Source: Candidatus Endomicrobiellum roisinitermitis
GTDB taxonomy: Bacteria; Elusimicrobiota; Endomicrobiia; Endomicrobiales; Endomicrobiaceae
Length of the DNA: 64,000 nucleotides
Assembly: GCA_031287855.1 (NCBI GenBank)
Contig: JAITSL010000034.1
Span: 1-64,000, forward strand
Reading direction: 5' to 3'
Made by a program: the position numbers and the translations under genes. The notes below the pieces were generated by a model that saw only the letters and a list, made by a program, of their open reading frames with translations, had not been told where the DNA came from and did no database searches. The stretch's first letter is position 1, and each line of letters opens with the position of its first letter. Below, in pieces: positions 1-64,000 of the stretch.

Positions 1-1
1 G

Positions 2-139
2 ACAAGGGAAATAGCAATAAGTTTAGCAGTGTTAAATGATTCGATAAACAAGATATCGTTTAATAGGATAATAGAAGATGCAAAACGTAGAACTAAAACT
101 TCTACTAATGCTATTAAAAGTATCCTAGGAGCTGCTTAA
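2..139 (+). CDS. C-terminal fragment of a CDS truncated by the window edge, function unknown
   Basis: Open frame ending ...KRRTKTSTNAIKSILGAA* at 137-139, followed by a terminator. Confidence 0.5.
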   Translation, partial: TREIAISLAVLNDSINKISFNRIIEDAKRRTKTSTNAIKSILGAA

Positions 140-163
140 TTTTTATAAAAATAATTTATATTT

Positions 164-203
164 ACTTCAAGGTTGGCACGTATTCCAACCTTGAAGTTTT
201 TTT
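164..203 (+). terminator. Rho-independent terminator
   Basis: ACTTCAAGGTTGG-CACGTATT-CCAACCTTGAAGT followed by T-run. Confidence 0.85.
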
Positions 204-261
204 GTGTAAAAGTGCAAAGACATATTGGACTTTTGCAGTTACTTGACACAAGAACAGTTAG

Positions 262-464
262 TTTTGTCTAGTTTAGACCCTTATCTACGTTACTAGAGCA
301 ATCGCAAGTAAACATTTAAACAAATTAGCAAACTAGCAAAATGAAAAGACAAGAAAGACATAAATGAATTTTGCTTCAGACAGAGCTAATTTGAAATATT
401 AAATGTTTATAGCTCATAAGCTGCTCTTTGAGGTAACGGAGATAAGGTTTTAAACTTGATCAAC
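262..464 (+). repeat. Dispersed palindromic (MITE-like) element, copy 1
   Basis: Shares TACTAGAGCAATCGCAAGTAAACATTTAAACAAATTAGCAAACT and ATTTTGCTTCA...GCTAATTTGAAATATTAAATGTTTA...CTCTTTGAGGTAAC with copies at 11163 and 36037. Confidence 0.85.
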
Positions 465-547
465 ATCAGTTATATTGATTTGTTGTGTTAAAAAGCAAAG
501 GAAAATATTATATAATCAAACGAACTAAAAACACGTGGTATAATGGT

Positions 548-2284
548 ATGGCAAATAACGATCTAGAAATTTTAAGGCATTCTGCTGCGCACATAATGGC
601 TGCGGCTGTAACTGAACTTTTCCCTGAAACTAAGGTGGCTATAGGGCCAGCTATAGAGGACGGTTTTTATTATGATTTTGACAGGCAAGAGCCTTTTACA
701 GTTGCCGATCTTGAAAAAATAGAAGAAAAAATGAAGGAGATAATTGGTAAAAATTATTTGTTTGAACATTACTCTGTGTCTAAGGAACAAGCTGTAAAAG
801 ATTTTAATCAAAAATGTGAAAAATATAAGTCAGAGATTGTTTCACAAATAGAAGGAGACACTGTAACAATGTATAAGTCTGGCGATTTTACAGATTTATG
901 TAAAGGACCTCATATAAAATCTACAGGGGAACTTAAGTATTTTAAGCTGTTGTCTGTTGCGGGTGCTTATTGGAGAGGCGATTCTTCTAAAGAACAACTT
1001 CAGAGGATTTATGGTACAGCTTTTTTGACAAAAGAAGGTTTAGATGAGTACTTAGTCATGCTCCAAGAAGCTCAAAAAAGAGATCATAGAAAGTTAGGTA
1101 AAGATTTAGATTTGTTTAGTGTAAATGAAGCAATTGGTGGAGGTCTTGTCCTTTGGCATCCAAAAGGGGCACTTTTAAGAGATATTATTGAAAGTTATTG
1201 GAAAAAATTCAACATAGAAAATGGATATGATCTTTTGCTTACTCCTCACATTGCAAGCGAAGAACTTTTCAGAATAAGTGGTCATTTACAGGCTTATTCT
1301 GAAAATATGTACGCTTCTATGGAAATAGAAGGCAACCCGTATAGAATAAAACCAATGAACTGTCCAATGCATTTGATGATATATAAAACAAAACTGCACT
1401 CATATAGAGAACTTCCAATAAGATATGCGGAACTTGGTACCGTGTACAGATTTGAGAAGTCAGGTGTTTTGCACGGTCTTTTGAGAGTTAGAGGGTTTAC
1501 TCAAGATGATGGCCATGTTATTGTTTCTCCAGAACAACTAGAAGAAGAAGTGCTCAGAGTTTTTAATATGGCAGTTAGTTGTTTAAAAACTTTTGGGTTT
1601 AACGAGTATAAAATATACCTTGCTACAAGGCCAGAAAAAAAGTATGTGGGGGAAATAGAAGATTGGCAAAAAGCACAACACTCTATTAAAAATGCTTTAA
1701 AGAAAACAGGATATGAATATGAAGTAGACAAAGGTGGTGGTGCTTTTTATGGTCCTAAAATAGATATAAAGATAAAAGATGCTATAGGTAGACTTTGGCA
1801 ATGTTCTACTATACAGTTTGATTTTAATTTGCCGGAACGTTTTGATATTTCGTATGTAGACTCTTCAGGTAAAAAGAAAAGACCTTATATGATACATAGA
1901 GCATTGTTAGGCTCTTTGGAAAGGTTTGTAGGCGTACTTTTAGAGCACTATGCTGGAGCTTTGCCGCTTTGGCTTTCTCCAGTTCAGGTTGCTATAGCAA
2001 ACATAAATGAAGAGCAAGAAGCTTATTGTAAAGAGTTATTACAAAAGTTAAAACAAAATGGCATAAGAACAATTTTAGATAACAGAAATGAAAAAATTGG
2101 TCATAAGATAAGAGAGAATGCTTTACAAAAAGTTCCTTATATAGCAGTTGTTGGTAATAAAGAGAAAGATTTAAATTCAGTTGCTCTAAGGGCACGTGGA
2201 AATAAAGATTTAGGGTTAATGCTAATTGACGCTTTTATCGCACTAGTAAAAGAAAAAAGTATGCCTGGGTTAAATGAACTATAA
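548..2284 (+). CDS. thrS: Threonyl-tRNA synthetase, N-terminal TGS domain apparently absent
   Basis: HSAAHIMA, GPAIEDGFYYDF, KPMNCPMH, RVRGFTQDDGH, MIHRALLGSLERF motifs; protein begins MANNDLEILRHSAAH, although the frame is open from 485. Confidence 0.93.
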   Translation: MANNDLEILRHSAAHIMAAAVTELFPETKVAIGPAIEDGFYYDFDRQEPFTVADLEKIEEKMKEIIGKNYLFEHYSVSKEQAVKDFNQKCEKYKSEIVSQIEGDTVTMYKSGDFTDLCKGPHIKSTGELKYFKLLSVAGAYWRGDSSKEQLQRIYGTAFLTKEGLDEYLVMLQEAQKRDHRKLGKDLDLFSVNEAIGGGLVLWHPKGALLRDIIESYWKKFNIENGYDLLLTPHIASEELFRISGHLQAYSENMYASMEIEGNPYRIKPMNCPMHLMIYKTKLHSYRELPIRYAELGTVYRFEKSGVLHGLLRVRGFTQDDGHVIVSPEQLEEEVLRVFNMAVSCLKTFGFNEYKIYLATRPEKKYVGEIEDWQKAQHSIKNALKKTGYEYEVDKGGGAFYGPKIDIKIKDAIGRLWQCSTIQFDFNLPERFDISYVDSSGKKKRPYMIHRALLGSLERFVGVLLEHYAGALPLWLSPVQVAIANINEEQEAYCKELLQKLKQNGIRTILDNRNEKIGHKIRENALQKVPYIAVVGNKEKDLNSVALRARGNKDLGLMLIDAFIALVKEKSMPGLNEL

Positions 2285-2306
2285 AGTTTTGATAAAGGTG
2301 GCTTAA

Positions 2307-3692
2307 ATGAAACTTGTAGATGAACATATAATAAATTCGCTACTAGAGGCTAAAGTAACTAATGTGGAACTTAACTGTATTTTGAGTAAAACTAGGGCTC
2401 TTCAAAGATTGTCTATCGAAGAAACTGCCAAACTTTTATCAGTTAAAGATTTTGAGAGTTTGCAAAAAGTTTATGCTGCTGCCTCTTATGTTAAAGAAAT
2501 AATATACGGGAAGCGTATTGTAATATTTGTTCCTTTATATATAAGCAACCATTGTTCAAATAGTTGTTTATATTGTGGTTTTGCTGCAAATAATAAACTT
2601 ACTATAAGAAAAAAACTTACTTTTGAAGAAATAAAAAACCAAACGGAAATACTTCTTAAAAAAGGCCATAAACGTATTTTAATGGTTGCAGGCGAAATGG
2701 AGTCTTCAAAAGAAAACTTAGATTATTATGTGGGTGGAGTTAATGCTATATATACTGCAAGTTATAATGACAATAAAATAAAAAGAGTTAACATTAATGT
2801 TGCGCCTATGGATATTGAGAGTTTTAAAGTACTAAAAACGTCTGGTATAGGAACATACCAAATATTTCAAGAAACTTACCATGAGGAAACTTATAGAAAA
2901 CTTCATGTTAAGGGTGCAAAGTCTGACCCAAACAATCGTTTAGATGCGATTGACAATGCTTTTAAAGCTGGCATTGACGATGTTGGTATAGGCCCGTTAT
3001 TAGGGCTTTACAATCCATATTTTGAAGTGCTTGCTATGATGATGCATATAGAGTATTTAGAAAGAACTTATGGTGTTGGCCCTCACACAATTTCAGTGCC
3101 ACGTATTGAACCTGCTCCTGGTTCAGTATATGCTTCTAATCCAGAATATAAAATTAATGATGAAGAATTTAAAAAGATAGTTGCAGTCTTAAGACTTTCT
3201 GTTCCATATACTGGCATTATAATGTCTACAAGAGAAACTGCACAGTTAAGAGACGAGCTTGTGAATTTAGGTGTTTCTCAAATAAGTGCAGAGTCTAAAG
3301 TTACTCCTGGCGGTTATGATGGGAATTTTTCACACAATGATAACTTCCAAAGACAGTTTAGTCTTAATGATCAAAGAACTCTAGATGAGATAATAAAATC
3401 TTTGTTATCTCAAGGTTATGTGCCGAGTTTTTGTGCTGCTTGCTATCGCAAGAATAGGACAGGCGAAAATTTTATGAACTTGGCAAAACCTGGACACATA
3501 AAAAATATGTGCGATATCAACGCTTTAGTTACTTTAAAGGAATACCTTGAAGATTTTGCAAGTCCAGAAGTTAAAGAAATGGGGTATAGTTTAATTAAAA
3601 AAAGTAAAGCTAGGCTTGATAATGCAAGTTTAAAAGTACTGGACAACTTTTTTAAAGATATAGACAATGGAATAAGAGATAAATATATTTAA
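2307..3692 (+). CDS. hydG: [FeFe]-hydrogenase maturase HydG (radical SAM tyrosine lyase)
   Basis: CSNSCLYCGF radical SAM CX3CX2C motif, ThiH/HydG-type C-terminal CAACYRKNRTGENFM. Confidence 0.9.
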   Translation: MKLVDEHIINSLLEAKVTNVELNCILSKTRALQRLSIEETAKLLSVKDFESLQKVYAAASYVKEIIYGKRIVIFVPLYISNHCSNSCLYCGFAANNKLTIRKKLTFEEIKNQTEILLKKGHKRILMVAGEMESSKENLDYYVGGVNAIYTASYNDNKIKRVNINVAPMDIESFKVLKTSGIGTYQIFQETYHEETYRKLHVKGAKSDPNNRLDAIDNAFKAGIDDVGIGPLLGLYNPYFEVLAMMMHIEYLERTYGVGPHTISVPRIEPAPGSVYASNPEYKINDEEFKKIVAVLRLSVPYTGIIMSTRETAQLRDELVNLGVSQISAESKVTPGGYDGNFSHNDNFQRQFSLNDQRTLDEIIKSLLSQGYVPSFCAACYRKNRTGENFMNLAKPGHIKNMCDINALVTLKEYLEDFASPEVKEMGYSLIKKSKARLDNASLKVLDNFFKDIDNGIRDKYI

Positions 3693-3723
3693 GTTATTTA
3701 ACAAGAATAATTATAAAATAATA

Positions 3724-3752
3724 TTGACAAAAAAAATTTTTTGTCATATAAT
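3724..3752 (+). promoter_or_regulatory. sigma70-type promoter of groESL
   Basis: TTGACA (3724-3729), 17 nt spacer, TATAAT (3747-3752). Confidence 0.8.
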
Positions 3753-3777
3753 AGCAGTCACACATATATAGTGCTAA
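3751..3777 (+). promoter_or_regulatory. CIRCE-like HrcA operator
   Basis: ATAGCAGTC-N9-TAGTGCTAA compared with consensus TTAGCACTC-N9-GAGTGCTAA: 15 of 18 positions match; upstream of groES. Confidence 0.75.
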
Positions 3778-3815
3778 AAAAGCACAAACTAAACTAACAC
3801 AAGGAGGGAGGTAAG

Positions 3816-4100
3816 ATGTTTAAGCCATTAGGTGACAAAATTTTGGTTAAACCTACAGAAACCAAAGAAGTGAAAAAGGGTGGTATTATTATTCCTGATA
3901 CTGCAAAAGAAAAACCTCAAGAAGGTGAAGTTATAGCTGTAGGTACAGGGAGAAAGACTGATGATGGAAAAATAATTGCTTTAGATGTAAAAGTTGGTGA
4001 CAAAGTTCTTTTTGGTAAATACTCTGGAACTGAAGTAAAGCTTAACAATGAAGTACATCTTATAATGCCCCAAGATGATATTTTGGGGATACTTGGTTAA
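3816..4100 (+). CDS. groES: Co-chaperonin GroES
   Basis: [48 protein letters not shown] ribosome-binding site. Confidence 0.97.
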
Positions 4101-4111
4101 TAAAAAAATAA

Positions 4112-5764
<1,653 letters not shown>

Positions 5765-5795
5765 TAGTTTAGCAGATAACTCTTGCTTGTTTAGT

Positions 5796-5840
5796 TTAAA
5801 GGCCTTCCAAATTATTTAAGGAAGGCCTTTAAATATTTTT
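5796..5840 (+). terminator. Rho-independent terminator after groEL
   Basis: AAAGGCCTTCC-AAATTATTTAA-GGAAGGCCTTT, T-rich downstream. Confidence 0.8.
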
Positions 5841-5907
5841 AACCTTTTTAAACATAAAAATATAAGGTTGGGGAAACCCAAATGGTCAAGTCAGGTTGCT
5901 AAAGCTT

Positions 5908-6825
5908 TTACCAAGGCAAGATTTTTCCCCACCAAAGTTGTTTTTCTCCTAAGGTTTTTAATTTAGAATTTTTTTGGACTATTGCAAGGCCAGTTATGGA
6001 AGAGGCATAATATAAGTGTACTTCAAAACTTTCATTTTTATAATAAACCTTTTGCACACTTGCAGGTATTGGTGATATAATGCCGTTTTCCTTACCGCCA
6101 ATTAAATGTACAAGATAATGTGCTATATCTCTTTGATCTGTTATTACTGAAAGTACTGTTTCTCCTTCTTGAACTTTTTTTATAGGTTTCCCATCCTTAT
6201 CTTCTAGTATTTTAGCATCAAGTTTTACAAAACCGATATCGTATCCTTTAGAGGATATCATATCGTTTCTTAAATTTTGGTCTGGAAATTTTTTAAATTG
6301 TGTAAGATTTAATTCTTCTTCTAGGACTTTAATGGCTATATTAATTGGACTAAAAAATGCTTTTATAATGTCTGAAATTTCATCAGCTGAAATAGAGATA
6401 ATTTCTTTTATTGCTTGTTGAGCATATAGCCTAAAGTTTTCTTCAATATTTTGAGTATATTTTTCTAAAGAGCCAGCTTCAAGCCTAGCTGAAAAAATTG
6501 CTTTTTCAAAAGAAAACCAATCTATATTTTCAGATATTTCGTAAATTGCTGGATTTTGCGAAAATGCTGTACTGAAGCGTAAAATTTCCGATGTTTTCAT
6601 ATTGATTGCTAGCTGCGCTAGTCCATATATGTTTTCTTTTTGAAATATTAATTTGATTTTAAATATTTTTATAAATTTTAATAAGAAACCTATTGTAGAT
6701 ATGGCTTTTTCAAGATTGTTATCAGAAAGGTTTAACGCAAGCTCTGCTTGCGATTGTTCACAGCCAGTTTCTTCCATTAAAAGTTTTAAGTGGTCACTTT
6801 GTTTCATAAACTTAATATCCTTCAA
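5908..6825 (-). CDS. Hypothetical protein with UBA/TS-N-like N-terminus
   Basis: Long ORF; N-terminus LLMEETGCEQSQAELALNLSDNNLEKAI resembles a UBA/TS-N helical motif. Confidence 0.65.
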   Translation of the reverse strand: MKDIKFMKQSDHLKLLMEETGCEQSQAELALNLSDNNLEKAISTIGFLLKFIKIFKIKLIFQKENIYGLAQLAINMKTSEILRFSTAFSQNPAIYEISENIDWFSFEKAIFSARLEAGSLEKYTQNIEENFRLYAQQAIKEIISISADEISDIIKAFFSPINIAIKVLEEELNLTQFKKFPDQNLRNDMISSKGYDIGFVKLDAKILEDKDGKPIKKVQEGETVLSVITDQRDIAHYLVHLIGGKENGIISPIPASVQKVYYKNESFEVHLYYASSITGLAIVQKNSKLKTLGEKQLWWGKILPW

Positions 6826-6838
6826 AAGGTATATTTTG

Positions 6839-7699
6839 TTATTTTGCTCTCGGATGTGTTTTTTGATATATTTTTTTTAAACTTTCTATTGTAACGTGTG
6901 TGTAAATTTGTGTAGTAGAAAGATTTTTATGCCCAAGCATTTCCTGTACACTTCTTAAGTCACAACCTCTATCTAAAATGTGTGTTGCAAAAGTATGTCG
7001 TAAAGTGTGAGGACTTACTTTTTTTGTAAGCCCTGCTTTAATAAAATGTTTGTGTAAAATTCTTCTTGCTGCTCTTTGGTCAAGTCTGTTTAAGTGTTTG
7101 TTTAAAAATAATGGGGATTGCATATCGTAAGGCAATCTGCTAGCACGTCGTTGGTTTAGGTATTCCATTACAGCGTTTAAACATTTGTTGCCTACAGGCA
7201 CTATTCTCTCTTTGTTACCTTTTCCTTTGACCATAATAGTATTAGATATAAAATCTATGTTATTAATATTTAAGTTCATAAGTTCTTCTATTCTAAGACC
7301 ACAAGAATACAAAAGTTCAATCATTGCTTTATCTTGAAGTTTTATATTTTTAAGGTTAAGTAAAGACTGCATTTCATTTTCTGTTAAGAATAAAGGGACT
7401 TTCTTATCTTTTTTAGGAGCGCTCATTGCTTCTAGAGGATTTTTTGCTACTATGTCATTAATTATTAAAAATTTATAAAAAGTGCGCAATGTGGAAAATT
7501 TTCTTGCAATAGCTGTTTTGCTTATACTTTTTGTGTTTAAAATTTCTAAAAATTCTCTAATGTCATACTTGTTTGCGTCTATAAAATTTTTTTGTTTATT
7601 TTTTAAAAATATAGTAAAGTCCAATATATCTTTTAAATAAGCTCTTAAAGTATGACTAGAAAAATTTTTTTCCGCTTTAAGATATTTTTCAAAAGACAT
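6839..7699 (-). CDS. Tyrosine recombinase XerC/XerD family
   Basis: ELLYSCGLRIEEL, HTLRHTFATHILDRGCDLRSVQEMLGHKNLSTTQIYTHV (catalytic R-HxxR-H-Y). Confidence 0.92.
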   Translation of the reverse strand: MSFEKYLKAEKNFSSHTLRAYLKDILDFTIFLKNKQKNFIDANKYDIREFLEILNTKSISKTAIARKFSTLRTFYKFLIINDIVAKNPLEAMSAPKKDKKVPLFLTENEMQSLLNLKNIKLQDKAMIELLYSCGLRIEELMNLNINNIDFISNTIMVKGKGNKERIVPVGNKCLNAVMEYLNQRRASRLPYDMQSPLFLNKHLNRLDQRAARRILHKHFIKAGLTKKVSPHTLRHTFATHILDRGCDLRSVQEMLGHKNLSTTQIYTHVTIESLKKIYQKTHPRAK

Positions 7700-7707
7700 T
7701 ATTATTT

Positions 7708-9894
7708 TTAAGATTTCTTTTCGGATACTTTCTTTTGTGTTTTGGAGTTCTGGTCTTTGACTCTTTTTATCCATTGTAAGTTCCTACATTTAGGAAATGC
7801 TGAACAGGTAAGAAACGGACTCCTTTTACCTATCCTTTTTAGCATTTCTGAACCACATTTTTCACACTTAATGCCAGTATGTTCTGGTTCTGGCTTTATA
7901 ACTTTTTGACCATTTCTATCTATATTATAAGTTGTTTTACATTCAGGATACTTTTTGCAAGCCAAGTATTCTTTACCTTTAAAACCTAATTTTTTAATTA
8001 AATGACTTCCGCATTTGTCGCATGTCATATCTGTTTCTTGCTCTTGCAGAGGACTTCCTTCTTTATTTAACGGCAATGTAGTTTTACATTCTGGATATCC
8101 AGAACAAGCTAAAAATTGTCCTGTTCTGGAGTCTCTAATTACCATGGTTTTACTGCAGTTAGGACATTTGAATTCAGTTTCTTGAGGTTTAATTCTTTGC
8201 CTTTCTAAATTTTTTTCCGCTTTTTTTAAATCTTTTTCTAAAGGTTTGTAAAAATTTTGTAACACGTCTTGCCAGATAGCTTTATCTTCGGCAATTTTGT
8301 CTAATTTTTCTTCAACGTGTGCAGTATACTCTATATTAATAATGTTTCCAAAATGATTTTTTAAAACATCGTTTACAATAATGCCAAGGTTTGTAGGTAT
8401 AAATTTTTTTTTGTCAAGGCGAACATAAAGCCTGTCCAAAATTGTTTTGATTGTAGGGGCATATGTTGATGGTCTTCCTATACCGTGCTCTTCTAAAGCT
8501 TTGATCAAGCTTGCTTCATTGTAACGGGCAGGAGGTTCTGTAAAATGTTGAGTAGGTATAATTTTTAAAAGAGTTAATATTTCTTTTTCTTTTAAAGGTG
8601 GTAATTTTATTTCTTTTTCTTCTTCATCAATATTGTAAACTTTTAAAAAACCTTCAAAAATTAGTGTGCTACCAGACACTCTAAAAGAATATTTGTTTGC
8701 AGATATGGTAACTGTTACTACATTATAAATAGCTTCTGCCATTTGGCTTGCCAAGAATCTTTTCCATATTAAATCATAGAGTTTAAATTCGTCATTAGAT
8801 AAATATTGTTTTATGTTACTTGGTTTTCTTTTTGCAGATGTTGGCCTTATAGCTTCGTGTGCTTCTTGTGCCCCTTTTGATTTTGTTTTATAAATTCTAG
8901 GAGATTTTGGTAGAAATTTGTCTCCATACTCAGATTCTATAAATTTTAAAGTTTCTCCTTGAGCTCCTTTTGCAATGTTTAAAGAGTCAGTTCTCATATA
9001 TGTTATAAGGCCTACTTGACTGTTTCCAATATTAATACCTTCATATAATTTTTGAGCTATCATCATTGTTTTTGATGCAGAGAACCCAAGCCTTCTTGAT
9101 GCGTCTTGTTGCACTGTAGATGTTGTATAAGGCGCGTAAGGTAAACGTTTGCGTTGTTTTGTTTCTATAGATTGTACTTCGTACTTTGCACCTCCTAGCT
9201 CTTTAATTATTTGGTTTGCTAGTTCTTTGTTTTTTATAGAAAGTTTTTCAAATTTAACATCATTTTTTGCAAAGAGTTGTGCTTTAAAAGAAAAGTTTTT
9301 TAATAGTTCTGCTTCTATACTCCAATATTCTTGAGGAATAAACTTTTTTATTTCTTCTTCTCTGTCACATATAATCATTACAGCTACAGATTGTACTCTT
9401 CCAGCAGAAAGGCCTATTTTTACTTTTTTCCACAATAATGGAGAAAGCTTATATCCTACAAGTCTGTCTAAAAGTCTGCGAGTTTGTTGGCTGTTTACAA
9501 GCCACATGTCTAAATTTCGTGGATGTTTTACAGAATCAAGAATTGCTTCTGGAGTAATTTCATGAAATGTTATTCTAGAAATTTTTGAATTTGAAAGCTT
9601 GAGAGATTCTTTTAAATGCCAAGCTATAGCTTCTCCTTCTCGGTCAAAGTCTGTGGCTAAATAAACTTTATTTACTTTGTTAGATATTTCTTTTAAATTA
9701 GATATAATTTTTTTTGATTTAGGCAGATCTATATATATCGGCTTGAAGTTGTTTTCTATGTCGATACCAAGTTTACTTTTAGGTAAATCTCTTATATGCC
9801 CAAAAGAACTTTTTATAATAAAATCTTTACCTAAAATTTTTGATATGGTTTTTTCTTTTGCCGGAGACTCTACTATAACAAGATATTTTGCCAT
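7708..9894 (-). CDS. topA: DNA topoisomerase I
   Basis: MAKYLVIVESPAKEKTISKIL, TDFDREGEAIAWHL, GLITYMRTDS, three C-terminal 4-Cys zinc ribbons. Confidence 0.96.
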   Translation of the reverse strand: MAKYLVIVESPAKEKTISKILGKDFIIKSSFGHIRDLPKSKLGIDIENNFKPIYIDLPKSKKIISNLKEISNKVNKVYLATDFDREGEAIAWHLKESLKLSNSKISRITFHEITPEAILDSVKHPRNLDMWLVNSQQTRRLLDRLVGYKLSPLLWKKVKIGLSAGRVQSVAVMIICDREEEIKKFIPQEYWSIEAELLKNFSFKAQLFAKNDVKFEKLSIKNKELANQIIKELGGAKYEVQSIETKQRKRLPYAPYTTSTVQQDASRRLGFSASKTMMIAQKLYEGINIGNSQVGLITYMRTDSLNIAKGAQGETLKFIESEYGDKFLPKSPRIYKTKSKGAQEAHEAIRPTSAKRKPSNIKQYLSNDEFKLYDLIWKRFLASQMAEAIYNVVTVTISANKYSFRVSGSTLIFEGFLKVYNIDEEEKEIKLPPLKEKEILTLLKIIPTQHFTEPPARYNEASLIKALEEHGIGRPSTYAPTIKTILDRLYVRLDKKKFIPTNLGIIVNDVLKNHFGNIINIEYTAHVEEKLDKIAEDKAIWQDVLQNFYKPLEKDLKKAEKNLERQRIKPQETEFKCPNCSKTMVIRDSRTGQFLACSGYPECKTTLPLNKEGSPLQEQETDMTCDKCGSHLIKKLGFKGKEYLACKKYPECKTTYNIDRNGQKVIKPEPEHTGIKCEKCGSEMLKRIGKRSPFLTCSAFPKCRNLQWIKRVKDQNSKTQKKVSEKKS

Positions 9895-9929
9895 TGTTTT
9901 ACCCTCTCTGGAAAATACGGTCAAATGTA

Positions 9930-11015
9930 TTAGTAAATTCTGAAATATATTTGCCCAGGAGCTGCTTTTATCAGTCCTGTCAATTCTAATTTTAACAATG
10001 CACAAGATGTGTCTAAAATGTTTCTATTTAGCTTATTAACAATTAAGTCTAAGGGTATGCCATTTTCGCTATTTTCTATCAAATTAAGAACCTCTAACTC
10101 AAGTCCTTTTAAGTTTTGTTTGTTAGTTTTGTTATTCTTTAAAGAGAAACCTAAACTAGTTGCTAAGTCTTTAGGGTTTAAAGCTGTATATGCCCCATTT
10201 TGTATAAGTTCATTAGTGCCTTTAGAAACTTCAGAATAAATGTTTCCAGGTACTGCAAAAACATCTTTGCCGTAATCTGCACAAACTTTTGCAGTTATAA
10301 GCGCTCCGCTATTATAAGACGCTTCTGTTACTAAAGTAGCTTTAGATAGTCCTGCTACTATTCTATTTCTTCTAGGAAAAGTAAATTTGTCTGGATTTTG
10401 AGCCAAAGGAAATTCGCTTATTATAGCTCCAGTTTGGGCGATTTCTTCTTGAAGGTTTTTGTTTTCAGGTGGATAGTTTACCAAAAGCCCATTTCCTAAA
10501 ACAGCTATAGTTCTAGAGCGATTTTCTATAGCACAACTGTGAGCCAAAGTGTCTACTCCTCTAGCAAGCCCGGATATTATTGTTATTCCTAGCTTTGCAA
10601 AATAAGAAGCAAATTCCAAAGTAACAGTTTTGCCATAGGTGCTTACCCTCCTTGAGCCTACTATTGACACAGAATCGTAATCAGACTCTATAATATTCCC
10701 TTTTGCGTACAGAACAAGAGGTTTATCTGGTAAGTTTTCTAAAGCTTTTGGATATAAACTGCTATTGTATAGTATTATTTTTATATTGTTTTTCTCTGCA
10801 AGTTCAAGTTCTTTTAATGCTTTATCTGAATTTAAAGAATTAGAAATTTTTTCTGTTAACACGTCTCCTATTCCGTTTATTGACATCAAATCTTTTTTGT
10901 TTGACTTAACAATATTATCTACACTGCCAAATTTTTCAAGTAGTTTAAAAAATTTTGTAGCGCATATATCTGTATTTAGAATAAAATTAAATAAAAATAA
11001 ATCTTTTTCATTCAT
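9930..11015 (-). CDS. dprA: DNA processing protein DprA
   Basis: SIVGSRRVSTYGK, ISGLARGVDTLAH, FPRRNRIVAGLS, ALITAK. Confidence 0.93.
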   Translation of the reverse strand: MNEKDLFLFNFILNTDICATKFFKLLEKFGSVDNIVKSNKKDLMSINGIGDVLTEKISNSLNSDKALKELELAEKNNIKIILYNSSLYPKALENLPDKPLVLYAKGNIIESDYDSVSIVGSRRVSTYGKTVTLEFASYFAKLGITIISGLARGVDTLAHSCAIENRSRTIAVLGNGLLVNYPPENKNLQEEIAQTGAIISEFPLAQNPDKFTFPRRNRIVAGLSKATLVTEASYNSGALITAKVCADYGKDVFAVPGNIYSEVSKGTNELIQNGAYTALNPKDLATSLGFSLKNNKTNKQNLKGLELEVLNLIENSENGIPLDLIVNKLNRNILDTSCALLKLELTGLIKAAPGQIYFRIY

Positions 11016-11162
11016 GAAGAAGTTATTGTAAACAAATTATTAAAAATTTGTCAAAATATGCTAGAATAAAATTGTGTATAAGAGCGACAAAAAAAACATG
11101 AAAAAGATGACGGTAAAATTTTTTAATAATGTATTTGAGATAAATAATATTTATAGATTTAG

Positions 11163-11365
11163 GTTGGTCTAGTTTATAACCTTACCTACGTTACTAGAGC
11201 AATCGCAAGTAAACATTTAAACAAATTAGCAAACTTGCAAAATGATAAGACAACAAAGACATAAATGAATTTTGCTTCACACAATGCTAATTTGAAATAT
11301 TAAATGTTTAGTGCTTATAAGCCACTCTTTGAGGTAACTCCGATAAGAGTCTAAACTAGACCAAC
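11163..11365 (+). repeat. Dispersed palindromic (MITE-like) element, copy 2
   Basis: 14 bp terminal inverted repeats GTTGGTCTAGTTTA...TAAACTAGACCAAC; interior matches copies 1 and 3. Confidence 0.9.
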
Positions 11366-11557
11366 TTTATAAAATTTAATTTATAAATATGCTATAAGCT
11401 CGTTTTGTTGTTGAGTTTTAAAAAATAATATGTCTAAAACTATGTATATAGGTGATACAGAAGTTTGACAAGAAATATAAATTGTGATACAATCCTTGAG
11501 TCGTGAGGGAGCTTGAACACTTTGTTCTATCTGATTTAATAATTCTTTTAACTTAAG

Positions 11558-11630
11558 GGGCCCGTAGCTCAGCTGGTAGAGCACCTCACTTTTAATGAGG
11601 TTGTCGTGCGTTCAAGCCGCACCGGGCTCA
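11558..11630 (+). tRNA. tRNA-Lys(UUU)
   Basis: Cloverleaf: acceptor GGGCCCG/CGGGCTC, anticodon arm CCTCA-CTTTTAA-TGAGG, T-loop TTCAAGC. Confidence 0.95.
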
Positions 11631-11633
11631 TCT

Positions 11634-11706
11634 GCTCCCATCGTCTAGGGGTCTAGGACACAGGATTTTCAATCCTGCGACACGAGTTCAAATCTCGTTG
11701 GGAGCG
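11634..11706 (+). tRNA. tRNA-Glu(UUC)
   Basis: Acceptor GCTCCCA/TGGGAGC, anticodon arm CAGGA-TTTTCAA-TCCTG. Confidence 0.95.
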
Positions 11707-11741
11707 CTTACTTTAAATCTAGTGGCTTTTCCAGCCAAATT

Positions 11742-11785
11742 TTAAACCGTTTAGACTTTTTGTAAAGTTTAAACGGTTATTTTAT
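11742..11785 (+). terminator. Rho-independent terminator after the tRNAs
   Basis: AACCGTTTAGACTTTTTGTAAAGTTTAAACGGTT followed by ATTTT. Confidence 0.65.
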
Positions 11786-11794
11786 GGAAGGTAA

Positions 11795-13087
<1,293 letters not shown>

Positions 13088-13117
13088 TTTTGCATATATA
13101 GGGACTTGGCTTTTTTT

Positions 13118-13795
13118 ATGAAAGTTAAACTATTACAATTCACTCCAGAACCTGAAAAAGTTTGTGCATTAGCTGCAAGTCTTTGTTACAGTTCTACAGC
13201 TATAGATGAACTTTCTGAAAGTTTTGATAAAGAAAAAATTGAAAAGCTTTTATCTAAAGTTATTTCTTCTAGGCATTACTCTGTGTTAGAGCATGCATCT
13301 TTTACTTTTGGAGTTGAAGGTGTTTCAAGAGTGTTGCTTGCTCAACTTACAAGGCATAGGGTAGCTTCTTTTTCAGTTCAAAGTCAACGATATGTTAAGT
13401 TTGAGGATGGGCTTGAGTTTATTGTGCCAGAAAGTATAAAAAAACACACAACCCTTTTAAAAAAATATAATGATTTTTTAAGTCATGTAGAAAAACTTTA
13501 TAAAGAGTTTTTAGATGCAGGTATTCTTGCTGAAGATGCAAGGTTTATTCTTCCTAACGCTAGTACTACAAAAATCCTCTTTACTATGAATGCAAGAGAG
13601 TTAAGACACTTTTTTTCTTTAAGAGCTTGTAATAGAGCTCAATGGGAAATACAAGAGTTAGCTTGTTATATGTTAGATCTCGTTAAAAAAGAGGCGCCTT
13701 TGCTTTTTAATAATGCAGGGCCAAACTGTATAAGAGAAGGTTGCCATGAAACTTTTGCCTGTGGCAAACCTTGGCAAAAGATTGCTGATAGTTAA
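13118..13795 (+). CDS. thyX: Flavin-dependent thymidylate synthase ThyX
   Basis: ThyX signature RHRVASFSVQSQRYV; LRHFFSLRACNRAQWEIQ. Confidence 0.95.
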   Translation: MKVKLLQFTPEPEKVCALAASLCYSSTAIDELSESFDKEKIEKLLSKVISSRHYSVLEHASFTFGVEGVSRVLLAQLTRHRVASFSVQSQRYVKFEDGLEFIVPESIKKHTTLLKKYNDFLSHVEKLYKEFLDAGILAEDARFILPNASTTKILFTMNARELRHFFSLRACNRAQWEIQELACYMLDLVKKEAPLLFNNAGPNCIREGCHETFACGKPWQKIADS

Positions 13796-13812
13796 AGTCC
13801 AGGAGAAAGTAT

Positions 13813-14985
13813 ATGCATATGCAAGACGTTTTTGTATTTTTAACAGCTCTAGCAAGCATTTTATTTTTTGCAAAAATTTTTGGCGAACTTGCTTTAAAGC
13901 TTGGTCAAAGCGCTATCATAGGAGAACTTTTGGCTGGTATCGTTATAGGTCCGAGCGTTTTAGGTCTTGTGCATGAAACAGTAATTCTTTCTAATATATC
14001 AGAGCTTGGTGCGATTGTACTCCTTTTTGAAGTAGGTCTTTCTACGGACATGAAAGAGTTTTTAAAAGCTGGTCTTTGGGCAACAGCGGTAGCTGTTGTA
14101 GGAGTAGTAGCACCTTACTTTTTAGGGTACTTTGTATTTTTACATTTTGAACTTACAAGTACTCAAGCAACTTTTGCAGGAGCAGTACTTACAGCAACTT
14201 CTGTTGGTATTACTGCCAGAGTATTTATGGACCTAAACAGGCTTGAAACACAAGAAGCAAAAATAGTTTTAGGAGCTGCTGTTATAGATGATGTTATAGG
14301 CCTTGCTATACTAGCTGTTGTTTTAAAGCTTGTGCAGGGAGGAACTTTTACTTTTGGCACAGTCGCTTCTATAAGTGGTACAGCTATTTTGTTTTTAGTT
14401 TTATCTGTTTTAGCAGGAGTGCTTATTGCTCCTTCTATTTTTAAAATTGTTGTAAAAATGAAACAATCACATGTAACATTTGTTATAGGTATAGTCTTTT
14501 GTTTTATTATTTCTGCATTTTCAACTAAAGTTGGTCTTGCTCCGATAGTAGGTGCATTTGTAGCTGGTTTAATACTTTCTACAATAAAGCAAAGTGAAGA
14601 GATTAAAAGAGATATTAAACCCATTTATGCGTTTTTTGTTCCTATCTTTTTTGTTTTAATGGGAATTAATGTCGATATAAGTACTTTTAACCCTTTCGTT
14701 GCTACAAATAGAGAAGTTTTAGCTTTAATGGCAATACTTTTTGTTGTGGCTTTTATTGGTAAAGTTGTTGCTGGCTTTGTTGTATTTAAAAAAGGCATTA
14801 ATAAGTTGATAATAGGTGTTTCTATGGTTCCAAGAGGGGAAGTTGGTTTAATATTTGCTGGTATTGGCTTAAAAAATAGTGTTTTTGGAATAAAAGATTA
14901 TAGCGCTTTAGTTGCTGTTATAATGCTTACAACTTTTATTACGCCAATAATATTGAAATATCTTTTATCAAAACAAAAAAAATAA
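13813..14985 (+). CDS. Cation:proton antiporter, CPA2 family
   Basis: Multi-TM; GELLAGIVIGPSVLGLV, AAVIDDVIGLAILAVV, VPRGEVGLIFAGIG. Confidence 0.88.
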   Translation: MHMQDVFVFLTALASILFFAKIFGELALKLGQSAIIGELLAGIVIGPSVLGLVHETVILSNISELGAIVLLFEVGLSTDMKEFLKAGLWATAVAVVGVVAPYFLGYFVFLHFELTSTQATFAGAVLTATSVGITARVFMDLNRLETQEAKIVLGAAVIDDVIGLAILAVVLKLVQGGTFTFGTVASISGTAILFLVLSVLAGVLIAPSIFKIVVKMKQSHVTFVIGIVFCFIISAFSTKVGLAPIVGAFVAGLILSTIKQSEEIKRDIKPIYAFFVPIFFVLMGINVDISTFNPFVATNREVLALMAILFVVAFIGKVVAGFVVFKKGINKLIIGVSMVPRGEVGLIFAGIGLKNSVFGIKDYSALVAVIMLTTFITPIILKYLLSKQKK

Positions 14986-14986
14986 C

Positions 14987-15298
14987 ATGGCAAAAAAATT
15001 GATTTTTTTCATAGCTTTATTGTTTTTCATGAATTCTTTTGTTGTAGATAAGATAGATGCATTTAATGCTAAAGAGGTTGTTTTAGAGAAACCTTATGGA
15101 TCTGCAAAAAAGCAAGAAACTACAAAAAATGTAAATACTCAAGAGCTTATTTCAGAAAACATTTCTTCTATATATAATAAAGCTAATGCAGTTAAAAAAA
15201 ATTTTGAAATTGGCAAGTTGTTTGGAAGTATAAAGCAGTTTGTTGCATCGGTAAAAAAGTTTGGTTTAAAAATTAAGTGGTTTGTTTATAATAAGTAA
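14987..15298 (+). CDS. Small secreted or membrane-anchored hypothetical protein
   Basis: 103 aa ORF with N-terminal hydrophobic signal, directly after the antiporter. Confidence 0.55.
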   Translation: MAKKLIFFIALLFFMNSFVVDKIDAFNAKEVVLEKPYGSAKKQETTKNVNTQELISENISSIYNKANAVKKNFEIGKLFGSIKQFVASVKKFGLKIKWFVYNK

Positions 15299-15628
15299 GA
15301 TAAAATCGATTAGTTGTTGCTAAAATTGAAATTCAATAAACTATTTATTTTGTAGTAGTCACTTTTGTTAATTTAACTATTTATGTATAGATTGTTTTTT
15401 AGTAAGATATAGCTTGTTGTGTATATAACTAAATTTGAAAGATTTAATTTTTTTTGTTTATGCTAAACTAACACCATCTTTTTTAGAAAGAAGAAATTTA
15501 CTCCTAAAACATTAGTTTTATAAGGGTCGTAAATTCTAGATAAAAGCAGACTTATTTTCTCCTAATAATGAAAAGAGTTTAAATGCACTATAATAAGTTT
15601 TTCACTGTAACTTTTTTTGGAGAGATAA

Positions 15629-16102
15629 ATGAAATCAAACTACGAAAAATTTAAATCTGTATGCAGTATTTTAGAAGAGTATTCTTTTGATAAATCAAAA
15701 CTAATTCCAATTTTGCAAGCTATACAAGAAGAGTATAAATACTTACCTCAAGAAATTTTAGCTTTTATATCTTCAGCTTTAAATATTTCTCCAGCAAAAG
15801 TTTATGGTGTAGCAACTTTTTATTCTCATTTTTCATTAACTCCTAAAGGTAAGCATATTATAAGAGTTTGTGATGGAACAGCTTGTCATGTAAAAAAATC
15901 ATCAAGCATAATAGAAGCTTTAAGGAAAAAGCTTAATCTAAGTGAGTCTGAGAGAACAACAGAAGATATGCTTTTTACTTTAGAGACTGTTGCTTGTCTT
16001 GGTGCTTGTGGACTTGCCCCAGTTCTTGTTGTTGACGATAAAGTATACGGACAAATGACTGAATCTAAAGCTGTTACGTTAATTGAGCAAATAAAGGGGT
16101 AA
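15629..16102 (+). CDS. hydC: NuoE-like subunit of NAD(P)-linked [FeFe] hydrogenase
   Basis: Thioredoxin-like 2Fe-2S motif CDGTACHVKKS...CLGACGLAPVLVV. Confidence 0.9.
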   Translation: MKSNYEKFKSVCSILEEYSFDKSKLIPILQAIQEEYKYLPQEILAFISSALNISPAKVYGVATFYSHFSLTPKGKHIIRVCDGTACHVKKSSSIIEALRKKLNLSESERTTEDMLFTLETVACLGACGLAPVLVVDDKVYGQMTESKAVTLIEQIKG

Positions 16103-16105
16103 GTT

Positions 16106-17980
16106 ATGGATATAGGTTTAGAAAATATAACTCAAGAATTTGAAAATTCAAAGAAAAATATAAAAAAAAGAATTACTGTTTGTGCAGGTACAGGGTGTGT
16201 GGCAAACGGTTCTTTAGATGTGTTTAAAACTCTTGTAGACATGTCTAGACAAATGAAAATAGATGCTCATATAGAGCTAAAAAAAGAAAATAAGGGTACT
16301 TTGATTTCTAAAAGTGGTTGTCAAGGATTTTGTCAGCATGGACCTTTAGTTAATATTTTGCCTCAAGGTATGCTTTATACAAAAGTTACACCCTCCGACG
16401 TTAAAGAAATTCTAGAAAAAACTATTTTAAAAGGTGAAATGATAGACAGGTTGTGTTATCACGATAAAGACAGAATTTGTAAAGGTCAAGAAGACATACC
16501 TTTTTATACAAAACAAAACAGGGTTGTTTTAAAACAGTGCGGTATTATTGATCCGGAAAATATTAGAGAATATATAGCAAATGGTGGTTATAGAGCAGCA
16601 AAAAAAGCGTGTGTGGACATGACTGATAAAGAAATTTGTGATGAACTTATAAAGTCAGGATTGCGCGGTCGTGGAGGAGCTGGCTTCCCAACAGGTAAAA
16701 AGTGGGACTTTACTAGGCTTCAAGAATCCGTAGAAAAATATGTTATTTGTAATGGAGACGAAGGTGATCCTGGTGCTTTTATGGACAGAAGTGTTATGGA
16801 AGGCAATCCTCACAGTGTTATAGAAGGTTTAATAATTGCAGCAAAAGCAATAGGGGCAGAAGAAGGTTATATATATGTTCGAACGGAATATTCTTTGGCG
16901 GTTTCTAGAATGCAAAAAGCTGTAAAAGACGCTACTGGCATTGGTATACTTGGCAATGATGTTTTTGGGTCAAAACATAATTTTGTTTTACATGTTATGG
17001 AAGGAGCAGGGGCTTTTGTTTGTGGAGAAGAAACAGCCCTAATAGCTTCTATTGAAGGTAAAAGAGGGATGCCTTCACCAAAACCTCCTATACCTGCTCA
17101 AAGTGGTCTTTGGGGCAAACCCACTGCTATAAATAATGTTGAAACGCTTGCTAATGTTCCTATAATAATTAATTATGGTGCAGATACTTTTAAAAAGAAT
17201 GGAACACAGCGCTCTTCCGGTACAAAGATATTTGCAATAACGGGAAATGTTTTAAATACAGGGCTTGTAGAAGTCCCATTTGGTACAACTTTAAGGCATC
17301 TTGTTTTTGATATTGCAGGTGGTGTCCCAGATGATAAAGGAAGCTTAAGCGAAGATAACTTTAAAGCTGTACAAATAGGTGGACCTTCAGGTGGCTGTTT
17401 AACTAAAGAACACTTAAGCATGGCTTTAGATTATGATTCTTTGAAAACTGTTGGGGCAATGGTAGGTTCTGGCGGATTTGTTGTTATGAGTAAGCATAAC
17501 TGTATGGTAAATGTTGCTAAATTTTTTATGCAGTTTACTCAAAGTGAGTCTTGTGGTAAATGTGTTTTATGTAGAGAAGGAACATTGCAAATGCTTTTAA
17601 TGCTTACAGATATCACAGAAGGAAAAGCAGACAACAATACTTTATCTTTATTAGAAGAACTTGCAAAATCTGTTGCAATAGGCTCTTTGTGTGGTCTTGG
17701 CAAGACAGCTCCAAGCCCAGTACTATCTACTTTAAGATATTTTAAAAATGAATATGAGGCACATGTAAAAGATCGGCAATGTCCTGCGGGTGAGTGTACT
17801 AAGTTGTTGAACTATCAAATAACTGACAAATGTATAGGTTGTGGTTTATGTGCTAGTAAATGTCCTGTAAAAGCTATTACTGGAAAACTTAAAGAGCAAT
17901 ATAAAATTGATGTATTAAAATGTATTAAATGTGGAGTATGTAAAGATTCTTGTAAATTTAATGCTATTTCCAGGAGTTAA
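16106..17980 (+). CDS. hydB: NuoF-like subunit of bifurcating [FeFe] hydrogenase
   Basis: GLRGRGGAGFPTGKKWDF, NGDEGDPGAFMDR, ESCGKCVLCREG, C-terminal two [4Fe-4S] ferredoxin motifs. Confidence 0.93.
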   Translation: MDIGLENITQEFENSKKNIKKRITVCAGTGCVANGSLDVFKTLVDMSRQMKIDAHIELKKENKGTLISKSGCQGFCQHGPLVNILPQGMLYTKVTPSDVKEILEKTILKGEMIDRLCYHDKDRICKGQEDIPFYTKQNRVVLKQCGIIDPENIREYIANGGYRAAKKACVDMTDKEICDELIKSGLRGRGGAGFPTGKKWDFTRLQESVEKYVICNGDEGDPGAFMDRSVMEGNPHSVIEGLIIAAKAIGAEEGYIYVRTEYSLAVSRMQKAVKDATGIGILGNDVFGSKHNFVLHVMEGAGAFVCGEETALIASIEGKRGMPSPKPPIPAQSGLWGKPTAINNVETLANVPIIINYGADTFKKNGTQRSSGTKIFAITGNVLNTGLVEVPFGTTLRHLVFDIAGGVPDDKGSLSEDNFKAVQIGGPSGGCLTKEHLSMALDYDSLKTVGAMVGSGGFVVMSKHNCMVNVAKFFMQFTQSESCGKCVLCREGTLQMLLMLTDITEGKADNNTLSLLEELAKSVAIGSLCGLGKTAPSPVLSTLRYFKNEYEAHVKDRQCPAGECTKLLNYQITDKCIGCGLCASKCPVKAITGKLKEQYKIDVLKCIKCGVCKDSCKFNAISRS

Positions 17981-17982
17981 TT

Positions 17983-19977
17983 ATGGGAAAATATCTAATA
18001 ATAAATGGCATAAAAGTTTTTTTTGACAATGAAAAAAATATTTTAGAAGTTATAAGGAAAGCAAAAATAGAACTCCCAACTTTTTGTTATCATTCAGAAT
18101 TAAGCACATACGGCTCGTGTAGACTTTGTATGGTTGAAGTTGAAAATATGGGGATAACTCCCGCCTGTTCTACTCCTTGTAGTTCTGGAATGATTATCAA
18201 CACGAATACTGAAAAGATAATCAATATGAGAAAAATTGTGATAGAGCTTTTACTTGCAAACCATGACAGAGAGTGTACTACTTGTCAAAAAAGTCAGAGT
18301 TGTAAACTTCAAACTCTTGCAAGAAGGCTTGGTATAGAAACTGTTAGATTTAAGAATGTTACTCATAAAACAGACAAAGATTTATCTACATATGCTTTAG
18401 TTAGAGAGCAAGATAAGTGCGTTTTGTGTGGTGACTGTGTAAGGTTTTGTGATGAAATACAAAGTATAGGTGCTTTAGGGTTTGTAAATAGAGGCTCAAA
18501 ATCTGTAGTTTGTCCAAGTTTTGGTAAAGATTTAGAGTTGTCCGAATGTGTATATTGTGGACAATGTAGCAGAGTTTGTCCAACAGGTGCAATTATTCCT
18601 AGGTCAGAAGTTAGAGAAGTATGGAAAGCTTTAAGTGATAAAAATAAAAAAGTTATAGTTGCTATAGCTCCTGCTGTTAGAGCTGCAATAGGGGAAGTTT
18701 TTGGGCTTGTTAATGAAAGTGGTGCTAGAGCTGCAGGTAGAGTTGTTACAGCTCTAAAAAATATGGGTTTTTATAAAGTTTTTGACGTATCGTTTACTGC
18801 AGACATGACTATAGTTGAAGAAGCTAACGAATTTTTAGAAAGGTTAAAAGAAGATAATATTCCTTTATTTACTTCTTGTTGTCCTGCCTGGGTAAAGTTT
18901 GTTGAGCAGTACTATCCAGAATTTATCAAAAACCTTTCAACTTGTCGTTCTCCTCAGGGTATGTATGGAGCGGTTGCTAAAAGAATTATGCCAAAAATTC
19001 TAGGCGTAAAGAAAGAAGATTTGGTTGTGGTTTCTATTATGCCATGCACAGCTAAAAAATATGAAGCAAGAAGAAAAGAACTTGCAGATAATGGAGAGGT
19101 AGATATTGATTATGTTATAACTACTCAAGAACTTGCAATGATGATAGAAGAATCAGGATTGAGGTTTCAAGACTTAGAGCCTTATGCTTTTAATATGCCA
19201 CTTGGTTTTAAAACAGGAGCGGGTGTTATATTTGGTAATTCTGGTGGCGTAACAGAGGCTGTTCTAAGAAATGTTGCAAGTAGTATAGCTGATGGTCAAG
19301 ATGAGTCAGAACAATTTAGTTTTGTAAGAGGCGATAATGGAATAAGAGAAGCAACAATAAATCTTTTAGGCAGAGAACTAAAAATAGCAATTATATATGG
19401 ATTAAAAAATGCAAGACAAGTTTTAAGAGAACTTAAAACTGAAAAGAGAAAGTACGATTTTGTGGAAGTTATGGCTTGCCCGGGGGGTTGTGTAGGAGGA
19501 GCAGGTCAGCCTATTTATAATGATTTAGTTACAAGACAAAATAGAGCAAAAGTTTTATACGAAAACGATAAAACCTTAGAGCTTCATAAACCGCAAGATA
19601 ATCCTTATGTTCAGAAATTATATAATGATTATCTTGGCGGTGCACCTGGTAGTACAAAAGCTCATGAGTACTTACATACGCATTATAAATACAAGAAACG
19701 CTATAAGGAAAGTGTAGCAATTTCAGATAATGACAATAAAGGGGTGGAGGTTAATGTTTGTTTTGGTAACCACTGTATGAAAAGAGGATCAAAAGACATT
19801 TTAAAGCATATTGTAGAATACGTTGAAAGTAAAAAGTGTAAAGATAAAGTAAATATAGCTGCATCTATATGTTTAGAAAAATGTTTTAGTGCTCCAAATG
19901 TGAAAGTTGCTGGTACAACAATAAGCAAACCTTCAGATAAAGTTATTGAAGAAGCAGTTGATAAAGAACTTAAATAA
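17983..19977 (+). CDS. hydA: [FeFe] hydrogenase catalytic subunit
   Basis: H-cluster motifs TSCCPAW, MPCTAKKYE, MACPGGCVGGAGQP; N-terminal 2Fe-2S and ferredoxin domains; C-terminal thioredoxin-like 2Fe-2S domain. Confidence 0.96.
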   Translation: MGKYLIINGIKVFFDNEKNILEVIRKAKIELPTFCYHSELSTYGSCRLCMVEVENMGITPACSTPCSSGMIINTNTEKIINMRKIVIELLLANHDRECTTCQKSQSCKLQTLARRLGIETVRFKNVTHKTDKDLSTYALVREQDKCVLCGDCVRFCDEIQSIGALGFVNRGSKSVVCPSFGKDLELSECVYCGQCSRVCPTGAIIPRSEVREVWKALSDKNKKVIVAIAPAVRAAIGEVFGLVNESGARAAGRVVTALKNMGFYKVFDVSFTADMTIVEEANEFLERLKEDNIPLFTSCCPAWVKFVEQYYPEFIKNLSTCRSPQGMYGAVAKRIMPKILGVKKEDLVVVSIMPCTAKKYEARRKELADNGEVDIDYVITTQELAMMIEESGLRFQDLEPYAFNMPLGFKTGAGVIFGNSGGVTEAVLRNVASSIADGQDESEQFSFVRGDNGIREATINLLGRELKIAIIYGLKNARQVLRELKTEKRKYDFVEVMACPGGCVGGAGQPIYNDLVTRQNRAKVLYENDKTLELHKPQDNPYVQKLYNDYLGGAPGSTKAHEYLHTHYKYKKRYKESVAISDNDNKGVEVNVCFGNHCMKRGSKDILKHIVEYVESKKCKDKVNIAASICLEKCFSAPNVKVAGTTISKPSDKVIEEAVDKELK

Positions 19978-19994
19978 AAACATAAGTGGGTGTT

Positions 19995-20414
19995 ATGAGC
20001 AGAATTATGGGGATAGATTATGGTTTAAAGCGTATAGGCATAGCCATGACAGATATTTTGCAAGTTGTTTCTAGTCCGTTTGATATAATTGAAAGCGTGT
20101 CTTTAAAAAAAGATGCTGCAGAAATTGTAAATATTGCAAAAAATAATGACGTGTCTTGTATAGTGGTTGGTCTTCCAATAAATATGAACGGCACAGAAGG
20201 CGAAATAGCAATGTCTGTGCGTAAAGTTGTAGAAGAAATTAAATTAATCTCAGATATTGGTGTTGCAACAGTAGATGAGCGCCTTACTACATCTCAAGCA
20301 GAAAGAATGTTAATTTGTGAAGCAAACGTGTCAAGGCAAAAACGTAAAGGGTTAAAAGACAAAATAGCCGCATCTCTTATTTTGCAGACTTATTTAGAAA
20401 TGCGATGTAAATAA
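19995..20414 (+). CDS. ruvX: Putative pre-16S rRNA nuclease YqgF/RuvX
   Basis: MGIDYGLKRIGIAMTD, VVGLPINMNGTEGE, VDERLTTSQAE. Confidence 0.92.
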   Translation: MSRIMGIDYGLKRIGIAMTDILQVVSSPFDIIESVSLKKDAAEIVNIAKNNDVSCIVVGLPINMNGTEGEIAMSVRKVVEEIKLISDIGVATVDERLTTSQAERMLICEANVSRQKRKGLKDKIAASLILQTYLEMRCK

Positions 20415-20716
20415 GCTCTTTAAAGTTTTCCTAATACTCTTATAAAATCACTTAGCTTTATGCTGTAAAGGACTTAATGCATTTATATACTAAATGGTTA
20501 CAATGTAATAAACTCAAAACAAATTAATCCAAGTTTGTTAGAGGTTTTATATTGTATGGCAATCTGAGAAATAGCTCTATATCAATAATTTTAGATTTTA
20601 AATCAAAAAACCCATATGAATTAAATAGCTATAATAAAGCTCATGTAGACAACATGTAACTAAATATTTAGCGAAGGTGTTATGTCGCAAGATGTATTAT
20701 AATAGCAATTGTAGGG

Positions 20717-20926
20717 ATGTCAGAAAATCTTTATAATATAACCGTCATTAGAAATGACAAAGGCATAATACGTAGGATAGGTGCAAGTGATACAAAGTAT
20801 GAGAGTGTAGAAATGTTTTTGTCTAGAGGGACTAGGGGAAAAGCGTCAAGAAAATTGAGAGGACTTGCTGTTGATATAAAAAATGAAATAAACAAGGAAC
20901 TTAAGCAATTGTGGCTAAAAAAATAA
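20717..20926 (+). CDS. Small hypothetical protein overlapping mltG
   Basis: 69 aa ORF whose end overlaps the mltG start; coupling plausible. Confidence 0.45.
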   Translation: MSENLYNITVIRNDKGIIRRIGASDTKYESVEMFLSRGTRGKASRKLRGLAVDIKNEINKELKQLWLKK

Positions 20927-21867
20927 AGATTTCTTTAATTGCACTTGTGCTTACAACACTCATTGTTATTTTTTCATCTGTATATTTATTACTTCCAGAT
21001 AGGCATATTACAATAGTGGTAAATCAAGGAGCAACATTTTTTTCTATAGCTAATCAACTTAAAGAAAATCATCTGATATTATCCAAAATATTATTTTTGA
21101 AATTGGTTAATTTTAAAAATGCAGGCAATAAGTTAAAAGCAGGTATCTATACTTTTTCTTGTAAAGACACTATGGTTACAATACTAAAAGATTTAATAAC
21201 AGGATCAAAAAATAGTATAAAATTTACAATTCCTGAAGGTAGTAATATTAAGCAGATAGCTCAAATAATATCTAAAAATATAAAAATTGATAAAGAGAAA
21301 TTTAATAAAATAGCAGTAATGAGAAACTTAGAAGGTTATTTGATGCCAGAAACATATTTTGTTGTTCCTGGAATGGGCGAAGAACAAATAATAGATATGA
21401 TGTACAATGAATTTAATAAGAAGATAACACCGGGCATGTTGCAAAGAGCAAAAGAAATAAGTATGAATTTTAAAGATATTGTAATTCTTGCATCAATTAT
21501 CGAAAAAGAGGCAGTAAAAGCTAATGAGAGGCCAATAATATCTGCAGTTTTTTATAATAGACTTAGAAAAAATATTAGATTGCAATCCTGCGCAACTGTT
21601 TTGTATGCTATGGGAATAAACAAAGAAAAACTCACTATAGAAGACACAAAGTTTAAGTCTCCCTATAATACATATTTGCATTCTGGTCTTCCGCCAGGTC
21701 CTATATGTAGCCCGGGGATTGCGTCAATAAAAGCTACATTATATCCTGCAAAGGTAAAAAGTTTGTTTTTTGTTTCTAAGGGTGATGGACAGCATCTGTT
21801 TGCAGATACTTTAAAACAACATAATAAAAATAAACAAGAAGTTTCTAGAAACAAAGAGGTCAATTAA
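20911..21867 (+). CDS. mltG: Endolytic murein transglycosylase MltG
   Basis: PEGYLMPETYFV-like, ASIIEKEAV, FYNRLRKNIRLQSCATVLYA, SPYNTYLHSGLPPGPICSPG. Confidence 0.93.
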   Translation: MAKKIKISLIALVLTTLIVIFSSVYLLLPDRHITIVVNQGATFFSIANQLKENHLILSKILFLKLVNFKNAGNKLKAGIYTFSCKDTMVTILKDLITGSKNSIKFTIPEGSNIKQIAQIISKNIKIDKEKFNKIAVMRNLEGYLMPETYFVVPGMGEEQIIDMMYNEFNKKITPGMLQRAKEISMNFKDIVILASIIEKEAVKANERPIISAVFYNRLRKNIRLQSCATVLYAMGINKEKLTIEDTKFKSPYNTYLHSGLPPGPICSPGIASIKATLYPAKVKSLFFVSKGDGQHLFADTLKQHNKNKQEVSRNKEVN

Positions 21868-21871
21868 TTAC

Positions 21872-23056
21872 ATGCAAGAAAAGAAAGTTTATTTGGATAA
21901 TAGCGCTACTACAATAGTAAATGCTGAAGTTATAAAAGAAATGGACCCGTACTTTTCTGACAAGTATGGTAATGCTTCAAGTATTCATTCTTTTGGGAGG
22001 CAAACAAAAGAAGCTTTAAATAACTCCAGAGAAAAAATAGCTTCTCTTTTAAACGCTAATGTAGACGAAATATTTTTTACAGGGTCTGGTACTGAGTCGG
22101 ACAATATCGCAATTTTTGGTATAGTAAACACTAAAGATAAAAAAGGTCATGTAATTACTACAAAAATTGAGCATCATGCTGTTTTGTATCCTTGTCAACA
22201 TCTTGAAAAAAATGGCTATAGCGTAACTTATCTTGATGTGGACAAAGAGGGGGTTATTTCTTTAAATGACTTAAAACAAGCTATTAGAGATGACACTGTT
22301 CTTGTAAGTGTGATGCATGCAAATAATGAGGTAGGAGCTATGCAGCCTATAGAGGAAATAGGAACCTACTTACAAACAATAAATGCAAATAGAAAAAATA
22401 AAGTTTATTTTCATACAGATGCAGTTCAAACAGCAGGGAAAGTTTGTTTAGATGTTAAAACATTAAAAGTAGATTTGCTTACAATGTCGGGGCATAAGTT
22501 TTACGCTCCAAAAGGTATAGGCGTTTTATATGTAAAAAAAGGAACAAAAATTAAACCTATAACTTTTGGTGGTAGTCAAGAAAATGCACTTCGTCCAGGT
22601 ACAGAAAATATTCCTTATGTTGTCGGTATTGCTAAAGCATTTGATATAGCAAATGCTAATTTGGAAGAAAATGATAAACATGTATTGTTTTTGAGAGAAC
22701 AGTTAAAAGAAGGAATTATAAAAAAAATTCCAGAAATAATAATTAATGGAAGTGGTAATAGGAGGGCTATTTCTAATATTTTAAATGTAAGTTTTAAGTA
22801 TATAGAGGGTGAAGCTTTGCTTGTAATGTTAGACATGTATGGTATAGCTGCTTCTACGGGATCTGCTTGTGCGATAGGGTTTGGTGGTTCACATGTTTTG
22901 CAAGCCATGTGTGTTGACCCTGTGTCTGCTCAAGGGGCTATAAGATTTTCTTTTGGACAGTATAATACCAAAGATGATGTTGATTATGTTTTAGAACAAT
23001 TGCCTAAAATTGTTGAAAAGTTACGTTTGATGTCGCCAGTGTATAAAAAATTTTAA
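21872..23056 (+). CDS. Cysteine desulfurase (NifS/IscS family)
   Basis: VYLDNSATT, HTDAVQTAGK, MSGHKFYAPKGIGVLYV, TGSACAIG. Confidence 0.94.
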   Translation: MQEKKVYLDNSATTIVNAEVIKEMDPYFSDKYGNASSIHSFGRQTKEALNNSREKIASLLNANVDEIFFTGSGTESDNIAIFGIVNTKDKKGHVITTKIEHHAVLYPCQHLEKNGYSVTYLDVDKEGVISLNDLKQAIRDDTVLVSVMHANNEVGAMQPIEEIGTYLQTINANRKNKVYFHTDAVQTAGKVCLDVKTLKVDLLTMSGHKFYAPKGIGVLYVKKGTKIKPITFGGSQENALRPGTENIPYVVGIAKAFDIANANLEENDKHVLFLREQLKEGIIKKIPEIIINGSGNRRAISNILNVSFKYIEGEALLVMLDMYGIAASTGSACAIGFGGSHVLQAMCVDPVSAQGAIRFSFGQYNTKDDVDYVLEQLPKIVEKLRLMSPVYKKF

Positions 23057-23183
23057 AATTAATTTGAATTCTAAGAATAACCAAAGAGAAAATACTGTTC
23101 TCGATGGGTGTTACAAAGTGTTGAAAATAACTAGAAATAAAGTACAATATAAGTTCATGCTATTGCTAATGAGGAGGGAAGAA

Positions 23184-23282
23184 ATGTACATTGATTTAGC
23201 GTCAGACTGGCCAGCATACATATTTATGGCTTTATTTGTTTTTTTCTTTGTGTATATAATTATAAAAGGTAATGTTAAATAA
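23184..23282 (+). CDS. 32-aa single-TM small membrane protein
   Basis: MYIDLASDWPAYIFMALFVFFFVYIIIKGNVK preceded by GAGGAGGG ribosome-binding site. Confidence 0.5.
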   Translation: MYIDLASDWPAYIFMALFVFFFVYIIIKGNVK

Positions 23283-23304
23283 ATTGTGGTTTTTGAGGTG
23301 TTAA

Positions 23305-23802
23305 ATGGCTGATAAATTTTCTTTTGATATTGTTTCTGAAGTAAATATGATGGAAGTTGAAAATGCTGTTAATCAAGCACAAAAAGAGCTTTCAAATAGA
23401 TTTGATTTTAAGGGAAGTAAGTCTTCTATTGAGTTAAATAAGAATGATAAAAAAATTACTCTTGTTGCAGATGACGACTACAAAATGAAAGCTTTAAAAG
23501 ATATACTAGAAGGCCGTTTTGCAAAAAGGGGCATTTCTATAAAGTCTTTAAATTATAAAGCTCAAGAAAAAGCTTTTGAAGGATATATTAGGCAAGTTGC
23601 TGAAATTATTTCTGGACTTCCTTCAGATAAAGCTAAAGAATTGTCAAAGCTTATTAAAAATTCTAAAATAAAAGTTCAAACACAAATAGACAGCGCAAAA
23701 GTTAAAGTGATTTCTTCTAAAAAAGATGATTTGCAACAAGTAATAACTTATTTAAAAGAAATTTCTTTTTCTTTGCCTTTGCAGTTTACCAATTACAGAT
23801 AA
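23305..23802 (+). CDS. yajQ: YajQ family nucleotide-binding protein
   Basis: FDIVSEVNMMEVENAVNQAQKELSNRFDFKGS. Confidence 0.93.
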   Translation: MADKFSFDIVSEVNMMEVENAVNQAQKELSNRFDFKGSKSSIELNKNDKKITLVADDDYKMKALKDILEGRFAKRGISIKSLNYKAQEKAFEGYIRQVAEIISGLPSDKAKELSKLIKNSKIKVQTQIDSAKVKVISSKKDDLQQVITYLKEISFSLPLQFTNYR

Positions 23803-23812
23803 GAAGTGAAAA

Positions 23813-24522
23813 ATGTCTGTAAGCAAAGATAAAATTTTAGTTGTTGACGATGAATAATTTATAAGAGAGCTTTTGATTGGGGAGTTTTCGAGTCTTTGGT
23901 TATGATCTTTTGGTTTGCTGTTGATGGACAAGATGCAATATCAAAGATCACTTCAGATAAAGTTAATATAGTAATTTCAGATATAAAAATGCCACAAGTT
24001 GACGTAACTACTCTTTTAAAAACTATAAAAGAGAAGTCTCCAGAAATTGAAGTTATAATAATGACGACATGCAACTATAGATAATGCATTATATGCTATG
24101 GATAGTGGGGAGTATGATTTTCTTCAAAAACCTTTTAATATAAATGAACTTTCTGCTTTAGTAGAAAAACTTTTTTCTATTTTTATATCTCTTCTTAGTC
24201 ACTGTTTGATTCTAAAAGAAGAGAATTATTCTGGTATATTTGACCCTGCAACTGAAATTAAGTGTATTTTAGTTTATCCAATGGTTTTTATTGGAAAGAT
24301 AATTGGTTGTTTAGTGTTTACAAAAACTTTTAATTATGCTACATTCGCTTAGTCAGATTTAAGGAATATTTTAGTGTTTGCATCTCAGCTTATACAATAT
24401 ATTAGCAATACCTAAGTTAGTATGAAGGGCTAAAAGTTAAAATTGCACAACTAAAGACTGCTCTTTTAGGTTTAGAAACTGCAAAAAAGGAAATCAAGTC
24501 TTTGAAAGAAATAAATTCATGT
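23813..24522 (+). pseudogene. Response-regulator receiver protein remnant with degraded C-terminal region
   Basis: MSVSKDKILVVDDE* then FIRELL, VVDGQDAISKITSDKVNIVISDIKMP, MDSGEYDFLQKPFNINELSALVEKLF spread over several frames with in-frame stops. Confidence 0.85.
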
Positions 24523-25871
24523 CTTTAAAAAATCAAATTATTAATGTTGTTTGTGAAAAAATTGTTTTTCCTGGTCGTTCTCTTTGTAGGACTGAGGATG
24601 GTTTAGTTCTATTTACAGAATGGCTTTTACCAGCAGAAAGTGCAGAAGTTTTAGTTGTAAGAGATAGAAAGACTTATAGAGAAGGCATTTTAAAAAATGT
24701 TACTTTAAAATCCAAAGATAGAATTGACCCTAAATGTAGTTGCTTTGGCGCTTGTGGTGGATGTTGTTTTCAGAATATTTCTTATGAAAACCAATTATCT
24801 TTAAAGCAAGAATATTTAAAAGAACTTTTGAGTTTTACAGGGTTAACAGTTTCTAATATAGTGCCAAGTCCTTTGCAATGGCACTATAGAAATAAGATGG
24901 AGCTTAGTTTTTTTAATAATAACGACACTGTGGATTTAGGGCTTCACAAAAAGGGGAGTTTTAATAAGTATATTTCAGTACCTTGTTGTTTTATAGCTGA
25001 TGCAGATTTTGTTAAAGTTATAGACATTGTAAAAACTTTTGCTAAAAAGACCAAATTGCTAGCTTATGATAATAAAAAACATGAAGGTTTTTTTAGGCAT
25101 TTAGTTTTACGTAAAGCTCAAAATAATGGTCAGCTTCTTGTAAACATAGTTACAAATGAACTTAAAACAAATCAAGATATATTAAAGCCTATTGTAGAAG
25201 AACTTTCAACTTTTGTTGATGCTTTATACTGGACTATAAATTCTAAAAAATCAGATGATGTAAATTTAGACAGGTTAGTTTTATTACATGGAAGTCCGTT
25301 AATAAGGGAAAAGCTTAATGTTGGCAACAAAGACTTTTATTTCAATATATCTCCTTTTTCTTTTTTTCAAACAAACTCAAAAGCTACAGAGGTTTTATAT
25401 AATCAAGTTTTAAGACTTTTAAAACCTTCCAAAAATGATATATTGTTAGATCTCTATTGCGGAACAGGTGCTATAGGCTTGTCTATGGCCTATAGTGTTA
25501 AAGAGGTTATAGGTATAGACTTATTGCCTCAAGCAATTGAAAATGCTAAGGAAAATTTGATAATAAATAATATTAGTAATGCTCAATTTTTTGTTTCTAG
25601 TTGTCAGGATTGGGTTAATACAACAGAGTGCAAGTTTGACTTAATAGTTGTTGATCCCCCTCGTATTGGGCTTACAAAAGATGTTATTACTTTTTTGCTT
25701 TCTGGGCAAGCCAAAAGGATTGTTTATATTTCTTGTAATCCTTCTACCTTAGCAAGAGATTTGCAAATTATTATTGAAAGCGGTAAGTATAAGCCAACAG
25801 AAATTGTTTCTGTTGACGTATTTGCACATACTAGCCATTTAGAAATTGTAGTAGCGTTAGAATTAAACTAG
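24519..25871 (+). CDS. 23S rRNA (uracil-5-)-methyltransferase, RlmD/RumA family
   Basis: C-GACGGCCFQ iron-sulfur motif, LDLYCGTGAIGLSMA, VVDPPRIGL, VYISCNPSTLARDL. Confidence 0.92.
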   Translation: MSLKNQIINVVCEKIVFPGRSLCRTEDGLVLFTEWLLPAESAEVLVVRDRKTYREGILKNVTLKSKDRIDPKCSCFGACGGCCFQNISYENQLSLKQEYLKELLSFTGLTVSNIVPSPLQWHYRNKMELSFFNNNDTVDLGLHKKGSFNKYISVPCCFIADADFVKVIDIVKTFAKKTKLLAYDNKKHEGFFRHLVLRKAQNNGQLLVNIVTNELKTNQDILKPIVEELSTFVDALYWTINSKKSDDVNLDRLVLLHGSPLIREKLNVGNKDFYFNISPFSFFQTNSKATEVLYNQVLRLLKPSKNDILLDLYCGTGAIGLSMAYSVKEVIGIDLLPQAIENAKENLIINNISNAQFFVSSCQDWVNTTECKFDLIVVDPPRIGLTKDVITFLLSGQAKRIVYISCNPSTLARDLQIIIESGKYKPTEIVSVDVFAHTSHLEIVVALELN

Positions 25872-25897
25872 TTTTTATGAATTGGAGATGTAAGTAA

Positions 25898-27334
25898 ATG
25901 AACAGAATAGTAAAGTTAGTGTTTGTTTTTTTGTTTTTTGTAGTCAATGTAAATGCGGATGTTTTAACTTTGGATGATTATTTGGAGTTAGTTTTAAAAA
26001 ACAATAATGAATTAAAATCCATACAATCAAACATTGATGCAGTTAAAGGAAAACTTGTTCAAATAGAAATAGTATACTCGTATTCTTTAAGTGCTGGGGC
26101 TAGTTATGCAGATGACAAAAGTGGTAGGCCTTTTTCTATACTTGGTAGGCCAGATGAAGTAAAAAATTTTGCTTATGATGCAACTGTAAATAAAATGTTT
26201 GGGTTTGGTACTGAAGTTTCTTTGGGGTTAAATGGTTCACATAGTGACTCTAATTTTACAAATGATGCTATGGATTGTAATGTTATTGATATAGCTCCAT
26301 TTGTAAAACTACAACAGTCTCTGTGGAAAGACATAAATGGCGGTTCTACAAAAGTTTCGATTGCAAAAGCTAAATCTATTGCAAAGTCAGCTTTATATTT
26401 ATCAGAGTATCAAAAACAAAATGCTTTGCTTAATGCAAAAATGGCTTATTGGAATTTATCTTATGCAAAAACAGTTGTGGATTTTAGAAAGAATGCTTTA
26501 TACAGACTACAAAAAATTTTAGAATGGAATCAAAAAAGATTTAATATGGATTTAGTAGAAAGATCAGATCTTTTACAATCTCAAGCAGCAGTAAAACTTG
26601 GAAATTTAAAGTTGAAAGATGCTTACGAACAAAAAAATAAAGCAAATAGAGCTCTAACCCAATTTTTGTCTATATCAGATGGGATAGTTAAGTACGATGT
26701 TGAAAAGTTTGAAGGCAAAGGAAAATCTTTTAATAGTGATTATGAACCTAAAAAAAATTGTACAAGGCTTGATGTTCTTTCTGGTTTAGAAGATGTAAAT
26801 AGTGCCATGTATGATCAAATCGCTAATAAAAAGAGTAGCGGAGCAGATTTGATTTTAAATGGACAATTTGCACTTAATGGATTAGATCAGGACTTTGAAT
26901 TTGTTAAAGATAACTTAACAAAAGCTAAAAGGCCTTCATACTCTTTGGGCTTGAGGTATAGGTTACCTTTAAATTTTAAATTAAGGAAAGTGTTAGATCA
27001 AGGTTATGAAGCAGCAAAAGTTTCGGCTCAAGAAAAAGCAAAATATTTGTCTGCTAAAGTAAATAATGATTGGCAACAACTTTTAGATGATTGGAATGAT
27101 GCGAAGTTGAAAAATACTCTTACTGTAGAAATAGAGGAAATACAAAAACAAAGAAAACAAGAAGACGAGATGTTGTTAAAAACAGGAAGGACAACAACTT
27201 ATTTAGTTTTGCAAACAGAACAAGCTTTAGACGATGCTACATTAAATGTTCTTGGGAGCGTTTTAGAGCTTATCAAAATATCTGAAACTGCAAAAACATT
27301 TTATGATTACAATTTTGAACTAAAAATAAATTAA
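25898..27334 (+). CDS. TolC-like outer membrane efflux protein
   Basis: Signal peptide, LTLDDYLELVLKNNNELKS, OEP architecture, upstream of an RND pump. Confidence 0.85.
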   Translation: MNRIVKLVFVFLFFVVNVNADVLTLDDYLELVLKNNNELKSIQSNIDAVKGKLVQIEIVYSYSLSAGASYADDKSGRPFSILGRPDEVKNFAYDATVNKMFGFGTEVSLGLNGSHSDSNFTNDAMDCNVIDIAPFVKLQQSLWKDINGGSTKVSIAKAKSIAKSALYLSEYQKQNALLNAKMAYWNLSYAKTVVDFRKNALYRLQKILEWNQKRFNMDLVERSDLLQSQAAVKLGNLKLKDAYEQKNKANRALTQFLSISDGIVKYDVEKFEGKGKSFNSDYEPKKNCTRLDVLSGLEDVNSAMYDQIANKKSSGADLILNGQFALNGLDQDFEFVKDNLTKAKRPSYSLGLRYRLPLNFKLRKVLDQGYEAAKVSAQEKAKYLSAKVNNDWQQLLDDWNDAKLKNTLTVEIEEIQKQRKQEDEMLLKTGRTTTYLVLQTEQALDDATLNVLGSVLELIKISETAKTFYDYNFELKIN

Positions 27335-27362
27335 AAAGTATTACAGTTAGAGGAATAATATA

Positions 27363-30300
27363 ATGAATTTAGCAAAAATAGCAATTAAACGACCAACTTT
27401 TATAATGGCATTACTTATGGCATTTATTATTTTGGGAACAATTTCTTTAAATAAGCTTAGTGTTAGGATGTTCCCTGATGTGGAATTTCCGTATGTTTTA
27501 ATTATGACTGCTTATCCTGGCGCAGGCGTAGCAGAAATAGAGCAACTTGTTTCAAAACCTATAGAAGATGCTGTTAGTGGAGTTTCAGCTTTAAAGCACA
27601 TCAGTTCAATAAACCAAGATAACGTGTCTATAGTTTTTTGCGAGTTTCAACTTTCCAAAGATCCTGATATAGCAACTCAAGAAGTTAGAGATAAAATAGG
27701 GCAGATTAGGCTTAACTTACCTGACGATGTAAAAGAACCGGTGATAATAAAAGCAGATATTAATAGTCTTCCTATAGGAACTGTCAGTTTAAAAGCAAAA
27801 GGCCTTACTCCTAAACAAATGTATGATTTTGCTGATGATGTAGTTTCCAAAGATTTATCTCAAGTTTCTGGGGTGTCGCAAATAAACATTATTGGTGGCC
27901 AAAAGAGGGAAATACATATTAACGCAGATAAGAAAAAACTTAAAAATCATGAACTTACGCTTACATCTCTTGCAGCAAAAATTAAGTTAAACTCTTTAAA
28001 CATCCCTGCAGGAAAAGTAAATAGAGGAGTAAATGAAGTAGAGTTTAGAACTCTTGGTGAGTTTAAATCTATATCTCAAATTAACAATGTTGTTGTAAAT
28101 TTTTTGGGCAATGATAAACATGTTATAGTTGGTGACGTTGCTATAGTAGAAGATGGTGTTGAAAAAGAAGTTTCACGTGCAAGAATAGACGTTATAGAAG
28201 ATGGTAAGTTTGTTTCAGAACATGCTTTATTATTACAAATTTATAGACAGGCAAAAGGTAATGATGTAGCAATATCAAATGGACTAAAGAAAAAAATTGA
28301 GGAAGTTAACCAGAAGTATTTACAGTATGATGGTAGGCCTCAACTTACTATGATTTCTGATGCGGCCAATGGCGTAAGAATGAATATAGAAAATGTTAAA
28401 TCTACAATTATTGAAGGGATTTTCCTTGCAGTTGTAGTTGTCTATTTCTTTTTAGCTAGTTGGCGTTCAACTTTTATTACAGCACTTTCTTTGCCAAACA
28501 GCTTAATAGGCTCTTTTGTTTTTATGTATACTTTTGGGTTTAGTTTAAATGTGTTGTCTTTAATGGCATTGTCACTAGCTGTAGGCTTGTTAATTGATGA
28601 TGCTATTGTTGTTAGAGAAAACATTTTTAGGCATTACCAAAAAGGTGCAAACCCAATAAAAGCAGCTTTAGATGGCACAAATGAAGTTACTTTGGCCGTT
28701 ATAGCTACAACAAGCACTGTTGTAGCGGTATTTTTGCCTGTGGCTTTTTTAAGCGGCGTTATGGGACAATTTTTTAAAGAGTTTGGGTTAACAGTTGTTT
28801 TTGCTATGTTAATATCTATATTAGATGCTTTAACAATTGCACCTTTGCTTTCAGCGTACATGATTCCTGACCATAATGCTAAGAAAGTAAAAAAATGGAA
28901 AATCCAAGAAGTAGTAATTAAATTTTTTAGAAGTGTTACAGTAGATTGGTTTAATAAGAGTTTTAATGTTTTAGAGCATTCATACAAAAAATTGATTTCT
29001 TTTATTGTAGAAGCAAAAGTATTAGATTTTAAGTTTGGCAAAAATGGTAGACATTTTTCTGTAAGTTGGAAATTTGCTACTCTTATTATTGCTATATTTG
29101 TGTTTGTTTTTACTATAGGATTGTCGAAAAAATATCTAAAAGCTACTTTTATGCCTGCTGCTGAGTGGGGGGAATTTAATATTAATTTGCAAGCTAAACC
29201 TGGGACCTCTTTAGATCAGATGGACAAATATACTAAAGAAATTGAACAAATATTGATGAACGACCAAAATATAGAGCTTATTTCTGTGGCAGTAGGACAA
29301 AGTGGAATGTTTTCGCTTGCAAGTCAAGCAAGTATATATGTAAGGATGGTTCCTGCAAACTCTCACGGTGGATTTTTTGGACTTTTTGGTAAAAAAGAAG
29401 AAAAAGATACTCCTAAAAGAACTCGTTCAAGCTCACAAATGAAAGACTACCTTAGAGAAGTTTTTGAGGAAAAGTTTAAAGATGAGTTAGAAGTTTCTAT
29501 AGTAAGGCAAAGCGTTGGTGGTCATAGTGAAAGTGAATTTGTTATGCAACTCAATGGAGCTGATATAGATGTTTTATACGATGTTGCTCAAACTTTAATA
29601 AAAAGATTTAAAGAAATACCACATTTTGTAGATGTTTGTTCTAACTATAAAGTTGGCAAGCCCGAAGCGCAAATACAGATGGATCCTAAAAAGATGGAAG
29701 ATTATGGCGTAAGTTCTGTTGTTGTTGGTAACGAAGTTAGAGCTATGGTAGATGGAGTATTAGCTGGTAAGTTTAGAGAGCATGGTTTAGAGTACGATAT
29801 AAAAGTTATGTTTGCACAAGATCAACAAGACATTGCTCAAAATTTAGACGCCATTTATGTAAACAATGTAAACAATAAACTTGTGAAGTTAAAAAATGTT
29901 GCGTCTGTTAAAATGGCTCAAGGGCCTACGCAGATATTTAGAGAAGATAGAGTGCGCTATGTTTCAGTTGAAGGCAATCTTGCAGCAGGTGGAGCAATAG
30001 GTGAAATACAAACAGAAGCAATTAGAATATTTAATGAAGAAAAAACAAAACCAGAAAATTTAGAAAAATGGAAACATGTGTATTTTGGTCTTTCTGGGAA
30101 TGTAGAAGATATGGCAGAGATGTTTAAGAGTATTATTATTGCTGCAGGTTTATCTATAATATTTATCTTTATGGTTCTTGCAAGTTTATATGAATCCGTT
30201 ATTACCCCGTTTACAATTATGACAGCGCTTCCTCTAGCTATTATAGGTGGGCTTTTTGCTTTGCTTATTGCAAGGCAACCTATTGACATGTTTACACTTA

Positions 30301-30695
30301 TTGGCATGATAATGCTTCTTGGTATTGTAGCTAAAAATTCTATCCTTTTAGTGGATTATGTTCAACAGCAAATGAGAAACGGTTTAACTATAAACGATGC
30401 TATAGTCAAAGCAGGTATTGTAAGGCTTCGCCCTATACTTATGACATCCTTTGCTCTTATAGCTGGCATGCTTCCAACAGCGTTAGGTCTTAGTGAAGTT
30501 GGCCAGTTTAGAAGAGGTATGGGAATAGTTGTTATAGGTGGAGTTATAAGTTCTACAATACTTACGTTAATTGTTGTGCCTGCAATTTTTGAATATATGG
30601 ACAATTTTAGATTGTTTTTAAGAAAACTTGTAAAAAGACCTGCAAAAAGAATGATAGACTATACGGAAGAAGAACTACATAAACAAGATTTATAA
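27363..30695 (+). CDS. RND efflux transporter (AcrB/HAE1 family)
   Basis: IKRPTFIMALLMAFIILG, AYPGAGVAEIEQLVSKPIEDAVSGV, GLLIDDAIVVRENIFRH. Confidence 0.95.
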   Translation: MNLAKIAIKRPTFIMALLMAFIILGTISLNKLSVRMFPDVEFPYVLIMTAYPGAGVAEIEQLVSKPIEDAVSGVSALKHISSINQDNVSIVFCEFQLSKDPDIATQEVRDKIGQIRLNLPDDVKEPVIIKADINSLPIGTVSLKAKGLTPKQMYDFADDVVSKDLSQVSGVSQINIIGGQKREIHINADKKKLKNHELTLTSLAAKIKLNSLNIPAGKVNRGVNEVEFRTLGEFKSISQINNVVVNFLGNDKHVIVGDVAIVEDGVEKEVSRARIDVIEDGKFVSEHALLLQIYRQAKGNDVAISNGLKKKIEEVNQKYLQYDGRPQLTMISDAANGVRMNIENVKSTIIEGIFLAVVVVYFFLASWRSTFITALSLPNSLIGSFVFMYTFGFSLNVLSLMALSLAVGLLIDDAIVVRENIFRHYQKGANPIKAALDGTNEVTLAVIATTSTVVAVFLPVAFLSGVMGQFFKEFGLTVVFAMLISILDALTIAPLLSAYMIPDHNAKKVKKWKIQEVVIKFFRSVTVDWFNKSFNVLEHSYKKLISFIVEAKVLDFKFGKNGRHFSVSWKFATLIIAIFVFVFTIGLSKKYLKATFMPAAEWGEFNINLQAKPGTSLDQMDKYTKEIEQILMNDQNIELISVAVGQSGMFSLASQASIYVRMVPANSHGGFFGLFGKKEEKDTPKRTRSSSQMKDYLREVFEEKFKDELEVSIVRQSVGGHSESEFVMQLNGADIDVLYDVAQTLIKRFKEIPHFVDVCSNYKVGKPEAQIQMDPKKMEDYGVSSVVVGNEVRAMVDGVLAGKFREHGLEYDIKVMFAQDQQDIAQNLDAIYVNNVNNKLVKLKNVASVKMAQGPTQIFREDRVRYVSVEGNLAAGGAIGEIQTEAIRIFNEEKTKPENLEKWKHVYFGLSGNVEDMAEMFKSIIIAAGLSIIFIFMVLASLYESVITPFTIMTALPLAIIGGLFALLIARQPIDMFTLIGMIMLLGIVAKNSILLVDYVQQQMRNGLTINDAIVKAGIVRLRPILMTSFALIAGMLPTALGLSEVGQFRRGMGIVVIGGVISSTILTLIVVPAIFEYMDNFRLFLRKLVKRPAKRMIDYTEEELHKQDL

Positions 30696-30698
30696 ATT

Positions 30699-31226
30699 AT
30701 GAAATACTTTAAACAGTTAAGGGGGCAAGCATTAGTTGAGGCTGTTTTAATTGCTCCATTAATTGTTGTTTTCCTTTTTTCAATTGTTTGGTTTGGTAGT
30801 CTTATGCTAACTTGGCAACAAATTGTAACTGCTACAAAGTACGGTGTGGATTTGATTGCTTATACAGATTTTGACAAAAAATATATAGAAAATGATATAA
30901 AAGATTATCTCTGCAATACAAAAACACTTGGCAGAATTTTAGATTTAAATAGACTAAATGTAGTAGTCCAGATCAATGATTATAAGCCTATTGATATGGA
31001 TTTTACAAAATCAGACATTACAAGTTTTGGTTCTTTAAATGTTTTGGATTGTACTAAAGGTTTAGTTCCGAAAAAATCTTTTGTAGAGATAACGTATTTA
31101 TACAAAACTCCCAGAATATTAAAAGCTATTGGCAGGGGAAATATTAAAATAAACTCTAAACTAGAAGTTTTATCAGGTGCTGGTAGTCCACAAAACACGA
31201 AAATAAAATCTAAGGGGAGACAGTAG
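30699..31226 (+). CDS. TadE-like pilus assembly protein
   Basis: RGQALVEAVLIAPLIVVFLFSIVWFG TadE-like N-terminus; adjacent to flp and tad genes. Confidence 0.75.
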   Translation: MKYFKQLRGQALVEAVLIAPLIVVFLFSIVWFGSLMLTWQQIVTATKYGVDLIAYTDFDKKYIENDIKDYLCNTKTLGRILDLNRLNVVVQINDYKPIDMDFTKSDITSFGSLNVLDCTKGLVPKKSFVEITYLYKTPRILKAIGRGNIKINSKLEVLSGAGSPQNTKIKSKGRQ

Positions 31227-31400
31227 ATGTTAAGCTTTAACTGGATTAAAAGACATAAAGGACAAGGGATGGTAGAGTATATTCTTATTGTAGCAGTTGT
31301 AGTAGGTATTGTTTTTGTTGCATATAAATCTTTAGGGAAAAAAGTTAAAAACAAGTTTGAAAGCGCAACAAAAGTTATTCAAAAAGCGGATACAGAATAA
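31227..31400 (+). CDS. flp: Flp/Fap type IVb pilin
   Basis: MLSFNWIKRHKGQGMVEYILIVAVVVGIVFVAYKSLGKKVKNKFESATKVIQKADTE*; Flp processing motif G...EY; not in the supplied ORF track. Confidence 0.88.
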   Translation: MLSFNWIKRHKGQGMVEYILIVAVVVGIVFVAYKSLGKKVKNKFESATKVIQKADTE

Positions 31401-31404
31401 ATAC

Positions 31405-32238
31405 ATGAGCAATAAAAAAGTGTTACTTATAGCTTTAATTTTTGCAATACTTTCTTTGTTTTTTGCATATGTTTATATTTCTGACTTGGAAACGAAATAT
31501 AAAATTATGGCTGAACCAGTGAAAGTAGTTGTTGCTTTGCAAGTTATACCTCAAGGTACAGTTATAAAACAAGATATGCTTTTGGAGAAATATGTCCCTA
31601 AAGAGTATATTCAACCAAGAATTTTTAATGATATAAAAGAACTTTTTTTGCCTGATGGTACTTGTGAATATATATCGTTAAATACAATAGAAGAAAATGA
31701 GCAAATCCTTTCGACCAAATTGTCAAAAATAAGTGAGTACGGAATAACTAATTTAATTCCAGAAGGTAAAAAAGCTATATCTATAACTTTTGACGTAGAT
31801 AATGTAAATATTTTATCTCCTGGTAGTAAAATAGATATTTATGCAGTAATAGAATATACAGATTCTAATAGGCAGTTACAAGAGACAGTATTTTCCGTAG
31901 CGCAAGATGTTTTGGTTTTAGCTGTAGGTAGCAGTTGTATAGGCTTAGTAAAAAAACAAGATGATGAGCTTAGTAATGTCAACGTGTTGACTTTGGCATT
32001 ATCTGTAGAAGATGCTCAAAAAGTTATTCTTTTTTCTCAAAAAGGAACTTTAAAATATTTAATAAGACCTGCTGGTGACACAAAAAGTTGTGATGTTGTG
32101 CCTTTAAAAGTTTCATCTATAATTAAAGATGTTTCAAGAATCATAAGTAATCAAAATTATTCAAAAGACGTAAAACTCACAAATCAAAAAGAAGTTTTAG
32201 AGATAATAAACAAGTATGCAAATGTAAACAAACAATAA
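31405..32238 (+). CDS. cpaB: Flp pilus assembly protein CpaB (SAF domain)
   Basis: N-terminal TM, VKVVVALQVIPQGTVIKQDML SAF-like; position between flp and cpaF. Confidence 0.82.
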   Translation: MSNKKVLLIALIFAILSLFFAYVYISDLETKYKIMAEPVKVVVALQVIPQGTVIKQDMLLEKYVPKEYIQPRIFNDIKELFLPDGTCEYISLNTIEENEQILSTKLSKISEYGITNLIPEGKKAISITFDVDNVNILSPGSKIDIYAVIEYTDSNRQLQETVFSVAQDVLVLAVGSSCIGLVKKQDDELSNVNVLTLALSVEDAQKVILFSQKGTLKYLIRPAGDTKSCDVVPLKVSSIIKDVSRIISNQNYSKDVKLTNQKEVLEIINKYANVNKQ

Positions 32239-32243
32239 TTTAT

Positions 32244-34244
32244 TTGAGGCATAAAATGCTTTTAATATCTCCAAACAGTGTTTCTTTGTTACAATGCAAT
32301 CTTATTGCTTATGGGCTAGATTCTATAAATTTTAATAAAAAAACTGATAGTATTATTGTTGATTTTTCAGTGTCAGATTCTAGTGCTTTTTGGTCTATTT
32401 ATAAAAATTCGGTAAAGTATATAGAAGATATTTTGCCTGTTTTGTCTGGCGGAAATTTTAGCATTATAAAAGATTACTTGTCTTCTAGTGGAAGTTCTAG
32501 TGTTTTGTGTATTAAAAGCACGTTTGGAAGTATAGATAGTATAGGAAGTGTTGTTTATCTTTTGTCTGTTTTGGATATGTATTTTAACAATGTTTATGTT
32601 ATTTTGCCCTTTCATAAGAGTAAAAATGTTTTACATTTAATTAAAGAAGCAAAACATTGTCTTATCCCTTACTTTTCTGATAGTTTGTCTACAAAAAATA
32701 CAGCTTTATCTTTGCAAGAGTACAACTCTATTAATAGTGGGTTAGATTTTATATTGTTTAAACTTAATTTAAATTATGATTTTTATTGTGATAGAATGCT
32801 AAAAAGTTTTGGTGTAACTGATATTGTTAGTGCAGATTTTGATACCTCTATTCAAGAACAAATATTGTCGCCAATATTTTCTTATAGAGATAAATCAAAT
32901 TCTTATGTTTTAGCTTTAGAAAAAATTGTAACTTTAAATTCTTTGCAAACAAAATGTGAGGACACATCTAGTATTAGTTACTACCAAAATGAAAATGTTT
33001 TTATAGAGCTTAAAAACAATATACAGAAGATGCTTTTAGAAGAAATGAAAGAATTTTCTAAGGAAGAAGATGAGAAAAAATTACGTAATATCATAAGAAC
33101 TATCATGTTTAAAATAATAAAGACTAATAATTTAAATATACCAGGAGAAATTTTAAATAGGTTAAATAAAGAACTTTGTAGCGAAATATCAGGTCTTGGA
33201 ATTTTAGAAGATTTGCTAGAAGATTCTTCAATTACAGAAATAATGGTAAATGGTTATAATAATATATTTGTTGAAAGATCCGGAAAAATATTTAAAACAG
33301 ACTTGTCATTTTCAAGTGAAGCAAATCTTAAAATAATTATAGATAGGATAATTCGTCAAGTTGGAAGGCACATTGATGAAGCTTCACCTATTGTTGATGC
33401 TAGGCTTAAAGATGGGTCTAGGGTTAATGTTGTGATAAGTCCTATATCTTTAGATGGTAGTATTGTAACAATAAGGAAATTTTCTAAAGATAAACTTTCA
33501 ATAGATTCTTTGCTTTTTTCAAAAAGCATAAGTAAAGAAATGGTAGAATTTTTAAAAACAGCTATATTGTTAAAGAAGAATATTATTGTTTCTGGTGGTA
33601 CAGGTACAGGCAAAACTACTTTGCTAAACATAATCTCTTCTTTTATTCCTGAAAATGAAAGACTAATAACCATAGAAGATTCTTTAGAGCTCAACTTACA
33701 GCAGAAGCATGTTGTAAGGCTTGAAAGTAGACCTAAATCTCAGGAAGGTATAGGAGAAATAAACATTAGAAAACTTGTTGTAAATGCTTTAAGGATGAGG
33801 CCAGATAGGATAATTGTTGGTGAGTGTCGCAGCGGAGAAGCTTTGGATATGTTACAAGCAATGTCTACAGGACATGAAGGCAGTCTTGCTACTTTGCATG
33901 CCAACTCTCCTGAAGATACTATTTCTAGACTTGTAACAATGATTTTTATGTCTGGGATAGAAATTCCTGAAGAGTCTATAATTGCACAAATTACATCTGC
34001 TGTTGATCTTATTGTGCAACTTTCAAGATACCAAGACGGTTCAAGGAAAATATCATCAATTTCTCAAATAAATAGAACAAACGGTGATAAGATATATGAA
34101 ATAAAGCCTATTTTTAAATATGTTCAAAAATCTTTTGATAATAATGTTGTTGCTGGAGATTTTGTGTTTTGTGATTATATCCCAGAATTCATTAATTGTG
34201 CCTATCGAAATGGGATTAATGTAAATATGGAGTGCTTTAAATGA
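32244..34244 (+). CDS. cpaF: Tad secretion ATPase CpaF/TadA with ~240 aa additional N-terminal region
   Basis: GILEDLLEDSSITEIMVNGYNNIFVER, VSGGTGTGKTTLLNIISSFIP, ALRMRPDRIIVGECRSGEALDMLQAMSTGHEGSLATLHAN. Confidence 0.92.
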   Translation: MRHKMLLISPNSVSLLQCNLIAYGLDSINFNKKTDSIIVDFSVSDSSAFWSIYKNSVKYIEDILPVLSGGNFSIIKDYLSSSGSSSVLCIKSTFGSIDSIGSVVYLLSVLDMYFNNVYVILPFHKSKNVLHLIKEAKHCLIPYFSDSLSTKNTALSLQEYNSINSGLDFILFKLNLNYDFYCDRMLKSFGVTDIVSADFDTSIQEQILSPIFSYRDKSNSYVLALEKIVTLNSLQTKCEDTSSISYYQNENVFIELKNNIQKMLLEEMKEFSKEEDEKKLRNIIRTIMFKIIKTNNLNIPGEILNRLNKELCSEISGLGILEDLLEDSSITEIMVNGYNNIFVERSGKIFKTDLSFSSEANLKIIIDRIIRQVGRHIDEASPIVDARLKDGSRVNVVISPISLDGSIVTIRKFSKDKLSIDSLLFSKSISKEMVEFLKTAILLKKNIIVSGGTGTGKTTLLNIISSFIPENERLITIEDSLELNLQQKHVVRLESRPKSQEGIGEINIRKLVVNALRMRPDRIIVGECRSGEALDMLQAMSTGHEGSLATLHANSPEDTISRLVTMIFMSGIEIPEESIIAQITSAVDLIVQLSRYQDGSRKISSISQINRTNGDKIYEIKPIFKYVQKSFDNNVVAGDFVFCDYIPEFINCAYRNGINVNMECFK

Positions 34245-35050
34245 AAGAAATTTTATTTTTGTTTTCTATGTTTGTATGCATATTTTGTTTAATGTATTTT
34301 ATTTTAAATATTAATCTAATACAGAATAAAAAGTTTAACAATAGGTCAAATTTTAAAAGTTTAGTTTTTAAAAGAAAAAAGATTATTTTTTTATTTAGTG
34401 TACTTATTATATCTTTTATCGTAATGCAAAATATTGTTTTTTCTGTCATTTTATGTATTTTGTGTGTTTATTTTGATTGGCACTTAAGTTATCTAAAAAA
34501 ACAAAAGACTTCAAACATTATTGATGCACAAATTGTAGAAGCTTTAACTATTATAAAGAATTCTTTAAGTGCAGGGCGGACTATAGCAAATGCTATATTT
34601 GATGTGGAAAGTGAACTTAAAGTGCCTATAAAAAGCGAATTTGCCCGAATATCGAAATCTATATCGTTAGGCTTAAGTTTTGATGAAGCAATAGAGCAAG
34701 TATCTTCTAAAACTAGTAATAAAGAATTTAAGTTCATGTTAAATACAATTAAAATATCTAAAGATACAGGTGCAAGTTTAAGAGGTATATTTGAACAAAT
34801 TATAGAATTAGTGTCTAAAAAAATTGCGGCTAAATCCAAAATAAATGCATTGACGTCTCAGGGCAAACTTTCAGGTAATATAGTTAGCTTGATTCCTTTT
34901 ATTATAATTTTTATGATGTACTTAATAGAACCTGACATGATACAATCGTTGTTTGTTACTACAAGTGGTAACATTTTACTTTTAATAGTTGTTTTTATGG
35001 TTACTTTAGGTTCTTTTGTAATAAGAAAAATGACGGAGATAGATTTTTAA
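34241..35050 (+). CDS. tadB: Tad pilus assembly membrane protein TadB
   Basis: T2SSF domain: SLSAGRTIANAIFDV...LKVPIKSEFARISKSISLGLSFDEAIEQ. Confidence 0.85.
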   Translation: MKEILFLFSMFVCIFCLMYFILNINLIQNKKFNNRSNFKSLVFKRKKIIFLFSVLIISFIVMQNIVFSVILCILCVYFDWHLSYLKKQKTSNIIDAQIVEALTIIKNSLSAGRTIANAIFDVESELKVPIKSEFARISKSISLGLSFDEAIEQVSSKTSNKEFKFMLNTIKISKDTGASLRGIFEQIIELVSKKIAAKSKINALTSQGKLSGNIVSLIPFIIIFMMYLIEPDMIQSLFVTTSGNILLLIVVFMVTLGSFVIRKMTEIDF

Positions 35051-35928
35051 TGATAATACTTTTTTATTTAAGTTTTGCTATTTTTGTGCTTTCTTTTGTT
35101 TTTGTTGTATGCGATAAAATATCTAAAGTTAAAAAAGCTAGTAAAGTAGAAAGTTATATAGAAAAAAAACAAAATAAAAATATTGTAATGTTTTTTATTT
35201 TTAATATTGCATCGAAATTAGAATATTGGTTTAAATATATCAAAAACAAAAAGTTTTTAGATTATATTAATAATATTAAATCAAATTTGTATTCTATAAA
35301 ATCTGATATTAAAGAGGTTGCCCCTTACCAGTTTTTAGTGTTGCAAATATTATCTGGTGTTTTTGGCGCCATATTTTGTGCGGTATTTATAAGCGTTAAT
35401 ATTTTAATTGTTACTTTGGTTGCTTTGTTGTGCTTTTTTCTTCCTCTTATAAAAATTAAAGAGCAATTAAGAAAGAGAAAAGAACTTATTTTAAAGCAAC
35501 TTCCAGACGTAGCAGATTTGCTCTCGATTATGCTGGCTTCTGGATTAGACTTTTATATAGCGTGTGACAAAGTTATCCAAATAATGGAAGGTCCTTTAAT
35601 TTTAGATTTTAAAAACACCTTATCAAAGATATCTTTAGGATGTGATAAAAAAATTGCTTTTTACGATATGGCTAATAAAACAGATATTAAGGAACTTTCT
35701 TTTTTTGTTAGGATAATTAATACTTCTTTAGATTCAGGCTCTGGTATGGCGGAATCTTTTAAGCGTTTGTCTAATTCTTTAAGAAATGATATTTACTCTA
35801 ACGCAGAAAAAAAAGCTTATCAGGCTCCTGTAAAGATTCTTATACCTTTAGTTTTGTTAATATTCCCTACAATCTTTATAGTTATATTTGGTCCTATTGC
35901 GATTAATTTTTTAAGTGCAGGGTTTTAG
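35050..35928 (+). CDS. tadC: Tad pilus assembly membrane protein TadC
   Basis: LPDVADLLSIMLASGLDFYIAC; PVKILIPLVLLIFPTIFIVIFGP. Confidence 0.85.
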   Translation: MIILFYLSFAIFVLSFVFVVCDKISKVKKASKVESYIEKKQNKNIVMFFIFNIASKLEYWFKYIKNKKFLDYINNIKSNLYSIKSDIKEVAPYQFLVLQILSGVFGAIFCAVFISVNILIVTLVALLCFFLPLIKIKEQLRKRKELILKQLPDVADLLSIMLASGLDFYIACDKVIQIMEGPLILDFKNTLSKISLGCDKKIAFYDMANKTDIKELSFFVRIINTSLDSGSGMAESFKRLSNSLRNDIYSNAEKKAYQAPVKILIPLVLLIFPTIFIVIFGPIAINFLSAGF

Positions 35929-36036
35929 TGAAAAAGAGTTATTTAGAAATAGTTTTAGGTGATAAATTTGATAATATAACAAGTAAGTTGTAGTAATTTG
36001 TTGTTTGATAGACCATTATTTTAAAAACAAATCAAA

Positions 36037-36237
36037 GTTGGTCTAGTTTATAATCTTATCTCCGTTACTAGAGCAATCGCACATAAACATTTAATCAAAT
36101 TAGCAAACTAGCAAAATGGTAAGACAAATAAAGACTTATATGTATTTTGCTTCAAACAATGCTAATTTGAAATATTAAATGTTTATTGCTCATAAGCCGC
36201 TCTTTGAGGTAACTCCGATAAGATTATAAACTAGACC
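36037..36237 (+). repeat. Dispersed palindromic (MITE-like) element, copy 3
   Basis: GTTGGTCTAGTTTATAATCTTATC...GATAAGATTATAAACTAGACC; interior matches copies 1 and 2. Confidence 0.9.
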
Positions 36238-36307
36238 CCTTTACTTGCTTTGACTGCTATGGAAACTCTAAATCTGTAGACAAAACAAAAAATATTGTAT
36301 ACAATTC

Positions 36308-39076
36308 TTGAACATGAAAAGGTTAAAAGTAATGAAATTTATTATTTTGCTTTTTTGTACTTTTTCTTATTGTTATGCAGATGTGAATTTCATAACTCAA
36401 AGTGATGCAAGCGATAATTCTAAGTGGACTCAAATAACAAACTCCAACCCAGGTGTTTTTTTTGGAAATTTCGACATTTCTTCACTACAATCACTTAACG
36501 ATGATGTTACTATCCGTTCAGACCAAAGTATTAAAAGGAGCTTAAACGCTTCTAACAACAATAAGTTTTTTAATTTTGATACTGGGCAAAGCTATGTAAC
36601 AATAAATGGTATTGCTTTGCAAAACGGCAAACATATGCTTTCAGTTGATAATAATGGTGGTGGAGCAATATATATAAATTCTGCTAATTTTAATTTGCAA
36701 GGAGTAGCGTTTTTTGAACAAAACACTTCCAGTGCTTGTGGTGGTGCAGTTTATGCTGCAGGAAATGTTTGGTTTTCTAATCCTACAGAAACAATAGCAT
36801 TTGTTTCTAATACAGCTGCATTTAATGGTGGAGCTGTATGTGTTGTTGGCAGTGTTACATTTAATGGTGGAGCTTATTTAATAGACAATAAAATTTCTGG
36901 GCAAGCTCGTGATGGTGGTGCTATTTATTCAAGTGGAACTGTTGCATTTAAGTCAGCTTTTGCTCCTGTTGAACTTACAAGTAACACTGCCTCAGGGTCT
37001 GGTGGTGCTATTTTTGCTTTAAATAACGTAGAGTTTAGTAGTAATGTTACAATCTCTTACAATAAGTCAGATGGCAATGGTGGAGCTATTTGTTCTAGTG
37101 CGGGGTATGTATCTTTTAAATCTTATGTTACTGCATCAGGCAATGAGACTACATCCTCTCGAGGTGGAGCAATATTTTCAAAAGGTATAACAATAAATGA
37201 TGGTGCCTCTTTTACCAACAACAAATCTTCTCAAGAAGGTGGAGCAATTTATGTGTACGATAGTACGTTTTCTTACATAGGGGCTGTTAATAGTGATATT
37301 TTGTTTAGTGGTAATACTATGGCTATAAGAAATGAAACTAAAAGGAACGATATTTATATGGGAGGACATTCTGTTGCTGCCTCTTTAAACACTTTAACTT
37401 TGGATGTAAGAGACTTGCGCAATATAACTTTAAATGGTGGTATAAGATGTTCTGATGTTGGTAACGATGTCATCAATAAGATAGGGAATGGGAGCCTTAA
37501 CCTTAACGGTGATTTTATTTTAACAACTTTTAACATGTTAGATGGTAGTCTAAACTTTGGTGAAGGTTCAGGTTTTAAAGGTAATAGTGTTTCTTTTTCA
37601 TCATCTAGTACTATTAATTTAGGAAGAAAGAAGGATTATGTAATAGAAGTGTCTACTTTACAGTCTAAAGCTTTATTTTATTATGACTTAGATTTGCAAG
37701 ACAATAATGTAGATAAGTTTGTTATTGTAAATTTTGCTGATTTAAATGATACCAGAGTTAAGATAAGTTTTGTTGGCATAAATAAATCGACTGTAACGTA
37801 TAATATTGTTTCCTCTTATCAAAATTCTCAAGGTAATATTTTAGTAGATAATACTAATGCTCAGGGTAATGTGATGTCCAGGGTTAATTCTTATATAACT
37901 TATGATACTAATAATCCTAGTTCTTGGAAATCTGTTGACCTTAACGTTTATGTTAATGAGTTAAATGATATTGACACTTTAGCAAATAATGAAAGGCAGG
38001 TTGCTCTTTGCCTAGATGAAAATTATGGTAAAGCTAAAAATGATTTGTTCTACATTGCAGATTTAATAGATAAAATGGAAAGAGTTCAAGACAAAAAAGA
38101 TGCTTTACTTAATTTGTCAGGATATATTTATGCAAACGCTATAGTGTTGCCTGCTATTAATACATATAAAAATAATATTTTGTCTAGGTTAGATAGAAGT
38201 TATTTCCCTAATAACGATAGTTTTTATAAAAGAAATGTTTGGGTGCAAGGGTGTAATGTTCAAAATAATTTTGAAGGTATGTTAAACTCTCCCGGGGATT
38301 TTAATATTTTGACTAATGGTGTACAAGTAGGTTTTGATACTTTAAGAGAAGATACTAGAATTTTTGGTATAACTTTAGGCTATAGTGACATAAAATCAAA
38401 ACAAAACGGTGATAAAGTTGATATTAAGGGATACAATTTTGGTGGTTACTGGTCTGGATTTTTTGAAAACAATTTTGAAGTTAGAGCTTTTATTGTTGGT
38501 GCAAGGCAAGGTTATTTGGCTTCTAGAAATATAGATTATTTAAATAGAAATACTAATGCAGACTTTGAGGGATATAGTCTTAACTCTTCAGTAGAAGTTG
38601 CTTATAATTATTATGCTAGTGATAATTTTTGTATAAAACCGTTTGTTGGTATGGATTATTCTTATGTTACCAGAAATGAATTTTTTGAATCTGGCGCAGG
38701 AGACGCAAGTTTGATTGTTTTAGAAGGTTCTTATAGCAGGGCAAACTCTTCTTTAGGTATTAGAATAAATAATGGTTTAAATAGTAGTGTTAAATGGTAT
38801 GCTTTACTTCAAACTGATTTATTGTTTTATGGTAAAGAAGGGGAATTTAGTAGCTCATTTAAAAATGGCATACAAAATATGACTATTAAGGGTATAGAAA
38901 ACGATGTAGCAAATGCTATTGTTGGTGCTGGCATTTTATATGATATTTCAAAAAATTTTGGTGTTTATTTAAATTTAAACGGTCAGTTTTCTAAAAATCA
39001 AAACGGCTATTATGGCAATATTGGTTTTAGTTATAAGTTTACAACTCAACCAGTCAACTTTTATCAACGTGCCTAA
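36308..39076 (+). CDS. Autotransporter with Pmp-like (GGAI) passenger repeats
   Basis: Signal peptide; many GGAIY/GGAVY/GGAIF repeats with NNxS spacing; C-terminal autotransporter beta-domain. Confidence 0.85.
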   Translation: MNMKRLKVMKFIILLFCTFSYCYADVNFITQSDASDNSKWTQITNSNPGVFFGNFDISSLQSLNDDVTIRSDQSIKRSLNASNNNKFFNFDTGQSYVTINGIALQNGKHMLSVDNNGGGAIYINSANFNLQGVAFFEQNTSSACGGAVYAAGNVWFSNPTETIAFVSNTAAFNGGAVCVVGSVTFNGGAYLIDNKISGQARDGGAIYSSGTVAFKSAFAPVELTSNTASGSGGAIFALNNVEFSSNVTISYNKSDGNGGAICSSAGYVSFKSYVTASGNETTSSRGGAIFSKGITINDGASFTNNKSSQEGGAIYVYDSTFSYIGAVNSDILFSGNTMAIRNETKRNDIYMGGHSVAASLNTLTLDVRDLRNITLNGGIRCSDVGNDVINKIGNGSLNLNGDFILTTFNMLDGSLNFGEGSGFKGNSVSFSSSSTINLGRKKDYVIEVSTLQSKALFYYDLDLQDNNVDKFVIVNFADLNDTRVKISFVGINKSTVTYNIVSSYQNSQGNILVDNTNAQGNVMSRVNSYITYDTNNPSSWKSVDLNVYVNELNDIDTLANNERQVALCLDENYGKAKNDLFYIADLIDKMERVQDKKDALLNLSGYIYANAIVLPAINTYKNNILSRLDRSYFPNNDSFYKRNVWVQGCNVQNNFEGMLNSPGDFNILTNGVQVGFDTLREDTRIFGITLGYSDIKSKQNGDKVDIKGYNFGGYWSGFFENNFEVRAFIVGARQGYLASRNIDYLNRNTNADFEGYSLNSSVEVAYNYYASDNFCIKPFVGMDYSYVTRNEFFESGAGDASLIVLEGSYSRANSSLGIRINNGLNSSVKWYALLQTDLLFYGKEGEFSSSFKNGIQNMTIKGIENDVANAIVGAGILYDISKNFGVYLNLNGQFSKNQNGYYGNIGFSYKFTTQPVNFYQRA

Positions 39077-39154
39077 ATAAACTCAAATAAAAAAACTATC
39101 ATAAACAAAACTTGACTGATATATAAAAAATAAATAAAATTATTCAATTCAACG

Positions 39155-39371
39155 TTAGTCTTCGGGGAAGGTGAAAGGCATTTGTCTTATTCCTTACCGG
39201 CAGTAATAAAGAGTTTTCTTTTAAGCCTGCGACTCTACACTTTTGTGTAGACTGAACTAGTGTAAATCTAGTGCCGATGGTGATAGTGATAATAGTGTTA
39301 TTAAATGATTTTGCGCTATAAAGTGCAGATTGTAATTAATTATTATTGCTTTAGTCCGGATAAAAGAAGAT
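39155..39371 (+). ncRNA. FMN riboswitch (RFN element)
   Basis: GTCTTCGGGG...GGTGAAAG...ACCGGCAGTAA...AAGCCTGCGA...CTAGTGCCGATGGTGATAG...AGTCCGGATAAAAGAAGA; upstream of ribD. Confidence 0.93.
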
Positions 39372-39386
39372 ACAATAAACTTGTAA

Positions 39387-39422
39387 GCCCCGAAAATAAT
39401 ATTTTGAGGTTTTTTTTGTTTT
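39387..39422 (+). terminator. Intrinsic terminator of the FMN riboswitch expression platform
   Basis: GCCCCGAAAATAATATTTTGAGG followed by T8. Confidence 0.7.
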
Positions 39423-40499
39423 ATGAACAATATATATATGCAGGTAGCAATAGATCTTGCAAAAAGGGGTCAACATAAAGTTTTTCCTAACCCACAAGTT
39501 GGCTGTGTGATAGTCAAAAACAACAAAATTGTTGGTAGGGGTTGGCATGAATATTTTGGTGGAGAGCATGCTGAAATAAACGCTATTAAAAGTGCAGAGC
39601 AAAATGCTGAAGGTGCTGATTTGTATGCTACTTTAGAGCCTTGCAATAGTTACGGGAAGCGTCCACCTTGTTCGCTTGCAATTGTAAATGCCAAAATAAA
39701 AAGAGTTTTTTATGCTGTTAAAGATAAAAAAAATTTTAATACAAAAAGTTTTTTAGAAAAAAATGGTATAGAAGTGTACGAAGGGCTTTTAAAAAAAGAG
39801 TCGTCAGTTTTAATAAAAGATTATTTGAGGCATTTAAAAGTAAGCCCTGTAGTTTCTGTTAAAGTTGCTATGACTTTAGATGGTAAGATAGCTACTGGAA
39901 AATATGATTCTAAATGGATAACTTCTAAAGAGTCAAGAAATTTAGTACATAAAATGAGGTCTTTATATGATGCTGTTTTAGTTGGCAAAAACACAGCGCT
40001 TAGAGATAATCCATTGCTTACATCACACAATAAGAATTTAAGAAATCCAGTTAGAGTTGTTATAGACCCTAATTTAGAACTACCAAAATTTTATAAGCTG
40101 TTTAATAATAAGGCAAGTACAATAATTTTTTATGATAAAAATGTTTCAAAAATTCCAGAGCATTTTAAAAAGAAAGGAATAGTTCTTGTTCCGATAAATA
40201 TTGAAGCGTCAAAAAGAAATTTTAATTTAATAATTGATAAATTAAATTCTTTTTCAATAAAAAGAATTTTAATAGAAGGTGGCAGTGAGATTATTTCTTC
40301 AGCGCTGTTTTCAAAAGTTGTAGATGACATATACTTTTTTGTTGCTCCTAAAATAATAGGTGGAAAATCATCAATCCCGGTTGTTGGTGGTCAAGGAGTA
40401 AAAACTATATCTGAAAGTATAAATATAAAAAAAATACAAGTAAAAAAAATAGGTGTTGATTTTTTTATAACAGGCAAAATTGATAAATCTAAAGGTTAA
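39423..40499 (+). CDS. ribD: Bifunctional riboflavin deaminase/reductase
   Basis: HAEINAIKSAEQNAEGADLYATLEPCNSYGKRPPCSLAI; VSVKVAMTLDGKIAT. Confidence 0.96.
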   Translation: MNNIYMQVAIDLAKRGQHKVFPNPQVGCVIVKNNKIVGRGWHEYFGGEHAEINAIKSAEQNAEGADLYATLEPCNSYGKRPPCSLAIVNAKIKRVFYAVKDKKNFNTKSFLEKNGIEVYEGLLKKESSVLIKDYLRHLKVSPVVSVKVAMTLDGKIATGKYDSKWITSKESRNLVHKMRSLYDAVLVGKNTALRDNPLLTSHNKNLRNPVRVVIDPNLELPKFYKLFNNKASTIIFYDKNVSKIPEHFKKKGIVLVPINIEASKRNFNLIIDKLNSFSIKRILIEGGSEIISSALFSKVVDDIYFFVAPKIIGGKSSIPVVGGQGVKTISESINIKKIQVKKIGVDFFITGKIDKSKG

Positions 40500-40501
40500 A
40501 A

Positions 40502-41119
40502 ATGTTTACAGGGTTGATTGAAGATGTTGGTTTAGTAAAAAATATTTTTAGTTCTCAGATAGAAATAACGACACCTTTGAAAGATATAGCAAAAGGTGAT
40601 AGTGTTGCGGTTAGTGGAGTGTGTTTAACTGCTGTTGCGGTAAAGGTAGGTGGTTTTGTTGCTGACTATAGTCCTTATACAGACAAAAATACTACGCTTT
40701 CAAAATTAGAAAACGGTTCAAAAGTAAATTTGGAAAGAGCTCTAACATTTTCGTCAAGACTTGGAGGTCATATTGTAAGTGGCCATGTTGATGGTATAGT
40801 AAGAATAAAGAATATAAAAAAAATTAACAATTTTTACCAAGTACTTTTTAATTGTAAAGAAAAGTTACTTAAATATATTGTAGAGAAAGGATCTGTAGCA
40901 ATAGATGGTGTCAGTCTTACAGTATCAAGTGTGCATGATTTTGGTTTTGGAGTTTTTATTATACCTGAAACATTTAGTAGCACAATTTTTAATTTTAAAA
41001 AGACTAATGATGAAGCAAATATAGAAGTGGACATACTTTTAAAATATGTAGAGAAATTTACAAATAAAAATTCAAATAATTTTACAATTGAAATGTTAAA
41101 AGGAAATGGATTTATTTAG
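40502..41119 (+). CDS. ribE: Riboflavin synthase alpha subunit
   Basis: MFTGLIEDVG, DSVAVSGVCLTAV, GGHIVSGHVDG. Confidence 0.95.
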   Translation: MFTGLIEDVGLVKNIFSSQIEITTPLKDIAKGDSVAVSGVCLTAVAVKVGGFVADYSPYTDKNTTLSKLENGSKVNLERALTFSSRLGGHIVSGHVDGIVRIKNIKKINNFYQVLFNCKEKLLKYIVEKGSVAIDGVSLTVSSVHDFGFGVFIIPETFSSTIFNFKKTNDEANIEVDILLKYVEKFTNKNSNNFTIEMLKGNGFI

Positions 41120-42335
41120 TATGAAAAAGAAACAAACTTTTACGTCGGTAGAGAGTGCAATAAAAGAAATTAAAGCTGGTAAGGTGGTAATTGTTGTAGA
41201 TGATCCAAATAGAGAAAATGAAGGTGATTTGGTTTGTGCAGCGCAAACAATTAGTCCTGAAAAAGTTAATTTTATGGCAAAATTTGCAAGAGGTCTTATT
41301 TGTGTTCCAATGAAACAGGAAAGGCTTGAAAAGCTTAAAATAAATGATATGGTCAATATTTCTAGAGAACAAAAAGGTTGTGTGTTTACTGTATCTGTGG
41401 ATTATAAAGTTGGTACTACCACAGGCATTTCTGCCTATGATAGGGCTCTAACTGTAAAAAAACTTATAGATGAAACAACTACCTCAGATGATTTTGCTAA
41501 ACCAGGGCACATTTTCCCTTTAAGGTATAAAGAAGGTGGTGTTTTAGCGCGTACTGGTCACACTGAAGCTGCTGTAGATTTAGCGCAAATGGCAGGCTTT
41601 TATCCAGCTGGTGTAATATGCGAAATAATGAATGATGATGGAACTATGGCAAGAATGCCAGCTTTGGGAAAGTTTGCTAAAAAACATAAACTTAAAATTG
41701 TAACAGTAGAAGAAATTGTTAGTTATAGACGTAGTAAGGAAATTGTTGTAAAAGAGGTTGTTAGTGTTAATTTGCCAACAAAATTTGGAGAATTTAAGTT
41801 AACTTTGTTTGAGGATTTAATAACAGGGAATTCTCATTTAGCTGTAATAAAAGGTGATGTTAAAGGGAAAGAAAACGTTTTGGTAAGAGTGCATTCTTCA
41901 TGTGAAACTGGAGATATTTTTCATTCTTTAAGATGTGATTGCGGTCAGCAGCTAGAAAAAGCTTTGACTGCTATAGAACAAGCGGGACAAGGTATTGTTT
42001 TGTATATGCATCAAGAAGGAAGAGGTATGGGACTTGTAAATAAATTGAAAGCATATGCTCTTCAAGAGCAAGGTATGGACACTGTTGAAGCAAACTTAGC
42101 TTTAGGTTTTGCTCCTGATTTAAGAGATTATGGTATAGGAGCGCAAATACTAGCAAGACTTGGCATAAAAAGCATGCGTCTTATGACAAATAATCCTAAA
42201 AAAATAGTTGGACTTAAAGGGTATGGTTTAAAAATTGCAAAGAGAGTTGCTATTGAGATTGAATCGAATAAGTCTAACATAAAATATTTAAGTGCTAAAA
42301 AAGAAAAATTAGGTCATTTGTTGAATATTAATTAA
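41106..42335 (+). CDS. ribBA: DHBP synthase / GTP cyclohydrolase II
   Basis: VVDDPNRENEGDLVCAAQ; RVHSSCETGDIFHSLRCDCGQQLEKAL. Confidence 0.96.
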   Translation: MDLFSMKKKQTFTSVESAIKEIKAGKVVIVVDDPNRENEGDLVCAAQTISPEKVNFMAKFARGLICVPMKQERLEKLKINDMVNISREQKGCVFTVSVDYKVGTTTGISAYDRALTVKKLIDETTTSDDFAKPGHIFPLRYKEGGVLARTGHTEAAVDLAQMAGFYPAGVICEIMNDDGTMARMPALGKFAKKHKLKIVTVEEIVSYRRSKEIVVKEVVSVNLPTKFGEFKLTLFEDLITGNSHLAVIKGDVKGKENVLVRVHSSCETGDIFHSLRCDCGQQLEKALTAIEQAGQGIVLYMHQEGRGMGLVNKLKAYALQEQGMDTVEANLALGFAPDLRDYGIGAQILARLGIKSMRLMTNNPKKIVGLKGYGLKIAKRVAIEIESNKSNIKYLSAKKEKLGHLLNIN

Positions 42336-42372
42336 CTTCAAATATGTAAGTTTGTAGAATGGGAGAAACAAT

Positions 42373-42834
42373 ATGAAAATTATTAATGGTCAATTTAAAG
42401 TTGAAGGTAAAAAGTTTGCAATAATTGTTTCTAGGTTTAATGAGTTTATAACGAGCAAATTAGTCAAAGGGGCAGAAGATATTCTTAAAAGACATGGTGT
42501 GTCTGAGAATGACATTTCTTCTTATTGGGTTCCTGGGGCTTTTGAAATTCCAGCTGTAGCAAAAAAGATTGCAGATTCTTGTAATTTTGATGCTGTAATT
42601 TGTTTGGGTTGCGTTATAAAAGGAGATACTGTTCATTTTGACTATGTTTGTGCAGAAGTTTCAAAAGGTGTCGCTCTAGTAGGGTTTAATAGCAAAATTC
42701 CTGTAATTTTTGGCATTTTAACTACAGATTCTATAGAACAAGCTATAGAACGCGCTGGAACAAAAGCAGGAAACAAGGGTTCTGAAGCTGCAATGAACGC
42801 TATAGAAATGGTAAACCTCTATTCTCAAATTTAG
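42373..42834 (+). CDS. ribH: 6,7-dimethyl-8-ribityllumazine synthase
   Basis: [42 protein letters not shown]. Confidence 0.96.
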
Positions 42835-42940
42835 AATTATTTAAATTTTTCTTTATGCTTTCAACTTAGTTTGCGTTTGTAATTCATAAAGATATTTTGC
42901 AATCACAAAAAGATAATCTTGAGTTTTTACAACCAGTTGT

Positions 42941-44093
42941 TTAATCGTGTTTATTATCACGATTTTCTAATAACCAATCTATGGCATTTATTTGCTTAAT
43001 TCCATTATGATACATGATAGGATCGTCGTCTAAAGTTAACAAAAACTTTAGGTAATGGTCATTGATATTTCCGAGTGAAGTTAATTCACGCAATAAAGTT
43101 TTTTCATCTCTTAGTGTCAAAGCAACTTGGTAATATTGCACGCCATTACTGCTAAACGCTACAAAATCAACTTCCAAATCATCAATTTTGCCAATATAAA
43201 CATCATATCCTCTACGCAACAGTTCTAAGTATATTATATTTTCTAAAACTTTCCCATGGGCAAACGCTTTTTTGCCTAATAATGAATATCTAATTCCGCA
43301 GTCTACAACATAAAATTTTTCATAAAATTTCAGATGTTGTCTGCCTTTTATATCATATCGTTTCGCTTCATAAAACAAAAGGCTATCCCGGAGTGCCTGC
43401 ATATATTTTTCTGCTGTTTTAGAATTTATCTTGCGTCCGTTTGAAGTTAAAGTATCTGCTATTTTTCTTGATGATAAACGATTGCCAATATTATCAAGCA
43501 TGAATTTAGATATGCTTTCTAACGCCAAAACATCTAAAATCCCGTATCGTTGCACAATATCTTTCAAAAAAATGGTATTATAAATATCTTTTAAATAAGT
43601 TGAAATAGCCTTATCAGCAATAAAAAGCGTATAAGGGAATGAGCTTTTTGTGATATATTTTTGATATAGTTCATTTTTGCTCAAATTTGGTGGATTGCCT
43701 TCTTTGTACTCTCTCAAAGATAAGGGGAGCATTTTTAACTCTATATATCGTCCTGACAGATATGTCGCAAGCTCTCCAGACATGAAATATGCATTAGAAC
43801 CCGTTATATATAAATCAACATTTTTCAAAATATACAAGCCGTCAACGACTTTTTCAAATTTTTCTACATTTTGTATTTCATCTAAAAACACATAATTTCG
43901 CTTGTTTGGGTTAAGTTGCTCTTTTATTTGAAAATAAAGCGTTTTCCAGGAAATTTCGTCATATTCAGGTGATTCAAAATTTATAGAAATAATTTGCTTC
44001 TCTTGCACGCCTTATACCAGAAATTATTTTTATTAAATTTTTATCTTTGAAAAGTTGCAAAAATTCCAAATATTCTTTTCTTTGAATTAACAT
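42941..44093 (-). pseudogene. AAA ATPase/DUF4143 protein, frameshifted with Walker A segment lost
   Basis: N-terminal MLIQRKEYLEFLQLFKDKNLIKIISGIRR (ATG complement 44091-44093) is in a different frame from KQIISINFES...; GKS/T segment missing; Walker B NYVFLDEIQ and DUF4143-like C-terminus retained. Confidence 0.85.
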
Positions 44094-44329
44094 ACTCAAA
44101 CCTCTAGATTTTTACAAATTCGAGAATTACATTGCCCACTTTTATCATAAGCATTTTTGAGTAAATGTCAAGAATATTTCCCAAATTTCCGTTAAAGTCA
44201 AGGACCTATCATTACTTAGGATAAAAACTCCATAGCAAAAGGCAAGCGATTATTTACAACTAAAGAAATTGTAATTATATTCATTTTGCTCTTTCCCATT
44301 TTTAAGAATCTTGGTTTATTTACTTGCCA

Positions 44330-44450
44330 TTGTATCATTTAAGTGATAGTCTATCTTTTTTATCTGTTTTTCTAATCGGTGACAACTACGCCAGAAATCA
44401 AAAGTTATTTTTGTTGTTGGTAAGTCAAAGGTGACTTAGTGTATTTCATA
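44330..44450 (-). pseudogene. Abi_2 (AbiD/F)-like abortive infection protein remnant
   Basis: MKYTKSPLTYQQQ*-LLISGVVVTD*... then frame change EKQIKKIDYHLN; resembles the Abi_2 N-terminus (MKYTKPPLTYEEQ..LLISRGL..); multiple stops. Confidence 0.55.
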
Positions 44451-44456
44451 CTTTTA

Positions 44457-44505
44457 TCCTTACAAAAAAACCCCTGGGAACGAAGATAGGAGCATACCGG
44501 GTGTG
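44457..44505 (-). ncRNA. Compact GC-rich hairpin ending in a T-run: candidate small RNA or tRNA-Gln terminator
   Basis: Minus strand CACACCCGGTATGCTCCTATCTTCGTTCCCAGGGGTTTTTTT between tRNA-Gln and the Abi_2 remnant. Confidence 0.4.
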
Positions 44506-44550
44506 CTTAATATAACACAAATAATTTCAGATGTAAGTTCAGATATTTAA

Positions 44551-44623
44551 CTGCCCGACCTGGACTCGAACCAGGAGACTTCTGCTCCAGAGGCAGACGT
44601 GTTACCAATTACACCATCGGGCA
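44551..44623 (-). tRNA. tRNA-Gln(CUG)
   Basis: Minus strand TGCCCGA...TCGGGCA acceptor, anticodon arm TCTGC-CTCTGGA-GCAGA, T-loop TTCGAGT. Confidence 0.94.
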
Positions 44624-44735
44624 TATAATATAAATTTTGCAAAATTGTAACAAAAAGAGGTTATGTTGGCAAATTTGATTTCATTTTATATAATGATACA
44701 ACTGTGTAGGTATATTCTAGTGAGAGGAAAACAAA

Positions 44736-45182
44736 ATGCTTGATACTGAAATGATAAAAAGATTAAAATCAGATTTAATTAAGTATATGAGGTCTAAAGA
44801 ATTAGAAAAACTTAATGTTATAAGAGGAATTTTAAACGAAATAAATATTCGCGATATGAAAAATATAAAAATAGATGACAATGAAGTTGTAAAGGTTTTA
44901 AGGAGTGAGTTAAAAAAACGTAAAGAATCTATAGAAAGTTTTCAAAAAGCTGGTCGTAATGATTTGGTAGAGAAAGAACGTAACGAAATACATCTTATAG
45001 AAGAATACCTCCCTAAAGAGATTTCTGATGAAGAGTTGTTCAATAAAATTAAAATAGTGTATAGCAAGTCTCAAGATAAAAGTTTTGGCGCAGTTATGAA
45101 AGCAGCTATTGTTGCTATAAATGGGCAAGCTGACAGTAAGCGTATTTCTCAAATAGTTAAAAAAAATATTGAAAATAAGTAA
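44736..45182 (+). CDS. GatB/YqeY domain protein
   Basis: NVIRGILNEI, EYLPKEISDEEL, KSFGAVMKAAIVAINGQADSKRISQIVKK. Confidence 0.9.
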   Translation: MLDTEMIKRLKSDLIKYMRSKELEKLNVIRGILNEINIRDMKNIKIDDNEVVKVLRSELKKRKESIESFQKAGRNDLVEKERNEIHLIEEYLPKEISDEELFNKIKIVYSKSQDKSFGAVMKAAIVAINGQADSKRISQIVKKNIENK

Positions 45183-45251
45183 AAAAATGTTATAATTAAG
45201 GAGCGCGTAAAAGAAGTTCTATATTAATTACCCAGGGGGGGGCATTTTATT

Positions 45252-45677
45252 ATGGAGCCATCAACAAGCACACCGTCAACTAATACAAAAAAGAAGTGGA
45301 TTGTTCTAGGAGTAATAATTGCCGTACTAGCCATTTTGGTTGCAGTAGGTCCAGTAATAATAGCCAAATATATGAGGCCTCCCAAATCAATGCAAAATCC
45401 TATAACTTCCTCAACAGCAGAATTTATGATTAAAGTTAAAGGTGTAATTAAAGAAGATACGGCAAAAAAATTAGTGTATCTAAAAGGTGATAATGGTCTT
45501 TACTATGTTTTAGTTGGTGATAAACTTGAACAAATCAAAGAAAGTCTAAACAAGAGAGCTACTGTTTTTGGAAATATTTTAGCTCCACAACTAAAAGAAG
45601 GTGCTGAAAAGACAACTATAGCAGGCAATCCAGTAAGAATGAGTATTAGTGTTTTAAATTTTGAATTGCAAAAATAG
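45252..45677 (+). CDS. Hypothetical single-TM protein
   Basis: N-terminal TM WIVLGVIIAVLAILVAVGPVIIAKY; start preceded by G8 tract. Confidence 0.65.
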   Translation: MEPSTSTPSTNTKKKWIVLGVIIAVLAILVAVGPVIIAKYMRPPKSMQNPITSSTAEFMIKVKGVIKEDTAKKLVYLKGDNGLYYVLVGDKLEQIKESLNKRATVFGNILAPQLKEGAEKTTIAGNPVRMSISVLNFELQK

Positions 45678-45799
45678 GATGAGCACACTTAATCATACAA
45701 TTTTCTGTTTGTTGACGTTTTTATATTTTTCACATCTTTGTATAATAGTATTGTTATTGGGTTTGTTATAATTATGAGTAGGAAGCAGGAGGCAAAATT

Positions 45800-46963
45800 A
45801 TGGAAAAGATAAATTCTTTATTATCATTATTATCTTTCTTAATTTTATTTAGTACTATAGTGTATGCCTCTCTTACTTCTACTCAAAACCCGTATAGTAT
45901 AGGTCCTGAAGGCAGAACAGTTGAAGATTTAATTGATTTTGCAAAGCCAAAAGATATGTTTTCTATTCTTCCAAATAAGCCTATACAAGCAACTGATTCT
46001 TCAGGGAATAGGCAACTTTTCACAACTACAGGTACTCTTGCTTTAAGCATATCAAAAGATGGAAGTATTACTTTTTCTCTTTCCGGTCAGTCTAGAACTA
46101 TAGATTCTAAAGGCAATCTTCAAAAAGTAGAAAAAAATGTTGTAGGTACAAATGTTGTTGAGGTTAGAAACGAGTTTGGAGAGCTTGTATCATATAAAGA
46201 AAAAGGCCTTGGTGGACAAGTTGTAAAAGAGTATGATAAAGATAAAAACCTTACTAAAACAAATGTTTATGATGCTTATGGAAAAAGGATGGTTGCTACT
46301 GTTAATGAACTGACTAAAGCAAAGACAGTTTTTGATGATAAAGGTAGAGCTGTTTACGATTTAGATTATGAAGGTAATCGTACAGCAAAATATGAATATG
46401 ACGAACATAATATGTTAACTAAAAAAATAGATATGTATGGAAATACAACGTACTATGACAAAAATCAAAATCCTGATGTTGTAAAAAATAAAGAAGGTAT
46501 GGAAATCACTAAATATATATATAAAGAAGATAAAGATGGCAATTTGTCTTTAGATAAAACTGAAGATAAAAAAACAGGAGAGACAACTTATTTCAAAGAA
46601 GATGGTAAGCAACAATATACAAGAAATCAATCCGGCGCTGTTGTTACTGAATATGGATGGATTGGGTCAAAGCTAGTGTACTCCTTTAATAAATTAAACA
46701 ATGAGACAACTTGGTATGATATCGATGGGAAAGCCCTATATGTTGCAATTAATGACACGATAATAAGTAAGAACTTGTACTATAAAAGTCAACTGGTTGG
46801 CTTATGGGATAAGAGAACTAATGAGGTTACAATATTTAAAAATGAAAGAAGAGAATTAACTTTAAAAATTGATGACGATGTAGAACCTACAGGTGAGATG
46901 ATTAAAGCGTGGGTTGACGCTGGACTTGTAGATCAAAAGTACCTTGCAGGGTTAATGTGGTAG
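45800..46963 (+). CDS. Secreted YD/RHS-like repeat protein
   Basis: Signal peptide; repeats such as YDKDKNLTKTNVYDAYGKRMV, YEYDEHNMLTKKIDMYGNTTYYDKN. Confidence 0.65.
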   Translation: MEKINSLLSLLSFLILFSTIVYASLTSTQNPYSIGPEGRTVEDLIDFAKPKDMFSILPNKPIQATDSSGNRQLFTTTGTLALSISKDGSITFSLSGQSRTIDSKGNLQKVEKNVVGTNVVEVRNEFGELVSYKEKGLGGQVVKEYDKDKNLTKTNVYDAYGKRMVATVNELTKAKTVFDDKGRAVYDLDYEGNRTAKYEYDEHNMLTKKIDMYGNTTYYDKNQNPDVVKNKEGMEITKYIYKEDKDGNLSLDKTEDKKTGETTYFKEDGKQQYTRNQSGAVVTEYGWIGSKLVYSFNKLNNETTWYDIDGKALYVAINDTIISKNLYYKSQLVGLWDKRTNEVTIFKNERRELTLKIDDDVEPTGEMIKAWVDAGLVDQKYLAGLMW

Positions 46964-46980
46964 AGTAATTAAAAAGGTAA

Positions 46981-47020
46981 AGGTAAAAGATTATGAGAAA
47001 TCTTTTACCTTTTTTGTTGT
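46981..47020 (+). terminator. Rho-independent terminator
   Basis: AGGTAAAAGATT-ATGAGA-AATCTTTTACCT-TTTTTG. Confidence 0.8.
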
Positions 47021-47083
47021 TTTAGGCTTTAATCTACAATTTACTTTTCAATGACTTGGGTGGCCGTAACATATATATTTTTA

Positions 47084-48034
47084 TTATTCTGCTTCTAATT
47101 CCATATCTAAGTCTTTTACCATTTGCCTGTCTGTAATAATATCCCTGCCAGTTGTTGTAAGGTATCCTCCAGTCATCATTCCGTTTGCGCCTGCTTGGAA
47201 AATCCACGACTGAAGATCTCTTAAATGTATTTCTCTTCCACCGCAAACCATAATGTCAGGAGTTTGTAAGATTATTCTATAAATTGCTATTGTTTTTAAA
47301 ATTTCTATAGGGTGCATTACAGGCAAATGTTCCAAAGCTATGCCTTTTATAGGCATAAAAAAGTTCATTGGAACACTATCTGAGCCTATTTCTTTTAATG
47401 TGAATGCTAAATCTATTCTATCTTTTAAACTTTCACCTATTCCAAAAAGACCTCCCGAACAAATCTCGAATCCAAAATTTTTAGCTCTTTTTATAGTATC
47501 AACCCTTTCTTTGTAGCTGTGAGTAGAACAAATATTTGGATAGAAATTTTCTGATGTCTCAAGATTGTGATGCATTTTTTTTATGCCAGCCTCTTTTAGT
47601 TTTTTAAAACTTTTATCAGAAATTCTTCCTATAGATACTCCTAGGTGGGACACTTTTTTATGCTGTTTAAACATTTCACAAAGTTTTTCAATTTCATTAT
47701 CATTTAGGGAATTTCCGCTAGAAACTATTCCAAAACATCCAACAGTATCTAAAGCTTTTGTTGAAATCTCTTTTATTTTTTCAGTGTCAACAAGAGGGTA
47801 CACTTTTACGTCAGATTTGTTAAATGCAGACTGCGCACAAAATTTGCAATTTTCGCTACATTGCCCAGACTTTGCATTAATAATAGAGCATACTTTTACT
47901 TTGTTTCCCTTATATTTTTTGCGGATTTTTGATGAAACCAAAAACAAGTCTTCAATATCTAGATCAAAAAGTCTCAAAGCTTCATCTTTTGTTATTTGTT
48001 TTCTGTCAAGTAACTCTAATGCCAAACTGTCCAT
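47084..48034 (-). CDS. bioB: Biotin synthase
   Basis: NAKSGQCSENCKFCAQSAFN; HHNLETSENFYPNICSTHSYKERVDTI; NGMMTGGYLTT. Confidence 0.95.
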   Translation of the reverse strand: MDSLALELLDRKQITKDEALRLFDLDIEDLFLVSSKIRKKYKGNKVKVCSIINAKSGQCSENCKFCAQSAFNKSDVKVYPLVDTEKIKEISTKALDTVGCFGIVSSGNSLNDNEIEKLCEMFKQHKKVSHLGVSIGRISDKSFKKLKEAGIKKMHHNLETSENFYPNICSTHSYKERVDTIKRAKNFGFEICSGGLFGIGESLKDRIDLAFTLKEIGSDSVPMNFFMPIKGIALEHLPVMHPIEILKTIAIYRIILQTPDIMVCGGREIHLRDLQSWIFQAGANGMMTGGYLTTTGRDIITDRQMVKDLDMELEAE

Positions 48035-48461
48035 TTATAAATCTCCTAATTTCTACTAAAAAGTCAAAATATCTGTATTATCTTACTATATTTGTAATAA
48101 CGACCTCAAATAATAACTAATATCATATGTTGCTGCTTACGAATAAAGTTTCTTGCGAAAAATAACTTCAAAAGCTACAGCAAAAATACCTTAGCCGCGA
48201 GTAAAACGTGACATAACAAAGAAAACTATTATAACAGTATCGTAGCTATTCTTGTAAATACGATACTTTATTTCTAACCATGGCACATGGTTGAGATATT
48301 AAAGGGCTATCTGGCACATTTTAATTAATTAAGTCTTAAATATTGCGACCTTACGCTACTTTTGAGCTGTTAAAAGTCCTGTTAACATTGCCCTGTGAGG
48401 TTACTTCATGTGATATTTTGTGACAATTACTAGTCTATAACTTTTTGCAAAGAATAAGTCT

Positions 48462-48511
48462 ATGCTTTAATAAATATTTTTCTGCTTGCAGAAAAATATT
48501 TATTAAAGCAT
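48462..48511. repeat. Perfect 24-bp-arm palindrome between bioB and hom
   Basis: ATGCTTTAATAAATATTTTTCTGC-TT-GCAGAAAAATATTTATTAAAGCAT. Confidence 0.9.
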
Positions 48512-48535
48512 TTATAACCAAAAGAACATTTTAAA

Positions 48536-49822
48536 CTAAATTTCTATTTTAATTTTAACAGCCTTAGACTTAACTATAGACTTTGTCGCATTAATCTGCT
48601 TTAGAGCCCTTTCAATATTTTCACGACAAACCTCGTGAGTAATTATAATAATTATAGCATAATCATTACCACTAATATCAGACTGTGACAAACTGGCAAT
48701 AGATACTTTATGCTTACCAAGCATTCCTGAAATTTTTGCTAAAACGCCAGATTTATCTAACACAGAAAATCTTAAATAATAAGATGCCTTTCTATTACCT
48801 GCTGGTAAAATTTTTATTTTTTTCTTTTTATCATAAATTACATCCGGCACTATCCCTGCAGTACTGGTGACGATAAATTTTGAAACATTTATAATATCAG
48901 AAACTACAGCACTAGCTGCAGGTTGTTGCCCTGCACCTTTCCCATAGAACAAAACGTCTCCAGAATCTTTTCCGGTTATCATTACTGCATTGTACTCATT
49001 TTCTACAGTTGCAAAAGCGTTTTGGTGATTTACTAAGCATGGCTGTACAGACAAATCTATACCATTTTTTGTTTTTTGCGCACAGCCAATAAGTTTTATA
49101 TCGTACCCAAAATCTCTTGTGATTAATACGTCTTCTATATTTAAATCTGCAATTCCCTTAACAGAAATATCTTTAACTTTTATCCAACCTCCCCAAGCAA
49201 GTGAAGATAAAATTGCAAGTTTGTTTGCAGTATCTATACCGTTTACATCAAAAGAAGGATCAGCTTCTGCAAATCCTGCAACTTGTGCATTTTTCAAAGC
49301 AGTTTCATACGAAACTCCATTTTTTGTCATTTCACTTAAAATATAATTTGTGGTTCCATTTAGAATACCTTTAATTTCTAAAATTTCTTCAGATGCAAGT
49401 CCTTCACTTAAACCTTGTACTACAGGTATTACCCCGCCTACAGATGCTTCGTAATATATTGACTTTTGACAGTCTTGAGCTGTTGTAAAAATTTGGTCCC
49501 AATATATTGCAAGTACTGCTTTGTTTGCGGTTACAACATTTTTACCGGCTTTTAAAGACTCTATTATTATTGTTCTTGCTGGCTCATATCCACCAATAAG
49601 CTCAACTATTAAATCTATTTCAGGGTCTTTTATAATATCTTTAAAGTTTTTAACGTAAAGTTCTGGTTTGTCTATTGGGTTTAAATCGCAAATAGATTTT
49701 ATACATATAGCCTTGCCGACTTTTCTTAAAGCTATCTTTTTGTTTTCTTCTAAAATTTTTACTACACCTTTACCTACAGTTCCATACCCTACTAAGCCTA
49801 TATTGATAAACCTTTTTTTCAT
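48536..49822 (-). CDS. hom: Homoserine dehydrogenase (with ACT domain)
   Basis: IGLVGYGTVGKGVVKIL, TANKAVLA, YEASVGGVIPVVQGL, GILNGTTNYIL. Confidence 0.95.
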   Translation of the reverse strand: MKKRFINIGLVGYGTVGKGVVKILEENKKIALRKVGKAICIKSICDLNPIDKPELYVKNFKDIIKDPEIDLIVELIGGYEPARTIIIESLKAGKNVVTANKAVLAIYWDQIFTTAQDCQKSIYYEASVGGVIPVVQGLSEGLASEEILEIKGILNGTTNYILSEMTKNGVSYETALKNAQVAGFAEADPSFDVNGIDTANKLAILSSLAWGGWIKVKDISVKGIADLNIEDVLITRDFGYDIKLIGCAQKTKNGIDLSVQPCLVNHQNAFATVENEYNAVMITGKDSGDVLFYGKGAGQQPAASAVVSDIINVSKFIVTSTAGIVPDVIYDKKKKIKILPAGNRKASYYLRFSVLDKSGVLAKISGMLGKHKVSIASLSQSDISGNDYAIIIIITHEVCRENIERALKQINATKSIVKSKAVKIKIEI

Positions 49823-49835
49823 AAATTCCTTTAAG

Positions 49836-51032
49836 TTACTCTTTATAATTTTTTGTAAATTTTCCTATACGAAGTAACGCATCGTGAAATCTTTTATCAT
49901 GCGTTACTAAAGCCATTCTTATATATCCTTCACCGTGTTTACCAAATCCAATTCCAGGAGATACAACAACTCCCGTATCTCTTACTAATTTTTCTGCAAT
50001 ATTTAAAGACCCTTCTTTAAGCATTTTGTCTGGAAGTTTTGCCCAAACGTACATTGTGCCTTTTGTGGGGTGCACATTCCAACCAAATTTTTGTAGACCA
50101 AAAACCATCTTTTTCATTCTTCTTTCGTATATTTTTGAAAGTTCTTGTACATAACTTTGAGGGCCATTTAATGCTGCAACTCCTGCAAGTTGTATAAACA
50201 TTGGAGCACCATAATCTAAAAATGATTTAAATTTTTCTAAAGGATAAAGTAATTGCCTTGCTCCACAAACCCACCCAAGCCTCCATCCTGCCATATTAAA
50301 CGTTTTTGAAAATGAATGAAACTCTAAAGCAACATCTTTTGCTTCTGGAAATTCAAAAATAGAAGGAGCACAATAATGGCCAAAAGTAAGTTCTGAGTAG
50401 GCATTGTCTGAAACTAATAAAATGTTGTATTTTTTACAAAACTTTATTGCCTCTTTCCAAAAATTGTTAGCTTCTACTACAGCTGCAGTAGGGTTGTTTG
50501 GATAGTTTAAAAACATTATTTTTGATTTTTTAGCAACACTTTCTGGAATTTTTGTAAAGTCAGGTAAGAAGTTATTTTTTTCTAAAAGGGGCATAAAATG
50601 CATTTTTGCATCAACTAAAGATACCCCATTAAAATGTACAGGGTATGCCGGATCACATACTAAGACGTAATCTCCAGGGTTTAAGTAAGACATACACAGG
50701 TGAGCTATACCTTCTTTAGAGCCTATTAATGAAAGAACTTCGTTTTCTGGGTTAAGTTCTACACCAAAACGACGAGCCATCCACTCTGTTATTGCTTTTC
50801 TAAACTTGGGTATTCCTTTAGCTTGAGGATATTTGTGTGTATTTTTATGATGTTTTATTGTGTCACACAATCTTTCAATAATATGGTTTGGAGTTGGCAA
50901 GTCTGGATTTCCCATTCCAAGGTCTATAACATCTACATTTTTATCATACGCTTCTTTTTTCAATTGATTAATTTTTGTAAAAAGATATGGTGGTAATTTT
51001 GCTAAATTTTTGGAGGGTTTTATGTTTATCAT
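49836..51032 (-). CDS. Class I aminotransferase (AlaC / LL-DAP aminotransferase-like)
   Basis: DLGMGNPDLPTP, NYPNNPTAAV, SFSKTFNMAGWRLGW. Confidence 0.9.
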   Translation of the reverse strand: MINIKPSKNLAKLPPYLFTKINQLKKEAYDKNVDVIDLGMGNPDLPTPNHIIERLCDTIKHHKNTHKYPQAKGIPKFRKAITEWMARRFGVELNPENEVLSLIGSKEGIAHLCMSYLNPGDYVLVCDPAYPVHFNGVSLVDAKMHFMPLLEKNNFLPDFTKIPESVAKKSKIMFLNYPNNPTAAVVEANNFWKEAIKFCKKYNILLVSDNAYSELTFGHYCAPSIFEFPEAKDVALEFHSFSKTFNMAGWRLGWVCGARQLLYPLEKFKSFLDYGAPMFIQLAGVAALNGPQSYVQELSKIYERRMKKMVFGLQKFGWNVHPTKGTMYVWAKLPDKMLKEGSLNIAEKLVRDTGVVVSPGIGFGKHGEGYIRMALVTHDKRFHDALLRIGKFTKNYKE

Positions 51033-51060
51033 GGTATTTAAATTCTTTTTTATAGTTTAT

Positions 51061-51330
51061 TTATATAATTTTTCTAAGAGTGGTAGTAGGCTTAAAAGAC
51101 ACTTTTTACCAGGAGGGAGTGGCATTATTTCTCCTGTTTTATGGTTACGTCCTAACCTTTCTTTTCGGGATTTTGCCCTAAAAGAACCAAGACCAGACAA
51201 AGAAATTATTTCTCCACTTTGTAAAGACGTTTGAATTACTTTAACTAAAGCTTTAATTGCCTTGTTTACATCTCATTTAGCTAAACCAGAGACATAAGCT
51301 ACCTTCTTTATTATATCAGTTTTTTTTCAT
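51061..51330 (-). pseudogene. HU/IHF-family DNA-binding protein remnant
   Basis: Minus-strand fragments MKK-, DIIKKVAYVSGLAK*DVNKAIKALVKVIQTSLQSGEIISLSGLGSFRAKSRKERLGRN, TGEIMPLPPGKK, VSFKPTTTLRKII* in shifting frames. Confidence 0.9.
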
Positions 51331-51503
51331 CAGAAAGTCCCTCCAAATAAGCAATAAATTTTATAAAACACATTCATTTTATAATAAATTTATGCGATAA
51401 AATCAACTAAGCTAATTGTTTAGTTATATACACATTAGACATGCCAGTGCTTTAAAACGCAATATTAGGTACAAGCTTGTGAGCATATTTTATAAAGGCT
51501 ATA

Positions 51504-51530
51504 AATAGTTTAGAACCTTATCTAAACTAC
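51504..51530 (+). repeat. Truncated relic of the dispersed palindromic element
   Basis: TAGTTTAGAACCTTATCTAAACTAC vs copy 1 TAGTTTAGACCCTTATCTACGTTAC. Confidence 0.5.
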
Positions 51531-51677
51531 CTCACAGAACGAGTTTTTTGTTGAGAATTTTCAGTTAAATTATGCAAATAGCTCTTAAAAGTTTCTATAT
51601 CTTTGTAGAAGAAGCTGCCTTTTATATTTTCCCCAATGGTTTCAAACGCTTTCTTTTGAGCTTTAATGGAAATTTTA

Positions 51678-53777
51678 TCACTGTCCCGCTCCACTACCGA
51701 ATTTTAGAAAAGTGCCTAGGTTAAAAGCAATAAATGAGCAAATCCAAGCTAAAAAGGTGTTTCCTAATACCATTCCTAAAAGCCATTTATAGCTAGAACC
51801 AGTTTCTTTGAAAAAAACTATTACAGAAGCTATACATGGCATGTATATTAAACAAAATATTAAAAAGGTTATACCTTTTAACGGTGACCAACTTTTATCA
51901 TTTTTGATTTTATTTTTTAAAGATTTTTCTTGATAGTTGCTTTCTTCTATAGAATAAATTGTTCCTAATGTGCTAACTATTACTTCTTTTGCTGCAAATC
52001 CTGATATTAAAGCTATAGCTCTATTCTTGTCCATCCCTATAGGTTTAAAAATAGGTTCAAGAAAAGTGCCTAACCTACCTGCAAAACTATAATCTATTTG
52101 TGATACAAATTTGACATTGTTATCTATATTTTTAGTTGTGGGGGCTTTAGGGTAGGCAAATGCTGTCCAAATTAATATTGATATAAAAAGTATTATAGTG
52201 CCTGCTTTTTTAACATACAGCCAACCGCGTTCCCACATTTTTAAGCATAGTCCTTTAAATGTTGGAATATGGTATGGTGGAAGCTCTATAACAAAATGAG
52301 AAGTTTCATTTAACAAGATTGTTTTGCTAAGTATTTTTGCAACACTTAAAGCTATAACGATACTTAAGGTATACATTATAAACATTGTAAATATTTGATA
52401 TTTTGTAGGTAAAAATGCTCCAATAATTAAAGCAAATACAGGTAGTTTTGCTCCACATATCATAAATGGAGCTATAAACATTGTTATTAGTCTATCTTTA
52501 TTAGAATCTAAACTCCTTGCAGATAAAATGGCTGGCACAGCGCATCCGTTTGTCGAAAGCATTAGTGGTAAAAAAGATTTACCGCTAAGTCCAAACCGGT
52601 TCATGATTTTGTCCATTACAAATGTGGCTCTAGCCATATAACCAGAATCTTCAAAAAAAGCAATTGCAAAAAACATAAATAAAACAAGTGGAAAGAATTT
52701 TAACACAGATCCGACCCCACTAATTATCCCGTCAACAAGTAAAGATTTTAATTGCCCAGATGGAACAATGCTTGCTACTGTATTTGCAAACCATTTAAAA
52801 AACATATCAAAAATATTAACTAAAGGATCAGAAAAAGTAAACGTAAACTTAAAAATCATATACATTGCTAAAGCAAAAACTGGAATAGCAAAATATTTGT
52901 TTAATACAAAAATATCTATAATTTCTGTTATATCTGTTTTATTTTTAGCTGTATTTTTAAGGGTTGTTTTGACAATAGAACTTACAAAACCATAACGTAT
53001 GTATACTATTATAACGCCAGGTGCTTGATTAAAGTGTTCTTTTATATGTTTTGTGCTTTTTTGAAGTTGTTGTAAAATTTTATCTTTATCTTGTGCAGTC
53101 TCAACTAGTTTTAATGTCTGAGTATCATTTTCTAAAAGTTTTAAAGAAACCCAATATTTAGGGAGTAAAGGAAACTTTAAATTTGTTGGTATAAGAGGCT
53201 CTAGTTTGTTTAACTCTTCTTTGATTACATCAGTGTAGTCAACTTTGGCTCTAGTTTGCTTTTTTATTTTATTGTTTTCAAAAGTTGTTATTATTGAATT
53301 TAATACGCTACTTATTCCAATGTTTTTACTTGCAACAGTAGTAAAGACAGGCACACCTAAAAGATTTTCCATTTTAATTTTATCTATGTCTTTACCTTTA
53401 GATTTTAAAATGTCTATCATGTTTAATACAATTATGATACTAGATGAAAATTCTGTAAGTTGAGAAAATAAGTATAAGTTGCGTTTGAGGTTTGAAGAAT
53501 CGATAATATTAATAATAATGTCAGGCTTTTGGTATATTAAAAAGTCTTTTGTTACTATTTCGTCATTAGAATATGCTGAGAGGCTATAAATTCCAGGTAA
53601 ATCTATAAAAGTTATAGTATAACCGTCGTACTTTATAGTACCTTCCATCTTCTCTACAGTAACGCCAGGATAATTGCCAACATGTTGGTTTGCCCCTGTA
53701 AAACTGTTAAAAATTGTTGACTTGCCGCTGTTTGGGTTACCAACAAGAGCTACACTTATACTTTTGTTCCCGGACAT
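51678..53777 (-). CDS. feoB: Ferrous iron transport protein B
   Basis: ALVGNPNSGKSTIFNSFTG, VGNYPGVTVEK, DLPGIYSLSAYSNDE, MLSTNGCAVPAILSAR. Confidence 0.96.
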   Translation of the reverse strand: MSGNKSISVALVGNPNSGKSTIFNSFTGANQHVGNYPGVTVEKMEGTIKYDGYTITFIDLPGIYSLSAYSNDEIVTKDFLIYQKPDIIINIIDSSNLKRNLYLFSQLTEFSSSIIIVLNMIDILKSKGKDIDKIKMENLLGVPVFTTVASKNIGISSVLNSIITTFENNKIKKQTRAKVDYTDVIKEELNKLEPLIPTNLKFPLLPKYWVSLKLLENDTQTLKLVETAQDKDKILQQLQKSTKHIKEHFNQAPGVIIVYIRYGFVSSIVKTTLKNTAKNKTDITEIIDIFVLNKYFAIPVFALAMYMIFKFTFTFSDPLVNIFDMFFKWFANTVASIVPSGQLKSLLVDGIISGVGSVLKFFPLVLFMFFAIAFFEDSGYMARATFVMDKIMNRFGLSGKSFLPLMLSTNGCAVPAILSARSLDSNKDRLITMFIAPFMICGAKLPVFALIIGAFLPTKYQIFTMFIMYTLSIVIALSVAKILSKTILLNETSHFVIELPPYHIPTFKGLCLKMWERGWLYVKKAGTIILFISILIWTAFAYPKAPTTKNIDNNVKFVSQIDYSFAGRLGTFLEPIFKPIGMDKNRAIALISGFAAKEVIVSTLGTIYSIEESNYQEKSLKNKIKNDKSWSPLKGITFLIFCLIYMPCIASVIVFFKETGSSYKWLLGMVLGNTFLAWICSFIAFNLGTFLKFGSGAGQ

Positions 53778-55264
53778 ATATGATGATTCCTTTCTACTAA
53801 AAGCTTATCTGCTATTTTATTGCTTAAAACTATTTTTGAACCTTTAATTTTTAATAATATGCTACCTTTTTCTCCAGTATTTTTAATGACTCTTAACATT
53901 GTTCCTGGCATAAAACCTATTTCTAGTAGTCTGTGGTTGAGTCCTTTGTCATTGTTGTTTGACGAAGCAAATTTGTATACTCCAGGAACTGCAGTACTTA
54001 GTTTAATGTTAGGATTATTTTGAAAAATTAAATTAAATTTTTTAAACCTTATGCGGTGTTTTTCTGTCCAATGCCTATGCCAATGATAATACATGTGTTT
54101 TATAAATTTTTTATGTCTGTGGTTTTTATGGTTTGTAGAAAACCAGGTACAACTGTTATTTTTTAAATTCTTATAAATATTTAACCATTTGTTTACTATA
54201 GAGTCAATATCAAAATTTCTTGATTGAACTAAGTTCCTATTACTTATTTCTTTGCGTTTTTCATTTGTAAGAGAATATATGTACTTCATTTTTGTGTAGA
54301 GTGCCAAAGAATCTTTTATTGGCACAATAAATTGATCATCATTAAGTACCTCTCTAACACCTCCTGCGTCTGTTGCTATTGCAGGCAGAGCACATGCCAT
54401 TGCTTCTACTATGGCAAGAGAAAATCCTTCCCAAGCAGAACTAAGCACAAAGCAATCTGCGCAATTGTAATAATCGTACACATTATTTTTATTTCCAGCA
54501 AAGATAACATAGTCTTTAACATTTTTTTGTAAAACAAAGCTTTTTAGCTCTTTTTCAAGTTCTCCAGTTCCTAGTATCATTAGTTTTACGTTTTTATGCT
54601 CTTTGCAAAGTAAAGAAAAAGCTTCTATAAGATTTCTTTGATCCTTTGCTAAAGTTAGTCTTCCTACGTTTAAAAAAAGAAATTCGTTATCAGTAATGGT
54701 GTAGAGTTTTCTCATGTCTTTGCGTGTGTTGTTGTTTGGGTAAAATATTTTTAAATCTATACCATTATACATGTGTATACTTTTATTATTGCTAAAAGCT
54801 TTTTGTCTTATAAAAAATTCTGTTGCTTCTTTTGAGACATTTGTATTTAGGTCTGACAAAAAATCTGTAATGCGATATAGACGAAGGCGGAGACTAAAGA
54901 TGGTACCAATTCCGATTATTTTGCTGTGTTCGCTACAAATTAAACATGGAAACTTATAAAAAACACGTAATATCCTAGAAAAAATGTTTGCATGAAACAT
55001 TTGGCTATGCACGATGTCTGGAGAAAAATTTTTTAAAATTGTTTTTGCATAAAATAGAACTTTTATAAAGTTAATAGGACTTTTTGTCATATTTAATCTT
55101 ATAACTTGTACAGATTTGTCAATCTTGTCTTGATTAGAGTTTTTGCCTGTAAGGTATAAAATTAAAACTTTATTTTGCATACGCGACATGCGATTTGCAA
55201 TGTCTATGGTAACAATTTCAGCACCACCAGTGCCCATGCTAGTAATTATATATGCTATTTTCAT
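53756..55264 (-). CDS. Glycosyltransferase family 4 protein continuous with a C-terminal FeoA-like domain
   Basis: N-terminal GT4 (MGTGGAEIVTIDIANRM, NVGRLTLAKDQRNLIEAF, SSAWEGFSLAIVEAMACALP); His-rich linker; C-terminal FeoA-like LNHRLLEIGFMPGTMLRVI...IVLSNKIADKLLV (from about 54094 down to 53756). Confidence 0.85.
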   Translation of the reverse strand: MKIAYIITSMGTGGAEIVTIDIANRMSRMQNKVLILYLTGKNSNQDKIDKSVQVIRLNMTKSPINFIKVLFYAKTILKNFSPDIVHSQMFHANIFSRILRVFYKFPCLICSEHSKIIGIGTIFSLRLRLYRITDFLSDLNTNVSKEATEFFIRQKAFSNNKSIHMYNGIDLKIFYPNNNTRKDMRKLYTITDNEFLFLNVGRLTLAKDQRNLIEAFSLLCKEHKNVKLMILGTGELEKELKSFVLQKNVKDYVIFAGNKNNVYDYYNCADCFVLSSAWEGFSLAIVEAMACALPAIATDAGGVREVLNDDQFIVPIKDSLALYTKMKYIYSLTNEKRKEISNRNLVQSRNFDIDSIVNKWLNIYKNLKNNSCTWFSTNHKNHRHKKFIKHMYYHWHRHWTEKHRIRFKKFNLIFQNNPNIKLSTAVPGVYKFASSNNNDKGLNHRLLEIGFMPGTMLRVIKNTGEKGSILLKIKGSKIVLSNKIADKLLVERNHHICPGTKV

Positions 55265-55453
55265 TATCTTGCCTTTAAATTTACTTTTCTGTTTATTTTA
55301 TCATTTTATTAAGACTCATTGACAAATAATATAGATGAGGTTTATGCGGGAATTTTGAAAAGGAAAAATGACAGGTAAAAAATCTTTTTTATTGATTTAC
55401 AGAAGTATAAAGAAAATTATTTTGAGGAAACTCTAAAGAGCAGATAAGTATTA

Positions 55454-55771
55454 CTAAATTAGGCGAATGCCTGTTTTTATTATCTCGTTTACAAGAGAAT
55501 CAGTTTTTTTAAAATCTTTAGATAAGAAAGGGTGGGGTTCTATCATTGTGTCAATTTCTCTGCGCAATCTCGTTAACTTTAACATATTATCTGTTTGATT
55601 TTTTGTGAAACCATCACTAACAACAGCAATATCTATGTCGCTGTCAACATGGTTAGTTTTTTTGCGTATGATCCAAATAAAGATATTTGTTTTACTTGCA
55701 TATTTTTTTAACAAGTTTTGCAAATCTTAAAGCTTTTGCTTTAGCTATTGAGAAATCAGATTTTTTAGCCA
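55454..55771 (-). pseudogene. MNT-type nucleotidyltransferase, frameshifted
   Basis: MAKKSDFSIAKAKALRFAKLVKK / YASKTNI / SLFGSYAKK / TNHVDSDIDIAVVSDGF pieced from different frames, breaks at A-homopolymers. Confidence 0.82.
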
Positions 55772-55774
55772 TTT

Positions 55775-55905
55775 TCTTATTTCCTTAATTTCTTTAGTCC
55801 ATTTTTCTACTACAAGATGCTCCACAAACAATGACCAGTGATATATGGTTACTTTTAAACATATCTTCCATTGTTTTAAAATCTGAGTCAGGTTGCTTTT
55901 TTCAA
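55775..55905 (-). pseudogene. HEPN-domain remnant partnering the MNT remnant
   Basis: Minus-strand DSDFKTMEDMFKSN (one frame) then YHWSLFVEHLVVEKW (another frame), resembling the HEPN core YHWALFxGHLVxEK. Confidence 0.6.
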
Positions 55906-55998
55906 TGATTTATAAGTTACTGTTCATGACTTAAGTTTAGAAAATATAGATTATTTAATCAATTTTGATGTGCTTAGCTATATAACATGATTTTCAAA

Positions 55999-56087
55999 GG
56001 TTGGTCCAGTTTAGAATCTTGTCGGAGTTACCTTAGTGGATCACTCTAGTAACGTAGATGTAGATAAGGTTCTAAGCTAGATCAGAC
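55999..56087 (-). repeat. Inverted, internally deleted copy of the dispersed palindromic element (copy 4)
   Basis: GGTTGGTCCAGTTTAGAATCTTGTCGGAGTTACC...CTCTAGTAACGTAG...ATAAGGTTCTAAGCTAGATCA: the two ends of the long copies in reverse orientation with the middle missing. Confidence 0.85.
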
Positions 56088-56167
56088 TAAATTTATATAC
56101 AACTCTTCTTGATACAATATTCTAAAAATGTATTATAATTATAGTAAAAGTGCTTTAGGAGATATTT

Positions 56168-56566
56168 ATGAACAAGTTAAGTTTGAGAATATCTTATGCT
56201 GACACTGACCAAATGGGTATGGTATATTATGCAAACTATTTAAGATATTTTGAAAGGGGCAGAACAGAACTCCTTAGAGAAATTGGCATTAATTATAAAG
56301 GACTAGAAGAGAAAGGGTTTTATCTTCCAGTATTAACTGCAGAATGCAAATATGTTTCTCCAGCAAAATATGATGATGTAATTATTGTTGAAACAAGAAT
56401 ACATGAGGTAACAGCAGCAAGTATTACATGTTATTATGAAGTTAAGTTATATGAAAAGCTTTTAGTTATAGGTAAAACTAAACATGCTTTTGTAAATAAA
56501 GATTTAAAGCCTGTAAGGATTCCAAAAGATATTAAAGAAATATTGGAAGAACATCTTGGATATTAA
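56168..56566 (+). CDS. Acyl-CoA thioesterase, YbgC/FadM (4HBT) family
   Basis: YADTDQMGMVYYANYLRYFERGRTELLREIG. Confidence 0.92.
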   Translation: MNKLSLRISYADTDQMGMVYYANYLRYFERGRTELLREIGINYKGLEEKGFYLPVLTAECKYVSPAKYDDVIIVETRIHEVTAASITCYYEVKLYEKLLVIGKTKHAFVNKDLKPVRIPKDIKEILEEHLGY

Positions 56567-57032
56567 AAAAGATGTAGATACTTACTTTATGGCTCAAGCT
56601 TTAAAAGAAGCTTACAAGGCTTATAAGTGTAATGAGGTGCCTGTAGGGGCTGTAATAGTTAAGAATGAGAAGATAGTATCTAGAGGGTTTAATAAATGTA
56701 TTTTTACGTTAGATCCTACAGCTCATGCTGAAATTGTTGCTTTAAGAAAAGCTGCAAAAAAGCTACAAAATTATCGTTTGGATAATTGTTGTATATATGT
56801 TACAATTGAGCCGTGTGTTATGTGTGCTGGAGCTCTAGTAAACGCTAGAATTAAAAAGATTGTTTTTGGTGCATTTGACATAAAAGCAGGTGCTTGTAAA
56901 AGTGTTTTTGAAATAGCTAATAATAAAAAACTTAATCATCAAATAGAAATTTTGTATGGAAAAGAAAAGTACTTAAGTTTAGAATGTGCAAATATTTTAT
57001 GCGATTTTTTTAAGGAAAGAAGAAATAAATAA
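56556..57032 (+). CDS. tadA: tRNA-specific adenosine deaminase
   Basis: NEVPVGAVIVKNEKIVSRGFN, DPTAHAEIVALRKA, CIYVTIEPCVMCAGALVNARI. Confidence 0.92.
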   Translation: MDIKKDVDTYFMAQALKEAYKAYKCNEVPVGAVIVKNEKIVSRGFNKCIFTLDPTAHAEIVALRKAAKKLQNYRLDNCCIYVTIEPCVMCAGALVNARIKKIVFGAFDIKAGACKSVFEIANNKKLNHQIEILYGKEKYLSLECANILCDFFKERRNK

Positions 57033-57038
57033 TATTTT

Positions 57039-57430
57039 GGGGGTGAACAGGGTTCGACGGGAGTGGTATAAATAATGACAGCAGGTCGGAGTTGGTCGAT
57101 GGCTCCGTAAAAATCGACCGAAAAATAAACAACGATAAATTCGTTCCAATGCAAAGCGTTAAACCTTTTATGGGTTTTGGCGCGATGCCAATAGCTGCTT
57201 AATGTAGCTTCGTTTTACTTCTGACACCTGCTATGAAGATAAAACGACAAGAGCAGGTTAGTTTTAAGTAGCTTGTACCGTCAACTTAAAATAAAAATTA
57301 AACGGTACTGGTTTATAGCGTAGTTCTGTTCGAAAATAGCGCTATAAACGAGAAATAATTCCGAACTAAACCTGTAGCGGTCTTATTTAAACATTTTCGG
57401 ACGCGGGTTCGATTCCCGCCACCTCCACCA
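57039..57430 (+). ncRNA. ssrA: tmRNA
   Basis: 5' GGGGGTGAACAGGGTTCGACGGG and 3' GCGGGTTCGATTCCCGCCACCTCCACCA with paired acceptor; tag ORF ending ...GFGAMPIAA*. Confidence 0.96.
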
Positions 57431-57505
57431 TTTTTATATTTGTTGACAAGTTTTTCTGTTACTAATATACTCACACTATTATTTGTCTGTTAATTTTTAG
57501 ATAAA

Positions 57506-58945
57506 ATGGGGACAAATTTGCTGAGAACAAGAACACTTTATAAAAAATGTATTTTTGTTTTTACAGTATTATTTCTAATATACCTATCTTATAAATCTGT
57601 ATATTGTGAAGATGCATTTCTTGTTAAATGTATGAAAATTGCAGAATCTCGCGATCCTAAATTAATGGCTGCACATGAACAAGTTCAGCTTTCTAGGTCA
57701 AGAACTATTCGTGCAGCAAGGTCACTTTTTCCACAAGTCATGATTCAACATACAAACTCCAAAGGTAAAACTGCAACGGCTACTGATGTTAGCGGTTATG
57801 AATATATCGGAGAATCTTATGGAGTAAAAGCTTCTCAAGCTTTATATGAGGGCTATAGAACCAGAGGTTCTTATGAGTACGAGTCTATGATGGTTACTGC
57901 TTCTAAGTATAATTACACAAAAACTCGCGAAGAGTTGTTTTCAAAAATAAAGTTAGCTTATTATGAATACTTAACATTAAAAAGAGAGTCTCAAACTTTA
58001 GGCAAAGCACACGAAATAGTTGTTGGACTCTTTGATAAGGTTAACAAAGAATATAAAGCAAGAGCTATTTCGCAATTAGACTTATTAGAAGCAGAAAATT
58101 TTAAAGATAGAATAACAGACATGTATGAAGCGGCCAGAATAAATTATGATTTTTCAATAAAGAAACTTGTAAGCCTTGTTGGTATTATAGATATAAAAGA
58201 TGTAAACGTCCAACCATTAGATATGCTGTCAGATAGTGTGCCTGAAATTTCGTTTACCTTAGATAGCTTAATGGACCTTGTTTTAACTAATAACTTAGAT
58301 GTTCAGACAGCAAAAATTCAAACAGAAATGGCTGAGATGAAAATAAAAATAAACCGTTCTAAAGTTATTCCTAAATTCTATATTGAAGGTTTTTATGGTA
58401 GAAGCGGAGAAGCTTTTACTACACAACCTCTTGATCTAACAACTTCTTGGAATGTTGTTGGTAAGCTTTCTTGGGGCTTGTGGGGCAACTCTTTAGAGGC
58501 TAGTTATACGCAAGACAAAACTGATCCAAAAACGATAATAGATGCTAGTAAGAGGATAGATACTCAAACTCAAGATATAAAGTTTTCTTTGTTAGACGAT
58601 TTGGGATATTTTGTTGAATCAAAGGAAAGTGATGTTAGTTTTAGCCAAACAAATGCAGATTATGTTGAAACTTTAAAAACTAAAAGACTTGATACAGAAA
58701 AAGCATATAATGACTATTTAAATTCTTTAAATAATGCAAGAACTTTAAAAAAAGAAATAGCTTTAAGAGAAAGAAAGCTTGCGTTAATGAAAAAGAAAAA
58801 TGCACTTTACGAAGTACAAACTGTAAGTCTAATGGAAGAAGCTTGGAAATATGCAGAAGCTATAGCTTCTTACGCTAAAGCAACTTATCAAAATTATGCA
58901 TCTGTAACTGAAATGGAAAAGCTTACATTAACACCTTTAAGGTAA
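57506..58945 (+). CDS. TolC-like outer membrane efflux protein
   Basis: OEP architecture; operon with MFP and RND genes. Confidence 0.85.
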   Translation: MGTNLLRTRTLYKKCIFVFTVLFLIYLSYKSVYCEDAFLVKCMKIAESRDPKLMAAHEQVQLSRSRTIRAARSLFPQVMIQHTNSKGKTATATDVSGYEYIGESYGVKASQALYEGYRTRGSYEYESMMVTASKYNYTKTREELFSKIKLAYYEYLTLKRESQTLGKAHEIVVGLFDKVNKEYKARAISQLDLLEAENFKDRITDMYEAARINYDFSIKKLVSLVGIIDIKDVNVQPLDMLSDSVPEISFTLDSLMDLVLTNNLDVQTAKIQTEMAEMKIKINRSKVIPKFYIEGFYGRSGEAFTTQPLDLTTSWNVVGKLSWGLWGNSLEASYTQDKTDPKTIIDASKRIDTQTQDIKFSLLDDLGYFVESKESDVSFSQTNADYVETLKTKRLDTEKAYNDYLNSLNNARTLKKEIALRERKLALMKKKNALYEVQTVSLMEEAWKYAEAIASYAKATYQNYASVTEMEKLTLTPLR

Positions 58946-58950
58946 TATGG

Positions 58951-60195
58951 ATGGAGGATAAATTGGAAAAGTTAAAGTATTATTTTTATCTCATTATAGA
59001 TAATGTTACTTTGTTTTTTGAGAGATTATTAGCTAAGTATCCAATTTTTAAAACTAAGATAAATATTTACATTGTTGTTATAAGTTTAATTGTGTTATCT
59101 GTACTTCTTTGTGCATACCTGTTATTTTTTAAGAAAAACAAAAATCAAGAACAAACACAAAACTTGATACAAGTTAAAGTAATGAATGTAGTCAGAAGAG
59201 ATTTTAACGATGAGTATACTGTTATGGGATCAATAAAAGGCGCTGTTGAAAATGATATGCGTTTTGAAATAGATGGCAGAATTGCAGCATATAACTTTAA
59301 AGAAGGTGACAAAATTGTACAAGGTGAAAATATTTGCTCTTTAGACCCAAAAGATGCCATGACAAAAGTAGCTTATGCTAAAAGTAAATATAAAAGCGAT
59401 GAATCTGCTTATTTTTCAGCCAAAGAAAAATATAAAGTATACGAAGACTTATATAAGATGAAAGCTCTTTCGGCAAGCAAACTTTCAGAAACTAAATTTG
59501 AAATAGAATCTTCTGAGCTTAGAGCAAAAGCAGCAAAATCAGAGTTGGATCTTGCTGAATTAACTTTAAAAAAGACAACCCTTATTGCTCCAAGTGACGG
59601 AATTTTAGCAGAAATTATTGTAAAACCAGGCGAGTACGTTACTCAGCAAGACGTTGTATGTAAATTTATAAGTGAGCAAGGTACAAATTTTGAAGTTGAC
59701 GTTCCAGAAAAAGATGTAAAAAAAATGAAAATAGGTCAGAAGGTTAAAATAATAAGTGATGCGTATATAGACAAAGAGTTTGAAGGTCAAATTATAGAAG
59801 TTGCGCCTATTGTTAAAGAAAGGACAAGGACATCAAATATTAAGATTAGTGTGGTAAATGATGATAAGCTTTTGCGTTCTGGTATGTTTGCAAGGGGCAC
59901 TATTTTTATAAAAGAACTAAAAGATGTAGTGTTAGTGCCTACAGATAGTATGATTTCTTTAAACGACACCACGTTTTTAATACCTGTAGTTGTTCCAGAC
60001 TCAGTTCCTTTTGAAGGGACAGTTCAAATGAGACCTTGTGTTATAGGAGATAAAGTTGGAGAACAAACTGTTGTATTGCAAGGTCTTAATATGGAAGATC
60101 TTATTGTTGTAGAAACACAAGGGCAACTTTCTGATGGCATAAAAGTTAAATTTCAAACTGTCGAGCAAGATGAGGATGTGCCTCTTTCTGGGTAA
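58951..60195 (+). CDS. RND efflux membrane fusion protein (HlyD/AcrA family)
   Basis: N-terminal TM, EIDGRIAAYNFKEGDKIVQGENICSLDP, LIAPSDGILAEIIVKPGEYV. Confidence 0.88.
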   Translation: MEDKLEKLKYYFYLIIDNVTLFFERLLAKYPIFKTKINIYIVVISLIVLSVLLCAYLLFFKKNKNQEQTQNLIQVKVMNVVRRDFNDEYTVMGSIKGAVENDMRFEIDGRIAAYNFKEGDKIVQGENICSLDPKDAMTKVAYAKSKYKSDESAYFSAKEKYKVYEDLYKMKALSASKLSETKFEIESSELRAKAAKSELDLAELTLKKTTLIAPSDGILAEIIVKPGEYVTQQDVVCKFISEQGTNFEVDVPEKDVKKMKIGQKVKIISDAYIDKEFEGQIIEVAPIVKERTRTSNIKISVVNDDKLLRSGMFARGTIFIKELKDVVLVPTDSMISLNDTTFLIPVVVPDSVPFEGTVQMRPCVIGDKVGEQTVVLQGLNMEDLIVVETQGQLSDGIKVKFQTVEQDEDVPLSG

Positions 60196-60231
60196 GCTGG
60201 ACATTATTTTTCAAGATACAATAAAGAATGT

Positions 60232-63200
60232 ATGATTGATATAGGAATAAAAAAACCAGTAACTACTTTAATGATGGTTTTTGCGCTGATAATGTTTTCG
60301 TCAGTTATGGCTACTAGGATTCCTGTTGAGTTAAACCCTAGTGCCAAAGCGGGAATGATTAGCGTTATTACGCGTCTTAGAGGTGGCATTGCTGCCAGTG
60401 AAGTAGAAAAAAATGTAACTCGTCCTTTAGAAGAGGTGTTTTCTGAGCTTGGTGGTTTGAGCGAAATGGTTTCTTCTTCAAAGGAGTCAGAATCTAATAT
60501 TATGATGACTTTTCATAATAATATAGATGTGGATTTTGTTGTTATAGATATACGTGAAAAAATTGCCTTAGTAAAACACTTGCTTCCAAAAGAAACCGAG
60601 AAACCAATAATTGCAAAGTTTGAACAATCAGATTCTCCAATAATTATTATGGCTATGAGTTCAAAAAAGTTTTCTACTGAAGAGCTTAGGAATTTAGCCG
60701 AAAAAACTATAAAAGAGAGATTAATGAGAGTTTCTGGAGTGGCAAATATTGAAATTGGCGGCGGCAGAGAAAGGAAACTTTTGATAAACATAGACAATTC
60801 TAAACTAGTAGCTTATAATCTTCCCATTCTTGAAGTTATACAGAAGATAAGTCTTTCAAATATATCAATATCAGCAGGTTCGATAGATCAAGACAACAGA
60901 AGTTTCGTAATTAGAGCTACTGGAGAGTATAATAATGTTGATGAAATAGCAAATACAGGTATTGCAATTACTCCTTCTGGTTCAATAATAAAAATAAAAG
61001 ATATAGGTACGGTTAAAGATTCTTTTTATGAGACAACATCATTTTCTAGGCTTAATATGCAAGCTGTAGTATCTTTATATATTCAAAAAGAATCAGCAGC
61101 AAACACTATGAGCACTGCTAATGAAGCTGTAAAAGTTATAGATAAACTAAGAAGGGAAATAGATCCAAGCGTTGTTTTGACCGTTGTAAAAAATGATGCA
61201 GATTACATAGGGAAAGCAATTTATTCTCTTTGCGAAGCTTTAGTAGTTGGGGCAATATTACTTGCAGGGATATTATTTTTATTTATGAAAAATATTAGAA
61301 ATGTAATAATAGTTGCTACAACTTTACCCTTAAGTCTTTTTATGTCAATAGTTCTTATGCATCTTACAAATCAGACTTTTAATGTTATGACTTTAAGCGG
61401 CCTTGCTATGGGTATGGCAAATGTTATGGACAATGCTATTGTTGTAATAGAAAATATTTCTTTTCATTACCATAGAAAAACTTATAAGACTAAAGAGGAG
61501 CTTGTTGTTAAAGGGACTGCAGAACTTTGGCAACCAATTTTTGCTTCAACGGTTACGACTATAGTGGTATTTTTACCTTTGGTGTTTTTGGATCCAGAAA
61601 TAAGGCAGCTTTATATGCCTTTTGGGTTAACAATTACGTTTGCATTAATAGCGTCTTTAGTAAGTACAATGATATTTGTTCCTCCTCAAATTTATAGATA
61701 TCAAAATAATTTTGAGTTAGAGTTTCAAACTTGGTACGTAAAGATCCAACATGCATATATCAAAATATTAAAATTTGTTTTTAAGAGACAAACTTTTGTT
61801 TGGTTGTTAGTGTTTGTATGTTTTTTGTTTTCTATGAAAATCCTTCAAAGTAGAGACTCTGAATTTATGGATTATGGCAATATAGATATGTTTAGAATAG
61901 GTATACAATTTCCACCCGCTACGCGTATAGAAGTTTCAAATGAAATAGTAAAGAAAATGGAAACTAAGTTACTATCTTTTAGGGATGATGTAAAAAGAGT
62001 TTCTTCTAAAGTAGAAAAATTACATACGTTTATAGAAGTCACAGTTTACCAAGAAGCAGAACGTTTTAAAAATGAATTTCGTAAATTTTTTGGAGATTAC
62101 TCTCCGGCATTTGTTTATTACCAAGACTCAAACACTTCAGGTAGTAAAGAAATGTTTATAGATTTTTTTGGTCAAGACTACGATACTTTAAAGCAACTTG
62201 CGTTTTCTTCGTCTGGGAAATTACAACAAGTTAAAGGACTTACAGATGTTAAGGTAAGAATGAGAGAAGATGAACCGGAGTTTAATCTTTTTGTAGATCA
62301 TCATAAATTAGCTTTGTTTGGGTTAGATGTAAATAGTTTTGGAAATACAATGCATGCCAATCTTAGAGGTTTAATAGCTACACAATATAGGAAAGACGGA
62401 GAACAAATAGAAACTATAGCAAGACTTAACCCTGGTAGTGTAAAAAATATAAACGACGTGTTATTCTTACCTATTATTAATGCGAAAAGAGAAGTTGTTC
62501 GTGTTGGGCAGGTTGCAACAGCTCAACAAGTTAAATCTACTCAAGAAATTTGGCATAAAAATAAAAGGCGTTTTATACAAGTGAGTGCAAATAGAGCTAA
62601 AATAGGTTTGACAACAGCAGCTAAGGATATTAATCAAGCGTTAAAAGATATGAGTTTTCCTAAAGACTATTCTTTTAATCTTTCAGGCGATTATGAAAAA
62701 ACAGTTAATAGTCAGGGGCAATTTATTTTAGCGATTGTTTTAACTGTTATTTTGATATTTTTTGTTTTAGCATCAATTTTTGAATCTTACAAACAGCCGT
62801 TTCTTACTATGTGTGCTTTACCTTTAAGTATAATAGGAGTTGCATTTTCTCTTTGGGTTTTTAAAAAGCCAATAAGTTTGGGAGTTTATATTGGTGTAAT
62901 GATTTTATTTGGCTCTATTGTTTATGGCTCCATTATTATTATAGATAAAATTAATAAAAGAAGAATTGGTAGGACAAACATATTGAGAGTAATTTTTGAA
63001 TCTTGTAAAGAAAGATTAAGACCAGAACTTATAACATTTTTAATGAAGACTTTAGGCCTTTTACCTATGGTTTTAAGCAAAGACGATGCAGCGTCAATGT
63101 GGAGGTCCATGTCTTTAACAGTTCTTTTTGGGACCCTTACGGGCACTCTGCTTACACTTTTAATTATTCCAACTGCTTATTACCTTATGGAAAATCCAAG

Positions 63201-63366
63201 GAATAGTTTTCGTGGCATGTTAAACAATTTAAAGTTTTTGAAGAAGTTTGCTATTCCTATAACAAATAATTTTTTTAGTTTGTTAAGTAAAAAGAAGCAA
63301 CTTAGAATTCCTGGGATTGGTAGGAAAAAAATTGATGATCCAAAACCGCCAAAATTAAAAATTTAA
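60232..63366 (+). CDS. RND efflux transporter (AcrB/HAE1 family)
   Basis: IKKPVTTLMMVFALIMFSSVMATRIPVELNP, AMGMANVMDNAIVVIENI. Confidence 0.93.
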   Translation: MIDIGIKKPVTTLMMVFALIMFSSVMATRIPVELNPSAKAGMISVITRLRGGIAASEVEKNVTRPLEEVFSELGGLSEMVSSSKESESNIMMTFHNNIDVDFVVIDIREKIALVKHLLPKETEKPIIAKFEQSDSPIIIMAMSSKKFSTEELRNLAEKTIKERLMRVSGVANIEIGGGRERKLLINIDNSKLVAYNLPILEVIQKISLSNISISAGSIDQDNRSFVIRATGEYNNVDEIANTGIAITPSGSIIKIKDIGTVKDSFYETTSFSRLNMQAVVSLYIQKESAANTMSTANEAVKVIDKLRREIDPSVVLTVVKNDADYIGKAIYSLCEALVVGAILLAGILFLFMKNIRNVIIVATTLPLSLFMSIVLMHLTNQTFNVMTLSGLAMGMANVMDNAIVVIENISFHYHRKTYKTKEELVVKGTAELWQPIFASTVTTIVVFLPLVFLDPEIRQLYMPFGLTITFALIASLVSTMIFVPPQIYRYQNNFELEFQTWYVKIQHAYIKILKFVFKRQTFVWLLVFVCFLFSMKILQSRDSEFMDYGNIDMFRIGIQFPPATRIEVSNEIVKKMETKLLSFRDDVKRVSSKVEKLHTFIEVTVYQEAERFKNEFRKFFGDYSPAFVYYQDSNTSGSKEMFIDFFGQDYDTLKQLAFSSSGKLQQVKGLTDVKVRMREDEPEFNLFVDHHKLALFGLDVNSFGNTMHANLRGLIATQYRKDGEQIETIARLNPGSVKNINDVLFLPIINAKREVVRVGQVATAQQVKSTQEIWHKNKRRFIQVSANRAKIGLTTAAKDINQALKDMSFPKDYSFNLSGDYEKTVNSQGQFILAIVLTVILIFFVLASIFESYKQPFLTMCALPLSIIGVAFSLWVFKKPISLGVYIGVMILFGSIVYGSIIIIDKINKRRIGRTNILRVIFESCKERLRPELITFLMKTLGLLPMVLSKDDAASMWRSMSLTVLFGTLTGTLLTLLIIPTAYYLMENPRNSFRGMLNNLKFLKKFAIPITNNFFSLLSKKKQLRIPGIGRKKIDDPKPPKLKI

Positions 63367-63389
63367 ATAAAAAATTTTGAGGAAGCATT

Positions 63390-64000
63390 ATGAGTATAAT
63401 GAGAATGTCTGTAGATAGACCGGTTACGACAATTATGCTATTTTTGTCTATTGGCCTTTTAGGTATAATTTCTTATACAAGAATTCCTCAAGAATTGTTT
63501 CCGTCTATGGAATATCCTCAAATAACTATTATTACAAAATATGATGGTGCTGGTCCTGAAGAAGCAGAAAAGTTAATTAGCAAAATGGTGGAAGAAACAG
63601 CAGGTACTGTAAAGGATATAAAAAGAGTTTCTTCTAATTCTAAAGAAGGAGTGTCTATAGTTACATGTGAATTCCGTTGGGGTACAAATATGGATTTTGC
63701 TGCTATGGATGTACGTGAAAAAATAGACTTGATAAAAGAAAGCTTGCCGAAGGATGCTTTAGATCCTGTAGTTTTAAAGTATAATCCAACTCAAGTTGAG
63801 GCTATGATGCTTTCTGCAAGCTATAAAAGCGGCGATTCTTCAGCTATAAAAATGGCTGAATTAAGAAGGATGGCAAAAAAAAATATTAAAGATGAACTTG
63901 AACGTGTTGAAGGTGTTGCAAAAGTTGAGCTTAGGGGTGGAGAAGAAAAGGAAATTTTAATTGAAATAGACAAAGGGAGGTTGCTTGCAAATCAAGTTTC
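63390..64000 (+). CDS. Second RND efflux transporter in tandem, truncated by the window end
   Basis: MSIMRMSVDRPVTTIMLFLSIGLLGIISYTRIPQELFPSMEYPQITIITKYDGAGPEEAEKLISKMVEE; no stop before 64000. Confidence 0.9.
   Translation, partial: MSIMRMSVDRPVTTIMLFLSIGLLGIISYTRIPQELFPSMEYPQITIITKYDGAGPEEAEKLISKMVEETAGTVKDIKRVSSNSKEGVSIVTCEFRWGTNMDFAAMDVREKIDLIKESLPKDALDPVVLKYNPTQVEAMMLSASYKSGDSSAIKMAELRRMAKKNIKDELERVEGVAKVELRGGEEKEILIEIDKGRLLANQV

Follow-up and report, generated by a model that had tools for sequence, protein, structure and literature searches.

A probable new MITE-like palindromic family of Endomicrobium-type bacteria, and the recombination that may remodel its dispersed copies

Palindromic copies between genes of the window

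The window, that is, the whole 64-kb stretch of DNA analysed here, belongs to a 1.26-Mb draft genome in 57 contigs (G000) of an Endomicrobium-type bacterium, whose GroEL shares 94% identity with the Candidatus Endomicrobiellum siamense protein and 90–91% with its counterparts in other Endomicrobiia. Four copies of a palindromic element, three long and one short, sit between its genes (Table 1). All three long copies that the first-pass annotation had reported are real, the first of them starting at 263, and they are intergenic and free of ORFs as it had stated, with a longest stop-free stretch in the window copies of at most 37 codons; the fourth, deleted copy, which folds as a 92-nt hairpin, had been overlooked. 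The long copies are 89–91% identical to copy 2. The termini that they were said to have in common fit less well: those of copy 1 have diverged (TTTTGTCTAG / CTTGATCAAC), and the right end of copy 3 reads ...CTAGACCCC, with mismatches in its final bases. The autotransporter gene adjoining copy 3 encodes Chlamydia-PMP-like repeats and matches Pfam PF03797 and PF02415.

The palindromic core is flanked by terminal inverted repeats of 17–30 nt. Aligned to its own reverse complement it scores 60, compared to a maximum of 22 among shuffled sequences. As DNA, copy 2 folds into a single hairpin of −30.8 kcal/mol (shuffles, −14.1 ± 3.1; z = −5.5); as RNA, the z score is −6.2, and none of the shuffles folds equally well. 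These values bear out the original description of a near-palindrome that is able to form one hairpin.

Table 1. Copies of the element in the window and related sequences in other contigs
Feature	Position	Strand	Context or remark
Copy 1, palindromic core	263..464	+	upstream of thrS-like gene
Copy 1, left arm	206..262	+	outer end GTAAAAGTGCAAAGACATATTGGAC matches IS481/IS3-type IS end (match 206-230)
Copy 2, palindromic core, 203 nt	11163..11365	+	between dprA-like gene and tRNA-Lys/tRNA-Glu
Copy 2, left terminal inverted repeat	11163..11192	+	helix 1 of fold and covariation analysis
Copy 2, right terminal inverted repeat	11336..11365	-	helix 1 of fold and covariation analysis
Copy 3, core	36037..36237	+	upstream of autotransporter gene 36308-39076
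Copy 4, centre deleted, 92 nt	56000..56091	-	both terminal repeats present; upstream of gene at 56168
Inner 166-nt palindromic family	L042:410-575, also L291, L282, L320		ends TCTGTCTAAAAACCTTA
IS481/IS3-type fragments, Endomicrobiia	L276, L339, L342, L346		terminus GTAAAAGTTCAAACACATATTrGACTTT, ~25-29 nt

Anatomy, distribution and a candidate partner

The ends of the unit were defined by alignment outward from the core. The full unit is approximately 280 nt long and consists of a 61-nt left arm, the imperfect palindrome of approximately 203 nt, and a right arm of approximately 14 nt. The left arm starts with (T)GTAAAAGTTCAAACACATATTrGACTTT, and its terminus, (T)GTAAAAGTTCAAACACATATTGGAC, lies at a constant 61 nt from where the core ends in about 10 copies, with unrelated flanks beyond it. 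The right arm is short and ends near AATATCTGCTGCAT; with both arms included, the two outer ends of the unit are unlike each other. An alternative outer end, ATACCAT, was rejected, as it occurs in few copies, several of which lie inside similar repeated flanking sequence. The long form (approximately 365 nt) carries a second, independent palindromic family inside its loop, as a 166-nt insert that occupies a constant loop position in about 12 copies of G000. This inner family is also found alone, without the outer one, in G008 (21 matches), G012, and other genomes. By inspection, short copies ending in AGACAGACCCC appear to be long forms that have undergone deletion. Copies also form head-to-tail arrays with linkers of 17–92 nt; inspected in the same way, linkers of 18 and 25 nt read as truncated pieces of the right arm and the left arm, and those of 47–92 nt have different or composite origins. 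The palindromic core described by the first-pass annotation is confirmed, and what it missed is the 61-nt arm with the left terminus, the nested element of other copies, and the arrays. On contig C29, a long copy is split within the inner element by an IS110-type transposase pseudogene (L155:776–2007; Pfam Transposase_20, E = 1.4e-11).

A search of the source genome returned 59 match pieces, which correspond to approximately 42 copies once merged, mostly 92–378 nt in length. Among the 42 Endomicrobium-type (genus) genomes searched, four carry the outer family (G000, G003, G007, and G013), and the other genomes of the family contain at most one short match each. The terminal pattern GTCTAGTTTAGANTCTTA occurs 58, 46, 27, and 75 times in these four genomes, respectively, and no more than twice in any other genome, with reversed-pattern controls near zero. 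Plasmid and viral sequence collections yielded no match to the element, and no description of the family was found in the papers on Endomicrobia that were searched. At L162, L172, and L192, copies adjoin remnants of a repeated coding family (with peptides such as SLNVYAVRV) that resemble decayed surface-protein genes. The compared genomes are almost all drafts, and contig ends frequently fall within the element; several contigs terminate inside copies, as expected of repeats, and, since the copies are 10–15% divergent, wholesale misassembly is unlikely, though possible.

IS fragments of G013 start with the 25-nt left terminus too, as does a short remnant in G018; the reversed control pattern gave 0 matches. 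Reading frames of the G013 fragments end in an rve integrase domain (Pfam rve_3, 1.9e-14) and match the NCBIfam models for IS481 (3e-14) and IS3 (2.6e-13), neither of which reaches the full-protein cut-off. The IS481/IS3-type element starts with GTAAAAGTTCAAACACATATTAGAC; its similarity to the unit stops just past the left terminus, and the right ends differ. Type II MITEs have similarity to their partner IS that is limited to the terminus (PMC10969869). The IS481/IS3-type copies seen were truncated or broken; no intact autonomous partner was found, and none with that end in G000. Given the mismatched right ends and the missing intact transposase, an IS481/IS3-type transposase is a candidate, and only a candidate, for moving the unit in trans. 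Among the matches listed, no pair of core repeats surrounded a transposase-sized gap. Loop insertions on two contigs were considered as the autonomous partner and rejected: on C54 an rve remnant lies beside the loop, on C29 the insertion is the IS110-type pseudogene, and the common ends were seen in neither.

Empty sites and orthologous copies

At C52:11832–12194, the G000 sequence is longer by 407 nt, with ATGGT...ACCAT as the boundaries and AAA to either side. The site is empty in G007 and G013, in which TTCTAAA/TTA(G/A)TACTC reads through, and in G018, whose empty sequence is slightly diverged; in G008, an inner-type element occupies the same spot. This 407-nt insertion, which is without the arm-B terminus, is the only one with a clear 3-bp AAA direct repeat. 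At the remaining sites the ends are ragged or secondarily changed, and further insertions and deletions obscure the empty state. The copy 1 locus is filled in G000 and G003 and empty in G013 and G007, so that the comparison proposed in the first-pass annotation did find orthologous empty sites, both here and on C52. Its MITE/REP-like reading holds for the MITE part: the elements are shorter than 500 bp, multicopy (approximately 42), intergenic, bounded by terminal inverted repeats, and devoid of ORFs and coding capacity, and they have orthologous empty sites as well as a terminus in common with an IS. The REP part is unsupported, because the unit is several times REP length; REP/REPIN are defined by RAYT-linked palindromes of 20–40 nt, compared to approximately 200–280 nt here.

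Of 19 same-site comparisons between species, 10 show a flipped interior, with flanks that are mostly 90–97% identical. Copy 2 has the same orientation in G003, and in G013 its insertion point is occupied by a long form in reverse (it is absent from G018 and G008, and an IS110-like remnant lies in the G007 interval); copy 3 has the same orientation in G003, is a reversed long form in G007, and is absent from G013, G008, and G018. The form also switches, for example, from long in G000 to short in G007 at the same point. Interior identity is 0.870 for orthologous pairs versus 0.846–0.851 for other pairs. Three unflipped single copies common to G000 and G003 are 0.92–0.95 identical, mostly at rank 1, and the interiors of flipped orthologs rank anywhere among the copies in similarity. 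That interiors are mostly no closer to their ortholog than to other copies suggests ectopic gene conversion.

The flips could instead come from inversion in place through the element's own inverted repeats, by recombination or replication template switching, with no input from other copies and possibly with a phase-variation effect. About half of the shared sites differ in orientation, inverted repeats of 17–30 nt with a strong hairpin are suitable substrates, and within a copy, the left and right repeats resemble each other more than chance predicts (identity over the outer ~20 nt of 0.870 versus 0.842 ± 0.007 for re-paired copies, with 1 in 5000 as high). We nevertheless consider this explanation unlikely: in most cases the interiors of flipped orthologs resemble each other no more than those of unrelated copies do, and the short or nested long form changes along with the orientation, for which inversion alone is insufficient. 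A phase-variable promoter at 36037 was rejected as well, since the gene strand has a single promoter-like pair (36277–36305; a number no higher than chance predicts), which falls outside the element and is conserved even where relatives lack the element.

Repeated independent insertion into hotspot points, in random orientation, would replace the conversion of an old insertion altogether. It agrees with the inner-type element that G008 has at the C52 site and with interiors at flipped sites that resemble random copies. Site-linked retention of the outermost 17 nt through flips is not significant (p = 0.13), so that, by these ends, conversion is not separable from reinsertion. However, insertion points agree closely at many of the sites that 2–3 species have in common, the unflipped copies of G000 and G003 are true orthologs, and no strong target motif was seen, which together make reinsertion improbable.

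A structured RNA with dispersed copies, or a hairpin that selection maintains for regulation at the RNA level, is a far weaker alternative, and we regard it as very unlikely. The hairpin is highly stable as RNA, 97% of cells are paired over 40 copies, and covariation exceeds that of all shuffles; yet two-sided changes lie almost wholly in the outer terminal repeat: of the five pairs that show them, four are located there. In the stem beyond it, two-sided change occurs at 1 of 32 pairs, and deep pairs are disrupted more often than they are restored by a compensating change. The earlier claim that the arms change together is accordingly right for the outer ~20 nt and fails for the deeper stem. 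The RNAalifold covariation term is −0.02 kcal/mol, Rfam at the gathering threshold matched tmRNA and tRNAs in the 64-kb window and nothing at the element copies, and the orientation relative to adjacent genes is arbitrary and differs between species, all of which argue against the structured RNA that had been suggested. Given two-sided change in the outer repeat and excess left/right identity within copies, an explanation at the DNA level is enough. An integron-type attC or other site-specific recombination array, which the head-to-tail imperfect palindromes with short linkers bring to mind, has a negligible chance of being correct, as no cassettes lie in the linkers, the short linkers read as fragments of the arms of the unit itself, single copies are scattered among housekeeping genes, and the ends are without the exact attC core RYYYAAC/GTTRRRY.

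Proposed history, related elements and significance

Taken together, these results make it likely that the elements form a new, lineage-restricted, non-autonomous MITE-like family in which recombination between dispersed copies remodels the interiors. In this proposed history, a transposase of the IS481/IS3 type, as deduced from the common terminus, would have moved the unit in trans, and resident copies would then have been remodelled by recombination among dispersed copies via the inverted repeats; the tendency of the arms of a single copy to match would be an outcome of such recombination. Because the repeats are inverted, the interior of a donor may enter either way, which would leave a given site with different orientations, and with the short or the long form, from one species to another. 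The head-to-tail arrays would arise from unequal exchange and the short derivatives from hairpin-stimulated deletion, and the second palindromic family probably landed in the loop once and was then copied along.

MITE-like elements as a kind are already known; this family is new, and its dynamics in place are unusually vivid. The Correia elements of Neisseria are imperfect palindromic MITEs with long and short forms. The present family is likewise palindromic and MITE-like, with both forms, but it differs in termini and size, and its long form is the nesting of another family. Prokaryotic MITEs, including QMITE2 of Coxiella and Chunjie of Geobacter, have been reviewed (PMC10969869), and it is by such descriptions that we set the present family apart from the named ones. 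Like QMITE2 and Chunjie, it is shorter than 500 bp, AT-rich, and intergenic, has terminal inverted repeats, a stable stem-loop, and no ORF, and is present in tens of copies with truncated derivatives. Unlike them, it has an imperfect palindrome that spans the whole core, an element nested in the loop, changes of orientation and form at individual sites, and head-to-tail arrays. QMITE2 was invaded by IS1111 (PMC10969869), which the IS110-type remnant in the C29 copy recalls. Rickettsia palindromic elements are palindromic as well, measure approximately 150 bp, and occur in intracellular bacteria with reduced genomes, but they carry an ORF and are often inserted in frame into genes (PMC10969869); identity with them was ruled out, as the copies described here are intergenic and have no ORF.

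Whether the elements are active recombination islands, with interiors flipping and swapping between loci in living populations, is doubtful; if they are, they would keep a reduced endosymbiont genome in flux at many of its intergenic regions. Approximately 12 aligned sites over four species allow a direct reading of MITE insertion, nesting, conversion, flipping, and deletion. The family also illustrates how covariation between the arms of repeat hairpins can stem from DNA recombination, without necessarily implying a functional RNA. Mobile elements are commonly expected to be lost from the reduced genomes of endosymbionts of flagellates; here, a palindromic family of such elements has expanded in one small species group.
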